This document shows positions 1 to 64,000 of a stretch of DNA of 64,000 bases, in pieces. Each line of letters starts with the position of its first letter. The first letter of the stretch is position 1. Source of the DNA: Amphirosellinia nigrospora (lineage: Eukaryota > Ascomycota > Sordariomycetes > Xylariales > Xylariaceae); NCBI GenBank assembly GCA_004123355.1, contig SCHM01000002.1:2604001-2668000 (forward strand), given 5' to 3'. The notes beneath the pieces are model-generated. The model was not told where the DNA came from. It made no database searches and saw only the letters and a list, made by a program, of their open reading frames with translations. A program made the translations under genes and the position numbers.

Positions 1-500
1 AATTTGCGGGATAACCCGACGATGTTGGCCGCCGTGAGTTTCTCCTCGGCGTCTCCGTCAGAATCGTCTTCATCCTCGGAGAACATAGCCCTACGCTCCC
101 CTTCGCCCTCCGAGTCGTAAACAGAGTCGTCCGATCCTAGGAAGTTATCTGCCAATCCTCCTTCCTCTTCTAAACCGGACATATCTTCATCGCTGAATCC
201 GCCTCCTACTCCATCGCTTATATCGTCGAGGTCGAGCTCGGGTTCAGGTTTGGCCTTCTTAGATCTCGATTTCGTTGCTGAAAGAGGCTGGGCTACTTTC
301 GTGCCATTCGATTTCCCATTCAATCTGCCGGCAGGCTTGCTCTTAGGCTTGTTGCTGGCCTTGCCATTTTGCGCTTTTCGCTTCTTAGTTTCCGGGACAT
401 CGTCGACGGGAAGGCCAGCTTTGCGTTTGAGTTTCGCGAAATGGGCTTCAGACAGAGGCTCTGGTATGCCCTGGTGTTTATGCCGGTTTCCAGTACCCAT
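1..500 (-). CDS. nop2: Nop2-like 25S rRNA (cytosine-C5) methyltransferase, N-terminal part (cut by window edge)
   Basis: Read from ATG at 500 leftward, an open frame of 166 codons runs off the left edge. It starts MGTGNRHKHQGIPEPL, continues with FAKLKRKAGLP, then Lys-rich and acidic stretches (SDEDMSGLEEEGG, FSEDEDDSDGD) and ends near LTAANIVGLSRK. This order (basic start, acidic tract, then T/LTAANI-GLSRK) is that of the N-terminus of fungal Nop2/NOL1, a nucleolar methyltransferase of large-subunit rRNA needed for 60S assembly. The catalytic NOL1/NOP2/sun domain lies outside the window, so enzyme activity is inferred from the N-terminal signature only. No intron is seen in this part. It is divergent from the Get5 gene, sharing a 344 bp promoter region. 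Confidence 0.72.
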   Translation of the reverse strand, partial: MGTGNRHKHQGIPEPLSEAHFAKLKRKAGLPVDDVPETKKRKAQNGKASNKPKSKPAGRLNGKSNGTKVAQPLSATKSRSKKAKPEPELDLDDISDGVGGGFSDEDMSGLEEEGGLADNFLGSDDSVYDSEGEGERRAMFSEDEDDSDGDAEEKLTAANIVGLSRK

Positions 501-844
501 TTTCGAAGAATGATCTTATGCAGAGACGCAATTGTCGTGAATTGAGTGTTGCGAATAGGATCGAGGTATGGTCGCAAAGCACAGCAGATTACAGCTAGAG
601 CTGCTGACTGGGATTGCTCCAGGGACTTTTTTTGAGATGGACCCACACCGATAACATGATAAGAAATCCATCCCACCGCCCACCTTAAGCAAGAGTGGGG
701 CTAGCAGAAGCTCCAGCCACAAAGTGGGGTGATTAGCTTAGACTCAATCCATCCCTCAGAAGATCAACCACGGTCATCTACGGCACTTTAATAGACCTAT
801 ACAACTCCCCCGACACCGTAACACCTACCGCCAAACTAGACGTC
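501..844. other. Divergent intergenic region, Nop2/Get5
   Basis: 344 bp between two divergent starts. No convincing ORF, TATA box or repeat is seen. It probably holds both promoters and 5' leaders. Confidence 0.5.
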
Positions 845-1526
845 ATGACAGAAGTCTCCTTCGCCAAATCATTTCTCGCCGCCCTAGATGGCCGTCCGAT
901 CAAGCTCTCGCCAGACCATGTCGAGGACCCCAAGACCTATCAAGCGCGGAGCGCTGTACGTGCCCCTCCATCCGTGCCGCCCCCAGCATCGCGAAGCCCC
1001 AACGGTACTAATAGATACATAGTACGTCTTGCCCAAGATGTCGAAGCCCATCACAAAGCGCAAAAGTGCAAGTGTGGCGCCCGGCCAAGAACGAAGTCTC
1101 GTCGTAACCGTCAAATCACTCCGTAATCCGCCGCTGGACCTCAGACTCTCTTCTCAACCCCTCAACACCTCTATACACGATATCAAGACCTCTGTGACCA
1201 AAGAGACCGGCATAGCTGAAGAGAAGATCAAGATCCTACACAGGAAGAAGCCCATTCCAGATAGTAAGGTGCTGAAAGACCTGGTCGGCGATGACGAGAC
1301 TACGATCGAGTTTTCTGTCATGGTCATGGGGGGTGCGGCAGCAACTGCAGCGGCGAAACCGGAAGCCCAGAAGGATGTAGCCCAGGGCTTAAGCGGTCCA
1401 GATGTCCTACAAACACAAGATTTTTGGACCGACCTAAAGGGCTTCTTGTTGCAACGGATACGAGATGAACAATTAGCAGCAGAGCTTACGGATACATTTC
1501 AACAGGCATGGAAAGCTAAAGGCTAA
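845..1526 (+). CDS. get5: Get5/Mdy2-like ubiquitin-like protein of the GET pathway
   Basis: Two exons, 845-955 and 1023-1526, give 204 residues. The 67 bp intron starts GTACGT, has a TACTAA branch box and ends TAG; the splice restores ...YQARSA-YVLPKMSKP. Residues 1-45 resemble the Get5 N-terminal segment that binds Get4 (FLAALDGRPIKLSPDHVEDP). Residues of about 60-115 form a ubiquitin-like fold (LVVTVKSLRNPPLDLRL ... EEKIKILHRKKPIPDSKVL). The C-terminus (DFWTDLKGFLLQRIRDEQ to WKAKG) fits the small Get5 dimerisation domain. Yeast Get5 has a similar length (212). In the known pathway Get4-Get5 brings Sgt2-bound tail-anchored proteins to Get3 in the cytosol. The frame is intact. Function is inferred from domain order. 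Confidence 0.83.
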
Positions 1527-1890
1527 GTATCACGTTGTGATTTAGTAGGAGAACACGGTGCCACCAGTCTTTCTTGTCGAATCTGCCCGGCTGAGAAGGA
1601 ATAGAAAGGGTGAAATCGGCTTGTTTCCAAATATGCCACACAAATGCTTTACTGTTTGGGCATGACGAAAGTGGTGTAGTGTATCATTGATCAACATCGA
1701 ATCTGAAGTCTTTGTGTCGAGCAACCCCCATTATGGTGGGCACCAAACTACCGTTTGTCGCAAATATCCGGCATACAGGCTTGCAGCAGATTTTCCCTCG
1801 TCGCGGTATCGTGAGCTTCGTAGGCCAGGTTACCCAGCCAAACCTTTTATCTTCTCCGTCTAATTCATACCATAGCTGTAGCCAGCACAC
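1527..1890. other. Convergent intergenic region, Get5/cofilin 3' ends
   Basis: 364 bp between two converging stop codons. It should hold both 3' UTRs. No gene-like frame is seen. Confidence 0.5.
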
Positions 1891-2725
1891 TTAACCGGCC
1901 AGACCCTTGCTGACAACCTTCAGCACTGTATCGTGTTCAATGTCATCGGGGTCGTTGGCTTGCAGTTCAATGGCAATGCCGTTCAGCGAGCGCTTGAGGC
2001 CTTCTTTGGACGAGGCGTACACCATCTTTGGCTGTAGCGCTGTTAATCAAAGGTCACGCCTCGGAGTATAGGTATACTAACCATGACACCAGCATCATCT
2101 GGGGACCAAGCAATGAAAGTGATCTTGTTTCTGTGTTTGTTGTCAGTATGGTAGACTCCCCCTATAGAATTGTGTTACCAACCGGGAACCCTCTCCACTA
2201 GCGAGGCTGTATTCAAAGTCGTAGACGGCGTATCGGGGGCCCTTGCAGACGGCACCCTAGCAGTATTGTGAGCATAGCAAGAGGCTAATACTGTCGTAGC
2301 CACGACTTACACTCTTGGTCTTGGAGGTAGCCGTGATTAGCTTCTCGCGGAAGTTCTCCCAGTCCGCATCCCCAGAGGCTTCCTCGATTACGATCTGGCG
2401 GTTGTCGTCCGACAGCTTGAAGATGATGTACTTATACTTCTTCGCAAGCTTGAGCTCGTTAAATGCAGATATGCATTCCTGAGACACGGTAGCACTAGAT
2501 GAGGAGTGAGAGCTGTTAGCTACGCCTCCTTAGAGTTTTCAGTGAGAACCTCGATTGTCGGTAAAGCGGCGCATGATCACTCATACGATCGCGTGCGGGA
2601 GGCGTCCAAAAGCAGTGGTAAACACAAGGGATAGGGAACCAACCCTGATTGAGACTATAACAAGTGGTCAGTTAGCGAAGAAGTAATACGGTCTACATTG
2701 AACGGCGGGATCAAGTTCTTACCAT
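1891..2725 (-). CDS. cof1: Cofilin/ADF actin-depolymerising protein
   Basis: Six exons on the minus strand: 2723-2725, 2644-2654, 2311-2494, 2183-2256, 2082-2130 and 1891-2031, 462 nt in all, for 153 residues with no break. The first exon is only the ATG and the second is an 11 nt microexon; together they give MSQSGATVSQECI. Diagnostic stretches are KKYKYIIFKLSDDNRQIV, GPRYAVYDFEYSLASGEG, NKITFIAWSPDDAGV and PKMVYASSKEGLKRSL, which include the actin-binding long helix (MVYASSKEGLK) and the G/F-site region. Cofilin severs and depolymerises ADP-actin in the cytoplasm and endocytic patches. Introns are 50-149 bp with normal GT-AG ends, one donor being GTTGGT. The size matches fungal cofilins (about 143-155 aa). 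Confidence 0.93.
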
Positions 2726-4517
2726 GGCGGAAGTAGGATTAATGGAAGGTGACGAAGGATAATCGGGAGAGCTACGAGGTATGGTCAGCGCCGACGCTAC
2801 GTGGTTGAAGGCGCAAGAAGAGACGGGCAGATATAGAGGAAGTCGATGGTGGGGTTGCAGCAGGCAGAACTAACAGAAGTAAATGGAATAATCGAGCCGC
2901 GCTGACGTGGTCTGTCTGCGATCGTGAAAAAAGTTGGGTTTGGCCAGGCGGTGGTCGTACTAAGTAAGGGCAGATGAGGGAAAGAGAGAGGTTCAGGTTG
3001 GTTGAAGACTAGGTTAAAGGTTAGATACCTGACAGGCTGGGAGGCGGGATGTGTGTGGTGGGACGCTTGTCGCAATGGAGGGGAAGATGGTCGGACTTGG
3101 GCGAGAAAAAAAGTGACGTCCTGGGCCAGCAAATGTACTTATACACACTGTGTCAAGGACGGCAGTCTCCAAGCCCTCGGGGCATATGGCAGGCTTCGAC
3201 AGTACATACAGTACGTTACCTAGGTACCTACCTACCTGGTAGGTAGCTACTTACAGTAGGTAACCACCATAGGGGCCACCCGCAACCCTCCAAGGCAGAC
3301 ATCGTACTGTATACTGTACACGGAAAGCGGTGCACAACGGAGTGACGAGTCGGCGGGGCTTAGCTGTTGGCCGTGAGATACCGTGCCAGGCTGGTTAGCT
3401 TGGCGGGCGAGGGGTAATCATGGCCTGACGCGAGTGTACATACATACCCTATCTAATGCACTGTACAACATACGTACATGCAGGTTGCTTGAAGTTCACT
3501 CGGGACCATTGTTATTAGCACTGCCTAACATTTTCACATCCAATAAGAATAGCGATATCTTTGGAGGCCTAACAAATAGACAAATACATACCCAAAGAAT
3601 TAAAAATAAACAAAACAAGGTATTAGATACTTAACACAGTAGCTACATAAAGAAAAAACAACCAGATAAAGGGCAGCTTCAAATAACTTAGACCCACCAA
3701 GCAGGACAATAGCGCAAAGGTACCTACTTAGGTTAAGGTAGGTATGAAACTTCTTTCTTCATGAGTAACATGTAAATAGAAGCAATCCTAGAAAATCCAC
3801 GAGGAATGCCAGGCATACATGTCACAGCCGATTTGTAATCTGGCGCGAAGATGAGCAAACGCTCTTACTATCCTTCCCTTCACCCACTAAAACTAAGTAT
3901 TGACAAGTTAGTGTTTGTCATCTTGAACGATCTGATTAGGGAAAGCAAGTTAGAGGTAGCAAAGTTCAACACTAAAGAATGAAACGCCATAATTAGTGAC
4001 CTACTTAAACCGACATAGCTTCTAGCAACACTTAGATATAATTTTACTAGATGATAGAAAGCTTTAGGGCATAATGTACCAAGCCATCGTAAGGTAGCTG
4101 ACTGCCTCCCTCACAAGGGAAGAAATCAAAGCAGCATTGTGTATTATGAGCCCACCACAGGTTAGGCGTGAGAACCATTGCGTCACCTGACGTAGCATCC
4201 CGACCACTGCAGCAAATGGATGTAGCGTCTAGAAAAGGCAACAGTGTTTCGGTGTACCGAATCACTTAATAGTAATAGATTCATTAATGACATGCCTAGG
4301 CATCACTCGAATGGTCAAGATACGCGCATACGTAGCCATAAGTCATTAGTTTGAACATGATCTTTTTCTCGTTATCGTACAACCTCGTTGACAACGCCGC
4401 TCGGGATATCAGTAGGAGTAGTATGAACAATCAATATACACATGGTTGGTGTGGAGGGGAGAGGAAGAGATTACATGGACACATCAGACAACAAAATCCG
4501 TACCCCAAACACCAGAT
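2726..4517. other. Intergenic region upstream of cofilin, downstream of hsp60
   Basis: About 1.8 kb without a supportable gene. The first 400 bp (GA/CT-biased) probably hold the cofilin promoter and leader. TAGGTA/ACCTACC repeats occur at 3215-3264 and 3718-3746. Short open frames here lack any recognisable domain. Confidence 0.5.
3215..3264. repeat. TAGGTACCTA-type short repeat cluster
   Basis: Overlapping copies of ACCTAGGTACCTACCTACC, followed by GGTAGGTAGC and CAGTAGGTAACC. The unit is a self-complementary TAGGTACCTA core with ACCT/AGGT extensions. Similar clusters lie at 3718-3746, 6837-6864, 39451-39480, 39937-39957 and 40061-40115, always between genes. Confidence 0.7.
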
Positions 4518-6482
<1,965 letters not shown>

Positions 6483-7373
6483 TGTGGTGTGATATACGTA
6501 TTAGGAAATCAAGACAAGAATGCAATGGCACCAGGGATGTATGACAATAGAAGGAGAGAGGGGGTGCGCAAAGAGAAATGGGTTGAGAGGATGATGATAG
6601 ATTTTGGGAAGCTGGGGAAAAGCTTCAAAAATTTCGGCTTTGGTGATGAAATTGATGGCTGCAAGTTAAGCTCTGAACACGCTAACCTATATCGTCTTAG
6701 TCTATTCTGTAGCTCCATTTCGTAGAAAACCGTCGAAGCACTTCCCCAAGGACGTCTCCGGTTTGTTGCATTTTCGTTACCGATATTTCAAATCTATGCA
6801 TTTATCAGGCATAGATCGCATGACCAGGCAATTCAACTAGGTACCTAGGTACCTACCTACTACCTTTGAACCTTCCAAGGTTCTTGGACTAGACCCAGGA
6901 TTTTGGTTCCATTGCATGCAGTGTAAGTATCCATTATCAATGGCTTGAGATAACTGCACAATGTATAGGTCCATGCATGATGTGTGTGTGTGCCTTTATA
7001 TGTACGACTTAGATGTGATCGCATTTACTACTAGGGAGCCACCCATGATGACACAACAATGTCACATTAGTATCGCAAGCTCAACCACTTAAATCTAAAG
7101 TGCCACGGCCACTAAATCACATACTAGGAGGTAGGTATGTGATTTCAATTATAAATCAACCTTGACTTATTTAAGTACCAACCCGTAGGCTAAGGTCAAC
7201 CAACAGAACCAACAGATCACCGGCTTTAACACCAACTATCGCCGCCCTTATGCACCACTGCTGACAAAACATAGGTAGCCCCCAAGTATAAGAGAACCTT
7301 GACTCTTTTCTACATGAACTCAGCTCAACGAACAGGACGAACACAAAGAAACCCCCAAAATACACAACTTACA
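6483..7373. other. Divergent intergenic region, hsp60/SDR
   Basis: About 890 bp separating divergent starts. It should hold the hsp60 promoter (near 6500-6750) and the SDR promoter. A TAGGTACCTAGGTACCTACC cluster sits at 6837-6864, and a short GTGTGTGTG run near 6980. No heat-shock element could be assigned with confidence. Confidence 0.45.
6837..6864. repeat. TAGGTACCTA-type short repeat cluster
   Basis: CTAGGTACCTAGGTACCTAC followed by CTACTACC: two overlapping palindromic units. It is the same family as the cluster at 3215-3264 and lies about 360 bp from the hsp60 start. Confidence 0.7.
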
Positions 7374-8512
7374 ATGTCGACTATTGCCAAAACCATCGTC
7401 GCGACCGGCGCAAGCTCCGGTATCGTAAGCCACCATAGCACCGTAGTCTACCTTTCATCACAAGCAATTCACTAACATCGTGTAGGGTTTTGAGGCCATC
7501 AAGCAATTGCTAGTCCAATCGCAGCCTTACAACTTCATTCTTGGCGCCCGAGATGTCAAGACGACGACAGATGCCTATAATGGGCTCAAATACAACAGCA
7601 GGCACACGCTCACCATCTTGCCGCTCCAGCTGAACAACAGTGCGTAATTCTCGGAACCGTCTTCTTCTTGTTTCGGTAACTGTCAAAGCACGAGACTTCC
7701 TTTTGGGGGGCAAGAGGGTGTCTGGGGGCTGACCAAACCCTCATCAATGAGCTCCAAGTAGCCATAACTGACTCCGAACGCTGCAGTGAACTCCGTGAAG
7801 TCCTTCGCCAAACAGACCCTCGAGAAGTTGGGTGGAAGCACAGTCGACTACCTCATGCTCAATGCAGCAACCGGCATGATTAAGGCCAACAGTGGGCCGC
7901 ACGGCTCAAAATGGATTGAGCCTATCTAGTCAATCATCTCTCACAGCATTACCTGCTCCATTTGTTACGGCCTAAGCTGGAACAGTCTAAGACTCGGATT
8001 GTCGTTGTCTCGTCCGGAGCCGTAACAATGGTGAAGGATACCAGTAAGTGTACCCCAAGACAGTCAATATCACTAGCAGGGCTAACACAGTTTATTGCAG
8101 ACACTCTTGAGAATGAAATGTTAGCTGCGCAAAAGACAGGCACCAGCGTCTACTCTGCTACTAAGTTCATCCAACTCCTCGGTGCCCACTGGTGGCGTCG
8201 TCAACTCCAGGGGACCTGCCTAGTTGTGGCCGTATCTCCTGGGCTAGTTCCGAATACGGGTCTTGGCAGGGGCAGTGATGTAAAAATCCCCGACAACATT
8301 CCTGATGCTAAAAGTATACCTGAGGGTGGGCAGAGTGTTCTTAGGGCATTTACTCGAGATGATATCCCGAGGACCCAGATCAGATCTTCCTCACTAGCTG
8401 GGGAGAGTGGTGGCCCAAGAACGTCTATGAGCTGACGCTCAACAAGAGTCTCCAAGACAAATGGTCACCAAGCCAGGAAGATATTGAGAAAGAAGAGGGT
8501 GTTAGCGTTTAA
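7374..8512 (+). CDS. Short-chain dehydrogenase/reductase (NAD(P)-binding Rossmann fold)
   Basis: Four exons: 7374-7424, 7486-7639, 7787-8043 and 8101-8512. The start MSTIAKTIVATGASSGIGF holds the cofactor-binding TGxxxGIG motif, completed across intron 1. Further SDR marks are DYLMLNAATG (the NNAG-like motif), IVVVSSGAV and the catalytic YxxxK as YSATK in exon 4, followed by VVAVSPGLVP. The class reduces or oxidises small carbonyls or alcohols; the substrate is unknown. The frame is shifted by one base near 7918-7923 and again near 8366-8372, where single bases appear to be lost. Beyond both sites the protein continues normally (VNHLSQHYL; QDKWSPSQEDIEKEEG), so decay is recent or a sequencing artefact. 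Intron 2 is unusual and listed separately. Confidence 0.82.
7640..7786 (+). mobile_element. Introner-like element, copy A (intron 2 of the SDR gene)
   Basis: 147 bp intron, GTGCGT...CTGCAG, roughly 2-3 times longer than the other introns of this gene (57 and 61 bp). It shares ordered blocks with the 145 bp intron at 18437-18581 in an unrelated gene: TCTCGGAAC, TTCTTCTT, AGCACGA, TTTTGGG, AAACCCTCAT and ATAACTGACTCCGA just before the acceptor. TCGGA near the 5' end can pair with TCCGA near the 3' end. TAACTGAC is the probable branch site. The homology covers the whole intron and stops at the exon borders, which is how introner-like elements of fungi behave. Confidence 0.72.
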
Positions 8513-9051
8513 CGAGATCGATTTGAAGCCATACAGGACGACGACTGCATAATAGTGCGTCGGTGTCGTTTCGGTTATACTGAGTTCATATATGGCCCAA
8601 TACAATACCGCCTCAGTTCCTAAATTCTTCTCGCTGCCATACATGCAGTCCAATGAGATGGTAGATAAGAGGTAGAGGACACTCAACTGGCAGGGAATAC
8701 ATCGCATGACTACAAGGGCTATAAATAAGGTAGTTAAGGAAACATCGGTTACCAGACTTGTTATGCTCCTTTTAATTGCATCACTTTTGCCTATGGTGAA
8801 GGTGTATTTGACCACGTTCTTCATGATAAATGCATTTTCTATTCAACTTGGAGGTTATAAATGTGTATCAAAATTAGAGGGTAAATTACCAGCTATTCTG
8901 AGACAGTTACCCTAACACCCTTGGAATCAAACGGCGGCATTGGGAACAATAAGCCACTATTTATTCGTTAGTAATTAGATGGCAATAGGGAAATCACGAT
9001 TGCCTAGATGGCGGGTAGCAGAATAAGCAAAAAAAATATCGTACTGTACTG
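8513..9051. other. Convergent intergenic region, SDR/P450
   Basis: About 540 bp between the 3' end of the SDR gene and the 3' end of the P450 gene. Somewhat AT-rich at 8700-9050. No gene is recognised. Confidence 0.45.
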
Positions 9052-11116
9052 CTACAATATCTCTCCGTGTCGTTTCATGAAGAGAGAGTTTGGGAGCACC
9101 GGGTCGAAAGAGGCGAGATAACGTGTGGTACATCTGCATATACACGAGACTAGCTCTAGGTCAGCTTCGTGAATAGACGTAAATCGTGTATCTTCAAGTT
9201 CGTGTAGCCACTTAAACAGTTCATAGATGACAACATAACTCACTTCTGACCCACGCAGTTCCTGCTCCTCTCGCAAATGGTACGTAATATGCTTGCATGA
9301 TGTTAAGCTCGTCAGGATCGGCAGTCAGCCATCGGGTAGGTTCGAAACATTCCGGTTCGGGAAAGACAGAAGGGTCGTTGTGCATCCACCATGTCGTCAT
9401 GATACCGGTGTCTATAGCGAGTTAGTATCCTGTTCTGGCAAGATTATGAATACTAAGTACGCGAAAAGGGGCGAACTGACCCCTCGGGGGATAACCCATC
9501 CACATATTTTAACATCTTCATCTGGAATACTCGGGGCGTACGGTTCATACCGCCGATAGCCATCCTAAAACATCTGTAAGTCTCCAGAAGAGGTTCTTTA
9601 GCTCACAAACTAGCATCAGCAACTCACCTCAACCCCTCATTCACAACCGCACTTAGGTACGGCGCCTTTTCTAACTCGAGCCACGATGGGACAGTAGACT
9701 TGCCATCATGCTCACTCCAAATCTCCTTAAGCTCATTCCGTAATGGCTCAAGTTTCTTTGGGTCCATGAGAAGGTAGGTGACAATGGTCCCCAGTGTATG
9801 GGACACATTGTGTGCGCCGGCTTGCTGAATTAATTGCGCGAGACGAGGAAACCCACCATTACCAAGCTCGCTTTCAACGAGATTGCTGTGTGCTAGATAA
9901 TCGAGAACCGTGGTTTTCTCACGCGTTTTGGCTGCATCGGACGGGCGCTTGCGAATTAGGAGGATCTCGCGACGAGCCCTCTGTTGTCGGAGATTAGTTG
10001 AGTTATATAGTTTGCGCTGATGTAGTTAAGAAGTGGCAGTATAGCAGCGCTGAAATATAGTAGTAAGGGACTTACCTCATCCCAGATAGTCCAGCGGGTA
10101 ATGCGGGTGACACAGACCGTAGTAGCGGCTTTCCGAGGATGCTACAACATCTCAGTCTATATCCTAGTATTGCTCAAAGAAAAATTGGAGTACTTTACCT
10201 GATTGCCCACGGCAAGTGCTTGAACATGAATACACTTCGTGTGCCCCATTTCAGAGTCTCGTACCATTCGCTATTGAAATCGGGGTCCCCAATAATCACT
10301 AGGCTCCTCGAAAATAACTGACGAGATGATGTCGGTCGTGAGTGAGCTCAATGCGTTTGTCAAGTTAACCACTTCACCGGTTCCACGATAGCATGATAGT
10401 CTATCGCCCAGCCTTGCCACACGATCTGAAACTCGCGATTCAATGCGCAGGATACTGCTGCGTACAAAAAGCTTGTCGATGGGAACACGGAGACGACGGT
10501 GGGCATCGTGAGAGGTGGAAATGGCTGTCATGTCTAGGTCTATTGTTAACAAGTTTCAATGAGCGCTTGATAACATCGAAATACCTTCGAATCCAGTGCC
10601 ATTGCTAAATCTCAAATAGGAGTTCGTCTTTCTCACAGCTCCAACGACGAAAATTCATGGTAAGCTGACGGTTCGAGGATATGAATCTCATCTGGCGTGA
10701 CGCGTACAACGGGGCCTCATGACTGTTAGTACAACTATTGTCTCGGACTAGGGAGACAATCACGTACCATATTTTTCGTGAAGCTCTCGAATCTTTTCGT
10801 AGTACTTGCCGGTATGTACAACATTATAGTAAAATTCATACCAATGGGTAATTTTCGCAAGTATGGGACCGGGGAATGACGCCAAAGGACTCGAATATAA
10901 ACGGTAAATCACCAATATGAAACAGTATGAAAAGGTACAGGCGATGAAGAGAACGATAACATTGGGCCATGTCAGCTGTGGAAAATTGACAAAGTTCAGC
11001 CACATTTTCAAAATAATCCACATCTGACAAAGGAGAGATGTGTGGTGGCAGGTTATGCCAACTTCTGATAAGTTGAGTTGGTTTTGGTAACGGAGAATGA
11101 GTAGTTCAAGGTGCAA
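9052..11116 (-). CDS. Cytochrome P450 monooxygenase, reading frame interrupted
   Basis: Minus strand, start at 11116 or an internal Met near 11023. The N-terminus has one membrane span ([19 protein letters not shown]) and the Pro-rich hinge [10 protein letters not shown]. Then follow [33 protein letters not shown] after a first intron, [16 protein letters not shown], the I-helix region [52 protein letters not shown] and the haem loop RSRNCVG near 9262. The set resembles fungal P450s of the trichodiene-oxygenase-like group; the substrate cannot be told. Conserved blocks switch frame at least four times (for example near 10645, 10290, 9570 and 9260), each by one base. It may be a pseudogene, but most breaks look like those in essential neighbours. 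The SDR next door could be a partner; that is only a guess. Confidence 0.75.
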
Positions 11117-12291
11117 AGGTTTTCACCCAGCAACATAATTATTACAACAAGAAGAGTAGAGTGGGAACGTATAATTTTAAACAGTAAGATACCTTTATAG
11201 ATAACTTTCAGTCAACTTGATATGTAGTTGGCAGTGATAGAAATCATGCTAGGCGTAGGTCGGACGCCCTAGTGACGAATGAGGCTCTATTGATAGGAGT
11301 GAGGGGCTTGTGATCCCTCCTCCTGTGTAAGCCACCAAGATGTACATGAAACCCTACTAACCATAGTACAGGAAATTGTGACTGGTTACGGCATAATTCT
11401 CGCCTACCACCTGACTGAGACATTGTTTGGGTCAAGTTGTAGACTATCACTCAAAAGAAAACAATGAATAGCTAGCTCTACCACCATACGCGGTAGGAAA
11501 TCATCTCTTCGTAACTGAGCCCCACCTTATAATTGATTATTATCTACACTTTCTTGACATCGAGCCCGTTCTCGAGAACGTTTGACACAATTCACTTAAA
11601 CCAATGAAATAGAGTGCGTGATGGTTACTTTATACTACATCTTAGCCACCTCTCTCACGCTAACTTGAATCGTCAAGCCAGGTACATAAGTACCTACTGC
11701 ATAGCCGCAGTAAATACTTATACGCTAGCAAAATAGGGTGGTTTTCATTTACCCGAATAGGTAGCTAGCTTAATAGTGTGCGGCGATCGGGACTGGGTAC
11801 TATTCGATTTATTTCTTCTCTTCTCATCTTGTCAGATCTGTGGTAGTGTCCCAGAACCCGTCTCTCTTTTCGTGAACTCCTTCTTTGCAGCCGCTATTTA
11901 CCGAGGTACCAAAGTTTCGTCTTGCTATAGCTAAGACAACACTGACGTGTGACGACTCACCTACCACAGTCGGTGCGTTTAGGAACCCTTTGAGTATGGC
12001 TCCTCAACAAATTGTAGTGTGCCTGGGGGTTAGGAGTTATTAAAAAGTTGATTGCTGGTAGGTGTATTGCGCAACGTATGGTCTCATTCTAGCGGCTTTC
12101 AATACTTCAATTTTCCTGTCTCTTATATCGAGTTTTGAGATGGTTCTAGAGATAGGGGTTTGCTCCAAGGCTCCCAACTAAGACAATGCCCTACTAAGTT
12201 GTCAGAATATCAAAATTTTCATTGTCTTGGGGTACATAGCTGCTCACCCTTACAAATAGCGTTTTCCTTTTCGCTTTATTTACCTAACCAT
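11117..12291. other. Intergenic region upstream of the P450
   Basis: About 1.2 kb with no supportable gene. Contains GTACATAAGTACCTACTGC near 11681 and TAGGTAGCTAGC near 11758, related to the TAGGTA repeats. Confidence 0.45.
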
Positions 12292-13500
12292 CTACAAGGG
12301 CCTCAATACTCGAGAACGCGCTGACGAAAGCTTTCTAAATATCCACGATAGGCCATCAAGTGCTTGGCGAGCAAAGTGATTAAAATGACATAAGGGGGTT
12401 ATTAATTTAAAGTACTTGACGAGATAGATGCGGTCATCTTCAATATGTAGCTTTCGTTGCAAATCGTTCATATTCGACCCTTTGAAAGCCTCGGATGGTA
12501 TTCCAATAGGGAATTCTCGGTTAACATCCCTACTCGTATACAATAGCTTGTAGACATACACCCATTCCCTTTTAATGAGGGTTTTGATGCTGGCTTTGCC
12601 AAGATTGTTCCAGATACACCCCAGCTGCTCTTTGCAAAGATGTCCGAACCGCTCATCAATAAAATACTACCACAGAGACAATCTAGAATCGACACAGTTG
12701 GCATTAGCGAAGTTGTAGTGGCGCCCAAGGACTTGGACTTTAATTACCTGTGCCATCAATGGCCCCAATCCAATAACTGATAAGATCCAGTCATGTTCAC
12801 CTGTTGTTAGTTCAACGGCAAATGGGACGAAATTATTGCAAGAGAAAATACATAACTATTACACTCACCACAGTGCCACCGCCGGCATCACATATGATGT
12901 ATACATCGTCAGTCTCGAGTACCAGGCCATTATCAAAGAGTGTTACTAGGATCGCCGCCTCTGGCTCAGGGACAAATGACAACGGTCATGGGACCTGCAG
13001 GCTAAGGAATAAAGATCCCTACCTTAGCTGCCGCCTCTGGCATACTGGTGCGGCCGTAGTCTTTCTAGATCGCTGGTACAGTAAAGGCAACGCGAAGTGC
13101 CAGTACGGCAATGGCGACCTTGCTCCAGGACTTGTGAATCGTGCTATTAATATACTGCCACAGAGCCTTGAGGTAATTAATAACGACATCGGCCGGGGTC
13201 TTGCCGAGTTCCCTGAGCTTTTTTTTTAACTCGAATATAATAGTCGGACTTCTTCTACGCCTTCGCCCCGAAGAAGAAGTAGTTTAAACCATAATACAGG
13301 GTCTGCATCAAAAGGAAATTCATACCCCCGCATGACCTTATCGTATTCGTAAAATACTTCGATGGGCGCTTTACTTCTGGCAGCGAGACCTGGGCCAGGA
13401 AGATATCATATTGATCTCACTATCCTCTAAGTCATCAACCGTAGCCCATGCCACACCGAGGTATCTGGATCAAGGTTTGTCACACGGATTTCAGCCCTCG
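12292..13500 (-). pseudogene. Hsp70-like (actin-like ATPase fold) gene relic
   Basis: Minus-strand pieces follow in the right order for the divergent fungal Hsp70-like family: YLGVAWATVDDLED near 13460, LRELGKTPADVVINYLKAL near 13200, VAFTVPAI near 13070, MPEAAAKVGI near 13040, the phosphate-binding loop VYIICDAGGGTV near 12890, FIDERFGHLCKEQLG near 12650, IKTLIKREW near 12580 and REFPIGIPSEAFKGSN near 12490. The normal N-terminal GIDFGTT loop is missing or unrecognisable, and several stops and frame changes separate the pieces. Proteins of this family are cytosolic ATPases of unclear role. The breaks here are more numerous than in the neighbouring genes, so I read this as true decay of a host gene copy. 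Confidence 0.7.
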
Positions 13501-16500
13501 GCTGCAGCTCGTTTATTTGTACCATTTTGGGTTATATTGGCTACATAGGCCAACGGAGGTCCGTTGGGGTAGCCCGAAATCTGTGTATATATAGGCTAGT
13601 CAGGTCCCGAGCCTTCTGGAAAGGAATCTAGAGAGTAAGAGGTCCTTTGACGCCATAGCCAATTATTAGATCTGAAGGAATGAAGCTATTCCCAAGCCCA
13701 AATAGAGCCCTTGTGACAAGGTTAGTATGATTAACAGAGAAAGAGCTTACTTGCATAGTCCCAAACTCAACCCCGACGACCAACCCACCGCCGAGGTTCG
13801 AATTTTTCTTCGCGTCAATCCTTGTCATAAAACCTCTCGTAGACCAACGTTCATCAGGCACGTCAGAGGTTTTCCGCATGAAATTTGCCGAATTTTCGGG
13901 GTCTACACCACTTCCCATAACATTTTCTTCGTGGAGCTTATTTGTCGCGATATAACGAACAAAAATCAACATAAGTAACGGAATGGCTATGAAAAGTTGG
14001 ATGAAAGACTGAAAGGTTGTGATGCTGATATATGAAATGATGAAATCACTGGGAAATCACTCAGCTCCTACCACACCGCCACTTAATTGTCCGATCGATA
14101 GGAAACAGAATGCGACTTGCACAGCTTTCAAATCCGCCATTCACATTTATTCTGAAGGAGAGAAATAGAGGGACCGTGCCAATGTGGGAGTACTGTGAAT
14201 TAACGGCCTACGCCCGGATGTCTCATCAGCAATAACGAGTAGTAAATGAACATGGCAGCTCAAGATTAGACACCTCGACATTCCTTCTTTCCCTATCTAG
14301 ACTATCTCAAATAGGAGGTGAAGTTTTTTCAAAAGGTCCAGCCAGCAGCTTCTCCCTAGGCTGCTATGATCGACACATCTTCTTTGAGATATATCATGTG
14401 ACAAGTGCTTATGTTCGAGTGCTTAGAAATTAGAGTTCGTTTGAGCTAATAACCTTTTTAAGGTCTTTAGGGGCCCTAGCTTGTTAATCCTAACTTTGAT
14501 ATAACCTTGCTTATGTTTTTAATTTATAAGTAGCTTTTAAAAAAGATTTTGCAGAAGCCCTTTAACATATAACTTTTTTTTAAAGCCCAGGCTATTCTAA
14601 CTAATGATATTATACTCGCGCATGCTTATATCTTATCCTACGAAATAATCGGAAGCAAATCGGCCTCCAGGACTTCCTAGGACTCTATGTAACTCTGTAA
14701 AACTAAACAAGGAGATATACAAGCAGGTCGCGAGATCGAATGGCGCGTATATGAGGATATACCATGGATTTTTTACGAAAGTAATGAACTACAGCATAGT
14801 CATTAACAGCAAAGAAACATGTAGTCATTACGTTGTTGCCTGAACCAAGTCCAATTAAGCATGGTGAGTCGTTAGGAGATAAATTTGATGTAGTAGAGAG
14901 GCTGAAGATAGACGTATTATATGACATGTCTCATAGGGATACGATGGAGGATATGGCATTCTAGGAGTGGCAGAAAAGATGAAAGGTTCACTGAAGTGGT
15001 CAAAGGTGAGTTTCAAGCACATCTTCTGCGGGTAGGGAATGCGCTAGCTGTTGGGTTTGATGAGAACCACTCTGAAATACAGTGACGAGAATTATTAAAA
15101 TGGGTTCTGTTAAGCATTTTTCATGATTAGTGGTATCTTTATTTGAGTGTCTTGACTGGAATACCCAATACTGAAGTAGGGCGGGTGAGATGTATGGGCA
15201 AATTAGGCCCAGGGAAGCAGAGGGGCAAATTGACAAGGGGATAGGTCACATAAAAACACCAGAATTCCCTCTGTATCTTACTTTTTGTACTTAACACACA
15301 CACCGCGGAGCTTTTAGTTTTTTGTATTTTTATTAATATGTTGCGTTCCCTTTGATCAAAGGATTCCCCTTATTTCTACGTGACTCAGACTCGAATTGGA
15401 TGAGTAATTCCCATATTACCTCCTTTCTCGTGGCCCAGTCACCCTGGGCCAATTCAGTACATGTCCTCCAGTCAAGAACTACAGAGATATAGGCTGCTGC
15501 CTACCTCCTCGAACGTCGAGAGCTACCTTTTAAATTATAAGAGTGTACGGTTTGGATGGGCAAAACTGTCGGGGAATGATTGATTTGCAAGATGTAAACG
15601 AAAATTCACTATTTGTTTTAACCTAATGCTGGTTAGCCGGAAGCAAAAGTGTCAAAGTTAGTCAAGTAGGAAACTCCAATCCATAATCAGGGAGAGTGGT
15701 TGACCCCGAAAAAGGAAGCTCCGCACGGAGTGTAGCCAAGATGGCTGAGTTCAGCCAATCAGTTTTGCAGTCTCTATCCCTGGGCCGTATTGAGGCTGCA
15801 TACAGTCTGCCTCGACTTTGACGGCAAGGTTGATTATCGGATATTCCCAGCGCTTCTATGACAAGGTCTCGTGATAAAGCGATTGGAACAGAGAATCTTG
15901 TTCAGTTAATAATCTACTTGTCGGGTGTAGGGCCTCTGATTCCCATTCTCTTCTATAATGCAAACTTACCTGTAGCCCCTTTATTTACAAACAGATCTTG
16001 AGGTCTCCCCTTCTTGGTAGGACCTCCGGTCGTAAGGCTTCTCGAGAGGGGCCTATGTGACAGCTAAGGATGTGGTTCGTATTTATATGCGAACCCACCA
16101 TGTTGTAGCGCCCGCCAATCCACCGGGAAATTGATAAGATTGGGGATAGTGATGCATAGCTACAAACGGAATGGATTGGTGCCTGAAAAGGGCAACTATC
16201 TGGCAGCCGAGACAGATTTGTTTACAGTGTGTGGCTAAGTTGGTATCCAATAGGGTGACGAGGTGTCCACCAAGAATAGAATGCTGTGCGACGCAAATTT
16301 CACTGCACTTATACAAATGACTTCGATGGCTCGGCCCGTGAAGAAGAAATATCTGCTTGGTCAACTATAACAATGGTATACCCTTTTCCAAGCCGAAGGA
16401 CCGGGCAAACCCCAATGGTTAACACTAATGAAAAGTTGATTACGATATTGGATATTGACGTTGAAGGACGGGAGTTAGGAGCACTGAATGCAGCGATTAT

Positions 16501-17508
16501 GTCACTTAGTATAATAAGTAGTGGTGAAAATTGGCCAATAAGAGCTAGAGCTAACAACGTGGAAATTTAGTAGTATCAACACCACACTCAAATTGCTTTT
16601 TCACGTTCAGCTACATACCCAAGTGCAAGTCCTAAAGTTGTATTAGTATAACAGCGTTCAGTTTGGTCAAGAGATCCCCCATATATCTCTGTGAATAATC
16701 CTAAATCTGGGATGAGTAAAGGCTAGATTACCTTTTAGGTTAGGAGCCCGGAGGACACGGGCTGATTTAATATTCGCGTCTAGATGTGCGCTGCAAGGAA
16801 GTTCCGTAGCCAAAGCTGCCGATGAAAGAGGCATCTTGCACTTGGACCTCACCTCAAAAGACATACCATCCGGTCCTTCAGAAGGCCTAGGTATAATAAA
16901 CCATGAGTGTGCAACCAGCCAGCCCCTTTCGGTCTCTCATTGGACGCCAAGATGTCTCAATCCCATCTCACGGTTAGGCCGTCCAAGCCCCGTGAGAGTG
17001 CACAGAGAATGTGGCTGCGCTGCGTAGTACGGTTCAGACCAATCCTCGCAGGTAAAGCTGAGCCTAGGCGGACAATAGGGCCGGCGAACACCGCCACCGT
17101 GGCCACGTAATACTTGCAGTATAGGAATTCCTCTTGTCAGTCCTCGCCCCCAATCACTTTAGAGAATATTGAGGGACGATCAGATAGATACAATACCCAT
17201 TTGTGACAGGTGAATAGGCAAGATTAGGTTGTAGATGGTAAGACATTAGCCGTCTTCAAACAGATTGCTGGATTATCTCCTCTGTCTTTTGCCTTTCGTA
17301 CCGGGGCTGGGGTCTCGCAGTAGCATTATGTATCTCTGTCGCCCCCAGAGCGGCCGCGTTGATGACTTGAACTAATGTAATGGTATTTTGCTAATATAGA
17401 AAGGCCTCAGCTGGGCCATAGCTTATCAAATGGAATATCACCCAGGTTAATAGCACTACGTCCCCCTCTCCCTAACATACCAGAACATCCCAGGAAAACC
17501 GTCAAACA
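13501..17508. other. Gene-poor 4 kb spacer with unrecognised coding relics
   Basis: No gene can be named. Minus-strand 13628-13972 gives a 114-residue frame (VDPENSANFMRKTSDVPDER), preceded by a hydrophobic stretch (FIQLFIAIPLLMLIFVRY) in the same frame. 14450-14640 is a short AT-rich patch. Minus-strand 16309-16557 encodes a hydrophobic stretch (LALIGQFSPLLIILSDIIAA), and near 16640 the minus strand reads YGGSLDQTERCYTNTTLGLA. These look like pieces of decayed membrane or secreted proteins, but I cannot assign a family. An inverted repeat CCAACGGA-GG-TCCGTTGG lies near 13551-13568. Confidence 0.4.
13628..13972 (-). CDS. Unrecognised short frame, possible C-terminal part of a membrane transporter
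   Basis: 114 codons, open beyond its first Met through FIQLFIAIPLLMLIFVRY to about 14030. One hydrophobic segment is followed by a polar tail with NKLHEENVMGSGVDPENSA and SDVPDERWSTRGFM. Charged tails of this type (ENKRRD...VDPEN...TD-E-FR) close many fungal MFS allantoate-type permeases, but the rest of such a protein is not visible upstream. It may be a relic or a chance frame. Confidence 0.25.
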   Translation of the reverse strand: MLIFVRYIATNKLHEENVMGSGVDPENSANFMRKTSDVPDERWSTRGFMTRIDAKKNSNLGGGLVVGVEFGTMQVSSFSVNHTNLVTRALFGLGNSFIPSDLIIGYGVKGPLTL

Positions 17509-18878
17509 ATGGTGGTCAGGGCAGTCTCGCAGCCTCGCGTCGGTGCTGCCCTACTCCTGACCAGCGTCCTCTTCACCGCGTTCTCCTCAGCATCAGTCAC
17601 CAGCCAGTTCCAGCATTTCTACGGCCAGCACGGCTCCAAGTACGAGTATATCCTGCACCACAACTGCAGCCAGCAATACGCGAACTACCTCACCGGGCGG
17701 CCGAAGGACTTTCCGGCCGACTGGCTCGGCGGCAGCGGCAGGACCACCGTGCTCGTGGAGCCCGTCGTCAAATGCCTCCTCGAGAACGTGTCCGAATACA
17801 TCAAGGCGGCCGCCTCGTCGGCGCAGGTCATCCTCGGCGTCACCCCGCCGCTCCTGGCCTCGCTAGGCGTGAGCGCCGACGAGCTGGCCATGCTGAGCGT
17901 GGTCGGCCGCCGACCGCTGCTGTCGCTCCTGATCTCCTTTGGGAACCTGAGCGTATATATGGAGAGGCGTTTGTCTTCCACCCGCCGAAGAAGATGCTGC
18001 AGCGTAGCCGAGGCCGATATCCTCTCCACAAGCTGAAATCGACATTCAATGGGCGGATACTGTCCGCATTCCAATATGCTATCGCACTGGGAGCGGCTCT
18101 GAATGTCACTGTTTTAAGTTGGCAGCTGGGGCTTAGAACAGGTACTTATCAAACTTGAAAGCTGCCTGCCCATGGCCTATCTGCTAATGGTGCATAGTGT
18201 GTTCTTGGTGGTCAAACACAGTGTTCGGGCCTCTTATCTGGACGATACTCAGTGTCCCTCTACACCTTGCGGGCGCCTTCGCGATACGGCTTCGCGTGCG
18301 AAGGATATACAGCGACGAAGAAAACGACGTGAACATGACTTTCAGAGAATGGCTCCGACTGCTTCCTATCAAGCTTCGAGAGTTTTGGAATACCGAGTGG
18401 GTGCCGGCCTTGTGGCAGGAAGAGGTTAGGATCAAAGTGAGCAACTCTCGGAACTGTTTTCTTCTTTTTGCCAACTTTTAGAGCACGAAGTTTCTCTTTT
18501 GGGCCAGGGAGTGGCTATATAAGCTTCTGAAACCCTCATACACGAGCGCTTGATGGCGATAACTGACTCCGATTGTTGTAGTCCTTTGAAGAAGGCGCAA
18601 TATACGTTGCATGGTCGTGGCTACTCTCAACCGCAATAGTTATTCACATCCTATTCGGGTCGCTGGTGCTCTCCGGTCTTCTCTTCATCGGACCGCGGGA
18701 CGCGCTGTTCGTGATTTTCAGATATGTGATCTCTATCTTGGCATGCCGGATTCTCGTCACGTTCGAGCTCGCTGGTATGAGAGCTCGGTATTCACCAGAG
18801 CTTGAGCCAATATTGTTAAGGGAGATCATAAAGCCGCCCACTAAATATATAAGGAAAAGGCGAAGTACACTTGATTGA
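17509..18878 (+). CDS. Conserved fungal membrane protein of unknown function
   Basis: Three exons: 17509-18141, 18198-18436 and 18582-18878. A signal-like start (VGAALLLTSVLFTAFSSASV) is followed by a lumenal or extracellular part (HHNCSQQYANYLTGRPKDF) and hydrophobic stretches AQVILGVTPPLLASLGV, LLSLLISFGNLSV, ILSAFQYAIALGAALNVTVL, VFGPLIWTILSVPLHLAGAF, LLSTAIVIHILFGSLVL and VIFRYVISILACRILV, so about five or six spans. The basic end KPPTKYIRKRRSTLD is typical of a cytosolic tail. I recall similar Pezizomycotina proteins (LVEPVVKCLLENVSEYI) only as uncharacterised. A one-base loss near 17953-17963 shifts the frame between GNLSVY and GEAFVFHPPKK. Intron 2 is an introner-like element. Codon use is GC-rich in exon 1 and less so afterwards. 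Confidence 0.7.
18437..18581 (+). mobile_element. Introner-like element, copy B (intron 2 of the membrane-protein gene)
   Basis: 145 bp intron, GTGAGC...TTGTAG, against 55 bp for intron 1 of the same gene. It matches the SDR intron at 7640-7786 from donor to acceptor: 25 of the first 30 bases agree, and AAACCCTCAT and ATAACTGACTCCGA are identical. The two host genes share no protein similarity, so gene duplication does not explain the match. Confidence 0.72.
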
Positions 18879-19465
18879 GGGAGGTTTGACAGATAATTAT
18901 AGACTAATGTTCAAATTGAGTTGTTCTATACTTATCTTGTACAGTATATGTACTGTACGAAAGGAACTCGATGTCTAATTGCTGTTGATTGGGAACTGAT
19001 ATTACCTACACTACACCCAATTACTAAGCTGCACATGTATCTTGTTAAGGAGACGATGTCTTTGACGTCAAGGAAAGAATTCAAATAGTCGCTTTAGAGA
19101 TCTTAAGGTAATTGTTCAAGTTCGATCGACCTAGACGGCCCATACGCCGTGTTCTTATCGGATAGATGGATAGATATCTTCAGCCTACACTATATGCTGA
19201 CATGGGTCATGATAATCCCGCCACGCTGAATCCTAAAGTCGTTGCTCTATGTAAGATATGCCATGGCTAGTTAGTCCTGGGTCCGGGGTTGTTTACCGAG
19301 GACAACAGCACCTGCCGGATCTGTCTAGGCGACGGGAATAAAAAACATGGATGAATAAATAGTCCCAGAATCGCGTCTGCGTGTTTTCTTCCCTTTCCCT
19401 TGGCACCCCCTTCCCGAAAATAAACGCCAGAGAGAGAGAGGAAGATAGATATATCATACCTCGCT
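18879..19465. other. Intergenic region upstream of the S28 peptidase
   Basis: About 590 bp. Contains the imperfect palindrome TTGTACAGTATATGTACTGTACGA near 18937 in two halves (GTACAGTA / TACTGTAC) and a purine-rich AGAGAGAGAGGAAGATAGAT leader just before the ATG. No gene. Confidence 0.45.
18940..18959. promoter_or_regulatory. Palindrome GTACAGTA-N4-TACTGTAC
   Basis: Perfect 8 bp inverted repeat with a 4 bp spacer (TATG), about 520 bp upstream of the S28 peptidase start and 62 bp past the membrane-protein stop. It could form a hairpin or be a dimeric factor site. No known factor is assigned. Confidence 0.35.
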
Positions 19466-21221
19466 ATGGAGTTGTTCTCAGTGGTTGTCTGGCTGTTTTG
19501 CTATTGTGGGCTGCTGAGCCCATTGGCTTCTGCCGACGCACTACCGCCAAGACGGCGTCTGCCAAGTCGGCCCCAATCCGGTTCATCCAATGCGCTGGAA
19601 TCTCGGAGTCGCCCTGCGTATTATTTCGACCAGACTGTAAGCTATCCATTGTCACCTCAGAAACTTGGCGTAGTCCTTGGTGTTCTCTTGTTACATTGCT
19701 CATACTTTTAAATAGATCAACCATTTCCCTCAAACGGTGCCCTCCATCCCGGTGCCAAGGGAACTTTCAAGCAGCGCTATTTCCTAGAGACATCTTACTA
19801 CAAACCTGGCGGACCCGTCTTCCTCTACCTAGCCGGTGAGGGTCCAATTGATGGCGACACGCATCTCGATGCCAGCTTGATCGAGCTGCTCATAAAGAAG
19901 TACAATGGCATAGGCGTAGTCTTGGAGAACCGCTTTTACGGCACCAGCGTTCCCTTCAACACCTCGACGACAGATGAGCTGTTGTACTTGGCGACCGAGC
20001 AGGTCATCGCCGACTTCGACGTGTTCGCCAGGAAAGTGAAGCTCCCGGGCGTCAGCAACATCAACGCGCCCTCGACGCCCTGGATCCTCTACGGCGGGAG
20101 CTACCCGGGCGCGCTGTCGGCGTTCACGAAGAAGACGTACCCCAAGACCTTCTACGGCGGCATCTCCAGCAGCGGCGTCATCCACGGCCAGCTCGAGTAC
20201 CCGCAATGGTATGACCCGATCCAGAAGCTCGCGCCGCAGGACTGCGTCGCCAGCGTCAACGACATTGTGGACAAGATCGACGTCGTCGTGCAGTCCAAGA
20301 ACCAGGCCGCCATCGCGCAGCTCAAGGACGTCTTCGGCTCGGCGCGCTCGCGGACATCCGGGACTTCGCGCAGACCATCGCGTACCCCATCGGCGGGCCT
20401 TCTACTACCCGTCCTACACGTGGCAGGAGATCAACTGGAACCCCAAGTACGGGCACCAGGACTTCTTCGAGTTCTGCAACAATGTCACCGACATCGACGC
20501 CTCGCCCGCCGTGACGGCCGTCGACGGCGCCCTCGCCAAGTACACGGGCGGCCAAGCCTGGAAGAACCTGGGCAACTACGCCGCGTACGTCAAGCGCGTC
20601 ATCCTCCCGCTCTGCGCGAGCGGCGACTATAACAGCCCCCAGTGCTTCGGCACGCAGCACCCGGACTGGTGGGCCAACGTCACCAGCGGCGCCGAGCGAA
20701 GCTACCTCTACACGACGTGCACCGAGTTCGGCGCCTACCAGGCCGCCTACCCGGCCGGCAAGAAGTCGCTGCTATCCCGCGTCGTCGACGCCACGTACAC
20801 CCAGCAGTGGTGCAACTGGCATTCCCCAAGGGTAAGAGCTTCCACGCGATCCTCGAACTGGAAGAAGACAGAATCTGACTTGACGCGAACAGGAAAATAC
20901 AACTCCATCCCCGCTACACCGAACCTGGCCAAATGGAACGCCTATGGCGATTTCGATTTCAAGGCCGAACGGCTCCTCTTCGTTGATGGAAGCGCTGACC
21001 CGTGGAAGGACCTATGCTACCATTCGGACCTTGCGCCCGCCCGCACCTCCTGGGATCCGCAGCCGCAGCATTTGATCAACGGCGCCGGACACGTGTGGGA
21101 TCTGCGGGCGCTTGATGACCTCAACGCCGAACCTCAGTTCATTCGTGCCGCTACGCAACTTGAGATTCGCACGGTGGGGACTTGGCTCAAGGAGTTCAAG
21201 AGTTCAAATTATGCTTCGTAG
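19466..21221 (+). CDS. Secreted serine peptidase, family S28 (Pro-Xaa carboxypeptidase-like)
   Basis: Exons 19466-19636, 19716-20831 and 20893-21221. The start MELFSVVVWLFCYCGLLSPL is a clear signal peptide, followed by a short Arg-rich segment that may be a propeptide. Family blocks are YYFDQT-INHF, KQRYFLETSYYKPGGPVFLY, GEGPIDGD, VVLENRFYGTSVPF, the nucleophile elbow LYGGSYPGALSAF (Ser), ISSSGVIHGQLEYPQWYDP, LLFVDGSADPWKD (Asp region) and INGAGHVWD (His). S28 enzymes cleave after proline, often in acidic secretions. Apparent single-base losses lie near 19725-19731, 20335-20342, 20394-20402 and 20817-20823, mostly in C or G runs; the residues on both sides remain fully conserved. About 520 residues is normal for the family. 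The GC-rich coding bias agrees with a functional gene. Confidence 0.88.
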
Positions 21222-21440
21222 CTTTCGTATCTATCAAGAGAACGCCTCGGTTCGTCACTATGATGCATCCAATTAAAATACTTGTTCGAGTATTATGTAA
21301 CCTTTATAAGCTCCTAATGTCATTTTATTGGATGTAGCAAGTCACATGACAAGCACCTTGCAATAGACAGCTAGTTAAAATCGCCTGTGTAATGTTGTAT
21401 AAGTGCCATATATGTAGTATTAACTATTGGTATCTCGCTA

Positions 21441-22777
21441 CTAGCTAGTCTCCATGGAAACTCCATTATCTGCCGGTGCCACTGTCTGTTGTAGAGGCGG
21501 TAGGTGTCTCCTGGACTCGTGTCTGGCCATCTGCTGCATGAGGTTGTCCATGATCACCAACGCGGCCATGGCTTCGACAATTGGCACGGCCCTGGGCACC
21601 ACGCAAGGGTCGTGGCGCCCCTTGGCCGCCAGCACGCCTTCCGACTCGCCGTCATATGTAGCAGTAGTCTGTTCCTGGCTAATAGTCGCAGGGGGTTTGA
21701 AGGCTACTCGAAAGTAGATCGGAGCGCCGTTGGAGATACCTCCTTGTATGCCACCGGAGTTATTCGTCTTGGTGGTCAACTTCGGCCTGGGCACGCCATT
21801 TCTGGCCGCGCCGTAATCTGCCGTCGCGGAGGGCTCTGGGGCTCGGATGAACAGGTCATTGTGAATCGAGCCAGGTATCTCACAGCCCCCGAAGCCGGAG
21901 CCGACCTCGAAACCTTTCGTCGCGGGTATGCTGAGCATCGCGTGGGCAAGCTCGGCCTCCAACTTATCGAAACAGGGTTCGCCTAGACCGCTGGGTACGT
22001 TCCTGATCACGCAAGTGACTGTACCGCCTATGCTGTTGTGATCATCTCGGAACTTGGCAATGTACTCTTCCATCTTTTTCGCGGCTTGCGCGTCGGGACA
22101 CCGCACGGGTAGGAACCTGTCAACGGTAGCCTGGTCGATTGTCTGGAGGAGGTCCATGAAAGCCGGATTTTGGCTCGGTGTCGGGAACTCGGGCGTGGGC
22201 GGAAACATATGCACAGCACCGACCGAGGTGACAAAGGCCGCGATCTCGACACCGTAGGACAATTTCAAATATTTCTCGGCTATAGCGCCCGCGGCCACAC
22301 GCCCAATTGTCTCGCGCGCCGAGCTGCGGCCACCACCACTGCTCGCCTTGACGCCATATTTCTCCAAGTACGTCCAATCGGCATGGCTCGGCCGAGGGTA
22401 GAGGTCCATGGTCTTGTTTCCGTAGTCCTTGGGCCGCTGGTCCTGGTTGCGGACAGTGAGGTGGATAGGTGTTCCCAGTGTCACTCCGAATTCGGTGCCG
22501 GACTGGATCACGACGCGGTCTTTCTCGTCTCGAGGGGTCGTTATAGCGCTTTGGCCAGGCCTTCGACGGGTCATCTGGGGTTGAATATCGTCTTCGGTGA
22601 GTAGCATGCCTGGTGGGCAGCCGTCGACGATACAGCCGACAGAAAGGCAGTGGGATTCACCATAGCTGCATCATGCTTGTTAGAGTTTCAAGGATGATGG
22701 AGTCGCCACTCAATTCATGGTGAGCGGTACGTAGAGACATACGTGGTGACCCGGAAAAGTTTTCCGAAAGTCGACAT
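21441..22777 (-). CDS. aro2: Chorismate synthase
   Basis: Two exons, 22743-22777 and 21441-22665, joined over a 77 bp intron, encode 419 residues without a break. The start is [20 protein letters not shown], including the first chorismate synthase signature GESHC. Then come [70 protein letters not shown] and [16 protein letters not shown], followed by [20 protein letters not shown]. These are the FMN- and EPSP-binding motifs. The enzyme makes chorismate from EPSP, the last shikimate-pathway step, probably in the cytosol. Fungal enzymes may also carry their own NADPH-flavin reductase activity. The tail NGVSMETS is short. It converges with the S28 gene (219 bp apart). One of the clean frames in the window. 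Confidence 0.96.
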
Positions 22778-23575
22778 TCTACCTCTGTTAAATCCCGTTG
22801 GTGGAGTGTCGGAGAGGGTGAAGGAGTGCTGAATTGGGACGGAGAACTGGTGCTCGAGCTAAGCTATCTACTCCTCGTGGAGGATTCGTAAATATCTGTG
22901 ATACGAAGTTCGTTTACCCTTATAAAGTAGTTATGAGTCACAAAAAACCTCCCTGAAGAGCAAATGCACGCAAATTAGGCGCTATCAAAAATCCTATGAG
23001 TTGAGGATACTTGACATTCGACACTAAGTACACTCGTAAGGTTCTAGTTTTTGGAAGACGACACTGGTGGGGTGTGGGACCGGCTCCGAATCGGAGCCCC
23101 GCGACTCACCTCAGCTGGGACCCCTGCTCACAGCTGGCCAACCTGTATCATGTAATTTGACGGTATAATAATAACTTGTACTGCTAACCCCTTGAAGGTT
23201 GGTTCTCTCTTTCGTGTAATTGATGAACTCGTTAATTACTGAGGTCTATTTCTTATATCTTCAATACCTATTTAGAGTCAATTCTTTGTACCTCCAAGCC
23301 AACTTACATAGAGAATGGGAGGGTTATAATTTACCTCATATAGAGCCGGGTGGGGGCAACTACTGTCGATTTATCACCTACAACCTAGGGGCGGCTCCGT
23401 GTCGGTGCAGGGGTTATCATTTTCATACCCTAGCCTCACTCATTCACTCTTCATTCAGCTAATATTGACTGAAAACACGAACATAATGAGTCAATTCCAC
23501 CAATATTGATGATACGATGTTGATACTCACATGTACAACAAGCTCAAACTATAATACCAGCTCAATTAGCGCCTG
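22778..23575. other. Divergent intergenic region, chorismate synthase/lipoate ligase
   Basis: About 800 bp shared by two divergent starts. Contains CCG-N3-CGG elements at 23086-23094 and 23397-23405, the first inside a perfect inverted repeat, and a TATAA on the minus strand near 22921. No gene. Confidence 0.5.
23082..23098. promoter_or_regulatory. Inverted repeat GGCTCCGA-A-TCGGAGCC
   Basis: Perfect 8 bp inverted repeat around one base, with CCG-N3-CGG at its core. A second CCG-N3-CGG (CCGTGTCGG) lies at 23397-23405. Everted CGG half-sites with short spacers are typical targets of fungal Zn2Cys6 dimers. Position between two divergent starts supports a control role, but the factor is unknown. 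Confidence 0.4.
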
Positions 23576-25060
23576 ATGGCCCTCAGGGCCTTCTCCAGCC
23601 GCATCCCAGCGGCCCATCACCTCGCGAGAGTGAGATGGACGCAGAACCAATTCATAATACCACGATCCCGATTCTTCTCCGTTAAGGACGTTTCCAGCCC
23701 ATCGAATTTGGTCCAAATCTACATATCGCGGATCACAGATCCATATATAAACCTTTCGATCGAGCACTTCCTGCTCCAGCATTCACATCCCGAATCCGTG
23801 GTTCTGCTGCTGTACACGAACCGCCCCTGCGTCGTCATCGGGCGGAACCAGAACCCCTGGGTCGAGGTGAATCTAGGCCTGGCCAACCGGCGCGGCATCC
23901 TCAGGGAGCTTCGGGCGGGAGCAGATCCCGCAACGATAACAAATGAGGCGCCAGCGGTGAAAGACGCCCCGAACCAAACAACACCAAGCAAAGCGGAGGC
24001 GGAAAGCGACCCGGACGACATCCTCCTCGTGCGCCGGCGGTCGGGCGGTGGGACAGTGTTCCACGACGCGGGCAACGTGAACTACAGCGTGATCTGCCCG
24101 GCGGGCATTTTCGACCGTGACAGGCACGCCGAGATGGTCGTGCGCGCGCTCAAGGGGCGGCTGCGGAAGAAGAACGTGCGCGTCAACGAGCGGCACGACA
24201 TCGTGCTCGACGTCGCCTCCTCCTCCTCCTCCCTCTCACCTAGTAACAACGACGAAGACGGCGCCCCATGACCTGGGTCAGCGTGAAACCCTTCAAGATC
24301 TCCGGGTCCGCGTACAAGCTGACGCGCGCGCGCGCGCTGCACCACGGCACCTGTCTCCTCGCCTCGCCGCACCTCCCCTTCCTCGGCCGGCTCCTCCGGT
24401 CGCCCGCGGCGCCGTACATCAAGGCGCGCGGCGTCGAGAGCGTGCGGTCGCCCGTGCGCAACATCGGGGTGTCGTCCAACGCCGAGTTCGAGGACGCCGT
24501 CGTCGCCGAGTTCCGGGCCATGTATGAGACGCCTCCTCCTCTTCCGAGGGAGCTCGCCGCCGCGCAGGTGCAGGTGCAGGTGCAGGTGCAGGTCCTGGAC
24601 GACGCCGCCGCGCTCGTGCGGGAGATCCCCGAGCTCCGCGCCGGCGTCGCCGAGCTGCGGTCGCGCGACTGGATCTACGCGCAGACGCCGCAGTTCGCCT
24701 TCTCCTCGCACCCGACGGCCGACGACCCGCGGCCGCGGCCCGACCTGCCCACGGACCTGCCGTCGTCCTTCTTCCCGCGCCGCGGAACTCGGCGACCCGG
24801 CGGACGCGGCAGCGGCAGCGGCAGCAGCACATGCGCCCGGTCTCCAGATGACTGTGCGGCATGGGCAGATCACCGAGGTTGCTCCTCCTCTCGGCACGGA
24901 TCCCGAAAGTAGCGCTGCGAAATTGACTGGGAATATCAATCTAGTCGACTCCTTAAAAGGTCTATGTCTACACGACATCCACGACTGGCGTACGCACATC
25001 GGCGGCGAGAACGAAAGTGTGGGACTGTGGCTGAACCGAATCTTCGGTGTCGGGGAATAG
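23576..25060 (+). CDS. aim22: Lipoate-protein ligase A-like, mitochondrial (Aim22 family)
   Basis: Apparently one exon of about 495 codons. The first 40 residues (MALRAFSSRIPAAHHLARVR) are basic, Ser/Ala-rich and without acids, as in a mitochondrial presequence. Then follow the LplA-fold blocks ITDPYINLSIEHFLLQ, LLYTNRPCVVIGRNQNPW, LVRRRSGGGTVFHDAGNVNY (ligand-binding GGGTVFHD), KPFKISGSAYKL (the catalytic-type Lys region) and HHGTCLL. The family attaches lipoate to E2 and H subunits of mitochondrial dehydrogenases. The coding region carries low-complexity inserts: PNQTTPSKAEAESDPDD, a Ser run, a VQ repeat and an Ala run near 24805-24830. Single bases appear lost near 24264-24270 and 24775-24790. 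GC content is very high. Confidence 0.88.
24565..24594 (+). repeat. CAGGTG hexamer microsatellite inside the lipoate ligase gene
   Basis: Five tandem hexamers (four CAGGTG and one CAGGTC) coding for Gln-Val repeats. A second triplet-type repeat, GCAGCG/GCA, lies at about 24807-24830 and codes for Ala. Confidence 0.85.
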
Positions 25061-25337
25061 AAATTTTATGAGAAGAGCGACTGGAATTCCCAAACAGAAA
25101 CACCAGGGTCCTAACTCCTTGTCAACTAAGATCTGGCATATTGATTCCATGCTCAAAATTGGGTTAAAATATACATATGTACTATAACGACAGCCAACGC
25201 ATTTGATACAGGACAAAGGCGACTGCTCAACGAGGACGGGACCCTAAAGAAAGCAGAAAGATGTGGAGATAAACAGATACCCCCCAGTCATATACTGTAT
25301 CATAGTTTATTGTAAATTATATACGACACAATATCCC

Positions 25338-28300
25338 TCATTCAAGCCCATTAGCCCCCATCACACCCTGACCAAACCACTGAGCGACGGTCTTGAAGCG
25401 CTCATCGCCTTTGCTGAGTGCATCACGGAAAAGATCATGACGCTCAGCCCGTTCCTGTCCACGTTTCATAGCCCTCACGGCAGCGTTGTTCGCAGCACAG
25501 ACAGGACACTCAGTCTTGTCGTTTCCATCACCATCGCCAGCAGAGCTATCAACCTTGAGACACCGCTGGTGAAAACTATGCTTACATAAGAAGTGCACGA
25601 CCGGCAGATCCAGCGGGGCGCCACATCCCGGACACCTCTGGGCTTGGAAGACAGCGGGTTTACTGCCGAGCTCCACAATCTCGACGCGCTTTTGCTCAGT
25701 TTCTTTCCGAAATGAAGCGATCTGCCGTTTGTTGGCGGAAATTTCGCGGCGTTCGCGCGTAATTGTCTCGTGTAGGTAAGGCTTGATCATACCCATCGTA
25801 GCGACAGCATTAGAGCCTAGGGTCTGGATGACCTGCAGCGGCGCCATTAGGCCATCAGCGTCGATTTTCTTCAGGACGTCCGCAAGCTCTTCGGGGCCCG
25901 CCTCATCTAGAATCTGCGGATCTGAGGTGAAATATGCTAGGGCCGCAGGGTAGAGCTGGGGTTCTCGCGGTCCATATTTCCATAGTGCTCTAATAGCCTC
26001 CACTGGTGTCTTTCGCTGAGGTGTAGGAACGGAAGATGTCAAAGAGAAGGCCCGATTGCTCTTTCACAAGTGTCGTACCATCGCGGAAATCAGAGAGATG
26101 GGACAAAGAAGCACATTTGAGTTCTCGATAGGTATGTCGTGCCCTTCTATGAGCTTTTTCGCCTTGAGCTCCCATTCTTCTTTCTGCACCTTTCCCGTTT
26201 TCGCTTTGTGAGGTACATTTCAAACAACGTTGTATAAATATCGGCCATATCCCTATCTCCGAGCGAATCGGATTTGAGACAAGCCTCGAGGAAAATGATG
26301 AACTCGTCAGGGTGGTCAATAAATGACGAAAATGCAGAACGAGGTGGCGGGTATATTTTGCAAAAGAATCATCATCTTCCTCAGCTTCTGGAGCGCCTTG
26401 TTCCGCTACTGGTTGGTTATCCCTTGTCTGACCGGCGAAGGAACGGTCGGAGTGCCCATGTATGGTAGTGGTAGTAGGCTCGTAAGATTTTGAATAGCAT
26501 TGGTAGCGCCAGCTGCGAACGGTTTCCAGACGAGACCGGGACTTCTTCTTCTACTGTCGTGTGTACTTTGGCTTGTATTTGCCCGTATAATAATCAATGA
26601 AAAACTCGGCCGTACTATCAGGGCAATGCCCCAGTAATACCCTAGCATATTTCATCAAACAAGAATAGGCCTACGGATGGTTAGTTATAACGTTGTGCCG
26701 AAGGACTAGGATGACCAACTGTTTCAGCATCAAGGTGCCAGATAAAATCTAGCGCCTCGGAATAACACTTCGAGTCTTCGATCAGGATATCCACGACCAG
26801 GTCACTCTCGCCGTGCTTTGTCGCGAGGTATGCCGCTTGCTCGAAGTAGCCACCTTGCCTACACATATTAATCGCCGTTTCCAAGTCAAACCTCAAATCA
26901 CCCTCGGATCTGATGAATTTCTCGAGCTTCTCGACATCTTTAAGTTTTGCGTAGCAATTAAGCAATAGCGTGGTGTGGTCAGCTGTTGCTTTATGATGCT
27001 GATGCAGTTCTTCGAGATATTCGATAAGGTTATGTATTCTTGTGTATCAAGAAACTTCAAGATTGTTAGAGGCATAAACCAGATATCCAGATATTATTTA
27101 GGAGACTTTACCTTGCGAATGACTTGAGATGGCTCCGTGTTGTCGATTGCTTTGATATATTGGCCATGGCGCTGTCGTAGTCGCCCTTCTGGTATAAATG
27201 ATCACCATACCTCCTGTAAATAACGGTTTGTTGCTGCATGCCCATGCCAGTTTTCTGCGCCAGACTAATAGCAAGAGGAAACAGGTTCTCTGATACAGAA
27301 GCTCGAGCCTTTGCTGTAGCGACTCTCGGTACCTGTTGATCTGGCTACTATTAGCACACGTGTTATTCGCACCCTCGACGGTTGCTCCTTACTTTGCCAT
27401 CCTGGGTCAATATGAATAGATCCCCCCAAATCTGAAAAAGGGCTTTCACTGGTGAAATAAGCGTCTCCGAGTGAGCCACTATTTGCAATTGTGGATCGAT
27501 CATTGTAAAGGTAGCGGCGCTGAATAATGATTCTGTACTCGCACCACCAAATCGCCTCCTGATATTCTCCGAAGGGCCATTTTTAGAAGAGGTAGGCGGC
27601 GAAACGAGGGCAACATAGTCCTCGAATGTCGACGCCAGCGTAGTAGCTCCGTCATTCGCAAAGCAAAGCCTCTGCCGTCAATCGTGTAGTAGTACACAGC
27701 ATCTTCCCGAACTACAATAATATCGCCCGTTTTCTTGTTTACCGTCATGCATCCTGCGGCGCATCCCGAGTCTTCGACGGTTCGTGGCGGTTGCCCGCGC
27801 CCAGTACCCGTAATGACAAGCTTCAATAGCTTCGAGGTAGTGGCAACGAAAAGCGTGGTCAGTTTTGGGTCGGACACAAACTCAACTCCGGTAATCGGCT
27901 CCTCGGACTCGTATACGACTCTCGTTTCGTGCCTCGATCGTGTATTAAATCGCCCCGTATCACCGTAACCGCCCCGTTTGCGAAGCCCACTGCGAGCTGA
28001 GAGAGATCGTCGAGGGCGGTGAAGGCTGATATCTACGACAGCTATAGTTAGCATATGAGAGCAGCGTAGGATACCGGAGCACGCACCGGGAACTGTTTGC
28101 GCCCGTTCGATATGTTGATGGTGCTCAGACAGGTAGGCAGCCCTGTCTTTTTGACAGGCTTATCGAGTGCCCAGACCTTAAGGACCGGCTCGTTGCTCAG
28201 GTCCTCCTATCCCTAGTTAGCTTCAAGGCGTCTCCTTGGCAATATGCCGTAATACTGCATACCGAGACAGTGACTAATAGGCTCGTGCCCTCGACCTGGC

Positions 28301-28597
28301 GCATGTGGTGATGCGCCCCGTTTCGTGTGCGTGGAAGCTGCGGACAACTTTCCAGCTAGGCCCGATGATGCGCACGTATCCATTGTCGCTGCCGAGGAAC
28401 AGGCTCTCTGAACCGGAGCACACGCTAGATGTCTCGTTATTCTCGAAGAATGATCGCGTCTCGTCGTCGCCGAGCTTGACCTGGCCGACTCGAAGAAGTC
28501 AAATGCTTTCCACTGAGAGGCGAACGCGTTAGCCACAATCAGCCTTGGCAGGCCGTTACAGCACTATTAGGAAGATACATTACTAAAGCAAAGCCAT
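25338..28597 (-). CDS. vps11: Vps11/Pep5, RING subunit of HOPS/CORVET tethering complexes
   Basis: Minus strand, stop at 25338; the start near 28597 is uncertain. N-terminal blade repeats begin WKAFDFFE and continue with LGDDETRSFFENNETSSVCS, SESLFLGSDNGYVRIIGPSW, ITGVEFVSDPKLTTLFVATT, VEDSGCAAGCMTVNKKTGDI and VYYYTIDGRGFA. A helical clathrin-type middle follows (CYAKLKDVEKLEKFIR, AINMCRQGGYFEQAAYLATK, EDSKCYSEALDFI). The C-terminus has a RING-H2-like finger, CPGCGAPLDLPVVHFLCKHS, closing with ECPVC. Vps11 is a scaffold subunit of vacuole and endosome tethering. Several introns are present, and conserved blocks switch frame by one base at several places (for example near 28486, 28312 and 27620). 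The gene is tandem with mlh3. Confidence 0.85.
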
Positions 28598-29045
28598 GGT
28601 GCATACTTCGATTCGCGCAATAACTATGGGGGCATTTTCGAGACCTACTTCTTCATATCTCTGCCTACAACCGGAGCTTCAACGAGGAGTGTCGATGCTC
28701 CCACGTCACAGGGTCGCGCCAAGCCTTATAGCATGAAGCTAGTATTGTGGCAGTGCAGAACAGATGTGTGGCTTGAGTGGTACGGGTGCGATGCCTACTT
28801 ATACATCCAAGCATCGTTAATACAACAATAAAAATACAGAGGATCGCTTTCAACGTAGTCTAAATCCAAATTTTATTATTCGTAAAAGATAGGGTATCTC
28901 TCTATGCGCCAATCAAAATACAAATGATGCCAATTGATCATATCTCACGTGATTTTTGTCTATCCGTCGGTAGCCCATCTCTTGAACGCGTTCCTAAAGG
29001 AATCAGCTGGCTTTCGTTCATTTGAGGTGTAAGTCATATCACTGC
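28598..29045. other. Intergenic region, vps11 5' end/mlh3 3' end
   Basis: About 450 bp, moderately AT-rich. A 62-codon hydrophobic frame on the minus strand (28665-28853) has no support. Should contain the vps11 promoter. Confidence 0.45.
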
Positions 29046-31849
29046 CTAGGTCACTAGCGGTACCATCGATGGTCGACCATGAGCGCATTGAAACGGGAAC
29101 ACGCAATCTCCAAGCCGCTTCAGTAGATCTGCGCACTCCTCTTGGGACAGGGCGTCATTGAACATAATAGAGCTGCGACACGCCCTGGAGTTAATCATGT
29201 CCAAGATGCCTTCAGGGCAAGCATGGAAGTTGGTAATCCAGTGCGATGTGGTAGCCTCGCCATCTTGGGTGCTGGGCTCTCTCACGGAGCGTCACGGTGG
29301 TTATGCTCATCACTTTTCCAGGCTTCTTTCCTGAGAAGGTCGATTAGGAGGCGTGGCTCAAGTCGACATCGCTCGGCTATGCTTGGTGGTAACCGTCACT
29401 TCGATTTGCCCGTGCCCAACATTTACAGTGACGCCGACGCGGTAATGATATACCCCAGCGAGAAAAGTGTGCCACTGTACGTTCGAGCTGTGCCGCATCT
29501 CTAACGGAAACATCAAATTTCAATGACCGTTCCAACAGCTCTGTACACACCATAGTATAGTCGCCCGTGTTCACGAAGTAATCTTTCATTAGCGACTCAA
29601 CTCGGCATCTTTCATCCGCGGCATGCTGATCAATAAGTACCAAAAGGGATGCCGTGAACGCGGCACTTCAGATCCATTAGAATATGAATCGACCGGAGTC
29701 TTGGCAAAAATGAATTTCGGTCGACTTGGGCAATGACCTCAGCCCTGCGCAACGAGTCTTTGGATAATCGAGCCTGTATAGATGCCCCTACTTCCGGAGA
29801 GCCTTGAAACCAGGTGCTACATCCAAAAGGTTGCATGGATCGGCACAAACTGTTCTCGTCGCTGCAAGCACTGGGAATGCGCGGCTCTGTCGTCTTGAAA
29901 ACGGGGTTTTTCGCAAGATGATAGTAGCTCCCTCGCCCACACATTCCGATCTGTATCTAGGGTTGAGTTATTGTATGTTTGGACTCGTTTGCTAAGTACC
30001 GAATTGGGTTTTGATGTCTTTCTTTGGGGGTGGCGTTTGATGGTGGTATGATGAAGCCAGTTTTCGGGTCAATGATTGAAATTTCTTTCGTAACTGGATT
30101 TGTCCACGTAAGATCGTTATTTGAGACCTCCTTTTCAAGACTTGTAGATTGAAGCTCTTGGTCGGTGTTGTGGCCCATAGGGTCTGCTATAACAAAAGGC
30201 GCCCGTACCAGCCTTCCATCAGGGCCAAATAGAGGGGGCACGGAATGACAGTTCCTTGTGTGTTTGTCTGGACTTGTCGTCCTAGACGCACCAGGAGTTG
30301 AATGTACATACCCCGTGGGCTCCCCATCAGCCGTCTTGTCACATAACACCTGCGCTGAACTGGATTTGATTCGAGCCCAGAAGTCGAAAGGCGACTGCGG
30401 TCGTGAACGTAAGCCGCGATCGCAACGAATGCTTAATCGTGTAGTGACGAGGTCCCCAACAAGCTGTTCCTTACGAGCTCTAGTTGCGGATGATGTTGAT
30501 TTCAGATCATGTCCACTCGTTAGGCGCCTTTTGGGCGAGTCTGGTCTCGAGGTTTTATTGGATATGTCTTCCCTTGCATTCCTCACTCGTTTTGGGCGAA
30601 AGTTGTATTTCTTCAAAATTCGTAGGCCACTGCCTTCAATACGTCGACTATGGCCGCCAGGTTTCCGTGACGCTCGTTCAAAACTTCATCCATCTCTTTC
30701 AAGTTAACGGAATTTTTGGATTCGCTAATATGAATTTTGATGTAGAACATTGGCCAACGATCTACACCCTTTCGGCCTCTGAGTTCTTGGCCAGTGAACT
30801 TGTTTCTCGGGTATTGTCCGTCTTCTGGTCCATTATCATGAACATCGGCCTTCGAGTTCTCCATTTCTTCTACGCCGTAGCTCGAATTTGAAAAGACTCT
30901 GTTGATTTCCTCGTATAGCACATTTGAGCCATGTTCATTAGGCACTGGGCGAATTCCTATGCTGATGAACTGGATGCGTCTTGTTGCGATGGGATACAGA
31001 GACACTGCACCGGTAACTAAGAGGTTACCAGCCGAGGCCTTCAGAGGAACCCAAGTCTCTGACTTCTGTTCATCAGATAGTTGAGCTTGATACAAGATCT
31101 TGGACACCTTTGTTGGCCAACTCAAGCCCAGACCATTCCCTTTGTTGATGGCTTTGGCTGCTACGGATCGAAAACGTCCAGCGGTTGGTAGATTCACGAA
31201 CCGATATAGCAATGCGAGTATCCCATGCGAGCATAAAGGCGACCACATCCCGTTTAAGTGTTTCCCAGTGTTTAGAGTGTATCCCCTTCTCTGCGTCAAT
31301 GGCTCTCTGTTTCACCCTGACCGCCATTGAGCCGAAAAGGTCCCGGACTGTCACTCTCGTGCCATGAGGAAAAGCCAATATCCTCTGATCTGGGAGCGAA
31401 GGGATGGCGAGCTAAGACATCCGAATTATGGATTTGAATCGAATTATGAGTATGATACTTCTGGTATGAGAATGATAGAAAGCAATGATAAGGAAGCTAA
31501 TGAGGCTAAGAAAGTGCCATCCTTTCCGTGAATAGCTTCATGCGCGGGTATTTAGAAGTGACTTACACAAGCTATTAGCCAAACAACATTTTTACGTCAC
31601 AAAGATAATCCGGGCTTACAATGTAGCTTGCCTAACCGCCATTGGGCTTAAACTCAGCAGTAATATTCCCAGTCCATCATCCTCGACTGAGCAACTCCCT
31701 CGCGCATAATCTATAGATATAGTTACTTTGGTAGCTTCAGAATCAAGAGAGTTCTTGAATAAACCACAGACAACGCCGTTGAGACTCGTGATGGTAGTGG
31801 AGGATTTGATCTGAGCAATCACATCGTCTGGCAATGGCCGTATAGACAT
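29046..31849 (-). CDS. mlh3: Mlh3-like MutL homologue (mismatch repair / meiotic crossover)
   Basis: Start MSIRPLPDDVIAQIKSSTTI at 31849. The GHKL ATPase blocks follow: NGVVCGLFKNSLDSEATKV (motif I region with the catalytic acid and Asn), VEDDGLGI (motif II, DxGxG), then LAFPHGTRVTVRDLFGSMAV and AAFTASLLVLIDQHAADERC, the latter in the C-terminal domain. The end CPEGILDMINSRACRSSIMF, LSQEECADLLKRLGDCVFPF and CAHGRPSMVPLV is the MutL C-terminal tail that contacts the endonuclease site. I place it in the Mlh3 group rather than Pms1 from the start and the long poorly conserved linker (about 30000-30600). The frame shifts by single bases several times, for example near 31655 (after DDGLGI), 31170 and 30600. 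In known biology Mlh1-Mlh3 nicks recombination intermediates in meiosis. Confidence 0.82.
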
Positions 31850-32808
31850 TGCTACATGTATGAAAGGGATAGTATGCGCCACATAGCTATCATTTTGGCC
31901 GAGGCCAACAATAGCGGCTCGTCGTCCTCCGACTGCGAACTTGTGACACGTCGGAGCAGATGATTTCAAGCTGAGATCGGAAAGAGATCCACTCAAGATC
32001 TAGTCAGGACTGCAAGCAAACCTTAGCAGCAATGTGTTTAGGAAGGATTAGAAGCTATTCACCACACCATGTGAAAAAAAGGGAAGTTAGTCAAGACCAA
32101 GAACTTACTTGTGGATACCTCTCTAAATTACATACATATCTAGTACGTCGATACACTGTAGCTTGTACAAACTACTTCTGCCTCTAAGAAGCAGCTGATG
32201 ACGCAATTGACAGGGTTCTGAGAGTACCTCTATTCAACAATGAGGTAAGGTACTAAGCAAGTACCAGATCAACAAGTAGAATCTCATCAGCCTCGCATGT
32301 GCGCTCGAGGGTCTGTCTAGGCCAGGCCCAGGGACCCAGCGGGACGCGTCCGGGAAAGCATTGTTAGGTACAGGTGTACCCGCTACCTCCACATATGTAC
32401 CTAAAGATCCCCTAATTACTGTTGGGCTCCCCTGCGCAATACGTAGCTAACCCCGACGAGTTTGGGCCTTTCTCGGATTGACAACATCAACGACGATTGA
32501 ATGCTCCTCCCTCATTCTCCTCCCATGCCGGCCTAAATACCTTACTTGTACAGTAATGATCGGTGTCTGATCTTCCCGAATCTCCTATCGTGGCTGGTGC
32601 TCCAACCTTTTGGCACCATTGATCTCCCCGTCTCTGAGTTGGGTTGATCGCCAGGCTGGCATATTCTCTTTGTGCCGGACACGTCTTCATCACCACGGAC
32701 TTCACCACTAAGCACCACCGAACATCCACCCAGTTTGCGCCCAGGCTCTATCGCACATTTGACTTTCATCCGGCATTACCGAATCGCTCCTGATAAACTT
32801 GCTATCCG
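31850..32808. other. Divergent intergenic region, mlh3/Ser-rich protein
   Basis: About 960 bp. Contains several GTACCTA/TACGTA words (32245, 32360-32400) of the TAGGTA type. The last 300 bp are CT-rich and probably the leader of the downstream gene. No gene. Confidence 0.45.
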
Positions 32809-34144
32809 ATGCCAATGGCTATGACCGAGGCTTCTCCTCTCCCAGCCGGTATGTTGATACATTCCTCATTACGCTTCACAGTTCTTACCCAGAGCCATCT
32901 CCTACGCTACGATGCTTTCACATGCCCTCGCTATGCTTCATAGCAAGATAGACCTAACTCCAGTCGACCTAGACCATACCGAGCGCGCAGGTCGCCGACG
33001 GCCTTTTGCTACCTGGGTCAGGAAGCTCGCCAACTTCAAGAATGGATCATCGTCTACCGGGGCCGAAACGGCCACTCCAAGCGCGAGACCGCCCCCAAAG
33101 CCTCAAAGAAGCGACCATCGAAGAACAATAATCCGTACCCGCAGTCTGGCCGCATCGCCGTAAGATCACAGAGCAACCTATCGCGCTCGACCTCCCAAGC
33201 TGGCAGAAGCTCGAACCAGTCATTAAGTCAAAGCCGAGACTCGATCCCTTCGTCCGCCGACGGAGCTGCCCGCCAAACAACCGGTGCTCATTCCACCGCG
33301 CCCACGCTTTCCACAGCACATTCTATTCATGCGCCGTCACACATGGCATCTTCAGTCGCTGGAACGAGTCGAACCGCTGGCGGTAATCTTGATTCACGGA
33401 GAGGGGGAGATAGCACGTTTTCTTCGCCGGCTCCGTCAGTGCGGTCCCTGACAACCACACTCACAACTATTCAATCAATGGCTCCGAACGGTGGCGTCAA
33501 TGGCGGCAACACGACCAGCGGACATCTATCACACCACAACTCCCAGACTATACAGTTCTCTCAGCCCTTCCCTACAAACTCGCCTGCCTCGGCCATCCGC
33601 CGCATCTCGCCCCCCATGGCCATCCCACAACTTACAACTCCGCCACTGCCAATAATCTATTGACTGACAACGCCTCAATTCTGACGCTTGCTTCCTCTAG
33701 CAAGAGGCGACGCAGACGCTCCATGGATACCGATGCTTCTGTCCGAGCCCTTGCTCCATCATCAGTCTGGGGAGGCAGTCGCGAGAGCCTGCCGCTAAGC
33801 GTCCTTAGTGCCAATATGGATGGTATGCGGGACATTCCGCCGACTCCAGGTCTGCATCAGTCGACCTCGAGGATTGCAGGCAACGAGCGCACGAGCATAT
33901 ACTCGACTACCGGCATCGCACCAGCTCTTCCGGCGAACGCAACAGCCTCTACGCTGGCAAGCAGAGCATCGGGGATGGTGCGAGTATCCGCAGCGGTCTC
34001 CTCGGGCACGGCAGGGCTGACAGCGTCAGTGGGAGCGTTGGTGGCGTCAATAGCCCCTTGGTCAGCCCATTGGAGGTGTCCGAGAATCGACCCATCGAGG
34101 AGAAGCATGGAAACAGGATCGTGAAGGAGAAGGAGCTGGATTAA
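32809..34144 (+). CDS. Ser/Thr-rich low-complexity fungal protein of unknown function
   Basis: Starts MPMAMTEASPLPA, with a first intron (donor GTATGT at about 32850, acceptor near 32940). Exon 2 continues RPNSSRPRPYRARRSPTAFC, YLGQEARQLQEWIIVYRG and a basic KASKKRPSKNNNPYPQS stretch, followed by long Ser/Thr/Gly/Asn-rich disorder. The conserved core is NASILTLASSSKRRRRRSMD, DASVRALAPSSVWGGSRESL and PLSVLSANMDG, then GDGASIRSGLLGHGRADSVS and a short end EKHGNRIVKEKELD. Similar proteins are widespread in Pezizomycotina and, as I recall, often carry a channel name without evidence; no membrane span is seen here. The KRRRRR run could be a nuclear signal. Single-base frame changes occur near 33600 and 33820. 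Confidence 0.6.
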
Positions 34145-34704
34145 ATTCGGAAAAAGCGAATCACCCTTAGCCAGGTGTGTATCCGCTAAGTCCCCATACA
34201 ACAGAGGGGACTCCGATGGTTGCTTGTTCTAGGGCCAAGCCACATGATGTCCGCAACACGATTTCCTTTTTTTTTCTCGCGGTATCTAATTTTAAGGAGT
34301 AGAGAACCACTTTGGGGACGTTTTCTTACGAGGTTCGCTTCAGGTATGGAAGGGGCAAGGTATGCCGGTGGATGAGGCGTCGGGGTCGGATTGCGAACAT
34401 GATTATATTACTAGATACCCGAATTTTTGCTTTTTAGAGTCTCGAGTTTGCGATGGAGCTTCGTGTATCACAGGAGTGAGGTCAATCTTGTTGACTAGGT
34501 AGTGCCTTGCAGACACTTTTTCTAGATAGACTGCTATTTTGCACCCAAGCCAGCAAGTGGCAAGAACTACGACTCTCTCTCTCATCTCGAATCGTGATCA
34601 TAGGAAATTGTGATCAATTTGTCAGCTATTGTAGCCTTTAAATACAGTAGATTATTTGCATTCTCGATATGTGCAATCTTTCACTTCGTCTTCCTAAGTA
34701 GCGT
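34145..34704. other. Convergent intergenic region, Ser-rich gene/nitrilase
   Basis: 560 bp between converging 3' ends; contains a 10-T run near 34268. No gene is seen. Confidence 0.45.
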
Positions 34705-36654
34705 CTACGCATAATAGGGCAGGGGGTCCAAATCCAAGCCTTCGACGGAGAACTTGAAGGTATCATTTCTATTAAATGATTAGTCAGTGTATCCATTAAT
34801 CATAAGCAGAGAGATGAGATGAATTATGAGAGCAAGAAGAACCAGCGAGAGAGAAAAGAGAAAGGGAAACGAACCGCGAATAACTCCCTGCCGCATCTAG
34901 ATCCAGCCGTCCACGAACACAATCCTCAAGATCGACCTCCGCATAAATGATGCCCTCATCATCCTCCCACTGCGGTCCGGCGAGAACCTCCCCAAAAGGC
35001 GAGATGATACTCGACCCGCCTCGCGAGACGAATGTCGCCGCCTCTTGTGTCACCTTGCCACTCTTATCCCTGATATCTCTCCGCAGTCGCTTCCTCGTCC
35101 TCCTCAATAACAGCCGAAGACGACGGCGGCGGGGGCGCAGCAGCAACCTTGTGCGTAACAGGATCACCACCAAGAACAATCTCATTCCCATCCTCATCAA
35201 AGATAGATCGACGACGCGCCTTCGGCGCCGAACCCGCACCGTGTCCCGCGAGCGGGTTCGTCGCGGCACTCTTCCTCGCGGTGGGAGATGGCGGCGGAGG
35301 GCGATCTCGAACCCGTCCTCCGTGATACACGAGTTTCGCCTCGGTTTCGGTTTCGGTGCGACGTGGTGCGTGGTGGTGGCCCCGTCGTCGTGCACGCACA
35401 TGTTGGAGCTCACGACGAAGCAGCGGCCTTCGATCCCGATGGTGCGCACTAGACGAGATGGGTGTCAATACATGCTTGTTGTGTTTGTATACATGGGTGG
35501 GTGACGTACTAAGGGAAGCCAGGTATCTCGACCGTCAGCCGTCGGTGCGAAATACAAGTTGATACTACAGGAGTAACCATCATTAGAAAGGACTTGTTGG
35601 AGAGGTGGACGAGCTGAATACGCACTTCTGCGCATAGAGGGACTGTCGTAGTAGAGGCATATAGTTCTCCCAGCAGATGGCGGCCGCCAGGTTGACGCGG
35701 ACTCCACGAATCGTGCTGACGGCCTTCAGCGTCGCAGGCGAGCCTTGTGCCCAGATCAGCCGCTCGGTACCTGTCTGTAAAAAGCTCATCAGCCCATTTT
35801 CCAGCTCTCGCGTTCCATGTTTGCTATTTCGGCTATTCGCCCCCTTCTCGGCCTCGAAGTATCATTGAAACATGAGCCTCTCTGTACGCTCAAGTCACTC
35901 GGTACTGAGCAGCTGCGACTACCCGAGCCCGCCAATTTCAAAACCCGATGCCGCCGAGTGCCCCTATTCTATTGGAATTGAATCGATCACCAACGACAGC
36001 ATCTATTTCGCTTAGGCGTATCGACACGAGTTCTTTCATCGACGCCGCCAGCACGGACACAAGAACAGCAACGCAGAAAAGCTCATTACTCACCGGCATA
36101 ACCTTCCGCCTCTTCCCAATGACACCCCGCCGGGACACACATACACAACGGCGCAATATAAACTCCCGCCCGCGCGTTCCACGAGTCCAACCACAATAAA
36201 AACACCCGTCTCACGAGCGATACGTTCAAGTTCCTCACGCGTACCATCGCCCCTCACCCTCACCCTCACCCTCTTCTCCCTCTGCCCCAATCCCATCCCC
36301 ATCCCCATTACCACCACCCTCAGTCTCATCTCCCAGCTCCCTCCTCACCCTTCCCGAGCCCACCAGCCCCAGCAGGCCCGACGACATCCCCCAGATCGAT
36401 CGCCCCCTGGAAATACTTCCGGAACTCGTCCCGCCCCTCCTCGGTCCGCCCGCCAATCTTACACCCGAAGTCGGCGCCTCGGGGTACCCGCCCAGGTACG
36501 CCTCAGGCAAGAGCAAGAAGTCCGACTCTTTCGCTGCCGCGGACTGCGCAAGTCTCCCGAGCTGGGCGAGCGTCTCTTGCCTCGTGCTCTGCGTGGCAGG
36601 GGACGCGGTCGCGAGGCGAATCTTAGTCGAAGGGGCTACAATGGATGATGACAT
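34705..36654 (-). CDS. Nitrilase (carbon-nitrogen hydrolase family)
   Basis: Start [20 protein letters not shown] at 36654. The catalytic triad of the family is visible: Glu in [13 protein letters not shown], Lys in [14 protein letters not shown] across a 319 bp intron (35775-36093), and Cys in [20 protein letters not shown]. Then [59 protein letters not shown] and [18 protein letters not shown]; a 106 bp intron (34769-34874) leads to [20 protein letters not shown] and the stop at 34705. Nitrilases convert nitriles to acids and ammonia; the substrate is unknown. Between [11 protein letters not shown] and the [10 protein letters not shown] block is a low-complexity insert of about 80 residues (Pro/Ala/Asp-rich). 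A Gly/Glu-rich repeat near 36250-36330 precedes the [20 protein letters not shown] block. Single-base frame changes occur near 36480 and in the insert. Confidence 0.85.
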
Positions 36655-37455
36655 TATTCCTTCAGGCGAAGCAATAAGAGAAAAAGTGCGTTGTATAAAC
36701 AGTAGACCGTATAATGCCCAATAAGGAGCTTAACAAGAAAATATTTCAAAAAGCCAGTATACCTCGCTTGATGACGCCCCACGTTTCCCTGATTCACAAC
36801 TCTCGGGCTTAGGAAGCTTCTTCAAACCTAGATAAGCTTTATAAATCTTTGAGGCAACCTAGAGAGGCAACTTAGTAAAATTTCCCATTTGAACCCGGGG
36901 GCTAAAGTGGAAAGAATTGGAGAACTGGCAGTTGACCAAGAGTCGCTGCAATCGAATACCCCGCAGCGAACAACCTTTGCGGACCAGCTTAGCAATCATA
37001 ATTCAATGACCTCAGACTCAAGAGTCATGTTAAGAGAAATACCAATGAATACATGGCATAATAGGATCACCTCATTCTTGGCCTTTTCACACGGAACTAT
37101 CGTTATAACTCAAAACATGCAAGGCAAACTGTATTGAATTAGAGTCCGTAATGACAATGAGAACATACTCCCAACTCCTGATGCTATCGAGCAGGGAATG
37201 GTATCTCAGATACGGTATTAGCGGTCTGAAACTAGACCTTTAAGTCATTTATACATCATAAAGAAAACACCTGGAACCCTCGTTTTCCGCACGCCCTCGT
37301 GCAATCGTTAGAGCCTTCCCATTATCATATGCCATTCATGCACAAGCCTATTGGCATCATGTGACCCCGGGACTCTGTCCATCATATCTTAAGTGAAAAA
37401 TGCTGGATCCTGCCACGGAACCCAGATTTCAATAAACCGGGCGTGAAAGCGAGGC
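36655..37455. other. Intergenic region, nitrilase 5' end/CFEM gene 3' end
   Basis: About 800 bp. The first 200 bp should contain the nitrilase promoter. No gene-like frame with a domain is seen; an 82-codon frame at 36889-37137 looks like chance. Confidence 0.45.
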
Positions 37456-38534
37456 TTAGAGCATGAGGGCTGCCAATCCAGCAGCAGCCATGAGACCGAC
37501 CGGCGCAGCAGTCTGGAAAGCACCACCGTGCGAACTGGACGTAGAAGTAGGCTCTTCAGTGTTGCTGGTAACAGGAGCAGTGGTAGTAACACTGGTAACC
37601 TGAGTCGAGCCACCAGCAGTAATGGTAGACTCTGTGACAAACGTTGTTGAACCAGTGACAGAACCGCTGTCGGTTGCAGATCCGGACTCTGTACCTGAAC
37701 CGCTGGCAGCACCGGAAGTTGAAAAGATAGTACTAGTAGAGAGAGTTGTAGTCACAACAGCTCCATCACTGTTGGTCGAGGTTGCGATAATTTCGGTCGT
37801 GGAAATGGGAATCACAACACCGCCAGCGCCGGAAGTGCCGGAAGTCTCGGTCGAGCCGCTAGATGCGGTGGCAGTTGAAGAGGAACCTTCCGTGGCTGAA
37901 GAGGAAGCTGCACCTGAACTAGAACCACTGGAACCACTTGAGCCAGTAGCAGAGATGGTTGTGCTGGCAGAAGAGGCAACAGAGGCATCCTGGTGATGAA
38001 GTTAGTGAACGCCCTGAATTATGAAATATTAGGGAGCCACAGCTACGGGGAAGTAGCGGACTGGCGGTAAGGGGAAGACTGACGGGAGTGGCACTAAGGC
38101 CACCAACGGCGACACCGTTCCCTGTACATTTGTATTAGCACACTATTTCCGGCGTTGAGTTCATGGCAAGTTGCTTAACATACCAGCGCACCAATCAACG
38201 CCATACTGGATAACAGTAGGGGCTACACCGTCGGGACAAGCAGCATTGGCGCAATCAATAATTCCGTAGGAAAAGTCGATATTCTTGCAAAGACAGGCGC
38301 CATCGACAGCGTCGGCGGTTGTGCCTCCGTTACCACAACCGAGCTGGGCGGCTTGAGCAAGCATGTTGCCAAAGCAGGTGTTCTTGAGGTATAGGTTAGT
38401 CAAAAGTTGAAAAGCAACAGGTGGGTAGAGAGAAAGCAACCTACACCACAGTCAGGGAAGTTGGGAGGCGGCGACAGCATCTCTGCGGTGACGAGGCTAG
38501 CCGAAATGGCACCGAGAACAACAGAAGTCTTCAT
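37456..38534 (-). CDS. CFEM-domain GPI-anchored cell-surface protein
   Basis: Four exons, 38445-38534, 38184-38382, 38084-38121 and 37456-37989, total 861 nt and 286 residues with no break. MKTSVVLGAISASLVTAEML is a signal peptide. The CFEM domain (about residues 20-95) shows eight cysteines: FPDCGNTCFGN, QLGCGNGG, GACLCKN, IIDCANAACPDG and VDWCAG. Then come roughly 150 residues of Ser/Thr/Gly (SSGSSGSSSGAASSSA and similar), fit for O-mannosylation, and a hydrophobic tail AAPVGLMAAAGLAALML after SSSHGGA, a plausible GPI attachment region. CFEM proteins bind haem/iron or act at host or cell-wall surfaces; which applies here cannot be told. Introns are 62, 62 and 94 bp. Confidence 0.9.
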
Positions 38535-39450
38535 CTTGGGAGATGTCAAAGATCAAGTAGTAAGAGTCGTCTGTCTGCTGTTGAGAACGGTAAGAATCTG
38601 CTGTTCCAGAAAACGGATGCTCAAAAAGCGTACAAAAAGCTGAATAAGTAGTAGTGCGGGTGTTGGTGAAGAGGCTGTGATGCTGAGAGAAGATGGCAAT
38701 GCAGTTGATTGATTGGAATCTGCTGATGCGGGAATGTTGTGGGTAAAAGAGGAGAAGAAGAGTAGGGGACGGGAACGTGGGAGAAAAGGGCATCGAAACG
38801 TGGGTTTGATTGTGTGCTGCATCAAAGATAGAGAGAGAAGGTGCGAAGTGTTGGTGAACCCGTAGGTGGGAAGTTGCATGTATGAAGGAAGGTGCACAAT
38901 GCTGGGCTCTTGGTGTCCTTGTATATGCAAACTTCTTGGATGCCACCAACATGACAGGCTGGTGACGGGGTGCTATGTAAAGAATGCTAATAGCTCACCT
39001 AGGTAGGAAGAACGTGGAAAGGAATCTAAAAACGTAGGCAAGTTAATATGCAGGACTTTCAGGTAGAAACTGTGCAGAGGTGGCTTTGCCAGAAGTTAAG
39101 AGGGCGATAAAGGTATGGGTAGCGGAGTGGAAATGTGCCCAGAGACAACAGCGCAGTTAAGAACTTGGAAGTAAAGTAGGTACCTAAAGGGAGGAGTGAC
39201 AGGATATGTGGATATGGGAGAAAGAGTCTTGAGCAGTTGAAGTAGGCAGGAAGGCACGGTTATAAGCCTCAGGTAGTTTCATGGGAAGGTGTGTGATAGA
39301 AGGCAGAAGGGTTGGCCAATATGAGCTGTGATGCAGATGGGGGAAGGTTTAACACTATGTGTTCCCAGAGAGAGATTGTGATGATGTCAAGCTTACCACC
39401 TTCCAGTCACTTGTGTAAGTATGCAAAGGTGTAGGTATGCTATATTGGTG

Positions 39451-39480
39451 CTAGGAGGTAGGTAGGTAGGTAGTAGGTAT
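39451..39480. repeat. GGTA tandem repeat of the TAGGTA family
   Basis: CTAGGAGGTAGGTAGGTAGG followed by TAGTAGGTAT: four GGTA/GGTAG units in a row, directly before a GATA run (39494-39507). Confidence 0.75.
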
Positions 39481-40060
39481 TGTGTTTGTGCGTAGATAGA
39501 TAGATAGACGGGACAGTGAGTATTCCGCATCGAGCATCCGAATAACGTTCATAGTTTAAGCAATTTCGTACCTTGAGGCTATAACCGAGATGAACCCAGC
39601 CAACAACTTCTTTGATATAAGTCTGAGACTAATGGAAAAGGCAGTAATCTAAGACACAGTTCCTTTTGTGCTTTGCTGTGCGAGGGGACGGGATGATGCA
39701 GTGTGAAGAGATGATAGAATTGCCCGGATGCGATCAGCTTTGCCGAGGAAGTTGCATGTACCTGGATACAGATAGGTTGGTGGAAGACAAACTGAGGCTG
39801 CACGTGTATGGGAGGGAGTTGCACACATTAAATACATAATGTAAGTTTTGGGAAATCCCGTGTAAATGGGACCAAGCTCTGTTGTTGTTGTTGCTGTCAC
39901 ACAAGCTTCGTCATAGTGATTGGCTTCTCATTGGTACCTAACCTACCTACCTCCTAGCACATAGCATTTCCACACGTCACATCACTCAGCTGGTACCAGT
40001 TCATTGGGACATGCCTGGGTCCAAACAACTTTTCTTTGGTACAATAAGGAATAAAGCCCG

Positions 40061-40115
40061 ACTAACTACCTAGCAGATAGGTAGTCTACTTCGGTAGTCT
40101 AAGTAAGGTAGGTAT
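40061..40115. repeat. TAGGTA-type repeat cluster
   Basis: ACTAACTACCTAGCAGATAG, GTAGTCTACTTCGGTAGTCT and AAGTAAGGTAGGTATT follow each other. CTACCTA and TAGGTAG arms can pair over this span. Confidence 0.55.
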
Positions 40116-41774
40116 TCGCAATATATGATGTAAACTGCTTGTAACTTGGCACCAATCTGCCGTACCTGGTCCATCTCCCCCACATCACTCAGTGCCGGCA
40201 GCCGCTGCTGGGATGGTACGGCCCTAGTTATGGCCCTAGACTGTAGCGCCATCGACCTACACTAGCTGCCCCAAGGTATCCTTCCACTAACCACCTGAGC
40301 AGCCGTGACAGCTACCTCACCTCTTACACAATCTCTTCATTGTAGACCGCCAGGCAAGGCCGGGCTTTAGGATCAGCTTCATGCGCGTCCTACACGGCAT
40401 ATGTACTTCTCACGCTACCTCTAATATACAAAGTATCTAAAACGCCTCAATGTTGTGGCTGGGAAATGACATGCATTACCTAATTCGCCAGCCACTTTGA
40501 TTTGGTACCTGCCTGGGGTAGGCATTGGGTCGATGAATGTCTCGCAGCACGCTCCAGTTAGCAACCCGATATTCCTGTTAGCCCTTGCTTCAAAACAGCA
40601 GAAATTGAGATGACGTGGTGGATTGAAAAATGCGAAGTTCATTATAGCGAGCCTTGTTCCAAGATTCCTGTCATTTGACGACCTCCCTGCCTAGCAGCAT
40701 ACTAAACAGTTAGCCTGTGATGTGATGCGCGGGACAGACTAGAGAATGCAGCGCGCATGGCTAATGTCGACTTTCTGAGCTTAACACAGATAGGATCTTG
40801 ATCAATTTATCTAATACTGTGTTTCTATCATATATGCTAGTTTCTCATAATTAAGTAATTGTAGTGATCCGAACTCATCTCATTGTTCTTATCCGAGATT
40901 ACATCACTTAGGTACTGTACATCGGTGCAATGACCGAGTGGCTTTCTGCTGTGGAGCTCGCGATTCTTGTGGGGCAAACGAAAAGCGGAAAACCTTGAAT
41001 TTTACCAGATCAAGTAGCTAGGCAGGGGCATAGGTGCATCTGATTGGCTGGCTCGCCTTAAAGTGCCCGTCTTCCAAGGTTGTTATTGATGATCCTGGAT
41101 CTATGCTCCAAGTGGGTCGTTGGGCCAGCAACTGGGCCTTCCGTCCAGCTGTGCTGATCAGAGTCGAGATCAGGAGTATTTGTTCTCGTTCTATTAAAAT
41201 TAATATTTTCTTTTCCTTGTAAGCTAAACCGATCGTAGATTGGGGGGCGGAGGATCTTTTTTCCATCATTTTTTCGCCGTCTAATAATCAAAGGAATTTT
41301 TAGATTTGGGGCCATAGCATCCCTCGTCTACTTGGCACAACATATCGGATGAGGTTGATGTCACTGGCTAGCCCGGTAGCTTTCTCCTCCTCACTGATCT
41401 TGCATCCCCCGATCTTCCCCCGATGTCTCCCCAGCAAACAGTACGTGCTTCTTTCTGCCTGGCCCTTTGATAGGGGCCTACTGTTTCACTATACCACGCA
41501 AACAGCTCACATGTGCTATACCCTATTCGTATCAACGAAGATAATAGATTCAGAATAGAGCACAGCACATAGTATTGATATCTAACATCCCCAGTTGTGT
41601 CAATGGCCGAAAGTGTCGAAGGCATCTTAAATCCGTTAAAAGAGAAGAAGAACAAAGCAGTTAAGACGCGATTAATTCCTTCCCGAATGAGTGACATCTA
41701 CTCCTTACAGTATTATCTATTTCATGGCCCCGATCCCCGGACATGGTGGGTCGCTCTGATCAACAAATGAGCAA

Positions 41775-41797
41775 CCCCCCCCCCCCCCCCCTCCCCC
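41775..41797 (+). repeat. Poly-C tract (17 C, T, 5 C)
   Basis: Seventeen consecutive C, one T and five C, about 35 bp left of the transposon's target TA. Such runs are rare in this sequence and prone to length error. Confidence 0.9.
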
Positions 41798-41832
41798 AAT
41801 TAATTGTTCGTTTCCTTTTCTTCAGATGACTA

Positions 41833-41908
41833 ACGTACCACACACCATCCTGGCCACACAACCATCCTGGCCACTTTTCCTAACTTTCGTACGACTATTA
41901 TTTTTTCT
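41833..41908 (+). repeat. Left terminal inverted repeat of the pogo-like transposon
   Basis: Starts ACGTACCACACACCATCC and contains two tandem copies of ACCATCCTGGCCAC, then CTTTCGTACGA near 41885. It pairs with the right end over about 75 bp with C/T differences. Confidence 0.8.
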
Positions 41909-43140
41909 TTTATATTTTAATAACTAATAATAGTACTATCGTACAAAGAAAAAATTTGCAGCTTGTTTTACGGGCTATAGAACGTAACGAAAATTTAACT
42001 TTTTAGCGCGCTATAAAATCTATAATGTTTTTTGTACGACTTTTATTACTTGCTAGGCCGGAATTTTTTTAAAGCTTTAAATACGTTTATTAAAATGCCG
42101 ATTATTAGAATTTAAAAAAAAATTAATCGTACGATATATATTTAACCTAAATTTATAAAGATTTTTGTTTAAATTAAATAATATTAAAAATATAGCTAAT
42201 TAATTACTATACGAACGTAATATATTATTTGTTAAAGTTAACTAAGCTTTAAACTTCGTACGATAATTATTTAATTTTCGAACGCGTTTTAACTACCGAA
42301 TCGATTATTAGCAAGTTTTATATAAAATTTTAATAAATATTAAAAATAGTTTAAGCTTATATAAAACGTAATTATAGCTAAAAATATTTATAAAATAATA
42401 TTTATAATTTTAACGAAATAAAGTTTATAATAAACTAAATATCGTTTAAAATAGTTATATATTATACGAACGTTATAAACGATTAAAAGCTATTTAATAA
42501 AATAATCGAAAATAAATAACTATTATTTACGCTATTTTATTATATAACTATTTTATTTTATTATATATTATTTTAGCTAGGTTAATTTATTTATTATTTT
42601 AGTATAAAATAATTATTTATTAACCGATTAAAAAATTAAAATAATAAAAAATAACTAAACTATAAACGAAAAAAGTTTAAATTAAATTAAATATTTCGAT
42701 TATTATATAACGTATTATATAAAAAGTTTTTATTGCTTTTTAATTTTAAACGGCTATAAAAGTTATTATTTTATTAAATTTAAATCGTACGCTAAAAAAT
42801 ATAAAATTATTATTTTTTATATGCTTGCTTATTTATTATATAAACTTTAGCTTTTAAATATTAGTTATTTTAGTTTTTTAAAACGGTTATATAGTAAATA
42901 AATCGATAAATTAGCCTAAGTTTATATTATTTATATTAAAAAAAAAATTTTTTACGTTATTTTATATTATATATAACGTTATAATAATACTAGAAAATAT
43001 TAAAAAAAACTTTTAAAAAGCTAGTTTTATTTTATACGATTTAAAGTATATTATTTTATAATTTTTGCTTAAAAATTTAACTAAAATATTTTTAAAGTTG
43101 TCCGATAAACTTTAGATTTAAAAGTTATAAATATTTTTAG

Positions 43141-43354
43141 TAAGCTTTATTAAGGATAGTGTAGTATTGAGTTTGTATTGAGTGATAAAAAAGGAAGCAA
43201 GTATTAGGTAAGGCTTTTGTTAGAAGTAGGAGATTTATTTAGTCCTTAGCTTTTTTATTTAATCTATAGGACTAGACTTTATTTATTAGTAGAGTAGGCT
43301 TTACTTTGCAGTGGGACCCTTTGCAAGGGTTACCCCTTTTGTTAGAATATAATA
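43141..43354. repeat. Left LTR
   Basis: 214 bp direct repeat of 51777-51989, sharing blocks such as GACTAGACT, TTATTAGTAGAGTAGGCT and GTTAGA near its right end. The exact left border is uncertain by about 20 bp. Confidence 0.8.
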
Positions 43355-46300
43355 AGTGCTGGCTTTAAAAAAGAGACTATTATTACTTTTAATAATTTAG
43401 CATTATATTTAAGCTAATATATAATATTAAGGTATTTATTAATATAAATTTATTATTTTAATTTAACTATTTTTATAGCGAAGTTTATTTTTTGGAGGTA
43501 ACTATAGGGTTGTTTATTAAGCTAAGCTATAGTAGTTATAGCTTTTTTTTTTTTTTTCGATTTTAGGTTTATTATTTATTCGAAACTAATATTTTTTAAT
43601 TAAATTTTTAGAGTTTTTTAATTATTATTTCGATTTTTATTAGTTATTTTTATAATTATAGCTTTTTTATTTTATTAAGTATTAAAAGCTAATATAATTA
43701 TAGTTTAATTAATACTATAAAATAGTTTTTATTTTAAAAAAATTATTGTTTTTTTTAGAATTAGGTTAATTATTAAGAATTAAACTAAAAAAGGAGATTT
43801 GTCGGTAAAAAAATCTTTATTATTTTGTTTAAAAAATAAATAAATAATAAAAATAATAAAGTATATTTTAAAAGTTTTAGGAAAATCTAGTTTATAAATA
43901 AAATGTTTAATTTAACTTTTAACTTTTTAAAAATTAGTACGTTATTAGGAGAATTTTTTAGAAAGTTTATTTAAAAAATAATAATTATAATATAGCTGTA
44001 AGTATATTTTATTTTTTTTTTAAATTTTATTAGCTTATATTTTTAGTTATAATATTGTTTAGCTTTTAAAATAAAATCTATGGCTAATTTAATATTTTTA
44101 CGTAAATGCTCGTATATAAAACGTAAATTTTATATTTAGTAGTATCGATTTTTATTAATATATCGTTAGGTTTAAAAAATCGGAAATAAATAGTTGTTTA
44201 TAGGGAAAATTTAATAAGATCTAAATAAGTATTATTAAAATTTTATTATAAAGATAAAAATAAGTTAATTTAATTATTTTTAAAGTATTTAAAATTATAG
44301 TATTAAATAATAATTTTACGGTTTAGTTTTTTTGTTTAAAAAGATTATTTTTTTAAAAGTAATAAATAGTAGTTATAAAAAGCTTAGTTTTTATACTTTT
44401 TATAAACTTTTCTAAAAGTCCAAAATAAATTTATAATTTTAATCTAAAATAATATTAATAAATAATTTTTAATCGTTTAATAATAATTATATAATTAATA
44501 TAGCTGCTTAATTTTCGTAATATACTTTTTATTACTTAAAATAAATAAAGTTTTTTTAAAATAGTATACGTTATAAGTATAATATATTATAATAGTTATA
44601 ACTTTTAATTTATTAAAGTATATTTGCCGAAAAATTTTAAGTAAACTAATAATAAAATTAAGCAAATAGTTTTTATAGCTAGTATTTTTAAAGCAAATAA
44701 GCTAATAGTTATTATAAAGTTTTTATAATTAATAGCGCACGTTTTATAATTATTATAATATTTAATATAAGCTATCGTTTTATGCGTTTTTAAATAAATA
44801 ATATAAAGTTTAATTTTTTTATATATTTATATACCGAAAATATTATTATTATAAACTATTTATATAAACTTATATACTTGCTTATTAAAGATATATAGTT
44901 TATATTTGCTTTTTTTATTTATATTATAAAATAAATTTTTAATAATTATAAATAAATAGCCGGTATAAAAACATTTTATTAATAATTTATTATTTTTATA
45001 AATAGCGCGTATATATATAGCAATATTTAGGGTTTTTATTATAGTTAGCAATAATTTTAGCTTTTATTATTTTATTAAATATAGTTTTAAAACTATTTTT
45101 ATAGCAAATTTAGCTAATTAAATTTAGTTTAAAATAAGTTTTTTATCCGATCGTTTAATTTAACTATTATTATTTATTTAATTAAATATAGTATAAAGTT
45201 AATTTAGTATATTAAAAATAAAATTTAATTTATTAAACAAATAATATATTTATAATTTATATTGGATAAATAAATAAAAATATTAATAAAACGTTTGTTA
45301 GCCCGATTAATAAACGCTATATTAAACTTAATTTAATTTAAAATATTTTTAGTTGTAAAGTGGTTAGTTAGTATTATAATAAAGTTTTATAGTTTTGATA
45401 TAGTACGTAATTTTTTATATATTTATATTATATATATAACTTTTAATCGGAAGTTTATAGCGTAGTTTAATATTCGTAAAGTAATAATTTAAAAATATAA
45501 CTAGCAATATTTAAATATTCGGGATAAATATATTAGGATTTTATTAGTAGTTTTTATTTAAATAGAAAACTATAATACTAAAGCTTTTTTTTAAAGATTT
45601 ATTTATTTATATAAATAATTGCTAAGCTAGATAGTAATAAAAAAAATATAATTATAAATTAAATTTTATATAGTTTTGAACGAAAGTTTTTTTTTTCGGT
45701 TAATTTATAGTAAATAAATTAATAATAAGCTTATTGCTTTTTAAGGTTGTTTATAAATATGCGACTTAATTTATATTTTTTTATAAATAATTTTATTTTT
45801 TAACGCTATAAAAGTTTTATATACTTATATAGTATAAAAAAGTTACGTAAAAATTTATTATTACTGAAATATTATTTTAACGCTTTAAACTAGTTTAAAA
45901 ACTTTAAATTTTAAAAAGTAGCTAATTATTTAATAATAATTAAATAGCTAAAAATGTTTATTTAAAAACTTAATAAATTAATAAAAAATAAACGAAAAAA
46001 ACTTTTTAAAAATAATAAAATATAATAAAAATAAAATATTTTAAAAATAGTATAAATAAATAAAGCTTTTTAATAGTATCCGAAAAAATAATAATATTAT
46101 TAATAAATATACGATAGAATTTTTTAAAAATTAAAGTTTTTTATTTATAAAGTATTATTTAAATATTAGCGAATTATAAAAGTTTATTAAAATAATTATT
46201 AATTATTTAATTTTTTAATAGCTAATTATTATAAAATTATAATAGTCTAGATAAACGTTAAATTAATAAAAAAAAAAAGCATATTTATTATTATTTTATA

Positions 46301-49300
46301 AAGTTTGCTATAAATAAATTTAATAATTTTAAATTATAATAAAAGCGAATAATTATTTAAAACTGTTATTTTATTTAAAACGTACAAGTTAACTATTAGT
46401 TACGAATAAGGTTGTTTTTTTTTTAAGTTTATACGATAAAAATAAAATATAAAAAAGGTTAAACTATTAATTTATTTTATATAACTTTAGTTATATAGCT
46501 TATTAAATATAATATTAATTATTTTTAGTTATAAAAATAATAAATATAAGTAACTATTTAGCTTTGTTTTTTGCTAATTATTTATTAAAATTTTTATTAA
46601 TTTATTAATAAATATATTAATAATTTTTTAGTTAGTTTAAATTTTAAGTATATTATTAATTAGTTTAAAAATATTAATAGTTTTTAAATTATTTTTAATA
46701 TAAATCGATTATTTATTAAATATAATTATTTTTTTAATTTTAGTTAATTTATAAATGCTAAAAGTTAAAATAATACTAAAAATTTTAAGTTTTTATTTAT
46801 TATTGAATATTTTTTTAGAATTTATTTTATATTATATTTTTAATTATAAAATATTATATATATAAATGCTTTTTTTTTATAAATATATTATATTTTTTAA
46901 TATATTAATAATATTAGCTATATTAGTTAAAATTATTATATATTTTTTTTTAAATAGTTAAATATATTCTAGTAGCAATTATTTTAAACGTAAAAGTTAT
47001 TAAGAAGCTTTTATTAATGTTAAAAATAATATTTTTAGATCGGCTAAGACTTATATTCCGGTATTAATAATTTTATTATTAGTAAAATTAGTATTTATTA
47101 ATTAAAAAGCGCTTATATTTAGGTTTAATTTTTTAATTATAGCTATAGTTATAGCTATTATTATAGTTTTTAAACTTTTTTATATTATAGTTTAAAATTA
47201 ATATTAGTTTATTTAAAAATAAATTTAATATAAATATTTTTTAATATTATTTTTTTTTTAGCGAAAGGTTGTTATAATTATTATTAGCAGTATAATAAAT
47301 TTAATAATAATAGCTATTTTATTTTTATATAAAAATTTAAAAGCAAAATCTCGATTAAATAGCAAAAATATATAAATAGCTAGTATTTTAATAGTATATT
47401 TAGTTTAAATAATATATTTTTAAATAAAGTTATTTTATATATATAGTTATAAAAAAATATACTTTAAAAATATTTTATAATTATTTATACTAGTAAATAT
47501 TATTTGCCGATTTTTATAATTATATACTTTTTATAAGCTAAAAAATTATTATTTAGTAATATTTTAAGCTTAATATTATTTTTAAATATTTATATAAATT
47601 TAATAACTATTATTAAAATAAAAAAACTATTAGCGTTTTTTTTATAATATAATAAAAAAATAATTAATGTTTATATTATATTTTTTTTTTTTAATACTTT
47701 TAACCTTATTTTATAACGTATAATAATATATTTTAAAATATTTAAAAACTTATACGTAATAATATTACGTTGCTTTAAAATTAAAACAAATAATAATATT
47801 TTTATTATTTTATTAGGCATAAATATTAACTTTTAAATATAAAAAATAGTTATTAAAAATTTTTTATATTATTATTTATTTCGTATAGCTTAAAAAACGT
47901 TTATATAATTATTAGTAAAATCGGGGTTAATTTAGCTTAATTATTTTAAATATATTTTTTATTATAAATATATTATTTCGTTTAAATAGTTATATAAAAT
48001 TTTTAGCTGTATAAAACTTAAAATAATAAAATAATATATTTATAATAAAAATAAAATAGCGTAATATAAATATATTTGTTTATTTTTTATATAAAAAATT
48101 AAAATATAATTTGCTTAATCGCTATATATTATATATATAAGTATAGTTTTATATATATATATAATTAAATATTTTATTATAATATTTATAAATATTATTA
48201 TAGTTTATTATAATAAATATATTATTATTATTTTAATTTATAAATCGAATAAATAAGTATAAAAAAATCGTTTTTATTTTTATTAGTAAAGTTAATATTA
48301 TTTTTTTTTTTTAGGCAAAATTAGCGTATTTTTTTTTATATTTTTTTTTGTTTATTTGTAGTTATAACTAAACTTTATTTATAACTTTTTTTTTTTTAAG
48401 CTAGTAGTTTAACGTTTTCGATTTTTTCGTGTTTTACGTTTGCTAAATTAGTTATTTTGTTTAAAACTACGTTTAAGTTTATTATATTTTTAATATAGTT
48501 TATTTTTAAATATTTTTTATAAATAGCTGCTAAAAAATTAGCTTTGCTTTTACGATTTAAAATATATAGTTTATTAATTTTATAATAAACTTAAATATTA
48601 ATAAAATTATTTAATGTTAAGTTTATATAAGTTTAAATAAAAACTATATATTATATTAATTGTGGTTATTTTTATTTAACGTTTTTATTATTTAAATATA
48701 TTATAATTTCTGCTAGATAAAAATAATTATAGCTATTTATTATAAATAAAATATTTTAGCTTAAAATATAATTAATTAAATAATTTTATAGCTTAAAAAG
48801 CTTATATAGCGAACTTATTAATAAAGCTATTAATAATTATAATTAATTTTTTTTATATATATTAGTTCGTTTTAAAACTATTAGTTATTATTTTATTATA
48901 TAAAACTAGTTTTAATAAAATATTTAAAATATAAATAATTATTTTTATTAGTTTTTATTATTTTTTTTTTTTAAAAATAAATTAATATATTTAATAAAAA
49001 AATATATTTATAAAAATTAGCTTATTGCTATATAATTATTATATTTTTATTATTAAGATTATTTTATTTTAGGTCGAACTAATTAACGTTTGTTTTTTTA
49101 GCTTCGTTAGTTTATTATATTATAAAATATTAATAGATTTTTTTCGAATATTAATTTATTATATTTTTATTTAATTTTATAAGGTTTATATTAAAATCTT
49201 ATAGATTATATAGCAATATATATTTAAATAGTTTATACGGTTAGTATAAAGTTTATCTAACATTGTTAGGTTGTTTTAGTTCGCTAGTATTATTATCGTA

Positions 49301-51776
49301 TTATTATTATTATTAGGATTTTATAAAAACGCTTTAATAAATTCTAAGTATAATTAAATATTAAGCATTAAAAGCTATTTATCCCCGAGCTTTATTAAAT
49401 TATTAATATAATAAAGAATTTATTTAGTTTTTTTATTAAACTATTTAAAAAGCTAAAATTAAAGATTTTTTATTAATTATTAAACTATAAATTAAACTAT
49501 ATATTAAAGCTTTATATTAGCTATTTTTCGGGTAAAAGTTTTAAAATACTAAAAAGTATAAAAGTATTAAATATATATTTTTTATAAGTTATATAAACTA
49601 CGTTTAAATATAAAAATTTTTTAAATATTTATATAAAAGTTAATATTTATATTTTTAGTTAGCTTAATATATATTGCTACTTTTAATACTATATAAATTA
49701 CTAGCGCTATATATACTAAAGTTATTAAATTATTATAAAATATATATTGCTTAAAACGTTAAAATTTAATTAATATATATTTAATAAAAATACCGGTTAA
49801 TATATAAATAAAGCAATAAAAATAATAATTTATATAAAATTAATATATTAAAAATTATTAGCTTAAAATTATAATTACTTTTGCTATAATAATATCACTA
49901 AATTATTTTAATACTATAATTTTTTTATTAACTATAGTATATTTTAATATTAATTATTAATATTATAATTTAAAAATTTATAAGTTATATATTATATTAT
50001 TATAATAGCTAATATATTTATAAACAACGCGCTATATATTTTATCGAACTTTTATATAATAATATATAACGTTTATAAATAATAATTGTTTATATATTTA
50101 TAAAATATTTAATATATATAACTAAAATTTATTAATTTAAAGCTTAATTTTAGTTTTTAATTTTATTATTTTTTATTAATTGTTTTTATTTATTAGCTAA
50201 TTTTGCTAAAATAGCTTCGATATTTTTAACTTTTTAGTATATATTAGTAATATATTTAAAAAGCTTAGCTATATTTTTTTATAAAGCTAATTAAATAATA
50301 AAACTATTAAAATAGTTATTTTATTTTTTAAATTTTTTTAAATATAGTTCTAAGTTTTTTATTATTATTAAACTTTTTAAAAATAGTTTTAAATTATTAA
50401 AATCTAATTCTAATTAGTTAAACTATATAAGTTTTTAATTTATTGTTTTAAAATTTTAAATATATTAAAACTAAAAAAAAATAGCTTAAAAGTTAATATA
50501 AATAGTTATATTTTATATTTTTTTAATATATAAATAATTAAATAGTTTATATTAAAAATAAACAATAATTTTATTATTATAAGAAGTTTTAATAATAAGC
50601 TAAAATTTAATAATAATATAAGTCCGGACGCTATAGTTTAACGTAGCGTAGCTAAAAATAATATTGCTTTTTTTTACTTTTTAGCTAAAACTATTATAAA
50701 TCGATTAATAAATAGCTATAATAAATATCGGAATTAAATAATATAATATTAAACTAGCTTTAATTAGTTTAAATATTAAATTCTTTATTATAGCTAATAT
50801 TTATATTTAATTATAAAGTTTTTTAGCTTTTAAATTAAGCTATCGATTTTTTTAAGCTTTATTTTAATAATATTTGCTTTAAATTTTAAATAAACTTTAA
50901 ATATAACGCGCGAAATAGCTAACTAAAAAAAACCTATAAAAAATAATATAATTAACCGATATATTATAACTATTTAAAATAAACATAGCTTATAAATAAA
51001 ATAATTAAATACTATTTATTATTAGTTATTTTATAAATATATAAATTAATTAAATATTATAATTTATATTTTATACTAAAGAATAAATAAACTATAAAAT
51101 AACTTAAAATATAATACGAAATAAATAGTTTATTAATATTGCTAAAATTATTAAAATAATAAATAGCTTTTAAAAAAAAAAGAATTTTTAATTATTTTAT
51201 AAAAAGTTTTAAAAACAACTTATTAAACAAATAAAATATAATAATTTAAAATTATAAAATAATAATATATTATTATAAACGTTAGCTTTAGCTAGATATA
51301 ATTAGTATAAAAATAAAACTATTTTAAAAATAATATTAAAATATAAACTTAGCTATAATATAAATCGTAGCGTTAATATTAAACTAAAAACTAGTTAATT
51401 TAATATAAATTATTAAAAATTAATATTTTTTATTTTTTTAAAATATATAAAATATTAAAAACAATAATATATTTTTTTTAAAATAAATAAATATTAAAGT
51501 ATTTTAAACTTTTGCTACTTTATTAAAATATTAAATTAATATAAAATAACGTTAGAATAGCTTTTTTAAGCTTTTTTTATTTTATTAAAATATAAAATCG
51601 GTATAAAATAAAATCGGCGCAAAGTTTAAACGCTACTATAATATTAAAAGTATTAAAAATAATACGTAAAATTGCTAGGGCGGTCGGAAATAGCTATACA
51701 AATAAACTACCGGCCGAAAAAAAACAAAACTAAAATAACTTAAAAACAAAATTATAAAACTTACTACACTATTTAA

Positions 51777-51989
51777 TAAGCTTTATTAAAAATAGTATAA
51801 TATTAAGTTTATATTAAGTAATAAAAAAAAAAACAAGTACTAAGTAAAGCTTCTGCTAGAGGTAAAAGATTTACCTAGTCTTTAGCTTCCTTATTTAATC
51901 TATAAGACTAGACTCCACTTATTAGTAGAGTAGGCTCCATTCTATAGTGGGGACCCCTGCGGGGTCACCCCCCTTGTTAGAGTGTAGCA
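51777..51989. repeat. Right LTR
   Basis: 213 bp, the better preserved of the two copies: it still contains GTGGGGACCCCTGCGGGGTC, one of few GC-rich islands in the 10.7 kb AT-rich block. Ends ...GAGTGTAGCA. Confidence 0.8.
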
Positions 51990-52460
51990 ATTTTATAACG
52001 TAAAAAATACTAAATTATAAGCTTAATATATTAAATATAAGTTATATAATATTAAAATAGTTTTTTTATAACTGTTTTAAATATAATTAATTTAATCGTA
52101 AAAAAGATAAATATATTAAAATATTAAATTATACTATTTTAATCTAAAATAACCGAACTTTAAAAAATAAATTATAAACTAAACCGATATTATTATATAA
52201 AAAAAAACGGATTTAAATTAAAAAAATTTACTATATAAAAAAATAAGATTAAAAAACTAAAAAAGCTATTAAAAGCTAAATAAATAATAAAGTACGGTCG
52301 AGTAGTTATTGTACAAAAAAAAGTATTATAAATAAACAGTACTATAGGATTTATAGCGAGCTTAAATATAATGCGCGTATATATTAAACAAAGTAAAAAT
52401 ATCTAACGAAAGCGATTCCGATTAAATTTAATTAATTTTTTTATTATAGTTAAATTATTT

Positions 52461-52530
52461 TAATTGTTCGTACAAAAGTGCTAAAAAGTGGCTAGGATGG
52501 TTATATAGCCAGGATGGTTGTGTAGTACGT
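52461..52530 (-). repeat. Right terminal inverted repeat of the pogo-like transposon
   Basis: On the minus strand it reads ACGTACTACACAACCATCC, TGGCTATATAACCATCCTAG, then CCACTTTTTAGCACTTTTGT and ACGAAC. The doubled ACCATCCTRGC unit is kept. Confidence 0.8.
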
Positions 52531-52532
52531 TA

Positions 52533-53351
52533 GCAAATTCGTTTATGTAGGTAAACTACTCTAGGTCACTATTACTGAGATATGAAATAGCAAGTTCGTG
52601 CTCTAGGGTACTAATACTGTACATCGTCAATGTGAAAACTATCATAGGAGTAGCAAGGGATAATCACTTCCTTGATGCCAAAGGTTCGTGAACTTAATTT
52701 TCAGTATCAGGTCTGAGTAATACTTGTAAGTATCCTTCGACGTATAGACTTCCTTGCTACACCAAAATGAATGGCAGCTGAGACCAGGGCTCGATTTGGT
52801 ATGCACATCCGGCTTCATGAGCATCAATAGTTGGTGTCGTAGTGCAAACCTTTGGCAATGCCGTTCAATCCTCCTGTGGCAACCTTAATTCATACCAAGA
52901 ATAGGGGGTCGCACCTTGGTTTGGGGTGCCGAACTTCATGACTTTCTCAACTAGAGCCTACCTAAAGTAGTTTCCTGAAGCCCTATAAGCATGTAACCGC
53001 CGCCTGCAGTATCCACGTGGTAGGCACCCGCGAGTCTCCAATTCAAGGTAGCAACTAGGATGTAGACGGGAAACTAATCATCCTATCTGACCTATCTATT
53101 CCGATCCCCATTATCGTCGTCGGCGAGAGATCATCCAGAACCCGGCAGCTGGAGCTAAAACAGGAAGAAGCAGCACGAGGTAAAATTTATAATACATGGC
53201 CGATTCTCCTTCTAATTTTTTACCTTTTGAGTCGAATGAAGACTGAGCTAGAGCTAGATTGTATACAAGGCCGACTTTCCCACGGTATTGGAAAAGGCAA
53301 GAGTGAAAACAGAAGGTTGAAAGAATAGAAGAGAAAGGAAATAAGATCCAG
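52533..53351. other. Intergenic region right of the transposon nest
   Basis: About 820 bp of ordinary composition. A 61-codon minus-strand frame at 52642-52827 has no recognisable domain. Sharp return to about 45% GC within 50 bp of the transposon end. Confidence 0.45.
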
Positions 53352-54729
53352 TTAAGGTATCGTATCCATCGATCTTACAAATTTGGGAGGGCCCGATATC
53401 GTTTTTAGCGATGCATAAGCTTGTATTGCCCCTTCAATACTCTGTATCAGGCCGAATACTACTGTCAATATCAATACCAAACAGCAAACCAGAACATGTA
53501 CCACTGAACTCCATTACGCCGGTCATTCCACCATTGCCTGAGTGTTTTTGGTTGAGCGTCATCGTATACTTGCTTCAACATGACTAATCTGTCACGCCAG
53601 ATTCGTAAGCTGTCAATTTGCCTCAGACCGGTCTTGAGTTGACCATATCGAACCACCCTAGGGTCTACTAACGGCATTTTCGAGACCCATTTCCGAGTTT
53701 CACAGTCCGTTGATGGGAATAGGAGGGCGAGCGTGTGGAGCGTTTCCGATACCAGGGCCGGTGGAAGTAAGCTCTGTGAACTGTCGCCTGTCAGCACCCG
53801 AGACATGCTAATGGACGCGGACCAGGCAACTAGATCTTACTCCAACGCTGAGCCTCTAAAAATGACGCATGATGGAAAATATACACCTTTGTATCGTCGT
53901 CCGCTAACCTTAAATGGTCAACAAGATTATCGGTCCAAATGATCTCGAGGCCGGCAATTCGGCTAAGGTTCCTTGCTACGAACGTCTTCTCTAGCTTGAC
54001 TTTTTCAAATTCCAGGATAGGTTCAACGTCGAAGGTTTTAGCAAGAAATTCCTTAAGGGAGCCATGCCTCCATTGTATTTCGGTGCTCCCAGAGAGGCCA
54101 TGGAGGATATCCCACAGTCGCACATCACCACCAGGCTCGCAGCCAAGTCAATAGAGTTTTCCAACAGCTCATCCTCATATTTTATCTCCAATTTACAACG
54201 CAAACGTTGTTTGATTTCCAACCTAGTAGCCCCACTTTAAGAAGATCAACCACATCAATGATGTCGCGCTGTGTTTTGGTGGTAACACGGCATCCGCCAT
54301 CGTTCAACGAGAGAGTAATTGTATTGAAGTAATAGTGCCAGAAGGCTGCGAGATTGATGCTTCCTATTGGGGAACAACATTGGATGCCCCAAAATTCATA
54401 GCAAATTTCCGCCCGCGTGTGGCCCGATTGGCGCCTCGAAGAGGCTTGTATCAAGGGTCGAGATCATGGAGACGATAAGTATTGAAATTTTGTCGTGAAA
54501 AGGATAATAGCTCCGGCATTTCAACCGGGTTGCCTGGCAGTTTGTACGCTCATATACGATAATAGGTGCAGCACCAAGCCCCAGGCATGCCAGGGGCTGA
54601 CTGGCCCTTGAGACCCCAATTCGGAATCCTTCCATACAACGACATAATATCATGCTGTAGGCCTAGACATGTAACCATTTTGAACACTCCTGATACATGG
54701 AGATTTTCAGCTAGGCTGACCGAGTTCAT
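53352..54729 (-). CDS. Lineage-conserved hypothetical protein with C-terminal membrane span, frame interrupted
   Basis: Minus strand from MNSVSLAENLHVSGVFKMVT at 54729. Blocks in order: CLGLQHDIMSLYGRIPNWGL, KCRSYYPFHDKISILIVSMI, FWGIQCCSPIGSINLAAFWH, YYFNTITLSLNDGGCRVTTK, ELLENSIDLAASLVVMCDCG, STEIQWRHGSLKEFLAKTFD, FVARNLSRIAGLEIIWTDNL, DDDTKVYIFHHASFLEAQR and RQWWNDRRNGVQWYMFW, then a hydrophobic segment LVLILTVVFGLIQSIEGAIQ and the stop at 53352. The end (QWW-DRRNGVQWY-FW plus a membrane span) is one I recall from many Pezizomycotina proteins of unknown role, often in accessory regions. The frame changes by one base about five times. It may be a real pseudogene, being in an accessory region beside a transposon nest. 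Confidence 0.6.
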
Positions 54730-56777
54730 TCTGCGACACGAGCCAAACCCGATTTTGCTGATCATCTCAGCCGCTTTCTCCTGCATTGGTTATATCGTCA
54801 CCGTAAAACAAACAAAATTTCCGTGGCAGTTTGTAGTTAAAATATAATCACGACCAACAAGTTTGGCTTAGTTGACCTCGCGGGAGAAAGGTGCTCCACG
54901 ATTTCATAGACACAGCATCCTGTATGAAACACGCGCTCACCGCTGGAGGTGTTAAATTGAAATGCACTCTGGTTGGCAGGTGTCACAAGGCGCACAATGA
55001 AGAGACTTCTGTAAGCAGCTAGAGTAATCGACGAAGCCGGTTTCAAAGGCCTTCATACAACACTAAGTATCAATTACTTATCTTGCGAACAATGTTCCTA
55101 GTAGTCAGAACAAAGTGAGGCGAAGAAAATTAACTGGGTATTATTTGGACAGTGTTAGTGAGTAACCTCAGCTGCATTACACACCTAGTCGACATACACG
55201 ATGTGCTGTGCGAGCGTATTTCTGCCGTAATACGGTCGTGCTAGTGATCCTATTAGGTTAGGGTAGAGATGTCTGATAGCCTTGGAGACACACATACCCA
55301 TACACTTGCTCAATTACCTATCCTCACACACACGCACAATAAGAGTAGCCAAATGGAATATAAAGAACCTTTTGGTGGAGTACCTCCCAGTTTGACTTTA
55401 TACTCTGTTGACTTAGACGACCTATTAGAGAAGTTTAAGTTAGGTTGAACTCGCTGAGCAAGGGTAGCAGGTAAGGTACTAAGCCAGGACGCTTTTAAAC
55501 AACTCAGTGTCATCAGGCTTTGAAACGCCGTTGTAACCACACAATTGGAGGCAGTAAACGGTAAATAAGTTCAAGGTTTCCATATCCTAATATCCATGAC
55601 ACTCGAAGCCTCAGAATAGGAGACTACAAATGCTGGCCTAGCACTCAGTTTAGAATTCTATCTCAAGACCGTAATAGCTGATCATCGAGAGTATTTGATT
55701 TGCTAGAATACTAACCGTTCTATAATGGTTTCTAGCCAGGATGCCGCGCGGCCAGCCCGCCTTGATTCCCCTGCAGTGTGCATCACGGTTTCGTTGGCGC
55801 TTAGACAAAGTTTAATCCATGGTAACATTGCTTCAACGTGTTTACACATATGTGCAACACACCATGCAAAAAATGAAGCGGTGAAGCAACGTAGTTTGAT
55901 GTAGCAGCGGCCAAAATAGAAATTGCGCCTGACACACCATGTTATGTCCGGGCATGCCCGATTTCCCCAGAGCCGACTTCTTGTGCTATTACATTATAGG
56001 TCCTTAGCGGACGAGTTCTGTAAGTTTTAACAAATCCTAGGTTACTAGGCCAGAATGTTTGAACAAAGCTCCAAGCTGCCTAAAATTTGTGTCAAGCGAG
56101 CTTAGTTTAGCAGGTGTAAGAACGAGAGTAACAGAGTAACTTCGGTGCCTCTATCTAAAAAGTCAAGATTAAGGTTGAGGCGATTGTAAGCTCCTTTGTT
56201 GGTCATGCAAGCCTAACGAGAATCGTCTGACCGAAAGACACCCAGCAAGCTTGACGGGTCTAGAGAGTGAGCCAACCCGATTCAGAGCTTCTGGTCTCGG
56301 CTCGTCGATAATAGTCACATGATTTTAAGTGTGGGCTATTGGGTGGCCTAGGCTAGAGGTGCAGGAGGTTAACAAGAGGGTGGCCAGGGTTCAGTGATCT
56401 CAAGGAGCCACCAATCTTATTTCGTGCGACGATATAGTCATATTATTGGAAGCAGGCAGTTATGGGTTGAGCCCAATACTTACCCGATAGCACCAATGAA
56501 ACTTGATATACATCTGTAATGGTCTTTCGTGTTGCATGCAGATGATGAATACTGGTAACACTAGAATTGGTAATAACTTCCTTCGTAGATGTCCAGGCAT
56601 TTGTTAGATATTGGACAGTTGAATATCTCTGGCCACAGGAGTGTTGACGTGTATCAGAGTTGCTTGTCCATTATGTTGCAATGAGGAAACCGGTCAGTCT
56701 CTGTTTATAAAAGACGCATCCTCCCCTTCGTCGCCCAGAATATCAGCCCAAGCACATAACCATCTATCTATACACAC
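54730..56777. other. Divergent intergenic region, hypothetical/HET gene
   Basis: About 2 kb with no supportable gene. A minus-strand frame at 54837-55046 (69 codons) may be upstream leader or relic. Nothing else is recognised. Confidence 0.4.
56706..56712 (+). promoter_or_regulatory. Candidate TATA box of the HET gene
   Basis: TATAAAA within CTGTTTATAAAAGACGC, 66-72 bp before the ATG at 56778, followed by a CT-rich stretch (CATCCTCCCCTTCG) typical of fungal start-site regions. Confidence 0.5.
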
Positions 56778-58525
56778 ATGATCAAGAAAATGGCATCATC
56801 GTACCAATATATTCCCCTGCAAACTCCTCGCAGCATTCGCGTCCTGGAGATATCACCAAGTTCGCCCACAGATCCTGATATCATACACTGTGAGATCAGA
56901 TCTACCACTGTTGAAACAGCGAGAGACACGTTTGATGCTGTTTCCTATGCTTGGGGCGACCCAACCCCTTGTAAGACCATATATTGCGGCACCGGCAATG
57001 CTCAACTCAAGGTTCCGTTGAACTGTTACAATGCAATCTGTGAACTTCGACATCGAGACAGCTCTCGAGCTCTGTGGATCGACGCTGTCTGTATCAACCA
57101 GGCTGATACAGCAGAGCGAAGCCTTCAGCTTAAGATTATGGGGGATATTTTCGCCGGATCAAATAAAACAATTGTATTTCTCGGCAACAGCACTTCGGAA
57201 GTCCAACCTTGTTCCGACATTTTGCCGCGATTGAGCAATGGGAGTCCACCGGCGGCGACGGCAGCCCGCCTTCCCCTCACCAGGATTGGATATCGTCCAT
57301 GAAATGGAAGAATTATTTGAAAACCCTGGTTCGATAGGGCCTGGGTTAACCAGGAGTTTGTTCGACCGGCTCAGGTTGAATTCATGTGTGGTAACGATAT
57401 TGCCACTAAAAGGGCATTCATGACCTGCCTCACATACTGGCAGCACCACACGCATCACTTTAAGAGAGTTCCAGCGCCACTCTACTTGGAGACCCATGAT
57501 TTTAAGTTCACGATAGCGGACAGTTCCAATCCAGTTGAACGGATGCTTATATACGCGATGGGAGCAGACGCATGCGGGTCAACAGACCCGCGAGACCGGA
57601 TCCTAGCTTTAACTCCGTTCATCAAAGACCGGCCGCCAGCTCTAGAGAATCTCATTCGCTATGATGGAAGCGTCGGTGACCTTTTCTACGAATTCGCTCG
57701 TTTACTCCTCGATCAGGTAGGGCTTGCCATACTACGGGTGATTCGGTATCCCTCGAGCATACAGGCATACCATCCTGGGTCCCGAATTGGTCCGAAGCCT
57801 ATGGAAGGCCCCATGAAATAAAGGACCTTACACTTTTCAACCCCGACTATCCAACCCCTGCTGTTTGGGCCATCGATGAGGCCAATCGACACCTTACCCT
57901 TACAGGTGTCCGGAAAGGTCATATCACTGAGGTAGGCCCTGTACTGCATATACCGGATCTAGGTACCGGGCTTAGAATTGAAGCTGTCAAAGCCTTGTTT
58001 AACAGTTTGTACGCTGTGATACATGGCATCGCTTTCCCAATTGGCCGGATGCCATGGTGAGCAGTGAGTTTACTGTGCCTAACCCCGTAATTTTCTATGC
58101 TAATATTTTTAGGATTGCGAGGGCTGGTGGAAAACGACATCTCTAGCTTGTTCGGTGGTATGGAAGTGTAAGTTTTGAACATAGATTTCAAAGTTAAAAA
58201 AACTAGGTTTCCCGCTAACTAAGAGTTATAGATAATTGACATAGATGAAGATACCTATACTAACATTGCAGACACCTGCAAACATGGCGTTAGAATCTTC
58301 ATGACTTCAGAATATGAGGTTGGCCGGACATCAGCCGACGCACGGCCTGGTGATGTCGTGGTGATTGTACAAGGTGCTATGGAGCCGTGTGTCCTACGCC
58401 GAAAGGACGATGCTAGTAATCTATGGGTCCTTATAAGTGGGGATTGTGCTCTCAGTGAAGTTGAACAGAAGTTCACAATCGCGTGCAGGTCAATCGGGCG
58501 CGGGTCATTCGTGTCGCATTTCTGA
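56778..58525 (+). CDS. HET (heterokaryon incompatibility) domain protein, frame interrupted
   Basis: Starts MIKKMASSYQYIPLQTPRSI. The HET domain is clear: RVLEISPSSPTDPDIIHCEI, FDAVSYAWGDPTP, VPLNCYNAICELRHRDSSRA, LWIDAVCINQADTAERSLQL, MGDIFAGSNKTIVFLG. Downstream: FMTCLTYWQHHTHHFKRVPA, then STDPRDRILAL (a usual post-HET block) near 57580, LIRYDGSVGDLFYEFARLLL, and a C-terminal module DARPGDVVVIVQGAMEPCVL ending at 58525 (the GD-V-V-G----LR block of the family tail). HET proteins trigger non-self recognition death after cell fusion; many copies per genome are decayed. Frame changes lie near 57200, 57300-57390 and 57800, and one or two introns near 58075-58120 and 58190-58270 are likely. Identity is firm; intactness is doubtful. 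Confidence 0.85.
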
Positions 58526-58691
58526 ACGAGACTAACTGGGGCGAGAAAGAGCAATTTACAATTTGTTGATCTAGAGGGAGACTGTCTGGTCAGCAACGCA
58601 TAGGTTTCCCGGTAATTGACGGACCGGCAACACGAAGGCAATTTGAGTGGTCAATATTCCGGAACATTACATGTTCTTTCCAACCTTTTGT

Positions 58692-58708
58692 TCTCTCTCT
58701 CTCTCTCT
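58692..58708 (+). repeat. CT dinucleotide microsatellite
   Basis: TCTCTCTCTCTCTCTCT, about eight CT units, just downstream of the HET gene. Confidence 0.85.
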
Positions 58709-60295
58709 ACTTTCGCATTCCATATACTTCAGATAGTTATTATCCAAGTATTGAGTTGCATTATGTTATATATCTTGTGGTATTGGGTAGTTCATCGACA
58801 CTTGTTGTTGCAAAGGCGGTGATATACAGAGAGTCTTTCTTTTTGGTTTTGTTTTGCCATATACCTTATCTCATGACATATTGTCTGGCGATAATATTTA
58901 ATCTGCCAAGCGAGCTCGTGCTACGATGTTAATTGGGGGGACGCTATGGAATATTCCAATATACCCCCCACACTGATAAAAATCTTAGATATTAATCGGA
59001 AAGCCTCCAATCACCCCAAACGTAGCAGGGATTCTTAAAAGATAAATGCTGCCAGATATATGAAACGTCATATCACGTTGTAAGCATTAATTGAAAATCC
59101 CGGTAGGGCACGTTATGGCAAGTTGGACCCAGATAGGAATACGAGACTGTCTTACGTACAGGCCACAGGGCTACTAGCTACCAGAGTCCTAGATAGCCTA
59201 TATCCTCCCATCCCCTATTTTAAGGACTGAGATATCCAGGAAAGATAGAAAGCATATTACCCAATATAGCCTCGTGTACTGCGGACCACTCTCGAAGAGT
59301 CCAGGACCGGAGATCCTACAAGGCCCTTGAATTCGTCTATAATTAAGGGGCATGGCGTGAGGTTATATTAAAGAGAGAAATAGGATCCCAGATACCCCAT
59401 AGACGTTAGAGAGATTATTAAAGGATATAACATTGTGTTCTAAGTGCTTGAGCATAATCTCCCGTCACAGAGACCCTCTAGTTTATGACTCTTTACATGG
59501 CGAAATCCTGTTCAGAGCACACACAAAGCTCTTTCTCACTACTAAATAGCATCGTAACGCATTCTTTGAGGATATCATAATGGTATGATAACATCGAGCA
59601 TTTACGGTCTACTTACGGAAGTAGCGGTGACCCTAACGGAAGGCTTTCATGTCGGCTTGTTTTTTTGCCACTATTGACAGGCAGGTCGGCCCTCCGGCGC
59701 GTAGTGAAGTAGCGAATTTATGTGTACAAATCAGGTGATTCGGATAGCCTACTTACACATTGACTCCTCTCTTCGGCAAAGGGTAGTGTCATGCCTTGAC
59801 TACCTCGTATGTGCATGAAATGTCAAAAAATGGTAGAGGACTCAAACGACGTAGACCCCGGATCGCAATTGTAATTTCTAATTTAATGAGACACGGCTGT
59901 CGTCAGCAATGAGGCGATCTCTTCCTTCAACGCATATAGCTTCCCCCAATAGTCGGTCTCAGTCAAGACTTACATGTTGTCATAAAGATCAAAAGGGAAT
60001 GTGGTATTAGAATGTCTAGAGGATCAGTGCCTACCTGCCTTATACAGCGAGCTGAACCCAGAAACGGCTATGTAGTGGGGGTGTAGTGCAAATCAGGCAA
60101 GAAAGAGGGGAAACAACAGACTAGAGTTTACTTCAACATCAACCACTCTATTTGCTTTTTGCATTAAAGGATGGGAATAAATAAAGCGTAGCCTAGGTGG
60201 GTCTTCATAGAATGATGCATTGTTGGGTATTTTAAATATCAGGTTGCGCAGTATGGGACCACAAGGAGACATTCCAGAAGTGGTGAACTAAACAA

Positions 60296-60301
60296 TATAA
60301 A
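60296..60301 (+). promoter_or_regulatory. Candidate TATA box of the GH5 gene
   Basis: TATAAA in AACAATATAAAGCC, 92-97 bp before the ATG at 60393. Confidence 0.45.
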
Positions 60302-60392
60302 GCCAAACTACTTCCCACTAGCTCAAGGGCATTCTATGTCTTCTTTTCTTCAGGCATAAAACACAATCTGATATTCATCTTGCAATCTCACA

Positions 60393-61517
60393 ATGACACG
60401 ACTTCTTCTCAGTCTCGCCAGCTTTTCTTCTAGGTACAGCTCTTGCTGTTCCGGCCGACACGCTCAGTTCTCGAGCGAACTCGCCGTCTTGGGCAGGGTC
60501 CAACCTCTACTTCCTGATAGGATTGTCCGACTCGCAGCAGACTCAGTGGATCAACAAATAGCCTCAGACGGCGCCAAGTAGTGCGACTGTGGGTGAACGC
60601 CCAAAGTGCAGGGTCATGTCAAAAAGGCAGCACGATTTCAAAGACGATTAATGAGCTCGAGAGCTCTATCGGCGTCTTCAATGATGGAGTCTTGGATGCT
60701 ATCGACAGTGTCCTGGTCAAGCTAGCCGCCAAGAACATCAAGGCTATCATCTCTCCACACGACGCGCGAATCAGTTTGTCGCTGGTAGCTCCGACCGTAC
60801 TGGAACCGATACGGTTCTGGATATTTCTACGAGCAGCAGGCCGCGTTTGATGATTATGATGCTCGACTATCCCACGTGCTCAATTACAAAGGGAAAACAT
60901 CCGGCCAAGTATGGAAGAATTGGAGCAAGGCCATCATGGCTTTCGATCTTCAAAACGAGCCTATGTCTACGAAGGTATCTGAATGCCAGACCAATGCAGG
61001 CGCGAACTGGGTTTGCGGGCGTGCACAACACATGCGAAGTGTTTTAGGTGCCAACAACCCTATCAAGATCTCCTCCGGTGGGATAGGGGGGGACATCTCC
61101 AAGAACTGCAACTTCATGGCTGCCGCAGTTAACTGTGGGCAGCTTGATATGATAGCCGTTCACCGCTACGCGGGCACTTTGGCTGCGAATCCAGGAGAAT
61201 GGTCGGGTTCGGCGGCTGGCTACGTCAGCAGTGCCAAGGGCAAGCTGGTATATGTTGAGGAATGGGGTGTCAGGCAGTACCAGGGCGCAGCAAATGCAGC
61301 CGTGGAGTACCCGGCCCAGGCAAATGACATGAACAAGGTTGGCCTTCCATGGCTGTATTGGCAAGTTGTGCCAACTGAGACATGCAGCTATGATCCAAAG
61401 AACGATGGGGATGATTCATTCAGTGTCATCATGGGTTCGGGAGTTGACGTGGCCAGTGCTATGAAAGGCGCATCCCAAACAACTGGCCTTCAGGACTGGA
61501 CAGGCATTCTATATTAG
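60393..61517 (+). CDS. Secreted glycoside hydrolase, family 5-like, frame interrupted
   Basis: The start MTRLLLSLASF begins a signal peptide that continues in the next frame (LGTALAVPADTLSSRANSPS), followed by WAGSNLYFLIGLSDSQQTQW, VRLWVNAQSAGSCQKGSTIS, LDAIDSVLVKLAAKNIKAII, the block VLNYKGKTSGQVWKNWSKAI, the acid/base motif IMAFDLQNEPM (Glu), MIAVHRYAG and the nucleophile-type KLVYVEEWGVRQY (Glu), ending GLPWLYWQVVPTETCSYDP and GLQDWTGILY. Placement of NEP and EEWG on beta strands 4 and 7 is that of clan GH-A. Substrate (mannan, glucan or galactan) cannot be told. The second half (60876-61517) is an unbroken frame of about 210 codons; single-base frame changes lie near 60425, 60558, 60590 and 60790. 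Confidence 0.8.
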
Positions 61518-62098
61518 TTGCATATAAAGATAATATTTATGTAGTCGAGCTGCCTAAGCGCTCTTTATGCTCACTAACATGGCGATAACCATCCGAGATT
61601 ATTAGCGACACATTACGATGAAGAATTAGTAGGCTAGTAGACAAAACTAGCCTTCATATAACGTATGCACTATCCTAATAAGTTCGGGAGCTTGGATGTG
61701 GCGACATCCGTAATAATATTACTCCTCGATAACTAGTAAAGACGCAGTCATTTTTTCACGATTTCACAAGGCACAGCACAATAGACGAAGAGGACTATTT
61801 GCAATCTCCGTGTTCTATTCACGAAGGTAATTTTAGAAACCCTCACACAATAAGTATTGATGACCTAATTACCCCCTATCTCAAGGTTCTTGATACTTCT
61901 CAGACGTCAAATATCTTGATTATTGAGAGGGGAGTCTATTGGTAGTTTAAGCAGAATATTATCGAACACCGTCAGTTACATTCCCCAAACTCTCCATCTT
62001 GCAATTTGATCATATCGTTTCCCCCGCATCGACCCTCAAATTAGGGTTTACCTAATCTTTGAGCCAGTCACGACCTACATCCACAGTTTTAGACAACC
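61518..62098. other. Convergent intergenic region, GH5/carbonic anhydrase
   Basis: About 580 bp, AT-leaning, between converging 3' ends. No gene. Confidence 0.45.
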
Positions 62099-62894
62099 TT
62101 GGTGAGCTCCCCAGTCTTGATATCGTAGAGGAAACCCGAAGCCGTGTCTCGCAACTCCTTCCTAACAATAGCGGAGGACTTGATAAGCTGTATATCCAGT
62201 TTCAGACCCTCAACCATGCTGTAAAGAATCAGGTTAGCTATCCTTTCCTAGTCATATTCATAGGGATTAAAAAACCTACTCAGTGGTAGGCGAAGCCTTG
62301 AACCCGTCCAATTTGCCTGCGAGCTCAGGGCTATGCTGGAGAATATGGTTACGAACATCATTTTCCGTGATATGTGTCGCGCCACAATCTTCAGTTCACA
62401 GAATCAGTATGCATGATCAAGTTAGCCAAAACACGACGGACTACCCACCAGTGTGCCTAATCACAATGAGTTCAGTGAGTCCCGCTAGCCTGTCGATCGC
62501 AGCAATATCGACGATGTTCCTCGCCGGGGTGCCTGAGGCAGTTCTCACGAGAAGGACATCTAATACAAATTAATTAAGTGAGATTTAATGTAGAAGAACA
62601 ACATAAACATACTATCTTCTTTGGTGAGTCCGAGGAATTTCTCAGGAAGGACGCGCGGGTCGAAGCAGCAGACTGTGAACCGCGTTAGTATTATTTACCA
62701 GCATTCCTGTAGCAGGGATTGAGTACTCACATATCATCTTCTGCGGCTTGAGCCCACCCAGCTCTGCAAAGGTAGGAATAGGCTCGTGGTCCTTAGACAA
62801 GACCCTATTTTCTATGTTAGATAACAATCTCGATGTTTGAAGGCTGAACCTACTCGACTCGTGGAAGAATCTGTGATGCGAATGAGGAAGTCAT
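62099..62894 (-). CDS. Beta-class carbonic anhydrase
   Basis: Six exons: 62854-62894, 62731-62811, 62613-62672, 62449-62559, 62280-62388 and 62099-62218; 522 nt in frame give 173 residues. Introns are 42-61 bp. The start is MTSSFASQILPRVENRVLSK. Zinc-site motifs are CFDPRVLPEKFLGL (Cys-x-Asp-x-Arg) and VIRHTDCGATHITE (His-x-x-Cys), with VRTASGTPARNIVDIAAIDR between them, the core of plant-type beta-carbonic anhydrases. The end is IVRKELRDTASGFLYDIKTG then ELTKVV. It interconverts CO2 and bicarbonate; with no clear targeting peptide, it is probably cytosolic. It is shorter than the main housekeeping enzyme (about 220-280 aa) and fits the small secondary isoforms. The frame is clean. Confidence 0.9.
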
Positions 62895-64000
62895 TTTCGA
62901 TGTTATGAATGGAGAGTGAATTCAAAGTTTGTGTGGATGTTGGTTTTGATGACTCTCAACTCAAGCATAGAAGACGGAACTACTTATATTCACTTCACGA
63001 CTTCTCTAGACCTACGAGTTCGGTTATCCTATTACATCTACAAACCTTAGTTCGCCAAATCCGTAAATAATGATTCCATCTTGTCAAGCCTTGGTGATGA
63101 CGTTCTCATAGGATCCTCCGCAGTATCGACTCAGTCGTCTGCGACAAACTACCTACGCAGTGTGATTACTTATCTACGGTTTGTAAGCATCGTGATATGA
63201 GTTATTCCCAATAAATCACGATCAATTGTGCAACTAGGGCCACGAAAAGAGTCTAAGTATCTAATCAATCTAGTGTTGGAGCTATTCGGATACCCGTTCA
63301 GTAATCACTAAATTCGATCGGCCGCGCCTCTACGGCGGAAGCCCCTTACCAAGTGGGGCAGGCTTAGGCGCAACAACCCGCGGCCTGACTCATTATTCTC
63401 ATATACTACCAAAACTCGTCCTGTTTAGTTTAGCAATTGTTTAATGCCGTGGCCGTACGGAGTTTTACTCCCCTTCTTGTAGAGCAGATTCAGATGGGTT
63501 ATAATTTCCCCGAGTGTATGATACACCCAAAAGAGGAACCAAGAACATCGTCATCCAAGCAGCTGCCTGGTATTTTCACGCGCCCTTGTAATGACATTGA
63601 TGTGATGACCGTGTTGCCATGCCTTTCGGGTTAGTCTCTAGTATTGGTAACGCCGGGAATATGTATCAGTAGAGGCATCTTAAGCTTGTCGGCGTATCCT
63701 GTGTTGATAGGATGCCTCGATTCATTCTACTCATGCTGCTGGTGAGGGAATAAAGTTTTCCGTATCTTTGATCTTCTACGTGATACCGAAGGGTCGCCGA
63801 CTTCCTACAGCTAAATATCATGTTGCATATACTAAATCATGCATAAGACTGTAAAGTATAGACTTACCCTTCGGTGATAGAGTGAAACAAGAGCTAGAGA
63901 TTGAAAAGTATCATATGGCAGGTTATCATGACTATTGTGAAGCTACCATTTCATGATATACCACTGCTGTTAACTTAGCCTAGTATCAGTCGACTAATGA
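62895..64000. other. Intergenic region to the right window edge
   Basis: About 1.1 kb. The first 200 bp probably hold the carbonic anhydrase promoter. A 65-codon plus frame at 63437-63634 has no domain. No gene is recognised. Confidence 0.45.

Follow-up and report, generated by a model that had tools for sequence, protein, structure and literature searches.

Two diverged introns in unrelated genes of Amphirosellinia nigrospora probably belong to one introner-like family

The origin of new introns is an open question. Self-copying introns are a known yet poorly understood source, and introner-like families are among the few sources that can be traced. A 64,000-nucleotide stretch of A. nigrospora DNA (hereafter the window) raises this question at two introns, intron A and intron B, which lie in unrelated genes and resemble each other. 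Are they copies of one element, and by which route could such an element have been copied? A sequence-only reading of the window had taken them for two members of an intron family that spreads in this genome, of the kind that multiplies as near-identical copies.

Two introns alike from donor to acceptor

Intron A occupies 7640..7786 of the forward strand (147 nt), interrupts a short-chain dehydrogenase (SDR) gene in phase 1 and runs from a GTGCGT donor to a CAG acceptor. Intron B occupies 18437..18581 of the same strand (145 nt), interrupts the gene of a predicted membrane protein in phase 0 and runs from a GTGAGC donor to a TAG acceptor. Both sets of coordinates and lengths had been read correctly from the sequence. 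When the two introns were aligned end to end with MAFFT, 97 of the 145 ungapped columns were identical, the 48 differences being 27 transitions and 21 transversions, with 2 gap columns. Twenty-five of the first 30 bases are the same (mismatches at 4, 6, 9, 19 and 22), and the blocks TTCTTCTT, AGCACGA, TTTTGGG, AAACCCTCAT and ATAACTGACTCCGA were all found in the same order in both introns. Identity by column peaks at the two ends, with 17/21 in each of the first and last 21 columns, and is lowest in columns 64-84 and 106-126 (11/21 each). Local alignments begin at the donor or one base upstream of it, where both sequences carry an adenine, and stop 9 bases before the acceptor; 5 of those final 9 bases agree.

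The local score of intron A against intron B was 62, and dinucleotide shuffles of A against B (n = 2000) gave a mean of 15.8 (sd 2.2) and a maximum of 29. The 100 bp flanks scored 13 and 12, which is noise level, and the exons have no sequence in common. Among 50,000 random non-overlapping pairs of GT..AG segments of 140-150 nt drawn from the window, none reached 62 and the highest score was 49. Comparison of 378 pairs among 28 predicted or hand-read introns placed the next real pair after A and B at 25; one score of 114, produced by two overlapping predictions of a single stretch, was set aside. When the window was compared with itself minus its AT-rich island, the pair was the top match (E 1.3e-5). 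Because the score stands above shuffles, other intron pairs and random GT..AG pairs while the flanks remain at noise, the similarity is real, covers the whole intron and is limited to the intron. The donor-to-acceptor alignment between an SDR gene and a membrane-protein gene with unrelated exons was thus borne out, and common descent of A and B as whole introns is strongly supported. The expectation of near-identical copies was not, since the two are identical at just 97 of 145 sites.

Introner-like elements had also been described as longer than normal introns. A and B fit this description in so far as 16 of the other 26 introns, predicted or read by hand, measure 49-77 nt; the remaining 10 are predictions of 94-397 nt, of which 8 exceed both A and B in length. 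This intron set consists of 25 introns from a crude, hand-tuned gene finder trained on open reading frames of the window and 3 added by hand, including B. The finder recovered A exactly and missed B; several of its long predictions are doubtful and one overlaps a hand-read intron.

Host genes, splice signals and insertion sites

The SDR gene that hosts intron A spans 7374..8435 of the forward strand, with a start picked by homology and an uncertain end taken from the open reading frame, and it also contains two ordinary introns on the same strand at 7425-7485 (61 nt) and 8044-8100 (57 nt). Once spliced, its N-terminal part hits Pfam adh_short (E 1.6e-7) and has 14 matches to solved structures (best E 1.4e-6). 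The 3 SDR alignments listed among these 14 matches are free of gaps at the junction left by intron A, so that the insertion apparently did not alter the length of the coding sequence. The predicted membrane-protein gene that hosts intron B spans 17509..18878 of the forward strand, with an uncertain start, and contains an ordinary intron, read by hand, at 18142-18197 of the same strand (56 nt). The part of this protein that was searched against Pfam gave no match; the case for B therefore rests on the reading frame and on homology to A.

The SDR gene has a single reading-frame change 3' of intron A, at about 7917-7930, and the membrane-protein gene shows an apparent frame change near 17943, or else a small intron was missed there. 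A mitochondrial Hsp60 gene on the reverse strand (4518-6160) has a frame change at about 5738-5744, with no space for an intron. These changes, less surely the one in the membrane-protein gene, suggest indel errors of the assembly or decayed genes. Compared with its best solved relative, the N-terminal Hsp60 part (5705-6160, reverse strand) differs in and beside the AGDGTT motif, and may be a decaying second copy instead of the working gene. The window also carries a HET-domain gene and VPS11; together with Hsp60 and an AT-rich island, these suit a filamentous ascomycete.

Excision of intron A joins LQLNN to NSVKSF in frame (phase 1), and excision of intron B joins EEVRIK to SFEEGA in frame (phase 0). 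In each intron a donor-like GTRNGY site occurs once, at base 1. A predicted branch point ACTGAC lies at 7767..7772 in A (CTGAC at intron position 129) and at 18562..18567 in B (CTGAC at intron position 127), both on the forward strand; A has a second CTGAC at intron position 90. Both introns (2/2) lie on the coding strand of their host gene. From frame and splice signals we infer that A and B are canonical spliceosomal introns.

The insertion sites bear on how the introns arrived. In the register that restores the reading frame, direct repeats at the intron edges are no longer than 1 base at either site, and neither site is AG|GY, the preference of introner-like elements that passages of PMC8469720 credit to van der Burgt et al. 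At the DNA level, no inverted repeat was found by self reverse-complement comparison, which scored 14 for A and 12 for B against shuffle means of 17.7 and 17.3. One explanation is a DNA-transposon introner, that is, a non-autonomous element with terminal inverted repeats whose target-site duplication supplies splice sites. A and B resemble such introners, as passages of PMC9860276 portray them, in that introns are gained through copies of one element in many genes. Shifted by one base from the intron register, A does have a direct repeat CAGTG (unit 146) and B a direct repeat AGT (unit 144), and TCGGA and TCCGA form a short inverted pair close to the intron ends. However, use of such repeats would cost the coding sequence one base at A, where the listed SDR alignments are gap-free, and an AGT repeat is expected for any exon that ends in A and resumes with T. 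No target-site duplication is thus compatible with the spliced frame; and instead of an extended DNA inverted repeat, with self reverse-complement scores below the shuffle means, there is only a short stem at the RNA level. In lacking terminal inverted repeats and a frame-compatible target duplication the pair differs from DNA-transposon introners, and this origin is very unlikely. The relevant passages of PMC9860276 place ascomycetes as an outlier without terminal inverted repeats or target duplication and report ascomycete introner families outside the DNA-transposon model; seamless insertion without target duplications is likewise the pattern given for published ascomycete introners in passages of PMC9860276 and PMC8469720.

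Introner-like copying suits the observed features better than the rivals considered. We conclude that A and B most likely belong, as two diverged members, to one introner-like family of a filamentous ascomycete; a route via intron RNA, suggested by the literature, appears to be the likeliest. Each would be a complete canonical intron that entered an exon of an unrelated gene in sense orientation, through a copying event that took in the stretch from GT to AG only. Copying may have proceeded through the excised intron RNA, by reverse splicing or by a repair-linked insertion into DNA.

Further copies, age and other repeats

A third copy within the 64 kb window was sought with nhmmer at full sensitivity, which gave nothing better than E 7.8, and with a covariance model, which gave none up to E 10. 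Single blocks of the pair were also counted in the window, A and B themselves included: TCTCGGAAC with at most 1 mismatch was found 12 times where 9.6 would be expected, with exact occurrences at 7649, 18446 and 22045, and TAACTGACTCCGA with at most 3 mismatches occurs 11 times against 14.2 expected (exact in A and B only). Exact patterns of A and B gave 0 matches in prokaryote genomes. In viral contigs the 3' block pair was found 0 times, the 5' block 3 times, the 3' end 0 times and the 5' end once. When scored with the model, which gives A and B 165-169 bits, three of the four viral loci (L001-L003) reached 8.0-8.4 bits, and the fourth (L004) had no model match up to E 10; all were taken as chance. 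At least one of three 10-11 base strings from the introns occurs in 73 published papers, of which the 15 listed look unrelated.

With two copies visible and no third found in the window, a single transfer of an intron between two genes by gene conversion, segmental copying or cDNA-mediated copying, with no family behind it, would account for the count, and since A and B share a strand and are separated by about 10.8 kb, a local event is possible. Against this, the flank scores of 13 and 12 leave no exonic homology to guide conversion, and fungal intron copying, to judge from the papers cited here, usually yields families. We give a lone transfer little probability.

Membership of one introner-like family can be set beside the introner-like elements of the Dothideomycetes Fulvia fulva, Dothistroma septosporum and Zymoseptoria, which passages of PMC4457414 and PMC3443670 describe. 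As in A and B, whole canonical introns longer than regular introns are repeated there in unrelated genes, and those elements likewise degenerate fast and are not canonical transposons. Unlike them, as far as families can be compared by description, A and B are two copies in one window that are about 67% identical. According to passages of PMC4457414, however, the identity of D. septosporum elements is far below that of active ones and such elements rapidly become indistinguishable from regular introns, so near-identity is not strictly defining for them.

The divergence of A and B, 48/145 or 33%, corresponds to about 0.44 substitutions per site (Jukes-Cantor). With so many sites differing, the pair is old or degenerate, or comes from two branches of the family, and it gives no sign of recent movement or current spread. 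Of the earlier proposal of a spreading intron family, common descent therefore stands and introner-like copying fits best, whereas the spread goes beyond the data, as 48 of 145 sites differ. In the proposed history the family would later have drifted, with mostly the ends kept. If the genome is assumed to be about 40 Mb and the window is taken as a fair sample, two copies would translate into hundreds of members; this is only a hint, because the pair was picked because it was noticed. Were the copy number high, presence and absence of copies between strains of the fungus would be measurable.

Other repeats of the window were also seen. Extreme A+T content marks an island of 10.6 kb at 41844-52518; within 41901-52460 its GC content is 13.5%, its TpA/ApT ratio 1.29 and its (CpA+TpG)/(ApC+GpT) ratio 0.25. 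Its edges carry 51-nt inverted repeats that are 82% complementary and contain ACCATCCTGGCCAC, and the island resembles a transposable element, flanked by terminal inverted repeats, that has been mutated by RIP. A second inverted repeat pair (39429-39472 and 39935-39975, 82% over 45 columns, E 0.002), about 460 bases apart, contains GTAGGTAGGTA-like units, and a 33-base near-palindrome at 3221-3253 is rich in ACCTACCT/AGGTAGGT.

A candidate near-terminal stem and relation to known intron families

The hairpin that the sequence-only reading had expected from TCGGA and TCCGA was found in part. A common stem is predicted between a 5' arm that starts at donor base 5 and a 3' arm of the 12 bases preceding the final AG. 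In A these are 7644..7655, which contains TCGGA, and 7773..7784, which has the TCCGA core and lies between branch point and acceptor; in B they are 18441..18452 and 18568..18579 (all forward strand). In alignment columns, 5-9 and 12-16 pair with 141-145 and 134-138, followed by 20-22 with 131-133. The TCGGA-TCCGA pairing has a probability of 0.91-1.00 in both introns, and this near-terminal element of the claim stands; global stability is ordinary, as whole-intron folding of A and B is no better than that of shuffles (z +0.46 and +0.33).

How far the stem can be trusted differs between the two introns. Standard pairs fill 25 of 26 cells, against 15-46% after a slide of 1-3 columns, a count that is favoured by the derivation of the structure from A and B themselves. 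Four pairs carry one-sided substitutions with pairing preserved, and a single cell does not pair. No stem pair has changed on both sides between A and B, so covariation gives no proof of the stem. The energy of a 20-base end duplex is -11.7 kcal/mol in A and -14.1 kcal/mol in B. All 26 other introns average -5.5 kcal/mol, and the 16 short ones average -4.7 with a best value of -8.5 kcal/mol. Among the 10 long predictions, however, values of -11.1, -12.4 and -13.8 kcal/mol occur, two of which go beyond that of A. When the ends were compared with their own shuffles (2000 each) at 25, 30 and 40 bases, the fraction of shuffles as good was 0.0095, 0.017 and 0.0355 for B and 0.0505, 0.095 and 0.458 for A. 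End pairing is therefore fair evidence for the stem in B and weak evidence in A.

Conserved internal blocks common to A and B would also suit a structured RNA carried within an intron, for instance a snoRNA, of which a duplicate came to lie in another host intron. The folding, no better than that of shuffles, argues against it, as does the homology of A and B itself, which takes in donor and branch point. Rfam models gave 0 matches at gathering score over the whole window, and at E up to 10 the segment 18300-18700 gave one weak match, located in the exon upstream of B. A duplicated structured RNA is accordingly highly improbable.

In an introner-like family copied through RNA, the near-terminal stem might keep both intron ends together and may shield the RNA after debranching. 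Introner-like elements are reported to fold stably, unlike A and B as wholes; symmetry or inverted repeats have been reported for them too, as cited in passages of PMC8469720. Another family with a candidate near-terminal stem would offer a testable feature, namely whether the stem decides which introns multiply.

A further comparison is with the sister stwintrons and cropped sister introns of Hypoxylaceae and Xylariaceae, which share with A and B a seamless insertion without target duplication according to passages of PMC8469720 and PMC12403724; the former source adds that stwintrons nevertheless show terminal symmetry. A and B are single canonical introns and lack the 45-55 nt symmetry of stwintrons. 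A diverged stwintron family like those would fit the stem layout, which is akin to the NTIRE layout in passages of PMC12403724, and internal YAG triplets (at 120 in A, at 43 and 69 in B), yet it is the least probable origin, as the GGT start is absent in both introns, the single GTRNGY site at base 1 leaves no internal second donor and one excision suffices to restore the frame.

It is also conceivable, if unlikely, that A and B belong to a plain, single-step introner family that shares the stem layout spelled out, among the papers found, for Xylariales stwintrons. If this were true, RNA-based intron copying in fungi, and not stwintrons alone, would generally require that the excised intron RNA keep its two ends together. 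Two points make this reading slightly less probable: longer ends of A pair weakly, and inverted repeats are reported for other introner-like elements (in passages of PMC8469720). The NTIRE stems described in passages of PMC12403724 agree with the stem of A and B in that pairing on the 5' side begins at donor base 5 and the 3' arm is placed after the branch point and before the acceptor. Compared with that description, the stem of A and B has two 5-pair runs, a 2x2 loop and a TCGGA/TCCGA core, and it lacks the 2-base spacer before the acceptor; NTIRE-10 stems are built mostly of A-U and G-U pairs in the same passages, unlike this core. The NTIRE stem is moreover described there as free of interference from the branch-point element, whereas the inner three pairs in A and B would occupy the branch-point A. 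In the consensus stem this A (column 132) pairs with the U at intron position 21 (7767-7784 and 18562-18579), and such pairing could compete with branch-site recognition.
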